This document shows, in pieces, positions 1 through 39,520 of a stretch of DNA of 39,520 nt; within the stretch, counting starts at the first letter, position 1; every line of letters starts with the position of its first letter. This DNA is from Tannerella sp. Lineage in GTDB: Bacteria; Bacteroidota; Bacteroidia; Bacteroidales; Tannerellaceae. The position numbers and the translations under genes are program-made. The stretch covers positions 1 to 39,520 of the forward strand of contig NZ_JAUMYS010000024.1 of the NCBI RefSeq assembly GCF_030528505.1. Direction: 5' to 3'. The notes under the pieces are model-generated. The model saw only the letters and a program-made list of their open reading frames with translations. It did no database searches and was not told the origin of the DNA.

Positions 1-59
1 GAACTTTCTGAAAGTATAAAAAAGTTCATCGGCAAGGTTTCAGAACTTTCTGAACGTAT
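1..59. repeat. Pair of 17-bp direct repeats upstream of the first DUF6261 gene
   Basis: Two near-identical copies of GAACTTTCTGAA(A/C)GTAT lie at 1-17 and 43-59, a period of 42 bp with one mismatch. The window begins at the first copy, so the array may extend further left. The repeats sit about 50 bp before the DUF6261 start codon, so they could be promoter-proximal regulatory sites or the end of a longer tandem repeat. Confidence 0.6.
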
Positions 60-105
60 TTTTTAACAAATTCAAAAATTGAAAAACGCTTAAAGTTTAC
101 ACATC

Positions 106-924
106 ATGAAAGAATTCATCAAAATCAATCTAAACAATGCTCGCAACGGAGAGCATTATCAGTATCATAACGATGTATTGGACATCATCAGTGAAGGATT
201 CGCGACGCAGTATCTGCTCTCGCCGCTACGCACGACGTACACTACGCTGTTTGCCGAAGAAGACCGGGCCTACAAGCAGAATCAGGCGTATGCCAAGACG
301 AAAGAAATCGAGGAATGCGACCGCAAACGCGACGACCTGTTCGTCTTCGTGCGACAAATGATCGACAGCGGACTGTATCATCCCGTGCCCGAAAAACGCG
401 CCGCGGCCGAACGCCTCTCGTTCGCCCTGAAACCGTATCGGCTGGCCAACCAACAACCGTTTGCCGAAAATACGGCCTTGGTGACGAACCTGACGCAGGA
501 TTTGCTGGGTGAGGATTATCGCGACGACGTGCATTTGCTCGATCTGCAAGGTCCGGTCGAGATGCTCGACAAAGCCAACAACGAATTCAACACGCTGTAC
601 GGCATGCGCTCGGGCGAGAAGCTGGAGCGTTACGAGCGAGACAATATGAAAGCCATCCGTCCGAAGGTGGACGAGGCATTCCGCTCCCTGATCGGCGGCA
701 TCGGGGCTCTGTATCAGGTGAACGAGCTGATTACGCACGATATCGTGAAGGCCGAAGAGTTGGGCGGCGTCATTGACCGGGTGAACGCGCTAAGCCGTCA
801 GTTGCAGGAGACGATCGCCCGACGGCGGTCGAAAGGAGGATCGCCCGATCCGGAGCCGGAACCGCCGGCGCCCGATCCGCAAAATCCTCCGGCCGATGTC
901 GGAGGCGGCAGCGAAACACCGTAG
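106..924 (+). CDS. DUF6261 family protein
   Basis: Encodes 272 residues with no signal peptide or membrane segment, so it is probably cytoplasmic. The N-terminal stretch with LNNARNGEHYQ is the kind of opening I associate with DUF6261, a Bacteroidota-restricted family of unknown function that is often present in several copies per genome. The body is largely helical and charged. The last 35 residues form a proline- and acid-rich low-complexity tail (DPEPEPPAPDP), probably disordered. The start is the ATG at 106; no alternative start lies close downstream. A second member of the same family lies at 28214-28909. Family assignment is by recognition; no biochemical role is known to me. Confidence 0.75.
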   Translation: MKEFIKINLNNARNGEHYQYHNDVLDIISEGFATQYLLSPLRTTYTTLFAEEDRAYKQNQAYAKTKEIEECDRKRDDLFVFVRQMIDSGLYHPVPEKRAAAERLSFALKPYRLANQQPFAENTALVTNLTQDLLGEDYRDDVHLLDLQGPVEMLDKANNEFNTLYGMRSGEKLERYERDNMKAIRPKVDEAFRSLIGGIGALYQVNELITHDIVKAEELGGVIDRVNALSRQLQETIARRRSKGGSPDPEPEPPAPDPQNPPADVGGGSETP

Positions 925-1213
925 AAGACAGAAATGGAAGTTTCATGTTGAGTGTACATAAAATAGTTTTTCATATTTTCAGAAGGGGGGGCTGTCGGGA
1001 TGACATCCCCCTTTTCACAGTTGGATTGTTTAGTTTTCAGTGGTCAATCCTTCGGACGTTTAGTTGTTTGTTGTTTAGCGTTCAGCCACTTCAACATCTC
1101 AAGACCTCAACGCCCGAAGGGCCTCGCTTTTCACTTTTCACTTTTCGTTTTTCACTTTACGATCATTTGCGTTAATTTGCGCCCATTTGCGAAATTTGCG
1201 TTCAGATATCGTA

Positions 1214-1307
1214 ATTCGTAATTGATTGACCGCGCTATTTGCGTTCGGACATTCGTAATTCGTAATTTGTCATTCGTAATTGATTGATCGCGTTATTTCC
1301 GTTCGGA
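1214..1307. repeat. 36-bp direct repeat pair in the 925-1292 spacer, overlapping the 3' end of trmH
   Basis: The spacer 925-1292 holds no convincing gene; it is repetitive text made of short motifs such as ATTCGTAATT, TTCACTTTT and ATTTGCG. Its right side contains two 36-bp copies at 1214-1249 and 1272-1307 that differ at three positions. The second copy includes the last codons and the stop of the minus-strand trmH gene. The first copy still reads, on the minus strand, Ser-Glu-Arg-Lys-stop, so it looks like a duplication of the gene's 3' end. Confidence 0.7.
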
Positions 1308-2039
1308 GTCGCGTTGTCGGAGGGCTTCGAAAAGCATCACCCCGGTAGCGACCGACACGTTGAGCGAAGCAATGGTACCGACCTGCGGAATGCGGATCAT
1401 CTCGTCGCAGACGCGCAGGTTCGCCGCCGACACGCCCGTATCTTCCGCGCCCATCACAAGGGCTATCGGCCCGTCGTACGACACCTCGGTATAACTTGCC
1501 GAGGCTTTCTCGGTAGCGGCAAACACCTTCACGCCACTGTCTTTCAAAAACCGGATAGCCTGATGAATGGTGCGTTCCTTGCATACGGGCAACACGTTGA
1601 GCGCCCCGGCCGAAGTCTTCATCGCATCGGCCGTGACCGAAACGCTCCCTTCCGACGGGATGACGAGCGCATCGACCCCGGCACACTCGCACGTGCGGGC
1701 TATCGCCCCGAAATTGCGCACGTCGGTCACTCCGTCGAGCAACACGATGAACGGGTCTCGCCCCTGCTCGAACACAAAAGGGATGATGTCTTCGAGCCGG
1801 TGGTACGTCACGGCCGAAACAAACGCGATCACTCCCTGATGATTCTTCCGCGTGATGCGGTTCAGCCGCTCCACCGGCACCCGTTGCACCGGCACCATCC
1901 GCCCCTTGAGCAGCTCGCCCAGCTCGCGGATCAGGTCGCCCTGCAAGTCTTTTTTCACCATAATCTTGTCTACCTCGCGGCCGGCCTGTATCGCCTCCAT
2001 CACGGCGCGAATGCCGAATATCATGTCTTTATCACTCAT
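1293..2039 (-). CDS. rlmB: 23S rRNA 2'-O-ribose methyltransferase, TrmH/RlmB (SpoU) family
   Basis: The 248-residue protein has the full SPOUT methyltransferase layout. A small N-terminal substrate-binding domain (residues about 4-75) contains IFGIRAVMEAI. The catalytic domain follows with the three SpoU motifs: NFGAIARTCE (motif 1, about residue 112), MGAEDTGVS (motif 2, about 195) and IPQVGTIASLNVSVA (motif 3, about 216). Enzymes of this type use S-adenosylmethionine to methylate a ribose 2'-OH in 23S rRNA; RlmB targets G2251 in E. coli. Length is normal for RlmB. It is the last gene of the minus-strand operon, 10 bp after recN. The exact RNA target is inferred from the family; another TrmH-type rRNA or tRNA target is possible. 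Confidence 0.88.
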   Translation of the reverse strand: MSDKDMIFGIRAVMEAIQAGREVDKIMVKKDLQGDLIRELGELLKGRMVPVQRVPVERLNRITRKNHQGVIAFVSAVTYHRLEDIIPFVFEQGRDPFIVLLDGVTDVRNFGAIARTCECAGVDALVIPSEGSVSVTADAMKTSAGALNVLPVCKERTIHQAIRFLKDSGVKVFAATEKASASYTEVSYDGPIALVMGAEDTGVSAANLRVCDEMIRIPQVGTIASLNVSVATGVMLFEALRQRDSERK

Positions 2040-2049
2040 CTTTTTCCGT

Positions 2050-3714
2050 TTATTTTTCTTTTTGCAACAACGCCCTCGCGTTTGCCACGGCGGCGTCGGT
2101 CAGCGACGCTCCGCTGAGCATCCGCGCCACTTCGTTGACGCGCTCTTCGGTCGTCAGCGGACGGATGCGCGTCAACGTCCGTTCGGCCGTATCTTCCTTA
2201 TAGACGAAATAATGCGCCCGCCCTTTGGCCGCGATCTGCGGCAGATGCGTAATCGTAATCACCTGCATCTTTTGCCCGAGGTCCTGCATGATGTCGGCCA
2301 TTTTGTCGGCGATCTCGCCCGATACGCCCGTATCGATTTCGTCGAAGATAATAGTCGGCAACGCGGCAAAACCGGCAATCATGGCCTTGATGCACAACAT
2401 CAGGCGGGAGATTTCGCCGCCCGAAGCCGTCTGCGCCACCGGTTTGAGTGCCTCGTTCTTATTGGCCGAAAAGAGGAAACGAACCTCGTCCATTCCGTCG
2501 GCCGACGGTTTTTCTTTCCGTTCAAGATCGATCTCGAAGCGGGTATTGGGCATGCCCAACAGCACCATGCGCTCCACGAGTCGATACTCTATTTCAGCAA
2601 CCGACTCGCAGCGGCAATCGGTCAGTTCGCCGGCTTGCATCATCAACACCTTGTACGTCATTTCGCTCTGCTTCGTGAGCGCCTCTATCTGCTCATCGAA
2701 CGAGTCGATGGCCGAGAGTTGCGTCGTAAAGCGCTGCTGTAACGCCAACAGCTCCTCGACCGACGACACGCGATGTTTCTGCTGCAACGAATACATCGTG
2801 TTAAGTCGCTCGTTGACCCACTCCAAACGGTTCGGGTCGAACTCCACGTCTTCTTTCAGTACATCCGTCTCCGAGGCCAGATCGGCCATATCCGTCCATG
2901 CCGAGTGCAGACGCTCGGCAAAGTCTTTCGCCTTCGGGAAGTACGCCTCCAACGCCTCGACGTCATGAAGCGCCCCTTTCAGCTGCTGCACCACGCCCCT
3001 CTCCTCTCCGAGCAGGCTGTCGGTGACTTTATACAACGCCGATTTGATTTCTTCCGTGTGCGAGAGCGTTTCCAGCTCGGCCTCCAGCTCTTCCTGCTCG
3101 CCGGGCGTCAACTGCGCCGTCCGTAATTCTTCGAGCTGAAAACGCAGATAATCCTCGTCCTGCCGGCTCTTGGCCGCCAACGCTTTCAGCTCGTCCAACT
3201 CCCGCACGATGGATTGGTAACGGTCATATGTCTGCCGGTAAACCACCAGCAAACGCTCCGTTTTGGCCATGATATCGACGACGTTCATCTGAAATTGCGT
3301 ATCGGCCAACAAAAGGTTCTGATGCTGCGAATGCACATCGATGAGCCGGTCGCCCAAAGCCTTGACCACCGTGAGCGGAGCCGGCGTATCGTTGATGAAC
3401 GCGCGTGACTTGCCGCTGCCCATCAGTTCGCGGCGCAAAATGCAATGCTCCGCGTCATATTCCAAATCATGCGACCGGAAAAAGTCTTCGAGCCGATAGG
3501 CCGAAACGTCGAACACGGCCTCGACGACACATTTATCGGCGCCCGATTGAATGCTTTTCGAATCGGCACGCTGTCCCAGCACAAGGGCCAACGCCCCGAG
3601 AATAATGGACTTCCCCGCTCCCGTTTCACCGGTCACGACCGAGAAACCTTCGTCAAAACGGATATGAAGCTCGTCTATCAGGACGAAATTGCGAATAAAA
3701 AGTGACTGTAACAT
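2050..3714 (-). CDS. recN: DNA repair protein RecN
   Basis: This 554-residue SMC-like ATPase starts MLQSLFIRNFVLIDEL. The Walker A motif GETGAGKS is at about residues 30-37. A long coiled-coil middle follows (about 150-370, many Glu, Leu and Gln). The C-terminal ABC half carries the signature ASGGEISRLML (about 432) and Walker B TIIFDEIDTGVSG (about 458). RecN acts in recombinational repair of double-strand breaks by tethering DNA. The size matches bacterial RecN (about 550). It lies 7 bp after porD and 10 bp before trmH, clearly in one transcription unit. All key motifs are present and the protein looks intact. Confidence 0.96.
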   Translation of the reverse strand: MLQSLFIRNFVLIDELHIRFDEGFSVVTGETGAGKSIILGALALVLGQRADSKSIQSGADKCVVEAVFDVSAYRLEDFFRSHDLEYDAEHCILRRELMGSGKSRAFINDTPAPLTVVKALGDRLIDVHSQHQNLLLADTQFQMNVVDIMAKTERLLVVYRQTYDRYQSIVRELDELKALAAKSRQDEDYLRFQLEELRTAQLTPGEQEELEAELETLSHTEEIKSALYKVTDSLLGEERGVVQQLKGALHDVEALEAYFPKAKDFAERLHSAWTDMADLASETDVLKEDVEFDPNRLEWVNERLNTMYSLQQKHRVSSVEELLALQQRFTTQLSAIDSFDEQIEALTKQSEMTYKVLMMQAGELTDCRCESVAEIEYRLVERMVLLGMPNTRFEIDLERKEKPSADGMDEVRFLFSANKNEALKPVAQTASGGEISRLMLCIKAMIAGFAALPTIIFDEIDTGVSGEIADKMADIMQDLGQKMQVITITHLPQIAAKGRAHYFVYKEDTAERTLTRIRPLTTEERVNEVARMLSGASLTDAAVANARALLQKEK

Positions 3715-3721
3715 ATATATA

Positions 3722-4630
3722 TTAATTTCTAAGCGATTCGAGCCGGTTCGTCTGGCCCGGATACAGATTCGACAAAGTTTTATAACCGGCCTGCTTCTCC
3801 TGCGTCGTGGCTTTGGAGTAGATGGCCACGAGCTCGTCCAGTTTCGTATCGGAAAAAACTTGCAGCAGGATGGACGTAGGACGCGCGCTCTTGTACGCCG
3901 TCAAAGCGGGCAACGCCTCGAGGATATTCGTCCGTCCGCGATCGGCATTAGCCGCCATCTCATCCAGCCCCTTACGATGATAGTCGTACCAGAACTGACG
4001 GTAACCCTCGCTCTGGTTCTCGGTCAGCGCCGTAATCAGCGCGTGACGATTGCGGTCGTTCTCAAACGCCTTCCAGCCGTTCCACGACGGTTCGGACTGC
4101 GCCAACGTCAGAATCTGCTGCGCCTGCTGGAAAAAGACACTCCCGCCCTTGGGCGAAAAACCGTCGAAGTCGATGCCCAGAATCACATAAATATAAAATA
4201 CGATGGTCGCCGTCAGGTTACTCTGTAACGTCGTTTCCGAAAACTCCAACGGCTCGTTCTCCATATATTTGAAATCGAGTTGCGTGTCGCGGAAGTTAAA
4301 AATCGTGGTCGTGTAAGACGAATTATAAACCGGACGACGCGCCTGCACCTGCAACTCACAGCTGAACCGGTCGTCTTCGAGCGTGTTGACAATCATCGTA
4401 AACGTGCAGTCGATGCGTTCGTTGGGCGAAAATTTGGCGTTCGTCCATTTCTTATTATTGATAAACTCGTTCAACGCCCGCTGCAAGGTGTTAAAAATTT
4501 CCTTGTTCGTGCCCTGTACCTTACTGCTGTTGATCGACAGCTTCGCATTCAGCTCGGATACCTGCGACCAACCGCTCAAGGCCACAGCCGCAAACAAACA
4601 GACAAGCCACTTTTTTCTTTTGTTCATCAT
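3722..4630 (-). CDS. porD: PorD-like type IX secretion protein (DUF4835)
   Basis: The protein has 302 residues with an N-terminal signal peptide (positively charged MNKRKK, hydrophobic VCLFAAVALSG, cleavage near WSQ). The mature part has the features of the DUF4835 family: SELNAKLSINSSKVQGT near the start, and a C-terminus ending in LSNLYPGQTNRLESLRN. PorD was found in Porphyromonas gingivalis as a protein needed for the type IX secretion system; its molecular role is unclear. The start ATG overlaps the coaBC stop by 4 bp (ATGA), and a second ATG follows directly. This coaBC-porD-recN order is, to my knowledge, common in Bacteroidales. Presence of this gene does not prove that a working T9SS exists, since the family is also found in species without one. 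Confidence 0.82.
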   Translation of the reverse strand: MMNKRKKWLVCLFAAVALSGWSQVSELNAKLSINSSKVQGTNKEIFNTLQRALNEFINNKKWTNAKFSPNERIDCTFTMIVNTLEDDRFSCELQVQARRPVYNSSYTTTIFNFRDTQLDFKYMENEPLEFSETTLQSNLTATIVFYIYVILGIDFDGFSPKGGSVFFQQAQQILTLAQSEPSWNGWKAFENDRNRHALITALTENQSEGYRQFWYDYHRKGLDEMAANADRGRTNILEALPALTAYKSARPTSILLQVFSDTKLDELVAIYSKATTQEKQAGYKTLSNLYPGQTNRLESLRN

Positions 4631-5829
4631 TTTGTTATTAATGTTTTCAGGCAGTCCAAAATATCGTCGGCCACCGCTTTTTTATCTTTCAGCGGAAAGT
4701 CGGTCATCTGCCCCTGACTGTCGATCACGGTGATTTTGTTCGTATCGCACGCGAAGCCCGCCCCTTCTTCCTGAAGCGAGTTCAGCACAATCATGTCGAG
4801 ATTCTTTCGCGTCAACTTCTCCTTGGCATGTGCCACGCCGTCGTTCGTTTCCAAGGCGAAGCCCACCAGATACTGCCCGGCACGCTTCCTCTCGCCCAAC
4901 GTGGCCGCAATATCCCTGTTGCGCACCAACGATAACGAAAGCGCCTCCCGACCCTCTCGCTTGATCTTCTGCGCCGCCGGCTCCGCCGGACGATAATCGG
5001 CCACCGCCGCCGAAAGAATCGCGATCTCCGCATCGGAGAAAGCCGACACCGTCGCTTCATACATCTCATCGGCCGACTCGACGTCTGTCCGCAGGATATT
5101 GGGATGATTCACCTTCAACGAGACTGGTCCGGCAATCAATCGCACCTTCGCGCCTCTTCGCGCGCACGCCTCGGCCAACGCGAAGCCCATCTTTCCCGAA
5201 GAGTAGTTGCCGATAAAACGTACGGGGTCGATTTTTTCGTACGTGGGGCCGGCCGTGATCAGGACAGTCTTCCCCTGTAAATCGTTCGAGGAAACAAAGA
5301 ACGCAGACAGTACCCGTAGAATCTCGTCGGGCTCCCGCATCCGTCCCCTGCCGACTAACTGACTGGCCAGTTCGCCTTCGGCCGGTTCGATGATACGATT
5401 GCCGTACGAACGTAAACGATCCAGATTCTGCTGCGTCGACGGATGGGCAAACATATCCAAATCCATGGCCGGCGCGATAAAAACAGGCGCCTTGCACGAG
5501 AGGTACGTCGTCACCAGCATATTATCCGCCACGCCGTTCGCCATCTTCCCGATCGTCGAGGCCGTAGCCGGCGCGATAAGCATCGCATCGGCCCACAGTC
5601 CCAAATCGACATGGCTGTTCCACGAGCCGTCGCGGTTTGAGAAAAACTCGCTGATAACGGGCTTACGACTTAACGTGGCCAAGGTCAGAGGCGTGATAAA
5701 CTCTTTCGCGGCCGGTGTCATCACCACCTGCACCTCCGCCCCTTCCTTCACCAAGGCGCGGATCAGATAAGCGGCCTTATAGGCGGCAATACCGCCTGTT
5801 ATACCTAATATGATTTTTTTCCCTCGCAT
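4627..5829 (-). CDS. coaBC: Bifunctional phosphopantothenoylcysteine decarboxylase / phosphopantothenate-cysteine ligase
   Basis: At 400 residues this has the usual CoaBC size. The N-terminal CoaC flavoprotein half opens with KIILGITGGIAAYKA and contains the expected SHVDLGLWAD and PAMDLDMFAHP segments (FMN site and catalytic region). The C-terminal CoaB half begins near residue 188 with VLITAGPTYEKIDPVRFIGN and carries the GKMGFALAEA nucleotide-binding segment and AAVADYRP. Together they convert 4'-phosphopantothenate plus cysteine to 4'-phosphopantetheine for coenzyme A synthesis. It lies 53 bp after the exonuclease gene and overlaps porD by 4 bp. No broken motif is seen. Confidence 0.96.
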   Translation of the reverse strand: MRGKKIILGITGGIAAYKAAYLIRALVKEGAEVQVVMTPAAKEFITPLTLATLSRKPVISEFFSNRDGSWNSHVDLGLWADAMLIAPATASTIGKMANGVADNMLVTTYLSCKAPVFIAPAMDLDMFAHPSTQQNLDRLRSYGNRIIEPAEGELASQLVGRGRMREPDEILRVLSAFFVSSNDLQGKTVLITAGPTYEKIDPVRFIGNYSSGKMGFALAEACARRGAKVRLIAGPVSLKVNHPNILRTDVESADEMYEATVSAFSDAEIAILSAAVADYRPAEPAAQKIKREGREALSLSLVRNRDIAATLGERKRAGQYLVGFALETNDGVAHAKEKLTRKNLDMIVLNSLQEEGAGFACDTNKITVIDSQGQMTDFPLKDKKAVADDILDCLKTLITK

Positions 5830-5882
5830 ACGTCTACAACGTACAGCTTCGTTTCTTTATTATCTTTACCCGTGATTTACCG

Positions 5883-6644
5883 TTACTTCATCCTCATCCG
5901 GATTTCCGTCAGTTTCTGCTTCGTGTTGAGCGGAAAATCTCCGCCGATGATCCAGGCATAGTAGCCCGGATCGGTTTGCAGCACGTCCGTCACCAGCCGT
6001 CCTTTATACTTCCCGAAGTTGATTACTTCTTCGCCTTTATCGTTATAAATCATCCGTCCGGCAAAATCGACATTGTTCGTAAAACTCGAATACTCGGAAA
6101 GAAATTTCACATCGTTCTTCAAATCGGGGTAGCGGTCCAACTGGGCCTTTAACACCTCGTACGTCGCTTTCGTGTCGGCCTCGGCGCTATGCGCATCGTC
6201 CAAATCCTTATCGCAGTAGAATTTGTAGGCGGCCTGCAGCGTACGCTGTTCCATCTTGTGAAAGATGGTCTGTACGTCGATAAACTTACGTTTGGACAAA
6301 TCCATATTCACATTCGCACGCAAAAATTCTTCGGCCAACAGCGGGATATCGAAACGGTTCGAATTAAATCCGGCCAAGTCGCACCCTTCGATTTGCGAAG
6401 CCAGCGATTTGGCGATTTCTTTAAACGTCGGACAATCCTTGACATCCTCGTCCGTAATGCCATGTATCGCCGTTGCCTCACGCGGGATGGGCATCTCCGG
6501 ATTGATGCGCCGGGTTTTCCCTTCTTCTTTTCCGTTCGGCGAAATCTTCAAATACGAAATTTCGACAATCCGGTCTTTACAGATGTTGACGCCGGTCGTT
6601 TCCAAATCGAAAAACACCAGCGGATTGGCTAAATTGAGCTGCAT
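5883..6644 (-). CDS. 3'-5' exonuclease, DNA polymerase III epsilon/DnaQ type
   Basis: The 253-residue protein has the DEDDh exonuclease motifs: FDLETTGVN (Exo I, about residue 13), AGFNSNRFDIPLL (Exo II, about 93) and HSAEADTKATYEVL (Exo III, about 153). About 90 C-terminal residues contain INFGKYKGRLVTDVLQTDPGYYAWI, an exonuclease-associated region seen in many Bacteroidota proteins of this type. It is probably a stand-alone proofreading or nucleic-acid-trimming exonuclease. It sits 11 bp downstream of dnaN (the sliding clamp), which fits a replication role. Whether it is the polymerase III epsilon subunit or an accessory exonuclease cannot be told from sequence alone. Confidence 0.88.
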   Translation of the reverse strand: MQLNLANPLVFFDLETTGVNICKDRIVEISYLKISPNGKEEGKTRRINPEMPIPREATAIHGITDEDVKDCPTFKEIAKSLASQIEGCDLAGFNSNRFDIPLLAEEFLRANVNMDLSKRKFIDVQTIFHKMEQRTLQAAYKFYCDKDLDDAHSAEADTKATYEVLKAQLDRYPDLKNDVKFLSEYSSFTNNVDFAGRMIYNDKGEEVINFGKYKGRLVTDVLQTDPGYYAWIIGGDFPLNTKQKLTEIRMRMK

Positions 6645-6655
6645 GTAATCGTTAT

Positions 6656-7780
6656 TTAATCGTTCAGAACCATCGGCATGAGTAACATCAGCAGATCTTC
6701 GTCCGCTTCATTCTCCACCGGCACAATCACGCCGGCACGAGACGGATCGGCCAATTCCAGCACAATCTCGCCCGAATTGATGTTGCTTAATATCTCAATC
6801 AAAAAAGTACCTTTGAAGCCGATGCTCAAATCCATTCCTTCATATTGACACATCACCCGTTCTTCGGCCGAAGTGGAAAAATCAATGTCCTGTGCCGAAA
6901 TCATCATGGCATCTTTCGAAAGCTGCAACTTAACGAGACCGCTGGCCGGGTTGGAAGACACGGATACGCGCTTCAAGGCCGTCAACAGCGATACGCGATC
7001 GACCGTTACTTTGTTGGGATTATCTTGCGGAATCACACTGTTGTAGTTCGGATAACGTCCTTCTATCAGACGGCAAACCATCTCGAAATTCGCGGTGCTT
7101 ACATACGCATTGTTTTCATCAAACGCGATCTTAACCGGATCGGTATTCTTAGGCAACAAGGCCTTTAATAAATTCGCCGGCTTCTTGGGCAAGATAAACG
7201 AAGCACGCCCCTCCGACTTAACGGCCAGATTACGCAAACGGACCAGTTTATGGCCATCCGAAGCGACAAACGTCAGATTATCGGTCTGAATATCGAAGTA
7301 GATTCCGTTCATCACCGGACGCAGCTCGTCGTCGGCCGTGGCAAAAAACGCCCGCCCGATCCCGTTGAGCAATACTTGCGACTCCATGCTAAGACTCACG
7401 GCATTTTCACCCAGCGGCTTTTGTTGCGGATACGTATCGCCACGCTGACCGATAAACTCATATTTCCCGTTTTCGTAGCGAACAACCGTCGATAAGTTGT
7501 CATCGTTAATGTCGAAGATAAGCGGCTGTTCCGGTAATTCTTTCAGCGGCTCTAACAGAATCTTGGCAGAGACGGCGAAAAGGCCGTTTCCGCTGGCGTT
7601 CATCACGTCGACGCTCGTCACCAAACGCGTCTCCACATCCGAGGCGGTGATCGTTAGTTTATTCCCTTCCAGCTGAAATAGGAAACTGTCTAAGATAGGC
7701 AGTGTGTTTTTCGAAGCAATCACTTTACTGATCGACTGCAAGCGTGTCAACAACGCGGAACTTGATACATCAAATTTCAT
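6656..7780 (-). CDS. dnaN: DNA polymerase III sliding clamp (beta subunit)
   Basis: At 374 residues this is the standard length for the beta clamp, with three repeated clamp domains (about 1-120, 128-245 and 247-374). Recognisable segments are SKVIASKNTLPIL near residue 19, FVASDGHKLVRLR near 182, and the closing hydrophobic segment with ENEADEDLLMLLMPMVL. Two clamps form a ring around DNA and hold the polymerase. It is the first gene of the minus-strand operon running to trmH. A TATTTTTG promoter element lies about 55 bp upstream of the start. Confidence 0.97.
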   Translation of the reverse strand: MKFDVSSSALLTRLQSISKVIASKNTLPILDSFLFQLEGNKLTITASDVETRLVTSVDVMNASGNGLFAVSAKILLEPLKELPEQPLIFDINDDNLSTVVRYENGKYEFIGQRGDTYPQQKPLGENAVSLSMESQVLLNGIGRAFFATADDELRPVMNGIYFDIQTDNLTFVASDGHKLVRLRNLAVKSEGRASFILPKKPANLLKALLPKNTDPVKIAFDENNAYVSTANFEMVCRLIEGRYPNYNSVIPQDNPNKVTVDRVSLLTALKRVSVSSNPASGLVKLQLSKDAMMISAQDIDFSTSAEERVMCQYEGMDLSIGFKGTFLIEILSNINSGEIVLELADPSRAGVIVPVENEADEDLLMLLMPMVLND

Positions 7781-7834
7781 AACGGTTTATATTTTCTTAT
7801 AGTTAATATTATTTTGCCTGTTTGATAAGTCGAG

Positions 7835-7842
7835 CAAAAATA
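7835..7842 (-). promoter_or_regulatory. Putative -7 promoter element of the dnaN operon
   Basis: Reads TATTTTTG on the minus strand, matching the Bacteroidota -7 consensus TAnnTTTG. It lies 55 bp upstream of the dnaN ATG, leaving a leader of roughly 45-50 nt. No good -33 TTTG was found at the ideal spacing, so confidence is moderate. Confidence 0.45.
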
Positions 7843-7976
7843 GTAAAACTTTTACATTCTCTGCTCTAAAAATCGCAAAATAATAACGCGTGTTTCGGAC
7901 ACAGCAAAGAGGCGCTAAGAATAAACATACATCTCAGTAAGTCCGAAAAAATGCAACACGCAATTTCATTTCATTT

Positions 7977-8007
7977 TTTGTATTTTCTGAAAAACATATT
8001 ACCTTTG
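7977..8007 (+). promoter_or_regulatory. Bacteroidota sigma-ABfr promoter of tRNA-Ser
   Basis: TTTG at 7977-7980 is followed by exactly 19 bp and then TACCTTTG at 8000-8007. This is a full match to TTTG-N19-TAnnTTTG. The tRNA starts 20 bp after the -7 element, as expected for a stable-RNA promoter with a short leader. It serves as an internal standard for the other promoter calls in the window. Confidence 0.85.
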
Positions 8008-8026
8008 CGCGTCTTTTGAGAAGAAA

Positions 8027-8113
8027 GGAAAGCTGCCAGAGTGGTCGAATGGGCCGCACTCGAAATGCGGTGTACGGGCAACTGTACCGGGGGTTCGAAT
8101 CCCTCGCTTTCCG
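8027..8113 (+). tRNA. tRNA-Ser (anticodon CGA)
   Basis: An 87-nt class II tRNA. The acceptor stem pairs 8027-8033 with 8106-8112 (seven pairs), with discriminator G at 8113. The anticodon stem is 8054-8058 with 8066-8070; the seven-base loop carries CGA at 8061-8063, which reads UCG. A long variable arm (about 8071-8088) is typical of serine tRNAs. The T-arm is 8089-8093 with 8101-8105 around the loop TTCGAAT, with one G-T pair. The 3' CCA is not encoded. Confidence 0.97.
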
Positions 8114-8146
8114 CCGAAAGGTTGAGAGAGAATGAAGCCGGTGAAA

Positions 8147-8182
8147 AAAAAGTCCTACAAACATTCGTCTGTAGGACTTTTT
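8147..8182 (+). terminator. Rho-independent terminator after tRNA-Ser
   Basis: A perfect 13-bp stem, AAAAAGTCCTACA (8147-8159) with TGTAGGACTTTTT (8170-8182), and a 10-nt loop. The right arm ends in a T run, and the A run on the left would allow it to work on the other strand as well. It lies 34 bp after the tRNA. Confidence 0.85.
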
Positions 8183-8289
8183 GCATGTAAAGGGGCTAGA
8201 TATTTATCTCCCCGCCCAATGAAACAGTCCGAAACGAATCTGAGCGATGACACTTAACTGCATTTTCTCATCGATTACTCCCCATAACA

Positions 8290-8856
8290 TTATTTTCTCA
8301 GTTCCTTTTCAACCCATTCACGGACGGTTTGTTCGGTCGCACCGTTTAATAATCGGCCATTTCGCCACCGGATTTCGGGATAATCCTTTTTGAGTTGTAT
8401 CACACTGTTTTCTATGCCGCTGCTTCCCGATGTCGCAAAAGGTATTACCGTTTTACCTTTCAGAGGATGACTTTCGATAAATGTGCGGACAATCGTTGGC
8501 GCAATATTCCACCAGATCGGATAGCCGATAAAAATCACATCATAATCCGAAATAGCTTCTTTTTTTCCTTTGATGGCGGGGCGGGATTGTGGGTCTCCCA
8601 TTTCGAGCGAGCTGCGCGACTGCTTGTTCCGCCAATCGAGGTCAGCGCTCGTATAAGGCGTTTGAGGAACAATCTCGTAGAGTTCTCCTCCGGTCACTTG
8701 CGCAATTTTCTTAGCGACTCCTGCCGTAGTTCCCGTCGCGGAGAAATAAACGACCAACACGTTATTAAACAGAGCCTCCTGCTTACGTGTCTCTTGTGTG
8801 TAAGCATTACTGCCGAATAAAATGATACTCAAAGCAGCGATAATCATTCGTTTCAT
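8290..8856 (-). CDS. Exported flavodoxin
   Basis: The protein has 188 residues. An N-terminal signal peptide (MKRMIIAALSIILFGSNAYTQ) points to export to the periplasm, unusual for a flavodoxin. The FMN phosphate-binding loop reads VVYFSATGTTAGVAKKIA (about residues 34-51). The aromatic and glycine segments around the isoalloxazine follow: FIGYPIWWNIAPTIVRTF (about 109) and VIPFATSGSSGIENS (about 136). Flavodoxins carry one or two electrons on FMN. It lies 41 bp downstream of the Tat-exported aldo/keto reductase gene on the same strand, so the two probably form an envelope redox pair under the divergent AraC regulator. The electron donor cannot be read from the sequence. Confidence 0.88.
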   Translation of the reverse strand: MKRMIIAALSIILFGSNAYTQETRKQEALFNNVLVVYFSATGTTAGVAKKIAQVTGGELYEIVPQTPYTSADLDWRNKQSRSSLEMGDPQSRPAIKGKKEAISDYDVIFIGYPIWWNIAPTIVRTFIESHPLKGKTVIPFATSGSSGIENSVIQLKKDYPEIRWRNGRLLNGATEQTVREWVEKELRK

Positions 8857-8897
8857 ATTTCTTTTGCGTTACATTAAAATTTCATTCAAAAAGTGAT

Positions 8898-10034
8898 TTA
8901 TTTACTTGCCTGCTGTGCGGATATGCCTGTATATCGCTCTCCTACGATTTGTACCTGATTGATTTTTTCGGTAAGTAATTGCAATTCGTCGGGAGCAAAT
9001 TCAAATTCGGCAGAAAGCATATTTTCGTACAAATGAGCCAGCTTTGTTGTTCCCGGAATCGGTACGATCCAAGGTTTTTGGGCTAGTAACCAAGCCAAAG
9101 CCACTTGCGCAACGGTCAGTCCCCGATGATCGCCGAATTCTTTGAGGAGATCGATCAACTTCCAATTCTCGATAATATTTGTCGGTTGATAACGAGGTAG
9201 CGCATGACGGTTATCGTTGTCGGGGTTAAATTTCGTTCGTTCGTTGATATACCCTGTGAGCAAAGCACGACTTAACGGGCTATACGGCACGAAACCGATG
9301 CCCAGTTCTTCACAAGTATGCAAGACTCCATTTGTTTCTACAATGCGCGTCATCAGCGAATATTCGCTCTGAATCGCTGTAACAGGCTGTGTCGAATGAG
9401 CTTTGCGTAAGGTTTCGGCATCAGCCTCGCTCATACCGAAATGAAGCACTTTTCCTTCGCTGATCAACTCTTTTACCGTTCCGGCCACCTCTTCAATGGG
9501 GACATTGGGGTCGACCCGATGCTGATAGAGCAAATCAATATAATCGGTTTGCAGGTTTTTAAGCGATTGTTCTACCACTTCACGGATACGCTTGGGACTG
9601 GAGTCTGTTCCTTCCGAAGGCCTGCCGTTTACAAACCCGAATTTCGTGGCGAGCACAACGTCTTTGCGAACCGTCTTTAGTGCTTTTCCCACCAAGGCCT
9701 CGTTCGTTTGCGGCCCATATGCTTCGGCCGTATCGAAGAAATTCTGTCCCCTGTCAACCGCCTGACGAAGCAATGTTTCCATCTTTTTCGGGTCCGGAAT
9801 AAAGCTGCGATGATAACTCATCCCCATACACCCCAAGCCAACAGCAGAAACGTCCAACGCATGTTTGCCGGTTCCCAAAGTCCGTTTCCGGATGCTTTCA
9901 CGAAGGTTCTCTTTGGCCGGAGATGGAGACTCGGCTTTTAAAGAGCAACTTGTCAAAGGAGCAGCGAATAACCCACCCGTCACGAGCGTTCCGAGCGCAA
10001 TAAATTCACGCCTGTTTAAATCGTTTGTTCTCAT
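8898..10034 (-). CDS. Tat-exported aldo/keto reductase, probable lipoprotein
   Basis: The 378-residue protein has a twin-arginine signal (NRREFIALG, residues 7-15) followed by a hydrophobic stretch and LTSCS near residue 30, which resembles a lipobox. The mature part is an aldo/keto reductase barrel with the catalytic tetrad visible: Asp and Tyr in FFDTAEAYGP, Lys in LATKFGF, His in LLYQHRVDP. The NADP-binding C-terminal segment is IPIPGTTKLAHLYEN. It resembles the YajO/YghZ-like group. Tat export fits a protein folded around its cofactor before transport. The likely operon partner is the exported flavodoxin at 8290-8856. Substrate unknown. Confidence 0.9.
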   Translation of the reverse strand: MRTNDLNRREFIALGTLVTGGLFAAPLTSCSLKAESPSPAKENLRESIRKRTLGTGKHALDVSAVGLGCMGMSYHRSFIPDPKKMETLLRQAVDRGQNFFDTAEAYGPQTNEALVGKALKTVRKDVVLATKFGFVNGRPSEGTDSSPKRIREVVEQSLKNLQTDYIDLLYQHRVDPNVPIEEVAGTVKELISEGKVLHFGMSEADAETLRKAHSTQPVTAIQSEYSLMTRIVETNGVLHTCEELGIGFVPYSPLSRALLTGYINERTKFNPDNDNRHALPRYQPTNIIENWKLIDLLKEFGDHRGLTVAQVALAWLLAQKPWIVPIPGTTKLAHLYENMLSAEFEFAPDELQLLTEKINQVQIVGERYTGISAQQASK

Positions 10035-10372
10035 TTTCTTCCTATTTAATTTGTATTACTTAAAATGTTTTCCATAAAAATCCGATAGTTTTTCTACAAT
10101 CTGCACCACATACTCCGGCTTCCAATACGTTTCGATATACCATCTTTTTCTATGTTATATAATTTCACGATACAAATATAGTCCGAATCATTCGTCATGT
10201 AAATAGACAAATTACGGATTCTTATACCACTTTTACGGAATGAAACCGTCTCGCACCAAAAAGATATGAATTGCCGATTTTTCTACCATATTTACCGATA
10301 AAAGAATATTTCTGTCGGAATCCGAAACAAAACAACTATTTTTGTAGAAATATTCATTTAGGAGAAAAACAT
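10035..10372. promoter_or_regulatory. Divergent promoter region between aldo/keto reductase and AraC regulator
   Basis: This 338-bp spacer holds no ORF I can support. Two candidate promoters point outward: TATATTTG on the minus strand at 10173-10180 (leader of about 130 nt for the reductase) and TATTTTTG on the plus strand at 10337-10344, 29 bp before the AraC ATG. The long A+T-rich stretch between them is the natural place for the regulator's operators; no clear paired half-sites were found. Confidence 0.5.
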
Positions 10373-11272
10373 ATGCGTACGATTCTGAATTTCGACACCA
10401 TCCATGAATACAATACATTTCTCGGTATTGAGACATTTCATCCTCTTATCAGTTCGATCGACTTTTCCAAAGTCGGGAAAGAGTTCAAACATGTACGTAA
10501 AAGATATGGTTTCTATTTCATCTTCCTGAAACAAGTTCAATGTGGAGATTTGATATACGGACGCCATCAATACGACTATCAGGAAGGGACGCTCGTGTTT
10601 ATCGGCCCCGGACAAGTTGCAGGCAAGGACGATACCGGCGAAGTTTTTCGGATGCAGGGCTGGGGACTGTGTTTTCATCCGGATTTGTTGCGCGGAACGG
10701 CTCTGGGACAAAAAATAAAAGACTATTCTTTCTTTTCGTATCAGTCGAATGAGTCGCTGCACATGTCAGAGCGAGAGAAACAGACTATCATCCACTGTTT
10801 TCAAGAAATTAAGGGAGAATTGGAACATTCGATCGACAAACACAGCAAATCGATTATCGTGGCAAATCTTGAAGTGATGCTCAATCATTGCCTTCGTTTT
10901 TACGACCGCCAATTTATCACGCGTGAAGACGTAAACAAAGGGATATTGTTCCGTTTCGAAGAAGAGATCAACCTATATTTCGATTCGAATAAAACACAAA
11001 CGATAGGCTTACCTTCCGTTCAATATTTTGCGGACAGGGTACGTTTGTCCGCCAATTATTTTGGCGATTTAATCAAGAAAGAAACAGGAAAGACGGCACA
11101 AGAATATGTGCAGTTGAAAATCATTGACAGAGCAAAGGATTTATTGTATAGCCCGGACAAATCCATCAACGAAATAGCGTATGCATTGGGTTTTAAGTAT
11201 CCTCATCATTTCAGCCGCATGTTTAAAAAGGTAGTCGGGATCTCACCAACGGAATACAGGGCCGCAAATTAG
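10373..11272 (+). CDS. AraC/XylS family transcriptional regulator
   Basis: The likely start is the ATG at 10373, which follows AGGAGA by a few bases and lies just after a TATTTTTG promoter element; upstream in-frame codons would overlap that promoter. It encodes 299 residues. The N-terminal half is a cupin-like sensor region (YGFYFIFLKQVQCGDLIYGR, then FIGPGQV). The C-terminal 100 residues form the double helix-turn-helix: YFADRVRLSANYFGDLIKK for the first and INEIAYALGFKYPHHFSRMF for the second, then GISPTEYR. It lies divergent from the reductase-flavodoxin pair, a typical arrangement for a regulator of its neighbours. The inducer is unknown; many relatives with such pairs respond to redox-active or aromatic compounds. 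Confidence 0.92.
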   Translation: MRTILNFDTIHEYNTFLGIETFHPLISSIDFSKVGKEFKHVRKRYGFYFIFLKQVQCGDLIYGRHQYDYQEGTLVFIGPGQVAGKDDTGEVFRMQGWGLCFHPDLLRGTALGQKIKDYSFFSYQSNESLHMSEREKQTIIHCFQEIKGELEHSIDKHSKSIIVANLEVMLNHCLRFYDRQFITREDVNKGILFRFEEEINLYFDSNKTQTIGLPSVQYFADRVRLSANYFGDLIKKETGKTAQEYVQLKIIDRAKDLLYSPDKSINEIAYALGFKYPHHFSRMFKKVVGISPTEYRAAN

Positions 11273-11374
11273 TTTCTTGGATTGAGAGAGAAGAACCTGA
11301 TATGATTGAGGGCAAATAGCTTCGGCGCAAAACACCCGAATCCACTCACCCCCCAACGATTTCAACCTTATCCG

Positions 11375-11947
11375 TCACGCTATTCCCGAGAAGCCCATAA
11401 AGGCCATGGCCAGCAAACCTGCCGTAATCAGTGCGATGGGCACTCCTTTCATGGCGGCGGGTACATTTGTACGGTCAAGCTGCTCGCGTATACCGGCAAA
11501 AATAACCAGTGCAAGCGCAAAACCGATTGCCGTAGCAACGGCATACACGATAGACTGTCCGAGATTATACTCTTTCTGGATGACGAGGATCGCCACACCA
11601 AGAATAGCACAGTTCGTCGTAATCAGTGGCAGGAATACACCGAGCGCCTGATAGAGCGACGGCGATACCTTTTTCAGAATGATTTCAACCATCTGTACCA
11701 ACGATGCGATGATCAGAATAAATACAATCGTTTGCAGGTAGCTAAGTCCGAACGCATCCAATATATATTTCTGAATCAGAAAAGTCACGATCGTCGCAAT
11801 CGTCATGACGAATGTAACGGCCATGCTCATGCCCAAAGCCGTATCGACTTTTTTAGAAACCCCCAGAAACGGACAAATACCGAGGAATTGTGACAACACC
11901 ACGTTGTTCACAAAAATAGCAGCGATAAAAATGAGAATATATTCCAT
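11375..11947 (-). CDS. rnfA: Rnf electron transport complex subunit A
   Basis: A 190-residue integral membrane protein with six hydrophobic segments. It has the family's hallmark NNVVLSQFLGICPFLGVSKK near the N-terminus and PLITTNCAILGVA around residue 107. RnfA and RnfE are inverted homologues that hold a membrane-embedded [2Fe-2S] cluster between them through these conserved Cys. It is the last gene of the rnf cluster, after a 20-bp gap from rnfE. Standard length (about 190). The 100-bp downstream gap runs tail-to-tail with the AraC gene; no strong terminator hairpin was seen. Confidence 0.96.
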   Translation of the reverse strand: MEYILIFIAAIFVNNVVLSQFLGICPFLGVSKKVDTALGMSMAVTFVMTIATIVTFLIQKYILDAFGLSYLQTIVFILIIASLVQMVEIILKKVSPSLYQALGVFLPLITTNCAILGVAILVIQKEYNLGQSIVYAVATAIGFALALVIFAGIREQLDRTNVPAAMKGVPIALITAGLLAMAFMGFSGIA

Positions 11948-11967
11948 ATATCGTAAGATTTGATGCG

Positions 11968-12549
11968 TTATTTTTTGAATCGATTCACGAATGCAATCAG
12001 ATATCCGAGAGCGATAAATGCGCCGGGAGCAAGGACAAAGAGCAATGCTCCATATTGCTCAGGAAAGATCGATAAGGCAAATACCTTTCCCGTACCGAGC
12101 AATTCACGGCAAATACCGAGCAACGTCAAAGCGATCGTGAATCCCAGCCCGATTCCAATTCCGTCGAAGCCGGACGAAACAATACCGTTTTTCGAAGCGA
12201 AGGCCTCCGCACGTCCGAGCACGATACAGTTCACCACAATCAGCGGAATAAACAGTCCGAGGCTCTTATACAAGTCAGGCAGGAAAGCCTGCATGCTCAT
12301 TTGCAGAATCGTCACGAACGACGCAATAACGACGATATACGCAGGAATACGCACTTCGTCGGGTATCAGTTTTTTGATGGCCGAGATAACGATATTCGAG
12401 CAAATCAGCACGAAGGTTGTTGCCAATCCCATACTCATACCGTTGATGGCCGATGAGGTCGTTGCCAATGTGGGACACATCCCCAACAACAGCACGAAAA
12501 TCGGATTTTCCGCGATGATACCGTTTTTGATGATTTTCAAATATTTCAT
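11968..12549 (-). CDS. rnfE: Rnf electron transport complex subunit E
   Basis: A 193-residue multi-pass membrane protein with the RnfE marks LLGMCPTLATTSSAINGMSMG (about 21-41) and VVNCIVLGRAEAFASKNG (about 108-125). The Cys residues correspond to the ligands of the membrane [2Fe-2S] cluster shared with RnfA. It passes electrons between the cytoplasmic and periplasmic flavins of the Rnf pump. It follows rnfG by 33 bp and precedes rnfA by 20 bp. Confidence 0.96.
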   Translation of the reverse strand: MKYLKIIKNGIIAENPIFVLLLGMCPTLATTSSAINGMSMGLATTFVLICSNIVISAIKKLIPDEVRIPAYIVVIASFVTILQMSMQAFLPDLYKSLGLFIPLIVVNCIVLGRAEAFASKNGIVSSGFDGIGIGLGFTIALTLLGICRELLGTGKVFALSIFPEQYGALLFVLAPGAFIALGYLIAFVNRFKK

Positions 12550-12582
12550 TGTCCGTTATATTTGATATTTAACATACTGCAT

Positions 12583-13206
12583 TTATTCTTCCGGCTCTTT
12601 CGATGTAGCTCCGCTCGTTCCGTCGGCATCATGACCGTTATAAGCCGCATATGCACGAGCAACGGCTTCGAGAAAAGCACGCGACGAAATGGTCGCTGCC
12701 GTAATGGCATCCACATCGCCTCCGTCTTTCGATACGGTCGGAGCGCCGTTCTTCATGTCGCGTCCGATGATACTCTGCTTATTTTTGTCCGCACGGAACC
12801 ATTCATCCATTTTCGATCCCAGTCCCGGGGTTTCGTTATGCTCGAGGATCGAATAATTGACGATTTTATGGTCGGCATCAAACCCAACCATGATACGAAT
12901 CATCCCGCTAAAACCGTTTTTCGTGTAACTTTCGATGGCGGCGCCGACCGACTCTCCGCCTTTCTTAGCCGGATAAACAACAAGCGAATCGCCTTCGGCC
13001 AGTCCGACTTTGAATAGCTCTTCCGTCGGATTATTATCGAACTCCGGCGCCACATTCTTGATGGCCGTCTGCAATGCGGCGGCTTTCGACTCGGCAATTT
13101 TTACCTCCGTCAACTTATTGGCTGCCGACAAAGCCAGCCCTGCCACAAGGCAGATACAAGTCAGCGACAACACGATCGTAAGAAATGTAGATTTCAGCTT
13201 TTCCAT
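12583..13206 (-). CDS. rnfG: Rnf electron transport complex subunit G (FMN-binding)
   Basis: The 207-residue protein has one N-terminal membrane anchor (about 8-28: FLTIVLSLTCICLVAGLAL) and a periplasmic FMN-binding domain. The usual covalent flavin site of RnfG and NqrC is Asp-x-x-[ST]-Gly-Ala-Thr; here the equivalent place reads DAITAATISSR (about residue 167), with Ala for Gly. A canonical SGATS sits at the extreme C-terminus in DGTSGATSKEPEE. Either may be the ApbE-modified threonine. It overlaps nothing and lies 2 bp after rnfD, suggesting translational coupling. Confidence 0.93.
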   Translation of the reverse strand: MEKLKSTFLTIVLSLTCICLVAGLALSAANKLTEVKIAESKAAALQTAIKNVAPEFDNNPTEELFKVGLAEGDSLVVYPAKKGGESVGAAIESYTKNGFSGMIRIMVGFDADHKIVNYSILEHNETPGLGSKMDEWFRADKNKQSIIGRDMKNGAPTVSKDGGDVDAITAATISSRAFLEAVARAYAAYNGHDADGTSGATSKEPEE

Positions 13207-13208
13207 GC

Positions 13209-14165
13209 TTATTTACCTCCGAAATGTTTAGGTTTGAAGTATGTATTGATGAGTGGAGTCAGTCCGTTCATAATCAGGATCGAGAAAGACATCCCTTCGG
13301 GATAGGCTCCGAAGATGCGAATCAGCACCGTCAACACGCCGATACCGATACCGTAAACCACCGTTCCGTTTTTGGTCATGGGCGAAGTAACATAATCTGT
13401 GGCCATAAACACGGCACCAAGCATCAGACCGCCCGAAGTGAGGTGAATCAGCGGATGGTTCACCGGCGTCGGATTGAAAAGATACAAGATCCCCGTGAAA
13501 ACGGCTACCGTCAGAAGAATCGTCACCGGGATATGCCATGTGATGATTTTTCGGAACAGCATATAAGCGAACCCGATAAGCAACGCGATTTCACTCATCT
13601 CACCGAGGCTTCCGCCGGTCAGTCCGATAGCAGCCTGCCCCGCATCGGCAAAATCTTTGCTGTAATGAATCAGCGACAAGGTCGTAGCGCCTGTTTGAGC
13701 GTCCATATACGTCATCGGCAGCATGTCGGCAACAGGCCATGTGGTCATCTGCGCCGGAAACGAGATCAGCAGGAACACACGCCCTACCAATGCCGGGTTG
13801 AAGATATTGTTACCCAGCCCGCCGAACGACATTTTACCAACCCCGATCGCGAACAATGCCCCGAGGATAATGATCCACACAGGCAGATTCGACGGCAGGT
13901 TGAACGCCAGCAATACGCCCGTCAGAATGGCTGATCCGTCGCCGATGGTCGGTTCTTTTTTATAGAAATATTTCTGAATAAGATACTCGGCAAGCACACA
14001 CGACACGACAGACACGAGCGTTACAATCAAAGCCCCCAAACCGAAGCAGTAGAGCGAGACGAGAAATGCCGGCACAAGCGCAATGAGCACGCCGTACATA
14101 TTCTTGCCAATCGAATCGCCGCTATGAACATGAGGCGACGGAGAAACGATCAATGTTGAGTTCAT
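13209..14165 (-). CDS. rnfD: Rnf electron transport complex subunit D
   Basis: A 318-residue polytopic membrane protein of the NqrB/RnfD family, with about nine hydrophobic segments. Conserved stretches: SPHVHSGDSIGKNMYG at the N-terminus, KEPTIGDGSAILTGVLLAF (about 70-88), FNPALVGRVFLLISFP (about 123) and the covalent FMN site DAQTGATTLS (about 155-164). ATDYVTSPMTKNG near residue 255 is the RnfD signature close to the ion path. It carries part of the electron chain and probably the ion channel. Lies 42 bp after rnfC and 2 bp before rnfG. Confidence 0.96.
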   Translation of the reverse strand: MNSTLIVSPSPHVHSGDSIGKNMYGVLIALVPAFLVSLYCFGLGALIVTLVSVVSCVLAEYLIQKYFYKKEPTIGDGSAILTGVLLAFNLPSNLPVWIIILGALFAIGVGKMSFGGLGNNIFNPALVGRVFLLISFPAQMTTWPVADMLPMTYMDAQTGATTLSLIHYSKDFADAGQAAIGLTGGSLGEMSEIALLIGFAYMLFRKIITWHIPVTILLTVAVFTGILYLFNPTPVNHPLIHLTSGGLMLGAVFMATDYVTSPMTKNGTVVYGIGIGVLTVLIRIFGAYPEGMSFSILIMNGLTPLINTYFKPKHFGGK

Positions 14166-14207
14166 TTATATTTATCTTGTTAATTTGTACAATATTCGAT
14201 CGGGATC

Positions 14208-15536
14208 TTACTTCTTTCTCGACCGCATGATCCCCATCACGGTCGTTTTACCTATACGAATGTAATCGAGCAACGGACGGTAAGCCGGACACGTATAACT
14301 GCACGATCCGCATTCGATACAGTCGACTACGTAATTTTCTTCCGCTTCGTCCCACGCCTTGTAAAGGGTAAGATTCATCAGCAGGTTAGGCGCCAGTCCC
14401 ATCGGGCAGACATTGACACACTTGGCGCAACGTATACAGTCGCGCATGGGCTTACGTACCGACTCCGCTTTCGTCATCAACAACACACCGGAACTACCTT
14501 TCATCACCGGGATATCGGCGCTGATCATCGTACGTCCCATCATCGGGCCTCCTCCGATAATCTTACCGGTATCTTCGGGCATGCCGCCGGCCGCTTCGAT
14601 TAACGTACGGATCGGCGTACCGATACGCGCAAGGAAATTGGCCGGGCGGCCAACACTTTTTCCCGTAACCGTGATGACGCGTTCAATGAGCGGCTTATTC
14701 TTCTGAACAGCTTCATACACTGCATAAACCGTACCCACGTTCTGCACTACGGCGCCGACCGAGATCGGCAAAGCTCCGCTCTTGACCTGACGACGTATCA
14801 CGGCATCGATAAGCTGCTTTTCTCCTCCTTGCGGATATTTCATTTTCAACGACATGACTTCAATGCCATTGTGCGATGCCGCCAGTTTCTTCAGCAAGCG
14901 GATCGCGTCGGGCTTATTGCTCTCGATACCGATGACGGCCCGACGAACGTCGATAGCTTTCATCAGAATACTCGTCCCGATGATAATTTGTTCGCCTTTC
15001 TCCAGCATCAACGCATGATCGGACGTAAGGTATGGTTCACATTCCACGGCATTGATGATCAGGAGTTCGGCTTTACTTCCCGGAGGAGGCGAAAGTTTGA
15101 TCTGCGTGGGGAATGTAGCCCCACCCATACCGACAATGCCGGCATCGGCAATTTTGCCTACGATCTCTTTGGCCGAAAGCGTACATTCTCTGACAATCGT
15201 CTCGTCGCAATCGATACCCGGCTCCCATTCGTCGCCTTCGACGTTGATATAGACGGCCGGCTTGGGCAAGCCTGCCCCGTCGATCATCGTATCGACTTTC
15301 GCCACCGTCCCCGAAACGGACGAATGTACATTAGCCGAAACGAATCCCGATGCTTTTCCGATCAATGTGCCGACCTTCACTTTATCACCTTTGGCAACAA
15401 CGGCCTCCGCCGGTGCGCCGATATGCTGGCCTAACGGTATGACCACCGCAGCCGTCGGTGCGATCGTTTCTATCGGACGTCCTGCCGACAGCTTGTTTCC
15501 TGATGGATGAATCCCTCCAATTCGAAAGGTGTACAT
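14208..15536 (-). CDS. rnfC: Rnf electron transport complex subunit C
   Basis: The 442-residue protein starts MYTFRIGGIHPSGNK. An N-terminal barrel-sandwich domain precedes an NADH/FMN-binding Rossmann-like domain with GIVGMGGATFPTQIKLSPPP (about 132-151) and NAVECEPYLTSDHALML. Near the C-terminus it has two [4Fe-4S] motifs, CIRCAKCVNVCP (about 368) and CIECGSCSYTCP (about 407). RnfC is the cytoplasmic NAD+-reactive subunit of the ferredoxin:NAD oxidoreductase. It lies 9 bp after rnfB. Length and motifs are standard. Confidence 0.97.
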   Translation of the reverse strand: MYTFRIGGIHPSGNKLSAGRPIETIAPTAAVVIPLGQHIGAPAEAVVAKGDKVKVGTLIGKASGFVSANVHSSVSGTVAKVDTMIDGAGLPKPAVYINVEGDEWEPGIDCDETIVRECTLSAKEIVGKIADAGIVGMGGATFPTQIKLSPPPGSKAELLIINAVECEPYLTSDHALMLEKGEQIIIGTSILMKAIDVRRAVIGIESNKPDAIRLLKKLAASHNGIEVMSLKMKYPQGGEKQLIDAVIRRQVKSGALPISVGAVVQNVGTVYAVYEAVQKNKPLIERVITVTGKSVGRPANFLARIGTPIRTLIEAAGGMPEDTGKIIGGGPMMGRTMISADIPVMKGSSGVLLMTKAESVRKPMRDCIRCAKCVNVCPMGLAPNLLMNLTLYKAWDEAEENYVVDCIECGSCSYTCPAYRPLLDYIRIGKTTVMGIMRSRKK

Positions 15537-15545
15537 ATAGAATCG

Positions 15546-16445
15546 TTAATTGTTAGTTGTCAATGATGTTTCCGGAACGCTCGCTGCGGGCTGAGGCGTC
15601 GGCTTAGATGTCGGGGCAGGCGCTTCTTTTTCTTTACGCGGCGGGAAATTGAGCTCGTGAATTGCCCCTGTCGGACAGACGGCCACACATTTACGACACA
15701 AACGGCATTTCGTATCGTCGATATAAGCCAAGTTATTCGTCACCGTAATCGCTTCGAACGGACATTCTTTTTTACATTTTGAACACCCGATACAAGCATT
15801 CGAACAAGCTTTCCGCGCAACCCCTCCCTTATCCTTATTCATACAAGACACGAAGATACGGCGCGACTTCGGCCCTTTCTTACGCAATTCGATGATATTT
15901 TTCGGACAGGCTTTCACACAAGCGCCACATGCCACACATTTATCTTCGACTACTTCGGGAAGCAGGGTCACCGGATTCATATGTATGGCATCGAAATCGC
16001 AGGCATCGACACAATCGCCAAATCCGAGACATCCGAAAGAGCATCCTGTTTCACCGCTGTATAACGCGGCTGCGATGGCACAGCTGCGGGCACCGTCGTA
16101 CCGGTTTGTACGCGGACGCGCTTCGCATGTACCGTTGCATCGCACGACCGCGATTTTAGGCACACTCTCGCCCGCATCTTTCCCCATAATGGAAGCCACC
16201 TGCTTCATCACATCGGCTCCTCCGACGGGGCAAAACAACCCTTCGAGCGACTCGGCTTTAAAACAAGCATTGGCAAAGCCGCCACATCCCGGGAAACCGC
16301 ATCCGCCGCAATTCGCGCCCGGTAGTGCATTTTGTATCTGTCCGATGCGCGGGTCTTCGTGCACCTCGAACTTTTTTGATACCGCGAATAAAATGAGGGC
16401 TGCAACAGCGCCTACTACTCCTAATAGAATAACTGCTATATACAT
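15546..16445 (-). CDS. rnfB: Rnf electron transport complex subunit B (ferredoxin-like)
   Basis: The 299-residue protein has one N-terminal membrane helix (about 2-22), then the Fe-S domain NCGGCGFPGCGGFANACF (about 46-63). After that come several ferredoxin motifs: CSFGCLGFGDCVDACDFDAI, CVACGACVKACP, CIGCSKCKKECP and CRLCRKCVAVCP. The last 30 residues are a Pro/Ala/Thr-rich tail. RnfB accepts electrons from soluble ferredoxin. The ATG overlaps the stop of the upstream RseC-type gene by one base (TAATG), so the two are translationally coupled. Length is typical of Bacteroidota RnfB. Confidence 0.96.
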   Translation of the reverse strand: MYIAVILLGVVGAVAALILFAVSKKFEVHEDPRIGQIQNALPGANCGGCGFPGCGGFANACFKAESLEGLFCPVGGADVMKQVASIMGKDAGESVPKIAVVRCNGTCEARPRTNRYDGARSCAIAAALYSGETGCSFGCLGFGDCVDACDFDAIHMNPVTLLPEVVEDKCVACGACVKACPKNIIELRKKGPKSRRIFVSCMNKDKGGVARKACSNACIGCSKCKKECPFEAITVTNNLAYIDDTKCRLCRKCVAVCPTGAIHELNFPPRKEKEAPAPTSKPTPQPAASVPETSLTTNN

Positions 16446-16894
16446 TATATATAATTAATTACAGGATCACCAACGGAAGCGGCTTTCGAAACCGTAAATG
16501 AAAATCGCTTATTTATCTTATTACGCAATAAATAGATCAAAATGTAGTAAGGGAAAAGAAAGGCCAGCCCGGCGAGTCCGCCAATGCCTTCGTCACCCGT
16601 CAGTTGGATACCGGCAAATACAACCGTGACAACCAGAAAAAACGGAAGCACAAAAGCGAGTACGACCGCCTGCATGCCCATGGATGACTGTACTGACACA
16701 ATCACCTCTTCGCCCGGTTCAAACAAGGTGCCATGGGGTGCAGTCGCCTCGATTATTTTTTCAGCCTTATCCGAAGCCAGACAAGCCGACTGCGCATGAC
16801 ATGCGCTACATGCGCTCTGCTGCTCTATACGGACGAATACCGTATTGTTTTCGATATTCTTCACGATACCACGATGTTGAATAAATTTCACCAT
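16445..16894 (-). CDS. rseC: RseC/SoxR-reducing system family protein
   Basis: I take the ATG at 16894 as the start, giving 149 residues; the longer reading from a TTG at 16936 would begin inside the promoter element at 16934-16941. The N-terminal domain has four Cys in SACSACHAQSACLA (about residues 26-39), then two membrane helices (VVLAFVLPFFLVVTVVFAGI and LAGLAFLFPYYILIYLL). RseC-like proteins occur with Rsx/Rnf complexes and help to set their redox state, for example keeping SoxR reduced in E. coli. Here it opens the rnf operon. The link to SoxR is not supported, as no soxR is seen in the window. Confidence 0.87.
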   Translation of the reverse strand: MVKFIQHRGIVKNIENNTVFVRIEQQSACSACHAQSACLASDKAEKIIEATAPHGTLFEPGEEVIVSVQSSMGMQAVVLAFVLPFFLVVTVVFAGIQLTGDEGIGGLAGLAFLFPYYILIYLLRNKINKRFSFTVSKAASVGDPVINYI

Positions 16895-16933
16895 AAAGTC
16901 ATCAAATTGCAATGTCGAGTTTGCAAATCGCGG

Positions 16934-16941
16934 CAAAAGTA
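16934..16941 (-). promoter_or_regulatory. Putative promoter of the rseC-rnfBCDGEA operon
   Basis: TACTTTTG on the minus strand fits TAnnTTTG and lies 39 bp upstream of the preferred rseC ATG, for a leader of roughly 30 nt. A GTTG 18 bp further upstream is a partial -33 match. It is the only good candidate ahead of the seven-gene unit. Confidence 0.55.
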
Positions 16942-17068
16942 ATCAAAAAAAGATAAACACAACACCCCAAAATGATATTTTTTGTTAAATGTTACATGGC
17001 GACATTTCGGAAACAACAAGATCACCTTTTTTTCAAGAAAAAAAGCGAAACATGCCAGTCGGTATAAG

Positions 17069-18598
17069 TTACCAAACATACCGCAGACCGAAACTCAGGG
17101 TCTCGTTTGTCTGAATATACGAATTGTAATTCTTCGTCTTCGTCACGCTGTCGTCGAAACGCAAGTAAACATTAATCATCGTCGAGAAATAACGGCTGAT
17201 AGCCATATCCAACGTATTCTCAAACTCGGTCAGTACGTTTTTGTACGTCGTGTTGTAATAAAACCTCGATTTCCACGTCACACTGCGGTTAGGCTTCAAC
17301 ACGATATCCATACGCACGGTCGAACCGAACTTACTCAATGATTTTTCATATTTTCCTTCGCTGTTTTTCTTAAAACCATGCACCCCGCGATTGATATTTT
17401 CGTCGATACTCGACATGTATGTATATGACAAGGGAGCCACATTGACCGCGAGCTTCAACGATCGCCCTTTCTTCGTAAATTTCTTATTCAGGTCGTACTT
17501 CATACCAAGCCCAAAGTTAATAATGTAAGGCGAAAGAAAAGCCACTTGCTTGTTCATCGTATTCTTCTTATAGTTCGTAAACAAAGGCGCCCTTAACTCG
17601 CCATCGATCGTATAGAACCATTTGGACCATGCCTGATAACCAAAGTTACTGTAAAAACGGAGCAAGTTATCTCCGAACTTATGGTTTCGCAACGTATCGT
17701 CCGACGCTGTATATACGCTCATATCAATCTGAAGCAGATTCTTGAGTTGAAAGCGGTCTCGCGCATAATTGTATTGAAACAGATTTTTGCTCAAAATATT
17801 CAAGTTGCTCGTACCATCTTTGTACCAGTTCGGGGAAATGTAATTCTGTGAAAATTTAAGCGAGCTTTCGAACGACGAGGTCCAATACCTGCGATCGGGG
17901 ATAAACTTCGTAGGAGCCGTATAATCGTCCGGGCTCGTTTCCACCTTATGAACGGGCACCTGCACATCTTCTTTCGGACGGAGATGCAGCACCTGTTCTT
18001 TCGGCAAATGGTCGGCGCTGTAACGGAAATAGTCGGGGTGATGACGCCGCACATACCGGTAGGCATAATCTTCGATGATCTGTTTGCGCCGGAAGGCTTC
18101 GAACATTCTAATCGGCACATAGAGAGGTTGTGTCCATGACGTTTCATTCAAGTCTTTCGGCTCATAAAAACGGATTTCTTGGGGTTGAGCCAGATTTTCT
18201 TTCTTAAAAAGTACAGGCATAAACAGACGGTTCACGATAATCGTATCACGAAACGTATACCATTTCGGTATCGCATTATGCGAATTATCCCAATGCCTTG
18301 ACCAATAGATCGCCTCGTCCGACATAAGGAGGGTACGCTTGCGAATGGCACGATGAGGTGAAGATGTCGTATCTTTTTCTTCGGTGTGAGGAGCTTCAAC
18401 AGTCAAAGAATCGACCGGTAACTCTATCGGTACTAAGCGAGGTTTCGGTATGGGAACCGTATCCGGTTGATTCCCTTTTTCTATCAGCCGACGAATTCTT
18501 TCGTTAAAATTAAGGTCTTGTGCCTTAACCGGAAGACCGGCATACAAAGATGCTGTGATGGAGAAATAAAAAAATGCCCGTTTTATTGTTGTCTTCAT
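17069..18598 (-). CDS. DUF3078 outer-membrane beta-barrel protein
   Basis: The 509-residue protein has a signal peptide (MKTTIKRAFFYFSITASLYA, cleavage after VKAQ). The first 200 residues after it are Pro-rich, then charged. The C-terminal half is made of alternating amphipathic strands (SSLKFSQNYISPNWYKDGTS, FLSPYIINFGLGMKYDLN, SRYFSTMINVYLRFDD) and ends with SFGLRYVW, an aromatic C-terminus typical of outer-membrane barrels. This fits the DUF3078 family of Bacteroidota; its function is unknown. It reads in the same direction as the rnf operon but has its own promoter, CAAAATTA inverted at 18621-18628, and is separated from rseC by about 130 bp. Confidence 0.75.
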   Translation of the reverse strand: MKTTIKRAFFYFSITASLYAGLPVKAQDLNFNERIRRLIEKGNQPDTVPIPKPRLVPIELPVDSLTVEAPHTEEKDTTSSPHRAIRKRTLLMSDEAIYWSRHWDNSHNAIPKWYTFRDTIIVNRLFMPVLFKKENLAQPQEIRFYEPKDLNETSWTQPLYVPIRMFEAFRRKQIIEDYAYRYVRRHHPDYFRYSADHLPKEQVLHLRPKEDVQVPVHKVETSPDDYTAPTKFIPDRRYWTSSFESSLKFSQNYISPNWYKDGTSNLNILSKNLFQYNYARDRFQLKNLLQIDMSVYTASDDTLRNHKFGDNLLRFYSNFGYQAWSKWFYTIDGELRAPLFTNYKKNTMNKQVAFLSPYIINFGLGMKYDLNKKFTKKGRSLKLAVNVAPLSYTYMSSIDENINRGVHGFKKNSEGKYEKSLSKFGSTVRMDIVLKPNRSVTWKSRFYYNTTYKNVLTEFENTLDMAISRYFSTMINVYLRFDDSVTKTKNYNSYIQTNETLSFGLRYVW

Positions 18599-18620
18599 TA
18601 TGATGTATCAATTGAGCGTA

Positions 18621-18628
18621 CAAAATTA
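18621..18628 (-). promoter_or_regulatory. Putative -7 promoter element for the DUF3078 gene
   Basis: TAATTTTG on the minus strand, matching TAnnTTTG, 23 bp upstream of the ATG at 18598. No clear -33 element. The rest of the 18599-18901 spacer shows no gene; its right end holds the divergent promoter at 18806-18813. Confidence 0.5.
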
Positions 18629-18805
18629 GACAAAAAGCGGAATATTCTGCACCGGAAGCGTAAAAAGCCGTCGTGTTTTCATGTATTTGCAGAGCATCAT
18701 CACGTATATGCAGTCTGCAATCTGCCGCATCATTCATTTTAGGACAAAGAGACCCGAATTGAATGAAATAGTACGAAAACATAAAGAAAGTTCTATTAAG
18801 TTTTT

Positions 18806-18813
18806 TACCTTTG
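18806..18813 (+). promoter_or_regulatory. Putative -7 promoter element for the cytolysin-like lipoprotein gene
   Basis: TACCTTTG, the same -7 sequence as at the tRNA promoter. It lies 29 bp before the in-frame ATG at 18842 and 89 bp before the ATG at 18902 preferred here on signal-peptide grounds; it therefore does not settle the start. Confidence 0.55.
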
Positions 18814-18901
18814 TCGCTGTGAAAATATCAAGATTAAGAAAATGATCGAAAAAAACTTTACTTTAACAAGTCGGATACTAAAGGGAAAAGTATCGGCCAC
18901 A

Positions 18902-20209
18902 ATGGAAAAACCGGCACAAGCCGTATTGACATCCACAAAAAGTGTTTCCAAACTTTCGGGAATATGGCTTTTGGCCCTTCTCTTGCTGTTTGCATGCAAA
19001 GAGGAGGAACGCCTCAAACCGTTTATCACGGTCGACAAAGAACATTTGGCAATAGATGCTTTGGGCAGGGAGGATACGGTTCGCATCGCGTCGAATATTC
19101 AATGGGCTGTCAGCGATATACCGGACTGGTGTACGATACAGGAAGAACGAAATCCTGCAAACAGTTTAATCAGAATCAAAATAACTCCCAATAAAACGAA
19201 AAACACCAGAGAGGCACGGATAAAAATATCCGGGGAACTGGTAGAGAAACATATCACTATTGTACAAGCATATCGAAAAAAAGATAAACAAATCATCTGG
19301 CAGCATCTTCCGACTTGTTGGTTCAACGATGTTACCTATACGCAGGGAAAAGACGGAGTTGAACGTTTCTATACTTTTTCGGGCGAAGATATTTTTATCA
19401 ATCAGGCTATCCGAGACAAAATTTATCCCGGTAATCTGATAAAAAACAATATGGAGAAACCCTCCGAATTGACAGAATATCCTCAATATACGTATAATCC
19501 GATTCAACTTGCCTTTCTTGCCGGTATCAATATCTCGGTTAAAGAAACAGTGCCGTCAATAAAAGCGATGAACGAATTTGTAGATGAGATGATAAAGACC
19601 AAACCTTTGAAGCAAAACATGGGATTTTACTACTCCAATACGCCTGTCAAATACACCACGTACAGACAGCTTCATCTCTTAGGAATGGGTAATCTCGGTG
19701 TCGAACTCGACAAGCTGATCTCCGGCTCTTCCTACCGGCAGAAAGAAATGCCGGAGAATGAGACGGGATATATTTTTTCATACAGCGTGAAGTTGTTCAA
19801 TATCTTCATGGAACTTCCAACCGATGGTCTCCTTATCAAGGAGAAGATTACTGACAAAAACATACTAAATTCGCTCTGTTATATCGATAATATAAGTTAT
19901 GGCAGAACAGCTTATCTGATTATCGAAACAGACGAAGAGGAGGAAATCGTAAGAACCATTGTCGGGAAAGTGCAAAGAAAAGAGGCATTAAACAAACAGG
20001 AACAATCGGTCGTTGATGGAGCGAAACTGTATTATCTGCACTATAACAGCCGGAAAGAACTGCGCTCCGAAAAAGGAAGTGCCGAAATCATCACCCGGTA
20101 TACGGAAAGCATGAATAAAGGGGCTATTATCCCGCTTACATTTTCAGTTTTGAATTACAACTATTTCTTACCTGGCAGAACAATGCATCTGCACGTACAT
20201 TTGCCTTAG
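18902..20209 (+). CDS. BACON-domain lipoprotein with cholesterol-dependent-cytolysin-like core
   Basis: From the ATG at 18902 the protein has 435 residues and a lipoprotein signal ending LLLLFAC (Cys about 32). An in-frame ATG at 18842 would add 20 residues and make the signal unusually long. Residues about 40-115 look like a BACON domain (WAVSDIPDWCTI, then KITPNKTKNTREARIKISG). The rest matches thiol-activated cytolysins (pneumolysin, perfringolysin) at several places: IYPGNLIKNN (about 172) against YPGALL, YTYNPIQLAFLAGI against MTYSIDLPGL, YTTYRQLHLLGMG against the segment before the transmembrane hairpins, and ISYGRTAYLIIET (about 331) against VAYGRxxYxKLET. The protein ends soon after PLTFSVLNYN, so the C-terminal membrane-binding domain 4 with its undecapeptide is absent. 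This fits the short CDC-like proteins of Bacteroidota. Pore formation is an inference. Confidence 0.75.
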   Translation: MEKPAQAVLTSTKSVSKLSGIWLLALLLLFACKEEERLKPFITVDKEHLAIDALGREDTVRIASNIQWAVSDIPDWCTIQEERNPANSLIRIKITPNKTKNTREARIKISGELVEKHITIVQAYRKKDKQIIWQHLPTCWFNDVTYTQGKDGVERFYTFSGEDIFINQAIRDKIYPGNLIKNNMEKPSELTEYPQYTYNPIQLAFLAGINISVKETVPSIKAMNEFVDEMIKTKPLKQNMGFYYSNTPVKYTTYRQLHLLGMGNLGVELDKLISGSSYRQKEMPENETGYIFSYSVKLFNIFMELPTDGLLIKEKITDKNILNSLCYIDNISYGRTAYLIIETDEEEEIVRTIVGKVQRKEALNKQEQSVVDGAKLYYLHYNSRKELRSEKGSAEIITRYTESMNKGAIIPLTFSVLNYNYFLPGRTMHLHVHLP

Positions 20210-20244
20210 ACACCCTTCTGTTTTTCTTTTCAAAGGCTTTGGCT

Positions 20245-20252
20245 TACCTTTG
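20245..20252 (+). promoter_or_regulatory. Putative -7 promoter element ending 8 bp before the MutS-like start codon
   Basis: TACCTTTG at 20245-20252. In Bacteroidota, transcription starts about 5-8 bp after this element, which here would be at or next to the ATG of 20260. The mRNA may therefore be leaderless. Confidence 0.55.
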
Positions 20253-20259
20253 CCCCGTG

Positions 20260-22065
20260 ATGATGGAAGAAGTGATTCGATTTTACGACAAGCAGATTAC
20301 GAAGTATACGGCCATACACCAACGCTTGAAACGACGGATGTATCATGTCGGTACGCTTCGGCTGTTTCTTTTTGTTACGGCTTTAACGGTACTATGGTTT
20401 TTCCGCGAAGCAGGCTGGATGACGCTGACGGCGTGGATAACCGCGTTTGCATTGCCTTTTATGGCCCTGTTAGTCTACCATACAAAGCTGTCGGAAAAGA
20501 AAGCGTACGCGGAAGACATGATACGCCTCAATACGGACGAAAAGAAGGCATTGAATTATGATTTCAGCGCGTTTGAGGGAGCGCCGGAACAAATCGAAAC
20601 GCAACACCCGTTTACGCTCGATCTGGATGTGTTCGGTACACAGTCACTTTTTCAGAGCATGAACCGAACCGTCACTTCGATCGGTGAATCATGCCTGGCC
20701 GAATGGTTTACGCATCCGTTGGAAGAAAAGCGAGAGATTTTAGCCCGTCAGCAGGCTGTGCGCGAGTTGACCGGAAAAGTAGCGTTCAGACAAGATTTTT
20801 ATGTCACAGGCATTGGGTGCAAAGGGCATCGTGACGATCTGATACAGTTAAAGACCTTGACTGGAAAGGCTGCAAAAGCCTCGTCCTTCGGCGCTGTATG
20901 GCAAGCGATGCTTTGGCTGATGCCGTCGGCATGGTTGGCGGTAATCGCCGGGATCGGTTTGGGGTGGCTGCCGGCTTGGACAGCCGGAGCGATGGTAGCC
21001 TTCGGTTTTGTAATAGCGAACCTTCCGGGACGCAAAATTCATCAGCTATGCCGGTCGATCGACAAGATGGAGCAAATGTTACGGTCTTACTCGCAACTGA
21101 TCGGGAAGATAGAGCGCGAGACATTCGAGGCGCCCCTCCTCACTTCGCTGCAACAGCACTTTGTTTCGGAAAAAGGAAGCGCCTCGCGTGCCATCCGCCG
21201 GATGTCGCGCATCATCGGCGCGCTGGATCAACGATACAGTACGATCGGCATCATTTTAAACCTGCTCTATCTGCGCAATATGCGTCAAGTCATGCTGATG
21301 GAACAATGGCTTCGCACTCATTCGGCACATTTCGACCTTTGGTTCGAAGCATTGGCGCAGACCGACGCCTTATGTTCGCTGGGAGGTTTTGCCTTCAATC
21401 ACCCCGACTATCCCTACCCGGCTATCGCAGAGACGTATTTCGTAATGGAAGGAGAGGCATTGGGACATCCTCTATTGCATCGTGAGAAATGCGTGCGTAA
21501 CGACGTACGTATCTCGAGACATCCGTATTTTATGGTCGTCACGGGAGCGAACATGGCGGGCAAAAGCACTTATCTGCGTACGATCGGCGTCAATTTCCTG
21601 CTGGCCTGCATGGGGATGCCCGTATGCGCCCGCTCCCTGACCGTCTATCCCGCCCGACTGGTAACCAGCCTGCGGACAGCCGATTCGCTCGCTGCCAACG
21701 AATCCTACTTCTTTGCCGAACTCAAACGATTGAAAATGATTATTGATCGATTGAACGCGGGAGAGAAACTTTTTATCATCCTCGACGAAATCCTGAAAGG
21801 GACGAATTCGAAAGACAAACAGAAAGGGTCACTGGCGTTAATGAAGCAATTGGTTGCCAAAAAAGCCTGCGGCATCATTGCTACCCACGACCTGCTGCTC
21901 GGCACGCTTGAAGACGAATTTCCGCACGACATCAAAAACTACCGTTTCGAAGCGGATATTACGGACGATACGCTGACGTTCTCGTACCGGATGCGAGAGG
22001 GGATAGCCCGCAATATGAACGCCAGTTTCCTGATGAAAAAAATGGGGATTACACTTTCCGAATAA
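20260..22065 (+). CDS. Membrane-anchored MutS-family ATPase
   Basis: The start is one of two adjacent ATGs (20260 or 20263); an upstream in-frame TTG at 20239 lies before the promoter. It encodes about 601 residues. The N-terminal part has two hydrophobic segments (LRLFLFVTALTVLWFF, WITAFALPFMALLVY), and another pair lies around residues 220-255. The C-terminal 200 residues form a MutS domain V ATPase: Walker A GANMAGKSTYLRTIG (about 426), Walker B LFIILDEILKGTNS (about 506) and the ATHD switch histidine. It lacks the mismatch-recognition domain I of MutS. Such MutS-like membrane proteins are common in Bacteroidota; the role is unknown and mismatch repair is unlikely. It lies 50 bp after the cytolysin-like gene. 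Confidence 0.85.
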   Translation: MMEEVIRFYDKQITKYTAIHQRLKRRMYHVGTLRLFLFVTALTVLWFFREAGWMTLTAWITAFALPFMALLVYHTKLSEKKAYAEDMIRLNTDEKKALNYDFSAFEGAPEQIETQHPFTLDLDVFGTQSLFQSMNRTVTSIGESCLAEWFTHPLEEKREILARQQAVRELTGKVAFRQDFYVTGIGCKGHRDDLIQLKTLTGKAAKASSFGAVWQAMLWLMPSAWLAVIAGIGLGWLPAWTAGAMVAFGFVIANLPGRKIHQLCRSIDKMEQMLRSYSQLIGKIERETFEAPLLTSLQQHFVSEKGSASRAIRRMSRIIGALDQRYSTIGIILNLLYLRNMRQVMLMEQWLRTHSAHFDLWFEALAQTDALCSLGGFAFNHPDYPYPAIAETYFVMEGEALGHPLLHREKCVRNDVRISRHPYFMVVTGANMAGKSTYLRTIGVNFLLACMGMPVCARSLTVYPARLVTSLRTADSLAANESYFFAELKRLKMIIDRLNAGEKLFIILDEILKGTNSKDKQKGSLALMKQLVAKKACGIIATHDLLLGTLEDEFPHDIKNYRFEADITDDTLTFSYRMREGIARNMNASFLMKKMGITLSE

Positions 22066-22173
22066 TGGTCGTCAGTCGCTTCCCTCCCTTTAAAAACGAC
22101 CGAAAAACAGTACAAAAGCGTAAAAGCAAGTGAACTGAAAAGATGGGAAGCTGGCGATTTCCTTCTTTTTTTA

Positions 22174-22181
22174 TACTTTTG
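22174..22181 (+). promoter_or_regulatory. Putative -7 promoter element for the YceI-like gene
   Basis: TACTTTTG, matching TAnnTTTG, 15 bp before the first ATG at 22196. The predicted start of transcription at about 22188 leaves only a very short leader. Confidence 0.5.
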
Positions 22182-22195
22182 CCTGTTCAATTTAA

Positions 22196-22717
22196 ATGAT
22201 GTACAAAATGAAAGGAATTTTATTCGGAATAATGGCTTTATTATTCCAGTTTTCAGTCGCTCAAAGCGAAACGCCTCAGGTGTCGTTTCAGGTAAAAAAA
22301 GGTTTTTCTACGGTCAAAGGCACATTTGAAAAAGTAGACTATACGATTGATTTGTCGTCGGCCACACCTTCGGCGCAAGGCAAAGCCGAAATACGTTCCA
22401 TCTCGACCGGCAACAGCCGGCGCGACGCTCACCTGCAAACGGAGAACTGGTTCTTCGCCGAAAAGTATCCGACGGTCGATGTACGTTCGCAACGCATCAC
22501 GAAGCAAAGCGACGGCCTTTATACGGGAACGTTCGAGATCGATATCAAAGGAAAAAAAGAAGTGAAAGAGATCACGTTCGAAGTAGTGGAAGAAGCCGGT
22601 AAGAAGGTATTAAAAGCCGAATTCGAGCTCTCTCTGAAGACCTTTCAGATCGGGTCGGGCATTCTTAAATCCTTGATCGGGGATACCGTAAAAGTCAAAG
22701 TAGCCTTGCCTTTTTGA
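22196..22717 (+). CDS. YceI family periplasmic lipid-binding-like protein
   Basis: Encodes 173 residues. Three in-frame ATGs occur (22196, 22199, 22208); the last gives the neatest signal peptide, MKGILFGIMALLFQFSVAQS. The mature part has the YceI pattern: FSTVKGTFEKVDYTIDLSS near the start, RRDAHLQTENWFFAEKYPTVDVRS in the middle (the conserved block that closes the lipocalin-like barrel), and ITFEVV followed by LSLKTFQIGSGILKSLIGDTVKVKVAL. YceI proteins bind isoprenoid or fatty-acid chains in a beta-barrel. The ligand here is unknown. It lies between the MutS-like gene and pyrG, each with its own promoter element. Confidence 0.85.
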   Translation: MMYKMKGILFGIMALLFQFSVAQSETPQVSFQVKKGFSTVKGTFEKVDYTIDLSSATPSAQGKAEIRSISTGNSRRDAHLQTENWFFAEKYPTVDVRSQRITKQSDGLYTGTFEIDIKGKKEVKEITFEVVEEAGKKVLKAEFELSLKTFQIGSGILKSLIGDTVKVKVALPF

Positions 22718-22772
22718 CGAAAAGGTTCCCAAATAATTCTCACGAAACTTGCGGAAAATAGTCGAAAATCCG

Positions 22773-22780
22773 TATCTTTG
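22773..22780 (+). promoter_or_regulatory. Putative -7 promoter element for pyrG
   Basis: TATCTTTG, matching TAnnTTTG, 22 bp before the pyrG GTG start. The gap gives a leader of about 15 nt. The -33 region is weak. Confidence 0.55.
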
Positions 22781-22790
22781 CCACTTCTAA

Positions 22791-24440
<1,650 letters not shown>

Positions 24441-24444
24441 AAAT

Positions 24445-26397
24445 ATGTCATTAGATAAAAATACGATTATCGGTTTTATCCTCATCGGGGTGGTTTTGTT
24501 TCTGTTCACGTGGCTGAACCGTCCGACGCAGGAACAAATAGAAGCTCAACAACATTACAGAGACTCGCTGGCTCGGGTAGAGCAGGCGCGCCTCGAAGCG
24601 CTGAACCAACCCGCGAAGGAAACGCAGCTCGTCGCAACGGAAACATTGGAAGATTTGCCTGATTCGGTACGTACCGAAAGACTTCGTCAGAATTTCAGCG
24701 ATTTTGCCGTAGCTGCGCAAGGCACGGAAGAGTTCGTGACCCTCGAAAACGATAAAATCGAAGTAAAAATCAGCAGCAAGGGCGGTAAGCTCTCCTACGC
24801 GCGACTGAAAGAATATACGACTTGGGACAAACAGCCGCTCGTTCTCTTCGACGGCGCCGACGAGTCCGATTTCGGCATCACGATGGTATCGGCCAATCAG
24901 CGCGTCATCAACACATCCGATCTCTACTTCACCCCTATCCCGAGCGCCGACGGTCGTTCGGTCGTGATGCGACTGGCCGTCGACGAGGGACGCTATATGG
25001 ATTTCACCTACACGCTCGAACCCGATAACTACATGCTCCGTTACACGATCGAGAGCGCGGGGTTGAACGGTATTCTCGCGCCGAGCACCCACTCGCTCGA
25101 TTTTACGTGGAGGCAGAAGACCCGCAAGCTCGAGCACGGACGGAAATACGAAGACCAGTACACCGGTCTGTACTACAAATACGCGGCTGACGACGTAGAC
25201 AAGCTGAGCGAATCGAAAGAAGACAGCAAACAAATCGCCAACCGGCTGAAATGGATCGGCTATAAAAACAAATATTTCGCGACGGTACTTATTGCCGACG
25301 AGGCGTTCACCGCCACCACGCTCGAATCGCGTCTGCTCACCGACACCGCGTACCTGAAAGAATTCAAGACGACGACTTCGGTCGATTTCGACCTGACAGC
25401 CCGCCAAAGCATCGGCTTCCGTTATTTCATCGGGCCGAACAAATACCATCTGCTCAGCGAATACGACGACGGCGTAGCGAAAGACCACGAGCTCTCGCTC
25501 GACGAGCTCGTGCCGATGGGCTACAAATGGGTGCGCCCCATCAACAAATACTTCGTGATGCCGATCTTCGATTTCCTGAGCCGCTACATCGCCAACTACG
25601 GACTGATTATTTTCTTACTGACGCTGATCGTCAAATTCGTACTGTTCCCGCTGACATACAAATCGTATCTCTCGACGGCGAAGATGCGCGTCTTGCGTCC
25701 GCAGGTCGAAGAGCTGAAAACGAAGTACCCGAAAAAAGAACAGGCCATGGAGCTGCAAAGAGCCACGATGGAACTGTATAACCGCGCCGGAGCCAGTCCG
25801 ATGAGCGGCTGTCTGCCGATGTTGTTGCAGTTACCGATTCTGATCGCGCTTTACGGGCTCTTCCCCACGTCGATCGAATTGCGCCAGCAATCGTTCCTCT
25901 GGGCCAAAGACCTTTCGACGTTCGACGCCGTGATCTCGTGGAATACCGACATTCCGCTCATCACGTCGTTCATGGGAAATCATATCAGCCTGTTCTGTTT
26001 GCTGATGACCATCGTGCAGATCGTTTATTCGAAGATCAACATGAACATGAGCAACACCGGTCAGCAGCAGATGCCCGGTATGGCGATGATGACGTACATG
26101 ATGCCGATCATGCTTTTCTTCATGTTCAATCAGGCATCGGCCGGACTGAGTTACTACTTCCTGATCTCGACGCTGATCACGATTTTGCAGACCATCTCGA
26201 TCCGTTTCATGGTGAACGAAGAGAAGCTGCTGGCCAAACTCGAAGAGAACAAAAAGAAGCCGCGCAAACGCTCCGGATGGATGGAACGGATGGCCGAGAT
26301 GCAGCGCAAGCAGCAGGCCGAGTTGGAGCGTCAGCAGAAGCAACGCGCCAAACAAAAGCAGGCGCAGCACTACAAACGTCAGGAAAGGAATAAGTAA
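24445..26397 (+). CDS. yidC: Membrane protein insertase YidC
   Basis: The 650-residue protein has the layout of Gram-negative YidC: an N-terminal membrane helix (TIIGFILIGVVLFLFTWL), a large periplasmic beta domain (about 60-345), then five C-terminal helices. Landmarks: PINKYFVMPIFDFLSRYIANYGLIIFLLT (about 360), the hydrophilic-groove helix VKFVLFPLTYKSYLSTAKM, GASPMSGCLPMLLQLPILIALY (about 450) and the last helix FNQASAGLSYYFLISTL. The tail after residue 595 is very basic and Gln-rich (coiled-coil-like), suggesting ribosome contact. It inserts and folds inner-membrane proteins. It is 37 bp after pyrG. Confidence 0.97.
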   Translation: MSLDKNTIIGFILIGVVLFLFTWLNRPTQEQIEAQQHYRDSLARVEQARLEALNQPAKETQLVATETLEDLPDSVRTERLRQNFSDFAVAAQGTEEFVTLENDKIEVKISSKGGKLSYARLKEYTTWDKQPLVLFDGADESDFGITMVSANQRVINTSDLYFTPIPSADGRSVVMRLAVDEGRYMDFTYTLEPDNYMLRYTIESAGLNGILAPSTHSLDFTWRQKTRKLEHGRKYEDQYTGLYYKYAADDVDKLSESKEDSKQIANRLKWIGYKNKYFATVLIADEAFTATTLESRLLTDTAYLKEFKTTTSVDFDLTARQSIGFRYFIGPNKYHLLSEYDDGVAKDHELSLDELVPMGYKWVRPINKYFVMPIFDFLSRYIANYGLIIFLLTLIVKFVLFPLTYKSYLSTAKMRVLRPQVEELKTKYPKKEQAMELQRATMELYNRAGASPMSGCLPMLLQLPILIALYGLFPTSIELRQQSFLWAKDLSTFDAVISWNTDIPLITSFMGNHISLFCLLMTIVQIVYSKINMNMSNTGQQQMPGMAMMTYMMPIMLFFMFNQASAGLSYYFLISTLITILQTISIRFMVNEEKLLAKLEENKKKPRKRSGWMERMAEMQRKQQAELERQQKQRAKQKQAQHYKRQERNK

Positions 26398-26458
26398 ACC
26401 GCGCCCCGGCGTTTTTTTGAGACAAGAAAATTAAGGAATACGACAAACAGGCAAAGAC

Positions 26459-27217
26459 ATGAAATTTCTGGGCATTATACCGGCACGCTACGCCTCGACC
26501 CGCTTTCCGGGCAAGCCGCTGGCCGACATGGACGGACAACCGATGATCCGACGCGTCTACGAACAGGTGCAAGATACGGTCGACCGCCTGTATGTCGCGA
26601 CCGACGACGCGCGCATCGAAGCCGCCGTCAAAGCCTTCGGCGGAGAAGTGGTGATGACCTCCGAGGCACACCGCAGCGGCACCGACCGCTGCCACGAAGC
26701 ATCGACGAAAGTGGGTGAAGGATTCGACGTGGTCATCAATATTCAGGGCGACGAGCCGTTTATCCGTCCGCAACAAATCGAGCGACTGAAGGAATGCTTC
26801 TCTTCGCCCGAAGTACACATCGCCACGCTCGCGAAAGCCTTCGCGAAAGACGACGATTTCGAGGCCGCGCTCTTCAATCCCAACACCCCGAAGGTCGTCA
26901 TGAACAAGAACGGAGACGCGCTTTATTTCAGCCGCTCCATCATCCCCTACATCCGCGGAAAGGTACATACCGAGTGGCTGGCGCACCACGTGTTCTACAA
27001 ACACATCGGGCTGTACGCGTACCGTACCGGCGTGTTGAGCGAAATCGCGCGCCTGCCGCAATCGTCGCTCGAGCAGGCCGAGAGCCTTGAGCAGCTGCGC
27101 TGGTTGGAGAATGGCTACCGCATCCGCGTAGGCATCACCGAACAGGAAACCATCGGCATCGATACGCCCGACGATATGGAACGCGCCATCGACTTTCTAA
27201 GAAGTCAGGCCAAGTAA
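26459..27217 (+). CDS. kdsB: 3-deoxy-manno-octulosonate cytidylyltransferase
   Basis: The 252-residue protein has the KdsB opening [19 protein letters not shown], then VATDD (about 41), SGTDRCHEA (about 73), [10 protein letters not shown] (about 92) and the C-terminal [20 protein letters not shown]. The enzyme makes CMP-Kdo from CTP and Kdo for lipopolysaccharide inner core, so its substrate CTP comes from the neighbouring pyrG product. Length and motifs are complete. It lies 61 bp after yidC. Confidence 0.97.
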
Positions 27218-27253
27218 CACCGCCCCACACAGAGCGAAAGGCAATGCATCGCG

Positions 27254-27904
27254 ATGAAACGGTTACATCCCATCGAAGCGTGGATAGCGGAAGGCGAACA
27301 TCAGCAGCAGGATTTTAAATTCGAAGTCAGCGACAGCAAAAAAATCGCCCGAACGCTCAGCGCCTTTGCCAATACCGACGGCGGACGACTGCTGATCGGC
27401 GTCAAAGACAACGGACACATTGCCGGCATACAGGGCGACGAGGAGTATTATATGGTCGAGGCCGCGTCGACCATGTACACACGTCCCGAAGTGCCGTTCA
27501 CGGCCAAGCATTGGGAGATCAACGGCAAAACGGTACTCGAAATCAACGTCGAGCCGTGCGCCGCGCGTCCGTATCTGGCACCCGACAAGGACGATCACTA
27601 CAAAGCCTATATCCGCGTGGCCGACGAGAACAAGCTGGCCAATAAAACCTTGCTCCTCTCGTGGCAAAAACGCGAAAGCGACGACGGCAATCTGCTGCGA
27701 CTGACGAAACCCGTCGAAAAACTGATGCGCCACCTCGACACACACCCTTCGGTCAGCCTCCGCGAGTTTTGCCGGATCGCGCGTATCCGCTACCTCACCG
27801 CCCGAAACATCGTGAGCGACCTGATAGCCGTCGGCACCTTACGCTACATCGTGCAGAACGGACAAATCGTTTACGAGAAAACAAAAACAACGCCCGACAC
27901 ATAA
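27254..27904 (+). CDS. AlbA_2/Schlafen-like putative DNA-binding protein
   Basis: The 216-residue protein has an N-terminal AlbA_2 (divergent AAA-4/Schlafen-like) domain: EHQQQDFKFEVSDSKKIART, then SAFANTDGGRLLIGVKDNGHIAG (about 36-58), the family's most conserved block. The C-terminal third (about 150-216) is a winged-helix region, LREFCRIARIRYLTARNIVSDLIAVGTL. Proteins with this domain pair are often regulators or nucleases of unknown target. It lies 36 bp after kdsB and is probably co-transcribed. It lacks obvious catalytic acidic residues in the Schlafen core, so I lean to a regulator. Confidence 0.75.
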   Translation: MKRLHPIEAWIAEGEHQQQDFKFEVSDSKKIARTLSAFANTDGGRLLIGVKDNGHIAGIQGDEEYYMVEAASTMYTRPEVPFTAKHWEINGKTVLEINVEPCAARPYLAPDKDDHYKAYIRVADENKLANKTLLLSWQKRESDDGNLLRLTKPVEKLMRHLDTHPSVSLREFCRIARIRYLTARNIVSDLIAVGTLRYIVQNGQIVYEKTKTTPDT

Positions 27905-27959
27905 ACCGCGTCACGCGACCTCGTCTGCGTTCCACATCTTTTGCATCATATACAAAAAA

Positions 27960-28041
27960 TCTTCACACAGATTGATTACAATCAACTTGCGGGAGATAAA
28001 TCTTCACGCAGATTTATTACAATCAAATTGCGGGAGATAAA
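27960..28041. repeat. Two tandem 41-bp repeats upstream of the second DUF6261 gene
   Basis: Two adjacent 41-bp units, 27960-28000 and 28001-28041, differ at three positions; each ends in GCGGGAGATAAA. A complementary TTATAACTCCCC follows at about 28069-28079 and could pair with the GGGAGATAA of a repeat. The whole spacer 27905-28213 has no ORF I can support; it is A+T-rich and holds these repeats plus the presumed promoter of the DUF6261 gene. Confidence 0.75.
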
Positions 28042-28213
28042 AAAGATATTCAACTGATTAAATACAATTTATAACTCCCCCGAATGAATAGTTCTTAAAA
28101 AAGCGCATCGACATCGCAAAAAAACGTAATTTATTTGCATTTTATTCGAAAAAAGCATATATTGCGGCCGAATCATTCAACAAATTGTTTTACTTGATTT
28201 AATAAGAAAAACT

Positions 28214-28909
28214 ATGAAAATTACATTCCAAAAAATCAGTACAAAAAACTTGGCGACACTGGCCGAGCGAATCATCGCTTCGTCAAAGAACGGACAATAC
28301 AAGGTGGTAGAAAACCATGAACTGCTACTCGCCGTAGAGAACGAGTACAAACCTTACGATGCGGTCTATTCCAAACTGACGTACAGCGGAAAAGGACCGG
28401 AAATAGCTGAAGCCGACGAGACGCGCGACAAGGCCTTCAACAGCCTCAAACTCTTCCTTAAAAGCTACAAAGACCTGCCTTCGATGCCCGACGTCATCGA
28501 AGCCCAAGCGTTGTATGACGTATTCGAACAATTCGGGCTCGATATAGACCGGATGAATTACGCCGAAGAATCGGCTCAAATGAAAAAGCTGATCGAAGCC
28601 CTCGAAAAACCCGAAAATCTCGCACGGCTGACAACGCTCCGCCTCGATACCTCGTTCGGCAAACTCAAAGATGCCCAAGAACGGTTCGAAGCCTTGTACG
28701 CCATACAGGCCGAAGCCAACGCCGATTTGCGCACCCTGCCCTCGGCCTCAGCCATCCGACGACGCCTCGAACGCGCCTTGCGCGATTACATCGGCCTGCT
28801 CACCGCCATGCGAAACGTGCCGGGATGGGAAATGATCTACGCCGACATTCACGAATTAGTGAAAGCCGCCACCATCGCCTACAAAAACGACCCGAAAAAG
28901 AACGCATAA
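28214..28909 (+). CDS. DUF6261 family protein (second copy)
   Basis: Encodes 231 residues, helical and charged, with no signal peptide. It shares with the 106-924 protein the overall plan (about 230-residue helical core, central EALYAIQAEAN against FNTLYGMRSGE, a hydrophobic stretch near the C-terminus) but not a high level of identity. I assign it to DUF6261 by this plan and by the Bacteroidota context. It lacks the proline-rich tail of the first copy. The family has no known function. It is preceded by 41-bp tandem repeats, as the first copy is preceded by repeats of 42-bp period. Confidence 0.65.
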   Translation: MKITFQKISTKNLATLAERIIASSKNGQYKVVENHELLLAVENEYKPYDAVYSKLTYSGKGPEIAEADETRDKAFNSLKLFLKSYKDLPSMPDVIEAQALYDVFEQFGLDIDRMNYAEESAQMKKLIEALEKPENLARLTTLRLDTSFGKLKDAQERFEALYAIQAEANADLRTLPSASAIRRRLERALRDYIGLLTAMRNVPGWEMIYADIHELVKAATIAYKNDPKKNA

Positions 28910-28948
28910 AAAAGAAAAAGCCTTTATGGGAATATAATTGCTTTCCGC

Positions 28949-28992
28949 AGTACGCTCCGCTCCCGATACTCCATTAAGGAACGGGGCGTACT
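28949..28992. terminator. Hairpin terminator candidate after the second DUF6261 gene
   Basis: AGTACGCTCCGCTCC (28949-28963) pairs with GGAACGGGGCGTACT (28978-28992) over 15 bp with one wobble and one mismatch; loop of 14 nt. The right arm is followed by CATTATTT rather than a pure T run, so this is a moderate terminator call. Confidence 0.55.
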
Positions 28993-29099
28993 CATTATTT
29001 AGAAAAGTTATCAATCGAAAAATCAAACATATAATATTGAGGTTGAAATAAGTACTTTTTTAATTACATGACAATAAATACATAAAAACAAACTATTAT

Positions 29100-29786
29100 A
29101 TGGGAATAAAAGAAAATAGAGTTTTCTATCTCTTCAAGAGAGGCCAAAAAGAACATATTCAAGCTCTTTATGAAGAAGGATGCATATATATCAATACCAT
29201 TGACTACATTCGAACTTGTGACAATAATCCGGAGAGATCTGATGCAAATGATGGAATAGAGAATCGATGGTTTATGGGAAATGGGAAAGTATCAATATGC
29301 GATGTTGACAAAGATATTGATAAAGATGGTATAACTTTTGATGCTATAAATATGGCAATAAACACAGACTCGAAAGAAAAAGGAAATATTTATTGTTTAA
29401 CCGGAGTTTACTCAGAAAATCTTTTAGGAGAAAGAAATAACATTGTATTTGATACCAAATCTTTCGGAGAATCTGTAATATTTATTTATAATCCAAAAGA
29501 ATTTATCAATAGACTTTTCTACGCATTAGACAAAAAAGGATACATTAAACACATAAATGAAAAAGTTATGTATTATGACAATACATATTCAGGGAAAATA
29601 GGATTCTTCAAAAAACATGAAAAATTTAAAACACAAAATGAATACCGAATTTTTATTCCCAATAAAGATAACACTCCGATTAAATTAAAAATTGGCTCTT
29701 TAAAAGATATTGCAAAAATAACACATGGTGAACTTTGTTTAAAATTAATCCACAGTGATGGAAAAGAGCAATTAATAACAATATAA
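29100..29786 (+). CDS. Hypothetical protein, A+T-rich orphan gene
   Basis: Encodes 228 residues; I do not recognise the family. The base composition and codon use are much more A+T-rich than the flanking genes (many AAA, AAT, ATA), suggesting recent acquisition. The N-terminus, FYLFKRGQKEHIQALYEEG followed by CIYINTIDYIRTCD and a D-x-x-DGIENRW segment, is loosely like the opening of DUF2971-type proteins, which also begin with a short strand, a helix and a 'small number of residues seen at one position, fND...E' pattern; this is only a resemblance. No signal peptide or membrane segment, so cytoplasmic. It stands alone between a hairpin and repeat-rich DNA. A defence-related role would be a guess. 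Confidence 0.6.
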   Translation: MGIKENRVFYLFKRGQKEHIQALYEEGCIYINTIDYIRTCDNNPERSDANDGIENRWFMGNGKVSICDVDKDIDKDGITFDAINMAINTDSKEKGNIYCLTGVYSENLLGERNNIVFDTKSFGESVIFIYNPKEFINRLFYALDKKGYIKHINEKVMYYDNTYSGKIGFFKKHEKFKTQNEYRIFIPNKDNTPIKLKIGSLKDIAKITHGELCLKLIHSDGKEQLITI

Positions 29787-30584
29787 ATTCAGAAACTTGA
29801 AAGATAACATTTGCGTGACAACATATAAAACAGATATGACGGCATGTATTTTACTAGCTTAAACAACTAAGAAAGATATCTGAATAGCACGTTTGATTGA
29901 TGTCCACTATGCAGAATTACTAATAACTCTACATGATATTTCAAAAAATATAATCTATCATAAAACAAGGTACGCCCCCCTCTTAAACACAAATTCCGCA
30001 ACAGAACAAATTGAAGTAGTAACCCTGAGGGTCTTTACATGTTGATTTGTTTGATTATTGGCTGAATGCTGAAACCCGAACGCCAATTAACAATTGACAA
30101 TGAATATTACGTCAGGCTTTCAGCCCTCCAAACAAGGCTTGGGCATCAACGCTCCCCACCCTCGCGGGATGGGACTGAAATACATCGGGCTTTCAGCCCT
30201 TGTAAGCCATTCGGGCCTTTATTTGTTTAAATGTTTGCTAACTGAACAACTATTGGACCATTGACAATTCAAAGAAAGCCCCGAAGGGGCGCGTTAATTC
30301 AGCCCAATGCGTAGCGTTGGGAGAAAACAGCAATCACCCCAAAGAGGGCTGTAAGCCTGAATTAAATTAATTGTTAATGGTTAATGAACAATGGTTATGC
30401 ATGGTACACGCCGAATCATATACCCGAAAATAACCATTAACAATTAACTTCTCGTTTTTCGTTCTTCGTTTTTCACTTTCCCATAACCATTAACAGCTGA
30501 CAATTAACAATTAAAAAACTTTTCTTCTTCGGCCGCATGCACGTTAAAATATGAATATTCAACCGAAAACTACGGGATATTCCC
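29787..30584. other. Repeat-rich non-coding stretch with several small hairpins
   Basis: No supported gene. The left 200 bp are A+T-rich and featureless. From about 30080 the text changes to modules also common between genes in Bacteroidota: GGGCT-TTC-AGCCC (30187-30199), GCCCC-GAA-GGGGC (30278-30290), CCCAATGC-GTA-GCGTTGGG (30303-30321), and repeated TTAACAATT/ATTGTTAA and TTTTTCACTTT runs. These are REP-like hairpin units of unknown origin. The right end carries the promoter of the DUF4827 gene. Confidence 0.6.
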
Positions 30585-30592
30585 TACATTTG
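30585..30592 (+). promoter_or_regulatory. Putative -7 promoter element for the DUF4827 gene
   Basis: TACATTTG, matching TAnnTTTG, 22 bp before the chosen ATG at 30615. It supports that start over the earlier in-frame ATG at 30594, which would lie about at the transcription start. Confidence 0.55.
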
Positions 30593-30614
30593 CATGCAAT
30601 TTTCAGAAAAAAGG

Positions 30615-31190
30615 ATGAAAACGAAGATTTTTATGGCAATGCTTCTTCTGGTCTCGGTTTGTCTTTCGTCGTGCGACAAGGACAGGATTTCGTATCCGAA
30701 GATGAAGAAGGAACAGAAAAAAGCAATCGAACAGTTTATCAGCAGTCAAGGGATTGAGGTGCTGCGCAAATACCCGGCCAACGGCGTATTTGGCGAAAAA
30801 CAGTTTTACCTCACCGAAGAAGGCATATATATCCATGTCGTCGATTCGGGCAACGGCCAGCGTGCGCAATTCCGGAAAACCGAAGTACTTATGCGATTCA
30901 GCGTCCGGAATTTCTTCAAAAAAGACACGACACGCGCTGACTTTTTTGCCAACGAATCCGTGCCGTTCGAGTTTACGTACGGACGTGCCGATGTAGTTCT
31001 GCATCAACACAAGGAGAACACAAGAAGTGCTTACTATTATTATTTCAGCACAAGTCTTGAAGCCGCATTGAGATACGTCGGCGATGGTTCGACCGTGAGA
31101 ATGATTATTCCGTTCGAAGTGGGAAGCGAAGACCAGGTAAAGAGAGGCATTCCGCTCTATTACGAAAAAGTAACGTTCCGTTTCTATTGA
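30615..31190 (+). CDS. DUF4827 family lipoprotein
   Basis: The start at 30615 gives 191 residues with a clear lipoprotein signal: MKTKIFMAMLLLVSVCLSSC with the Cys at about residue 20. The mature part has the FKBP-like fold marks of DUF4827: an N-terminal helix (KKEQKKAIEQFISSQGIEVL), then a beta-rich part ending with GIPLYYEKVTFRFY. DUF4827 proteins are Bacteroidota lipoproteins whose peptidyl-prolyl isomerase activity is unproven. It runs tail-to-tail with the DHH phosphoesterase gene, with only 4 bp between the stop codons, a pairing I recall from other Bacteroidales genomes. Confidence 0.8.
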   Translation: MKTKIFMAMLLLVSVCLSSCDKDRISYPKMKKEQKKAIEQFISSQGIEVLRKYPANGVFGEKQFYLTEEGIYIHVVDSGNGQRAQFRKTEVLMRFSVRNFFKKDTTRADFFANESVPFEFTYGRADVVLHQHKENTRSAYYYYFSTSLEAALRYVGDGSTVRMIIPFEVGSEDQVKRGIPLYYEKVTFRFY

Positions 31191-31194
31191 TCCC

Positions 31195-32238
31195 TTATCG
31201 GGGGCTGTCGGCAAAGATCGCCGGATTCAACTCCGCCAATCCGCGTTCGAACGTCCGGACAGCCTCTTCGAGCGTGCCGTAATATTCGCCGCCCGAAGCG
31301 TTTTTATGTCCGCCCCCGCCGAAGTGGTTTGCGGCAAAACGATTGCACGGAAAATCGCCGACAGAGCGTAACGAGATTTTGATCTGGTCGCTGTCTTCGC
31401 GGATAAACACCGAAAATTCGATTCCGTCGATGCTCAACGGCATGTTCACGAACCCTTCCGTATCGCCCGTAACGTACGCGTAGCGCTTCAGTTCCTCCAA
31501 CGACAACGTGATCAGCGCCGTTCTCAACTCCGGATACACCTTCATTTTCTCGTTCATCGTATAGCCCATCAGACGCATCCGCGACTCGGAATAGACCTGA
31601 TACACCTTACGGTAAATTTCGTCCTTGTCAATCCCCTTTTTGATCAGCTCGCTGACCACGGCATAAATATCGGCCCGGTTCGAGTTGTACGTAAAAGCCC
31701 CCGTATCGGTCATCATGCCCGTGTAGAGGCATTCGGCCGCCTCCTTATTGATATCGTCGTACGATTTGATGGCGCAAAGCAACCGGAACACCAGTTCGCT
31801 CGTCGACGACATGATCGGATACGAAATCACCAGACGACAGAAGTCGCCCGGATTCGGATGATGGTCGATCATCACCTTACGCCCCTCGGCCGCTTCGATA
31901 AAAGGCGCCAGCTTGCCGGCGCGTTTTGGCTCGTTGTAATCCATATTGAACAACACATCGGCTTCGCGTATCAACTGCTGAGCGTACTCCGGATAACGGT
32001 CGTAAACAAGAATATCGTCCGTGCCCGGCATCCACTTGAGAAAGTCGGGAAACTCGTTCGGCGCAATCACACTGACCCGCTCTTTCCCGATCTCCGTCAG
32101 GAAGTGATACATTCCCAGCGACGCACCGATGGCATCGCCGTCGGGCGAGACATGAGCCATCAATACAAACCGTTCAGCCTTGTCAATATAATTTCGGAAG
32201 CGTTGCACTTGAGCTTCATCCAACATTTTCGTAAGCAT
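31195..32238 (-). CDS. DHH/DHHA1 phosphoesterase, NrnA-like
   Basis: I take the ATG at 32238 (347 residues); the reading that starts at 32292 would begin upstream of the promoter element at 32263-32270. The DHH domain shows AHVSPDGDAIGASLGMY (about 26-42), FNMDYNEPKRAG (about 96), MIDHHPNPGDF (about 122) and TDTGAFTYNSNRA (about 180). The DHHA1 domain ends with HFGGGGHKNASGGEY (about 308). These are all the metal- and substrate-binding motifs of NrnA-type enzymes, which degrade short oligonucleotides (and pAp) from the 5' end, and may also cleave pApA from cyclic di-AMP. Soluble, cytoplasmic. Confidence 0.92.
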   Translation of the reverse strand: MLTKMLDEAQVQRFRNYIDKAERFVLMAHVSPDGDAIGASLGMYHFLTEIGKERVSVIAPNEFPDFLKWMPGTDDILVYDRYPEYAQQLIREADVLFNMDYNEPKRAGKLAPFIEAAEGRKVMIDHHPNPGDFCRLVISYPIMSSTSELVFRLLCAIKSYDDINKEAAECLYTGMMTDTGAFTYNSNRADIYAVVSELIKKGIDKDEIYRKVYQVYSESRMRLMGYTMNEKMKVYPELRTALITLSLEELKRYAYVTGDTEGFVNMPLSIDGIEFSVFIREDSDQIKISLRSVGDFPCNRFAANHFGGGGHKNASGGEYYGTLEEAVRTFERGLAELNPAIFADSPR

Positions 32239-32262
32239 AATCTTTTCTTGTTTTAGTACCGC

Positions 32263-32270
32263 CAAAGATA
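32263..32270 (-). promoter_or_regulatory. Putative -7 promoter element for the DHH phosphoesterase gene
   Basis: TATCTTTG on the minus strand, 25 bp upstream of the ATG at 32238 and just after the end of the chromate transporter gene. It suggests the phosphoesterase is transcribed separately from the transporter pair. Confidence 0.55.
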
Positions 32271-32281
32271 CAATAAATTTG

Positions 32282-32815
32282 TTAAAACACAAGGTAGCCC
32301 GTCAGTCCCGCGAGTATAATCAGCCGGATGATGCCCATTTTGAAGAAATAAGCGAGTACAAACGTAGACAACGCGATCAGCACGCTACGATAGTCTACGA
32401 AATTATGCTCGTTCATCAGCAGTAGTGCCGCGGCGGCAATCAGCCCGATGGCTGCCGGCTTCATCCACAGCAATGCCCCGCTGACATACGGGTTGTCTTT
32501 GAATTTCATAAAAAAGCGACTGATAAGCACCATGATCAGGATGGCCGGCAAACAGACGGCCGACGTCGCGATCAACGAACCGACGATGCTCCCTCCCGTC
32601 GCCGTATAACCGATGTACGTGGCACTGTTGATGATAATCGGGCCGGGCGTCATCTGTGAGATGGCGACGATGTCGGTAAACTCGCCCATCGTAAGCCATC
32701 CGTGCGCCTCCACCACTTCATACTGCACCATCGACAGCATGGCGTACCCTCCACCGAAACCGAACAGCCCGATTTTAAAAAACGTGAGAAACAACTGAAG
32801 ATAAATATCCATCAT
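32282..32815 (-). CDS. Chromate transporter half-protein (ChrA family), second of a pair
   Basis: From the ATG at 32815 the protein has 177 residues and about five hydrophobic segments. The ChrA motif FFKIGLFGFGGGYAMLSMV is at about residues 10-28, followed by WLTMGEFTDIVAISQMTPGPIIINSATYIGY (about 40-70), the family's signature. The start overlaps the stop of the first half gene by 4 bp (ATGA). Bacteroidota often encode the two ChrA halves as separate small proteins that are thought to form a heterodimer. The ion moved (chromate, or another oxyanion) is not proven by sequence. Confidence 0.88.
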   Translation of the reverse strand: MMDIYLQLFLTFFKIGLFGFGGGYAMLSMVQYEVVEAHGWLTMGEFTDIVAISQMTPGPIIINSATYIGYTATGGSIVGSLIATSAVCLPAILIMVLISRFFMKFKDNPYVSGALLWMKPAAIGLIAAAALLLMNEHNFVDYRSVLIALSTFVLAYFFKMGIIRLIILAGLTGYLVF

Positions 32816-33366
32816 GTTTTGGCAATAAAGGTATGATAAACCACCCCGACAACGCCCGAGAGCGCCATCACCCATATCGGCGAAACGGAGAATCCCCACA
32901 CGGCAACGGCCGAGAGCAGCGCAATCGTAACAATCCCCCACTTCAAACCGCTTTTCTTGAGCATATTCACGACAGGTACGGCAATCAACGCCACAACCGC
33001 CGGACGAATCCCGCAGAAGACACGTTCAACGACAGGGTTTGTACGGATGTCGGCAAAAAAGAAAGCGATCAGCAAGATCGTAACGAACGAAGGGATAGCC
33101 GTTCCCAAGACCGTCGCAATCAGTCCGCCGTAGCCTTTCGTCTTGTAACCGACAAAAACGGCCGCGTTAATCGAAATCGGTCCGGGCGACGATTGCGCCA
33201 ATGTAAGCATCTCGGCAAACTCCTCCTGCCCGATCCACCGGCGACGTTCGACCACCTCTTTCTCGATGAGCGGAATCATCACATACCCTCCGCCAATCGT
33301 GAACGCCCCGATCTTCAAAAACGAACTGAACAATGCCCAGTAATGCTTTAGCTCCGTTTGAATCAT
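32812..33366 (-). CDS. Chromate transporter half-protein (ChrA family), first of a pair
   Basis: Encodes 184 residues with FLKIGAFTIGGGYVMIPLIEKEVV (about 15-38) and the signature FAEMLTLAQSSPGPISINAAVFVGY (about 48-72). Five or so membrane segments. It shares these motifs with the second half protein, showing common ancestry, and is translationally coupled to it. No clear promoter element was found in the 120 bp ahead of it, which it shares with the divergent DUF5686 gene. Confidence 0.88.
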   Translation of the reverse strand: MIQTELKHYWALFSSFLKIGAFTIGGGYVMIPLIEKEVVERRRWIGQEEFAEMLTLAQSSPGPISINAAVFVGYKTKGYGGLIATVLGTAIPSFVTILLIAFFFADIRTNPVVERVFCGIRPAVVALIAVPVVNMLKKSGLKWGIVTIALLSAVAVWGFSVSPIWVMALSGVVGVVYHTFIAKT

Positions 33367-33442
33367 GTGCGAATGTAAACATAATTAAGGTATAATCATG
33401 CAAATTTCACACATTAAAAAAACGATATCCCGGAAAATTATC

Positions 33443-33450
33443 TACCTTTG
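33443..33450 (+). promoter_or_regulatory. Putative -7 promoter element for the DUF5686 gene
   Basis: TACCTTTG, identical to the tRNA -7 element, 40 bp before the ATG at 33490. It rules out an in-frame TTG at 33448, which overlaps it, as the start. Confidence 0.6.
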
Positions 33451-33489
33451 CGCCTCAAAATCCAACAAATAAACGGATTAAACACAGTG

Positions 33490-36078
33490 ATGAAGAAAAC
33501 GATACGATATATACTTTTCCTTGTATTTACCTTATCCGGCGTTGGGCTGAACATGATGCAGGCCCAGCAAGTCACCTCCGTCTCGGGGATTGTGCGCGAC
33601 TCGATTACGGGCGAAACGTTGCCCTACGTCTCGATGATTTTCGAAGGCTCTTCCATCGGAGGCATCACCGACCTCGACGGAAACTTTAACCTGCAAAACA
33701 ATCAGGGACTGACCAGCCTGTCCATCTCATACGTAGGCTACACGACGAAAGTCATTCGCCTGAAAGCCGGACAGAAGAACGAGGGCGTCGAAGTGCTACT
33801 CGCCCCCTCGACGATTCAGATTTCCGAAATCATCGTCAAGCCTAAGCGCGAAAAGTATAGCCGGAAGAATAACCCCGCCGTCGAGCTGATGAAAAAGGTA
33901 GTTGCGCGCAAAGACAGCAACCGCATCACGCAACTCGACGAATATCAGACCGAGTGCTACGAGAAGATGACCCTTTCGTTAGACAAGTTCGATACCGATT
34001 TCGAGAAGAACAAACTGATGAAAAAGTTTAAGTTCATCAAAAATTACCTCGACTCGTCCGAGATTGACGGCAAGCCGATTCTGACGCTCTCGCTGCGCGA
34101 GAAAATCTCCGACATCTATTACCGGAAAAGTCCGAAGACGGAGAAAATCATCGTCAAAGCGCAACGGCAGCAGGGTGTAGACCAGACACTCGACGAATAC
34201 GGTACGATCTCGGCTAACCTCGAAGAAATCCTCAAAGGGATCGATGTCTTCGACAACAATATCCCGTTTCTGCTTAACCGCTTCGTCAGTCCACTCTCGT
34301 CTACGCTGGCCAATGCCTACTACCAGTATTATATCATGGATACGCTCGACGTGGGCGGCGAACAGTGCGTCGATCTGGCTTTCGTGCCGGTCAACCCGCA
34401 AAGTTACGGATTTACGGGACGGCTCTACATCACGCTCGACGGTACGTATGCCGTCAAAAAAGTACGTCTGAACGTCCCTCGCCATATCAACCTGAATTAC
34501 GTAAAAGATTTGCGTATCGATCAGGAATTTAAACGACGCGACGACGGGTTGTGGGAGCTGGATAAGGATAATACGTACGTTGTTTTCTACTTCATCGACG
34601 GCGGACAGCAGATTTATGCGCATCAGCTGCGCAGTTATTCCGAGTTCCGCTCGCCCGTGGCCAACGGCGACTCGATCTTCAGCCTCTTAGGCAAAGTGCA
34701 TACGCCGCTGGCAAGGCATCTGGCACGCCCCGACTCCTTTTGGGTGAATAATCGCCACATCCCGCTGAAAGAAAAAGAGAATGCCATCGAGCATCTGCTT
34801 GATCAGTTGAGAGCAGTACCCGTATTCAACGTTTTTCTTAAAACGGTCGAAATCCTGATCTCAGGCTATATCCCGATTAACAATGAACACACGAAGAATA
34901 AGCTCGATTTCGGCCCGATGAACACGACATTCAGTTCGAACGTGGTCGAAGGCTTTCGCATTCGTGCCGGAGCGATGACGACGGCTAACCTTCACCCGCA
35001 TCTGTTCTTCGGAGGCTACGCGGCTTATGGTATGAACGACCGCAAATGGAAATACAGCGGACAGGTGACGTACAGCTTCAACGAAAAAGAATATCACGAA
35101 AAGGAATCGCCCGTCAATAACCTGTCTTTCCTGCACGAATACGATCTGTACACGCCGGGACAGGATTTCCTTTTTACGAGCAAGGATAATGTGTTTGTAG
35201 CTTGGAAAGTAGGCAAAGCCAACCATCACATGAACTACTTGCGCAAAACGCGCCTGCAATACGAAAAAGAATGGCTCAACGGATTGAGCATCAGAACATG
35301 GATGCAGCACCAGAATAGCGAAGCGACAGGTTCGCTGCGGTATATTCTTCACAAGGACGACGATATCTACCTCCGTCTGAGAGACATCACCACGGTAGAA
35401 TGGGGTGCTCAGTTGCGTTTTGCCCCGGGCGAACGGGCATACAACAGTCGTCTCGGAAAAAGCTCGGCGTTAAATCTGTCGAAAGATGCTCCGGTCTTCA
35501 AACTGTCGCACCAAATCGGATTCAATGGCTTGCTCGGAGGAGAATACCGTTACAACCGGACCGAGGCAAGCGTAAGCAAACGTATCTGGCTGTCGTCGTT
35601 CGGACATATCGACGCCAACCTGAAAGGCGGAAAAGTATGGAACGAAGTGCCGTTCCCGCTGCTCATCATGCCAAATACGAACCAGGCCATTACCATTCAG
35701 CCCGAGGCCTTTCACCTGATGAATCCCATGGAATTTCTGGCCGATCAATACGTCTCGTTCGAGGCCTCTTATCATCTGAAAGGATGGATTCTGAACCGTA
35801 TCCCCCTTATCAACCTCTTGCAACTGCGTGAGGTGGCTTCTATCAGCGGTGTCTGGGGCAGCCTGAGCGACAAAAACAATCCGGAAAAACGTTATGGACT
35901 ATTCGTCTTCCCCGAAGGCTCGCAAGCGTTCGGCAGCAAGCCATATCTGGAATTCAGCGTCGGACTGGAAAACATTTTGCGCGTCCTGCAAATCAATTAT
36001 TACCGTCGACTGAGCTACCTCGACCATCCGGATATCCAAAAGCACGGAATCCGCATCGCCATGCGCTTCTCGTTCTGA
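33490..36078 (+). CDS. DUF5686 outer-membrane protein with carboxypeptidase-regulatory-like domain
   Basis: Starting at 33490 the protein has 862 residues with a signal peptide (MKKTIRYILFLVFTLSGVG, cleavage near QAQQ). Residues about 30-115 form a carboxypeptidase-D regulatory-like beta-sandwich (VSGIVRDSITGETLPYVSM, ITDLDGNFNL, SYVGYTTKVI), as in TonB-dependent receptors. The remainder is the DUF5686 region, about 700 residues ending in a beta-barrel (repeated amphipathic strands; last residues GIRIAMRFSF with a terminal Phe). It is not a TonB receptor, as no plug domain is seen. Function unknown; an outer-membrane role is likely. Its promoter region is shared with the divergent chromate transporter genes. 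Confidence 0.85.
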   Translation: MKKTIRYILFLVFTLSGVGLNMMQAQQVTSVSGIVRDSITGETLPYVSMIFEGSSIGGITDLDGNFNLQNNQGLTSLSISYVGYTTKVIRLKAGQKNEGVEVLLAPSTIQISEIIVKPKREKYSRKNNPAVELMKKVVARKDSNRITQLDEYQTECYEKMTLSLDKFDTDFEKNKLMKKFKFIKNYLDSSEIDGKPILTLSLREKISDIYYRKSPKTEKIIVKAQRQQGVDQTLDEYGTISANLEEILKGIDVFDNNIPFLLNRFVSPLSSTLANAYYQYYIMDTLDVGGEQCVDLAFVPVNPQSYGFTGRLYITLDGTYAVKKVRLNVPRHINLNYVKDLRIDQEFKRRDDGLWELDKDNTYVVFYFIDGGQQIYAHQLRSYSEFRSPVANGDSIFSLLGKVHTPLARHLARPDSFWVNNRHIPLKEKENAIEHLLDQLRAVPVFNVFLKTVEILISGYIPINNEHTKNKLDFGPMNTTFSSNVVEGFRIRAGAMTTANLHPHLFFGGYAAYGMNDRKWKYSGQVTYSFNEKEYHEKESPVNNLSFLHEYDLYTPGQDFLFTSKDNVFVAWKVGKANHHMNYLRKTRLQYEKEWLNGLSIRTWMQHQNSEATGSLRYILHKDDDIYLRLRDITTVEWGAQLRFAPGERAYNSRLGKSSALNLSKDAPVFKLSHQIGFNGLLGGEYRYNRTEASVSKRIWLSSFGHIDANLKGGKVWNEVPFPLLIMPNTNQAITIQPEAFHLMNPMEFLADQYVSFEASYHLKGWILNRIPLINLLQLREVASISGVWGSLSDKNNPEKRYGLFVFPEGSQAFGSKPYLEFSVGLENILRVLQINYYRRLSYLDHPDIQKHGIRIAMRFSF

Positions 36079-36174
36079 CAGGTTGTGTATCCTTGCCATA
36101 ATATGATGCGTATATATCGTGCTAAAAAACACGAAGATTCCGAATCAAACGCAAACGGATTGCCGATAACAGTC

Positions 36175-36199
36175 AACTTGTGAGTGGCACTCACAAGTT
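36175..36199. other. Near-perfect palindrome between DUF5686 and GNAT genes
   Basis: AACTTGTGAGTG (36175-36186) and CACTCACAAGTT (36188-36199) are perfectly complementary around one central base. As RNA it would form a 10-bp stem with a 5-nt loop. There is no T run, so it may be an operator or processing signal rather than a simple terminator. It lies 35 bp before the GNAT start. Confidence 0.7.
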
Positions 36200-36234
36200 C
36201 AAGAATTCTTCATTACCGATAGACAAAACACGCG

Positions 36235-36708
36235 ATGAATTACAGAATCAGAAAAATCGAAGAGCACGAACAAGCCTTGCTGAAGGACTTCCTTTATGAA
36301 GCGATTTTCATCCCCGAAGGAGTAACGCCGCCCGACAGGTCGATTATCGAGCATCCCGACCTGCAAATCTATGTTCGCAACTTCGGTGCGTACGACCACG
36401 ACCACGCACTGCTTGCTGAAGTAAACGGAACGGTCGTAGGTGCCGTATGGGTGCGTATCATGAACGATTACGGCCACGTCGACGACCAGACTCCCTCCCT
36501 CTCCATATCGCTTTATACGGAATACAGAAACCGAGGAATCGGGACGGCGATGATGCAGGAAATGCTTCGCTACCTCAAAGAAAAAGGCTACAAGCGCATC
36601 TCCCTTTCCGTGCAGAAAGCAAATTACGCGGCAAGATGGTACCAACAATTGGGCTTCACCGTCGTAAAAGAAAACAGCGAGGATTACGTCATGCTAAAAG
36701 AATGGTAA
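36235..36708 (+). CDS. GNAT family N-acetyltransferase
   Basis: The 157-residue protein has the GNAT fold. Motif A, the acetyl-CoA pyrophosphate loop, reads YRNRGIGTAMMQEML (about residues 98-112); the preceding strand is PSLSISLYTE; motif B is ARWYQQLGFTVVKE (about 134-147). The N-terminal part (YRIRKIEEHEQALLKDFL) is a short substrate region. Target unknown; such stand-alone GNATs modify small molecules, antibiotics or proteins. The palindrome at 36175-36199 lies in its leader. Confidence 0.9.
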   Translation: MNYRIRKIEEHEQALLKDFLYEAIFIPEGVTPPDRSIIEHPDLQIYVRNFGAYDHDHALLAEVNGTVVGAVWVRIMNDYGHVDDQTPSLSISLYTEYRNRGIGTAMMQEMLRYLKEKGYKRISLSVQKANYAARWYQQLGFTVVKENSEDYVMLKEW

Positions 36709-36774
36709 GTACGATTGCTTAGAGGCAAGCAGTATCAACAGACTGCTTCGGTATCTCTTCTTGTGCCCCTTTCG

Positions 36775-36960
36775 GTTGAAAATAATGGGTCTTTGTTGAT
36801 CTGCTGCAAGCCGTACAGAAAATTCGCCCAAAATACCCATTTGTTCGGACATGTTCACGTAAGTTATGGCATAGAAAAATCGAAATACACAACATTTGTC
36901 AATGCCTCTCTTGTGAGAAAAAATAAAATGGTGGCTAAACCGTTTTTGCTGGAAATATGA
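36775..36960 (+). pseudogene. 3' remnant of a metallophosphoesterase (calcineurin-like) gene
   Basis: An in-frame stretch that ends at the TGA of 36958-36960 reads like the C-terminus of a small calcineurin-type phosphoesterase: HLFGHVHVSYGIEKSKYTTF, with the GHVH metal-binding motif, then VNASLVRKNKMVAKPFLLEI (compare the usual FVNASxL...V.KPIxFEL ending). All upstream motifs (D-x-H, GDxxD, GNHE) are missing, and the GNAT gene ends 70 bp before. It is therefore a truncated relic; the small ORF starting at 36715 is probably not a real gene. Its right end is about 115 bp from the integrase gene, so the integron may have arrived near this breakpoint. Confidence 0.7.
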
Positions 36961-37074
36961 AATACGCAAAGTTCCAAACCGTTAACAAGTAAACTTATCT
37001 AAGCAGAACCTCCTCTTTCAGCCTCACCGTTGCGAGAAGATAATTCAATGTGTATAAACTTAAATGCCTGATAG

Positions 37075-37917
37075 TCACAAAAACTCCAAAGGACTTTTAA
37101 TTTTTGATTTGGAAATATCGGTTATATGCGTGTAAATCTCTGTCGTTTTGACGGATGAATGCCCCAATAATTGCTGAATGTACCTGATATCAGTGCCGTT
37201 TTCAAGTAAATGGGTGGCAAAACTGTGTCGCAATATATGTGGCGTTACCTGTTTTTTGATTCCGGCTCTCACAGCTGCATCTTTCACCACATTTTGCACG
37301 CTTTTTTCGGAACACAGTCCACCTCCTTGTCCCTCTATCAGATAATCTTTGGGTTTATATTTAAAGAAATACTCCCTCAAATCTTGTAATAATTGATAAG
37401 AAAGCATAACAACCCTGTCTTTGTTTCCTTTTGAATTTCTAATATGAACAACCATATTGCCGGAATCTATATCTATAATTCTCAGGTTTAATAACTCACT
37501 CAAACGTAACCCACACCCATACAGAAGTTTAATAATACACTTGTGCTTTTGACTGGTTGTTGAATCAATCATTCTCTTCACTTCATTCATGCTTAAGCAC
37601 TTCGGCAATGCGTGTGTTTTGCGGGAAGGGTACAGATGTTTCAGATTCAGATTCACACCAACCACCAATTGGTAAAACTTATCTATTGATGCCACTATCA
37701 TCTTTTGATAAGAATGGCTTACTGCGTGCTTATTTATTTTCCAAAACACATATTTTTCTATTTCAGCTACACCAAGCTCATCTGGATTGATAAATTTTTT
37801 TTCGGCAATTTGCAGAAAGTTTTTTACTGCACTTTTGTAGTTGAAAATAGAGTTTTTACTATATCTTTGAAGTATCAACTTCCTTTCATAATCGGCTAAT
37901 AATATTTCAATTTGCAT
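37075..37917 (-). CDS. Tyrosine recombinase, candidate integron integrase (Xer-like)
   Basis: Encodes 280 residues. An N-terminal SAM-like core-binding domain (about 1-95: YSKNSIFNYKSAVKNFL) precedes the catalytic domain with all active residues: Arg138 (YGCGLRLSELLNL), Lys163 (NSKGNKDR), His227-x-x-Arg230 (HILRHSFATHLLENG), His253 (LLGHSS) and Tyr262 (TTEIYTHI). Classical IntI proteins have about 105 residues between the catalytic Lys and the HxxR His, because of an extra patch that binds attC; here there are 64, similar to XerD. The C-terminus (KIKSPLEFL) is of a kind I associate with Bacteroidota recombinases. Divergence from the cassette array, its own promoter and the attC-like site downstream make an integron integrase likely; XerC/XerD or ICE integrase is less likely, as no dif site or conjugation genes are seen. 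Confidence 0.85.
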   Translation of the reverse strand: MQIEILLADYERKLILQRYSKNSIFNYKSAVKNFLQIAEKKFINPDELGVAEIEKYVFWKINKHAVSHSYQKMIVASIDKFYQLVVGVNLNLKHLYPSRKTHALPKCLSMNEVKRMIDSTTSQKHKCIIKLLYGCGLRLSELLNLRIIDIDSGNMVVHIRNSKGNKDRVVMLSYQLLQDLREYFFKYKPKDYLIEGQGGGLCSEKSVQNVVKDAAVRAGIKKQVTPHILRHSFATHLLENGTDIRYIQQLLGHSSVKTTEIYTHITDISKSKIKSPLEFL

Positions 37918-37934
37918 AGTATTTTGTTTTTTTG

Positions 37935-37964
37935 CAAATTTAGCAAAACATTCGCAAATACAAA
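37935..37964 (-). promoter_or_regulatory. Promoter of the integrase gene
   Basis: On the minus strand TTTG (37964-37961) is followed by 18 bp and TAAATTTG (37942-37935), a good match to TTTG-N19-TAnnTTTG. The start of transcription would be near 37928, about 11 nt before the integrase ATG. It corresponds to the Pint of classical integrons. Confidence 0.65.
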
Positions 37965-38045
37965 TATTTTTTTAGTCAGATTTTCTGATTTATTAAATTG
38001 ATTTATTGACATATATCCCGTCTTTGAAGAATTAGACATAAAATG

Positions 38046-38085
38046 ATATACGAATGTTATAAGTTTAACATATACGAATGTTGTA
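38046..38085. repeat. Pair of 16-bp direct repeats in the attI-like region
   Basis: ATATACGAATGTTRTA occurs at 38046-38061 and 38070-38085, with one difference and a 24-bp spacing (about two helical turns). In classical integrons attI has direct repeats (DR1, DR2) bound by the integrase next to the recombination point; these lie 20-60 bp left of the GTTAGGG at 38107. They could instead be operators for a repressor. The second overlaps the outward promoter. Confidence 0.7.
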
Positions 38086-38091
38086 TATTTG
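38084..38091 (+). promoter_or_regulatory. Outward promoter for the cassette array (Pc-like)
   Basis: TATATTTG on the plus strand, matching TAnnTTTG, 16 bp left of the putative recombination point and 45 bp before the first cassette's ATG. It would transcribe the first cassettes. The -33 region has only a weak GTTT match. It overlaps the second 16-bp repeat, so integrase binding there could block it. Confidence 0.55.
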
Positions 38092-38106
38092 TTACGTAAA
38101 TAATAC

Positions 38107-38113
38107 GTTAGGG
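38107..38113 (+). other. attI/cassette junction, recombination point G^TTAGGG
   Basis: GTTAGGG at 38107-38113 fits the GTTRRRY core of integron recombination sites at six of seven positions. The first cassette would begin at T38108. The ten bases 38107-38116 are the exact complement of 38978-38987, the R box of the attC site that ends the same cassette; this is the hallmark of a cassette opened from a circle at that point. Confidence 0.7.
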
Positions 38114-38135
38114 CACATTATAAAAGACACAACAT

Positions 38136-38969
38136 ATGGAACCATTATCAATTATAGCAATAGGAGCAGCTGTCGGTGGAGCAGCTGGGAAATTTGTTGA
38201 AAAAGCTTGGGAATCAGGAGAAAAGTGGATACAGTCATACTTTAAAGACCATAAAGAAGTTGCTCAACAAAAGGCAACAGATAATACTATGGATTTTTTA
38301 AAAGAGTTAGCTCAAAAAGTCAAACAACTTGAAGACTCAAAACAGATTTCACAAGAAAAGATTGAATCAGCTCAAGACCATCCTGATTTTTCTGCGATGC
38401 TACAAAAAGCATTATTGACATCCGCACAAACTGATAATAAAGACAAGCATATTATTTTAGCCAGACTTGTTTCAGAAAGACTTAAATCAGAACCAGAATC
38501 AATACTTGCTCTTGGTTCAAAAATGGCTTGTGATGCTATTTCATATGCTACTGTTAATCAATTAATTATATTAGGATTAGCAGTAAACTTTTATGGAATT
38601 AGACCAAATCCTTTCCCACCATTAGGAGTAAATGAAACCAATTATCAATCGTGGATGGATAATTGGTTAATGATTAGATTAAAGCCTTACCAAACAATAA
38701 AATTTAGAGAAATAGATGTAACTCACCTTGAATCAATTTCATGTCTTAAAGTAAATACTTTTATAGGTCGTGAATTAAATGAAATGTTTCAAAAAGACAA
38801 TTTAATCTATGATTTTGAAAAGATGAGAGACATTCCATTAAGAGATTCAATGAAAAAGATTTGGGAAGGACTTCAAAAGATTGATTTGACAACAGTTGGA
38901 CAGATAATTGGAGTTTCTGTATCTGATTTGTTGACGAGAACAAATACAACATTTGATGGCTGGGATTAA
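38136..38969 (+). CDS. Cassette 1 protein of unknown function
   Basis: The 277-residue protein opens with a glycine- and alanine-rich hydrophobic segment (IIAIGAAVGGAAGKFV, about 5-20) that may lie in or on a membrane, then a charged coiled-coil-like stretch with Gln and Lys (about 30-80: LKELAQKVKQLEDSKQ). The conserved-looking middle is IILARLVSERLKSEPESILALGSKMACDAI (about 108-137). The C-terminal half is mixed with a ...KKIWEGLQKIDLTTVGQIIGVSVSDLL end. It faintly recalls the 'LPO_1073/Vpar_1526' family of unknown role; I cannot confirm this. No catalytic motif is recognised. As a first cassette behind a strong-looking promoter it is probably expressed; a defence role is plausible but unproven. 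Confidence 0.75.
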   Translation: MEPLSIIAIGAAVGGAAGKFVEKAWESGEKWIQSYFKDHKEVAQQKATDNTMDFLKELAQKVKQLEDSKQISQEKIESAQDHPDFSAMLQKALLTSAQTDNKDKHIILARLVSERLKSEPESILALGSKMACDAISYATVNQLIILGLAVNFYGIRPNPFPPLGVNETNYQSWMDNWLMIRLKPYQTIKFREIDVTHLESISCLKVNTFIGRELNEMFQKDNLIYDFEKMRDIPLRDSMKKIWEGLQKIDLTTVGQIIGVSVSDLLTRTNTTFDGWD

Positions 38970-38977
38970 AAAATAAC

Positions 38978-39106
38978 GTGCCCTAACATCATGTATAAAA
39001 AATTTGGGGATTTAGTGCTTACTTGAAACATTCTGCCCCGCATCAGCTTTTGTAACGGTTGACAGTGACGAGCCCGCAAACCCCAAACATTTCATACAAT
39101 TTACCG
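38978..39106 (+). other. attC-like recombination site of cassette 1
   Basis: It starts 8 bp after the stop codon of the cassette 1 ORF. The R box GTGCCCTAAC (38978-38987) pairs with G39106 plus 38108-38116 of the circular cassette. A spacer of 4 and 7 unpaired bases follows (38988-38991; 39099-39105). The L box pairs TGTAT (38992-38996) with ATACA (39094-39098) and TTTGGGG (39003-39009) with CCCCAAA (39081-39087), with an even 6-base spacing between them on both strands. One extrahelical A (39010) is followed by TTT/AAA. About 64 bases (39014-39077) form the variable terminal part. Total about 138 bp, inside the known attC range. Confidence 0.72.
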
Positions 39107-39161
39107 TTAGCTGCAACTTTAAAGCCAAACAGAAACATTACTAAACAAAATGTAAAGAATA

Positions 39162-39503
39162 ATGAGCAGACCATTTAGAATTTTATCCCTTAGTGGAGGA
39201 GGAATTAGAGGGATTTTTCAAGCCTCTTTTTTAGAAAAAATTGGGAATGAACTTGAACAACCAATTCACAAAAACTTTGACTTAATCTGTGGTACTTCAA
39301 CTGGTGCAATTGTAGGACTTGCTGCTGCAAATGGAATAGACTTAAAATTAATCAGCAACCTTTACAAAGAAAAAGGTGGATTGATATTTAAAAAGAATTT
39401 ATTCGCAGGAATACAACAAGGACCAATTTATAATCAAGCGGTTCTAAAAAATGAATTAGTTAAAGTCATTGCTGTCCCATTAAAATCTAAAATAGTTCTT
39501 TGA
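39162..39503 (+). CDS. Cassette 2: patatin-like phospholipase, truncated
   Basis: The 113-residue reading begins RILSLSGGGIRGIFQASFLE, with the oxyanion-hole GGGxRG, and has the nucleophile elbow GTSTGAIVGLAAA (Ser about residue 47). This is the N-terminal half of a patatin lipase, close to the CapV type used as an effector in CBASS antiphage systems. The protein stops at a TGA (39501-39503) before the region that should hold the catalytic Asp of the Ser-Asp dyad (DGG/DGA motif), so it is either frameshifted, truncated or damaged. Other frames after about 39470 also meet stops soon. It is the first gene of cassette 2, 55 bp after its left edge; the rest lies beyond the window. Confidence 0.8.
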   Translation: MSRPFRILSLSGGGIRGIFQASFLEKIGNELEQPIHKNFDLICGTSTGAIVGLAAANGIDLKLISNLYKEKGGLIFKKNLFAGIQQGPIYNQAVLKNELVKVIAVPLKSKIVL

Positions 39504-39520
39504 AATATTTGAAATTTAGT

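Follow-up and report, generated by a model that had tools for sequence, protein, structure and literature searches.

The window, a 39,520-nucleotide stretch of DNA from a Tannerella genome, carries a tyrosine recombinase gene that points away from a cassette array, with an attI-like region between the two (Table 1). A preliminary description of this DNA had listed integron elements in a given order and orientation; all of them are present, and by its architecture the locus is supported as an integron with an Xer-like integrase. The eight open reading frames (ORFs) that we checked to the left of the integrase belong to ordinary chromosomal families, and none of them had conjugation or phage matches.

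TABLE 1 Features of the integrase, attI region, and cassettes in the window
Feature	Position	Strand	Size or evidence
Integron-type tyrosine recombinase lacking the IntI-specific I2 insertion	37075..37917	-	280 aa
attI-like recombination region, integrase to first cassette	37918..38106	.	150 nt next to the junction, 98% identity to T. forsythia OH1426
Candidate -7 box of integrase promoter (Pint), TAAATTTG	37935..37942	-	Pattern scan
Candidate integrase-binding site close to the integrase start (ACGAATGTT repeat, inverted)	37947..37959	-	Repeat search
attI direct repeat 1	38046..38066	+	Repeat search
attI direct repeat 2	38070..38090	+	Repeat search
Candidate -7 box of cassette promoter Pc, TATATTTG	38084..38091	+	Pattern scan
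GTT insertion point (G^TT) of attI x attC	38107..38109	+	Similarity with T. forsythia OH1426 locus (L005) ends here
Gene cassette 1	38108..39106	+	999 bp; complementary own ends
Cassette ORF, LPO_1073/Vpar_1526 family protein	38136..38969	+	277 aa; NF045477, 195 bits (cut-off 45)
attC of cassette 1, R'' to R'	38978..39115	+	R1 covariance model, 41.5 bits, E = 3e-7
Gene cassette 2, incomplete at contig end	39107..39520	+	Begins at R' GTTAGCTGCA
Patatin-like/CBASS-type phospholipase, N-terminal part only	39162..39503	+	113 aa; PF01734, 61 bits

Between the integrase and the array, a pattern scan found motifs of the form TAnnTTTG, the Bacteroidota -7 promoter consensus, in both directions. The TATATTTG string recurs in the attI regions of some relatives, and a motif resembling ACGAATGTT lies upstream of the integrase in several. 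The ends of cassette 1, GTTAGGGCAC (from 38107) and GTGCCCTAAC (to 38987), are complementary at 10 of 10 positions, and the next junction (R'), GTTAGCTGCA, lies at 39106. Inside the attC, positions 38992-39019 and 39071-39098 form an imperfect palindrome. The truncated phospholipase also matched NF041079 (98.7 bits, under the cut-off of 200) and the PADLOC phospholipase effector (115 bits).

Taken by itself, the window is only suggestive, because a 10-nt end match of this type arose in 19 of 500 dinucleotide shuffles of positions 37918-39520 and because its attC folded no better than its own shuffles (z = 0.13 for the top strand, -0.51 for the bottom strand, and 0.31 for a longer stretch). Folding z scores of other attC sites ran from about 0 to -5.3. 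Rfam had no matches in the region. BLASTN with the window attC against its own genome returned only the site itself, and a covariance model was therefore needed.

Same locus, different cassettes

Two independent tests provided strong evidence. First, R1, a covariance model whose training sites came from other genera, recovered the window attC with R'' and R' in place, along with a second, stronger attC at the start of contig C78 of the same genome. Second, similarity between the window and Tannerella forsythia OH1426 breaks at the GTT. The flank and integrase (window positions 30079-38129) are 92% identical over 8 kb to the T. forsythia locus. Identity is 98% in the 150 nt to the left of the GTT junction and, in a forced alignment, 12% in the next 150 nt; past the junction the only similarity is GTTA, which is common to both cassettes. 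A far flank that starts at GTTGGGTGCA is also common to both (C78 from 1518; L005 from 257 downward). T. forsythia OH1426 therefore has attI and both array flanks in common with the window genome; the cassettes compared have no similarity, and the last attC is unlike. Since contigs C83 and C78 of the window genome do not overlap, we infer rather than observe that they form one array. At the level of sequence, attI is conserved together with the integrase, and cassettes are inserted at G^TT. The preliminary description had looked to a covariance-model search for attC and to variable cassettes beside a conserved integrase, and both were borne out, the latter by two Tannerella species with different cassettes at one conserved locus. 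It had also named a lack of further attC sites and a single fixed cassette in all relatives as contrary outcomes; the attC on C78 and the T. forsythia cassettes are the opposite of these.

In some records a related integrase adjoins an IS91-family transposase, and the repeats could be parts of IS91/HUH-type transposons that move genes by rolling circles, with the integrase as a helper. At the window locus, no IS91-type gene lies between integrase and array or among the eight left neighbors checked. Single-gene cassettes with GTT ends and two complementary ends are, moreover, not predicted for rolling-circle ends, and we regard this explanation as highly improbable.

An integrase without I2

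The novelty of the locus lies in its integrase, from which the IntI-specific I2 insertion is missing. In profile searches, the protein scored 236 bits against NF040815 (cut-off, 220), a family that NCBI describes as site-specific tyrosine recombinase/integron integrase, a name that is a label and not a tested function. Its match to the integron integrase family TIGR02249 came in two pieces with 230.9 bits, under the curated cut-off of 265. Residues R138, H227, R230, H253, and Y262, which we take to be catalytic, are invariant in 23 aligned rows. In an I2 spacing test, the gap from KDR to HxLRH measured 61 residues in the window-type integrase versus 102-103 in IntI. Neither the I2 motif LPxALxxKY nor the insertion of ~40 residues occurred in any of 29 clade-A rows, the window included, whereas both were found in all 17 canonical IntI rows. 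By the same motif and spacing test, I2 was also absent from all 17 integrases of loci added later (L173-L189), and in the non-clade-A rows L041, L083, and L087 the gap was 61-62 residues at a later motif match. The view that this is not an integrase of the classical IntI form thus agrees with both the family score and the absence of I2. The nearest structures in a fold comparison, which excludes nothing, were Xer, archaeal XerA, and IntI4.

Clades A and B are groups in the first recombinase tree; for L173-L189, group membership was judged from length and score only. Three loci with in-frame stops (L025, L029, and L057) were left out of the protein set, L190 was dropped from the loci searched, and IntI_L126, L130, L139, L142, L143, and three Xer rows (two of them replaced) were left out of the tree. 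In the first tree, the Bacteroidota rows formed one side with support of 98/95; with seven mostly long-branched rows removed, support for that side dropped to 80/66. Placing the integrase in a tree, as the preliminary description had proposed, thus grouped the Bacteroidota rows but did not reach a firm position relative to IntI.

Structure of attC and cassettes among relatives

Double changes were found in 13 of 16 pairs of the attC structure, and none of 500 shuffles reached the covariation score; covariation was 0.47 versus 0.04-0.10 in slid controls. A1 consisted of 15 of the 18 candidate seeds. The attC sites have complementary R'' and R' within one cassette and an imperfect palindrome that is conserved in structure. 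In an alignment fitted to the model, with columns counted separately, column 33 is A in 136 of 138 sites and the facing column is C in 116 of 138; on the top strand this combination is a mismatch, whereas the bottom strand has a G-T pair there. As to extrahelical attC bases, which I2 docks in integrons, the insert columns of the arms were each filled in at most 15 of the 138 sites of this model-fitted alignment.

It could be that the same system recombines attC and attI as double-stranded core sites, in the manner of Xer, and that hairpin folding is incidental. An integrase that lacks I2 and has its closest solved folds in archaeal Xer/XerA would suit such a mechanism, as would an attI core that resembles, by eye, an ordinary inverted-box site. 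Compensatory covariation in the attC arms and the strand asymmetry at column 33 argue against it, and we consider it unlikely.

Cassette statistics were taken from hand-picked attC sites (E up to 3.4e-5), leaving out single-site loci and intervals over 6 kb, and some intervals probably contain missed attC sites (e.g., L005 258-6224). Among the resulting 63 cassettes from 22 loci, the median length was 1056 bp, the main ORF ran in the array direction in 56 of 61, and it started at a median of 46 bp past the junction. Each cassette's own ends matched at 8.1 of 10 positions compared with 5.7 in shuffles (highest of 2000, 6.2). Content was diverse: 50 proteins represented 47 Pfam families, the most frequent of the families listed occurring in 2. 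As cassettes, these units mostly have one ORF, a common direction, and a short 5' end, and between the two Tannerella genomes their content varies at a fixed locus.

Plasmids of Bacteroidota carry cassettes of the same kind, namely erm(F), tet(X2), and blaOXA-347. In seven records (of which L013 covers only the first ~120 nt), the erm(F) cassette begins at an identical GTT, preceded by six different left contexts; in six records its right end lies just ahead of a GTT, with four different contexts beyond it.

Distribution among relatives

Similar devices appear to be common among relatives. Of the 24 clade-A loci with 1 kb or more of upstream sequence, 18 had attC directly upstream of the integrase in the R1 search; there was no R1 match at the other six (L012, L014, L015, L017, L021, and L024). 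attC also adjoined the integrase at all four clade-A-like loci added later. Integrase orthologues are thus not confined to the neighborhood of conjugation or phage genes, a contrary outcome that the preliminary description had allowed for. Eleven clade-B-length loci included three without attC, three with the array on the opposite side, and one with a single site otherwise placed; some integrases of this length are oriented toward the array. We also asked whether the clade-B-length locus L174 corresponds to the relE/cdf insertion site described for Riemerella. This was not borne out: attC is absent, and Pfam searches of eight neighbors gave SSB, acyl-CoA dehydrogenase, and CoA transferase but neither RelE nor a cation transporter.

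Across 295 genomes of the class Bacteroidia, the integrase was found in 149, attC in 195, and both in 131 (odds ratio = 9.3, P = 5e-16), where attC numbers per genome are "at least" values with at most 11 candidates scored in each. Sixty-four genomes had attC without an integrase at E ≤ 1e-60, and 18 had the reverse. In 12 other genomes or records, R1 had no match at E ≤ 0.001. In the phylum sample, 105 of 395 genomes held a canonical IntI above the TIGR02249 cut-off, and one passing genome was listed in the window's class. Canonical IntI are thus not rare in the phylum as a whole, contrary to the earlier impression that integrons are hardly described in Bacteroidota.

A canonical IntI from outside might build and shuffle the arrays, with the XerA-like recombinase a bystander that has another job. 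The 64 genomes with attC alone, the six clade-A loci without a match, and the IntI genes elsewhere in the phylum are consistent with this. It is made improbable by the single passing genome in the class, by the association of integrase and attC across genomes and in direct adjacency, and by the window genome itself, which has attC and four PF00589 proteins (the window integrase and three more) and no TIGR02249 match at E ≤ 1e-40.

Discussion

As far as sequence can establish it, the locus combines an integron architecture, a conserved attI with different cassettes, attC sites conserved in structure, GTT ends reused in different contexts, and the absence of I2. Very probably, it is a chromosomal integron from a lineage in which the integrase lacks the I2 helix. 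Expressed from Pint, the integrase would bind the attI repeats that separate it from the array and recombine duplex attI with hairpin-folded attC, most likely the bottom strand, at G^TT. Captured cassettes would land beside Pc in attI and be expressed, and recombination between attC sites would excise or reshuffle them. That the window integrase, and no other enzyme, performs these reactions is presumed, as are the strand used, the avoidance of second-strand exchange without I2, and the promoters. Because I2 is reported to be necessary for cassette capture by IntI (PMC7790495), another enzyme or mechanism could be involved.

More tentatively, and with our judgment almost evenly divided, there may be two integron forms: IntI and an I2-less form found in about half of the sampled Bacteroidia genomes. 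The latter would have kept a pre-I2 state or separately invented the capture of hairpin cassettes; it would be the native vehicle of Bacteroidota resistance genes, among them tet(X), erm(F), and blaOXA-347, and its enzyme family would account for the homology-independent capture in Riemerella. Integrons are held to owe their origin to the I2 helix as an innovation, with intermediates noted as lacking (eLife 2020; PMC7790495). IntI is sought in surveys by an I2 profile (PMC9668308), and a standard search names few integrons in Bacteroidetes (PMC9024848) and none in Elizabethkingia (PMC5458099). A working I2-less integron could explain this scarcity, given the use of an I2 profile, and would make the evolutionary step to I2 directly testable. 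It would also supply one mechanism by which tet(X), erm(F), and further resistance genes spread singly, gene by gene, through Bacteroidota.

Like classical integrons (IntI1 and IntI4), the system has a divergent integrase, a repeat-bearing attI, a G^TT junction, R''/R' boxes, long imperfect-palindrome attC sites, mostly single-ORF cassettes of ~1 kb, resistance and defense cargo, and plasmid-borne forms. It differs in that the window-type integrase lacks I2 and the window integrase scores below the IntI family cut-off, and in that the attC arms appear to have no common one-sided extra base in the model-fitted alignment. In Treponema-type integrons, the integrase is inverted. They resemble the present system in that some clade-B-length integrases face the array, whereas I2 is absent here and the phylum is another. 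The reverse orientation is mentioned for Spirochaetota (PMC9668308). XerC/XerD, XerA, and the IMEX CTXphi are similar in protein length and fold, and CTXphi is described as recombining a hairpin without I2 (PMC7790495). These systems use single dif-type sites, whereas here there are attC cassette arrays and three further PF00589 proteins. Finally, a 2026 paper on Riemerella anatipestifer reports insertion of aph(3')-IVb without homology by attC-like capture, with fixed ends of 27 bp (5') and 140 bp (3'), an attC-like fold, and no recombinase named (PMC13148043). The fixed ends, the attC-like fold, and the insertion without homology resemble the system proposed here, and the window-type integrase family may be linked to that capture.

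An integron-like locus whose integrase lacks I2

Judged by sequence, the locus is an integron by every mark tested save I2, the additional domain that defines canonical integron integrases (IntI). The preliminary description had proposed a probable integron with an Xer-like integrase, and the integrase, attI repeats, GTT junction, cassette, attC, and start of a next cassette are all present; the integrase lacks I2 and is not of the classical IntI form. Because this integrase-defining feature is absent, the locus is not an integron member by that criterion and is classed as a variant. Most probably it belongs to a lineage of integrons whose integrase is without I2.

Contig C83, which constitutes the window, belongs to a 2.9-Mb genome in 113 contigs. 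Four PF00589 proteins are encoded in this genome, making the window integrase additional to three others. The eight ORFs checked to its left match commonplace families, among them GNAT, DUF5686, chromate transporter, and DHH, and none matches a conjugation or phage family. The 10-nt match between the cassette start and R'', an attC end box, was equalled in 19 of 500 shuffles and alone is not decisive; the fold of the window attC is unexceptional.

Features at the right end of the window
Feature	Position	Strand	Remarks
Tyrosine recombinase (integrase)	37075-37917	-	
Region between integrase and array	~190 bp		a pair of direct repeats plus an inverted copy
GTT junction	38107		followed by 999-bp cassette, then attC
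attC (R1 match)	38978-39115		R'' and R' correctly placed
Second cassette	after attC of first cassette		only its start present; cut by contig end

A covariance model for attC

Loci of Chryseobacterium, Epilithonimonas, and Fermentimonas supplied 18 candidate sites, selected through complementarity of cassette ends, and 15 of these were used to construct a covariance model, R1. In a plain MAFFT alignment of these sites, 13 of 16 pairs had double compensatory changes, and the covariation score was 0.468; shuffles gave 0.128, none of 500 reaching the observed value, and slid controls no more than 0.10. A covariance search had been proposed as a check on the window attC, and R1, derived from other genera, recovered that site (41.5 bits, E = 3e-7; 70 sources searched). 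A further attC, with a stronger match, was found on contig C78 of the same genome (C78:1387-1527, 63.7 bits). A weak match lies elsewhere in the genome (contig C2, L101 3819-3957; 29.7 bits). At E ≤ 0.001, R1 had no match in 12 non-Bacteroidota genomes or records, including a class 1 integron plasmid; it is therefore specific to the present attC type and may also be blind to classical attC.

Cassette variation in Tannerella and its relatives

The closest named relative found was Tannerella forsythia OH1426, whose integrase is 95% identical. Its locus (L005) aligned with window positions 30079-38129 at 92% identity and, at the opposite end, with C78 1514-1775 at 96% identity; no similarity between array parts was found beyond these two alignments, and the order of C83 and C78 is inferred because the contigs do not overlap. 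The attI regions are 98% identical over 150 nt, with similarity ending at the junction. At the far array end both genomes carry CCGTTGGGTGCAAGCTA and then a common flank, and the attC before it differs between them. The genes in between differ. Those of the window genome encode a protein of the LPO_1073 family, part of a patatin/CBASS-type phospholipase, and a NUDIX protein (on C78); L005 has, among others, genes for an AAA_5 ATPase and for a protein weakly matching NERD. Cassette content varies between these two genomes at one conserved locus, the kind of variation that the preliminary description had proposed to look for. A relic of an IS1595/ISXO2-like transposase, multicopy in Tannerella genomes, lies just past the last attC on C78 (L100 1642-2196), and L005 too has its start.

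Among 24 loci with at least 1 kb of upstream sequence from clade A, the integrase-tree group that includes the window integrase, 18 had a divergent R1 match upstream. Six (L012, L014, L015, L017, L021, and L024) had none, which slightly lowers our confidence both in an I2-less integron and in the two-form reading discussed below. We assembled 63 cassettes as intervals between consecutive attC (hand-picked R1 matches, E up to 3.4e-5) from 22 loci, four of them plasmid records. Median cassette length was 1056 bp, with the ORF starting a median of 46 bp past the junction, and the longest ORF ran in the array direction in 56 of the 61 cassettes with an ORF of at least 50 aa. The match between a cassette's own ends was 8.1 of 10, versus 5.7 after ends were shuffled between cassettes (maximum, 6.2 in 2000). 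Content was diverse: 50 proteins fell into 47 Pfam families, the commonest with two members, and PADLOC matches included TmtA, AriA, and GajB. Chryseobacterium sp. Leaf394 had 37 R1 matches at E ≤ 1e-4.

Resistance genes as cassettes

Flagellimonas plasmid NZ_CP092416 carries a clade-A-like integrase alongside cassettes of erm(F), whose gene runs counter to the array, and of a DHFR-family gene. Across seven records, six distinct left contexts lead into the erm(F) cassette at one and the same GTT (L013, a Dysgonamonadaceae MAG contig, covers only about 120 nt of its start); in six records, with four distinct right contexts, its other end precedes GTT. At least part of this cassette is matched in 17 plasmid records. 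On two small plasmids it sits at GTT with no integrase annotated nearby (L158 2829-2968 and L161 1949-2088), perhaps through secondary-site insertion. Between R1 attC we found tet(X2) (L159), ere(D) and estT (L160), blaMYO-1 (L157), and blaOXA-347, identical at 998/998 bases in L157 and L159; the hosts are Sphingobacterium, Myroides, and Riemerella plasmids. In Acinetobacter indicus, one attC separates tet(X5) and estT. The records with these genes beside attC-type sites are L122 (5926-6633 and 6634-7923), L157, L159, L160, and L162.

Integrases of 300 to 316 aa with an attC-like 200-nt site directly upstream (L157 8281-8481; L184 4612-4810 and 8655-8854) are possibly mobile integrase units; in L157, an IS91-family transposase comes next. 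In Sinorhizobium, an I2-less integrase (L124 2947-3816) lies beside an IS91 transposase and grouped weakly with IntI in the first tree (80/24).

Prevalence across Bacteroidota

We surveyed 295 genomes of the window's class (integrase at E ≤ 1e-60, R1 at E ≤ 1e-6). The integrase matched in 149 and R1 in 195: both in 131, integrase only in 18, attC only in 64, and neither in 82 (odds ratio 9.3, p = 5e-16, a value not that of independent draws because the genomes are related). Among these integrases is clade B, a further group with an extended N-terminus that likewise lacks I2. Eleven loci with integrases of clade B length (L173-L183) comprised four divergent arrays, three same-direction downstream arrays, one otherwise placed site, and three without sites; all four clade-A-like loci examined alongside (L186-L189) had divergent arrays. 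In L180, L181, and L182, integrases of clade B length point at the array, opposite to the usual layout. An I2-less-type integrase occurred in 107 of 197 genomes from the family of a Chryseobacterium genome. Of 395 genomes from the phylum, 105 had a canonical IntI scoring above the TIGR02249 cut-off, and only one of these 105 is listed in the window's class. That integrons exist in two forms, those with IntI and an I2-less form, ancestral or separately invented, in about half of the sampled Bacteroidia genomes, and that the I2-less form is what carries Bacteroidota resistance genes such as tet(X), erm(F), and blaOXA-347 and supplies the enzyme for gene uptake without homology in Riemerella, is a reading we advance tentatively, at a little under even confidence.

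Relation to described integrons

Bacteroidota are among the phyla listed with integrons (PMC8618304, PMC2426708) and are missing from published taxon-specific attC models (PMC8352920). IntI is detected by PF00589 plus an I2 profile (PMC9668308); I2 is described as a requirement for capture and as not known from any other protein (PMC7790495). According to the IntegronFinder 2.0 paper, In0 were all that had earlier been observed in Bacteroidetes; for Bacteroidetes proper it names a single complete integron, that of Salinibacter ruber (PMC9024848). The first version reported none in Elizabethkingia outbreak strains (PMC5458099). Other papers describe tetX-catB11-IS91-XerD clusters (PMC11194056) and homology-free uptake of aph(3')-IVb by Riemerella, with a 27-bp 5' end and a 140-bp attC-like 3' end, whose mechanism its authors left unresolved (PMC13148043). 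Our search of mainly open-access journal papers, judged from listings and passages, found no account of integrons with an I2-less integrase or of integrons in Bacteroidales or Flavobacteriales.

In an alignment of 138 distinct attC, which was fitted to the model and leans to it, A occupies column 33 in 136 sites and C occupies the opposite column, 269, in 116 (each column tallied on its own); these bases mismatch on the top strand and correspond to a G-T pair on the bottom strand. Insert columns in the arms are each occupied in at most 15 sites. This asymmetry and the sparse inserts suggest that recombination sites would form bottom-strand hairpins without extrahelical bases of the sort docked by I2 in IntI.
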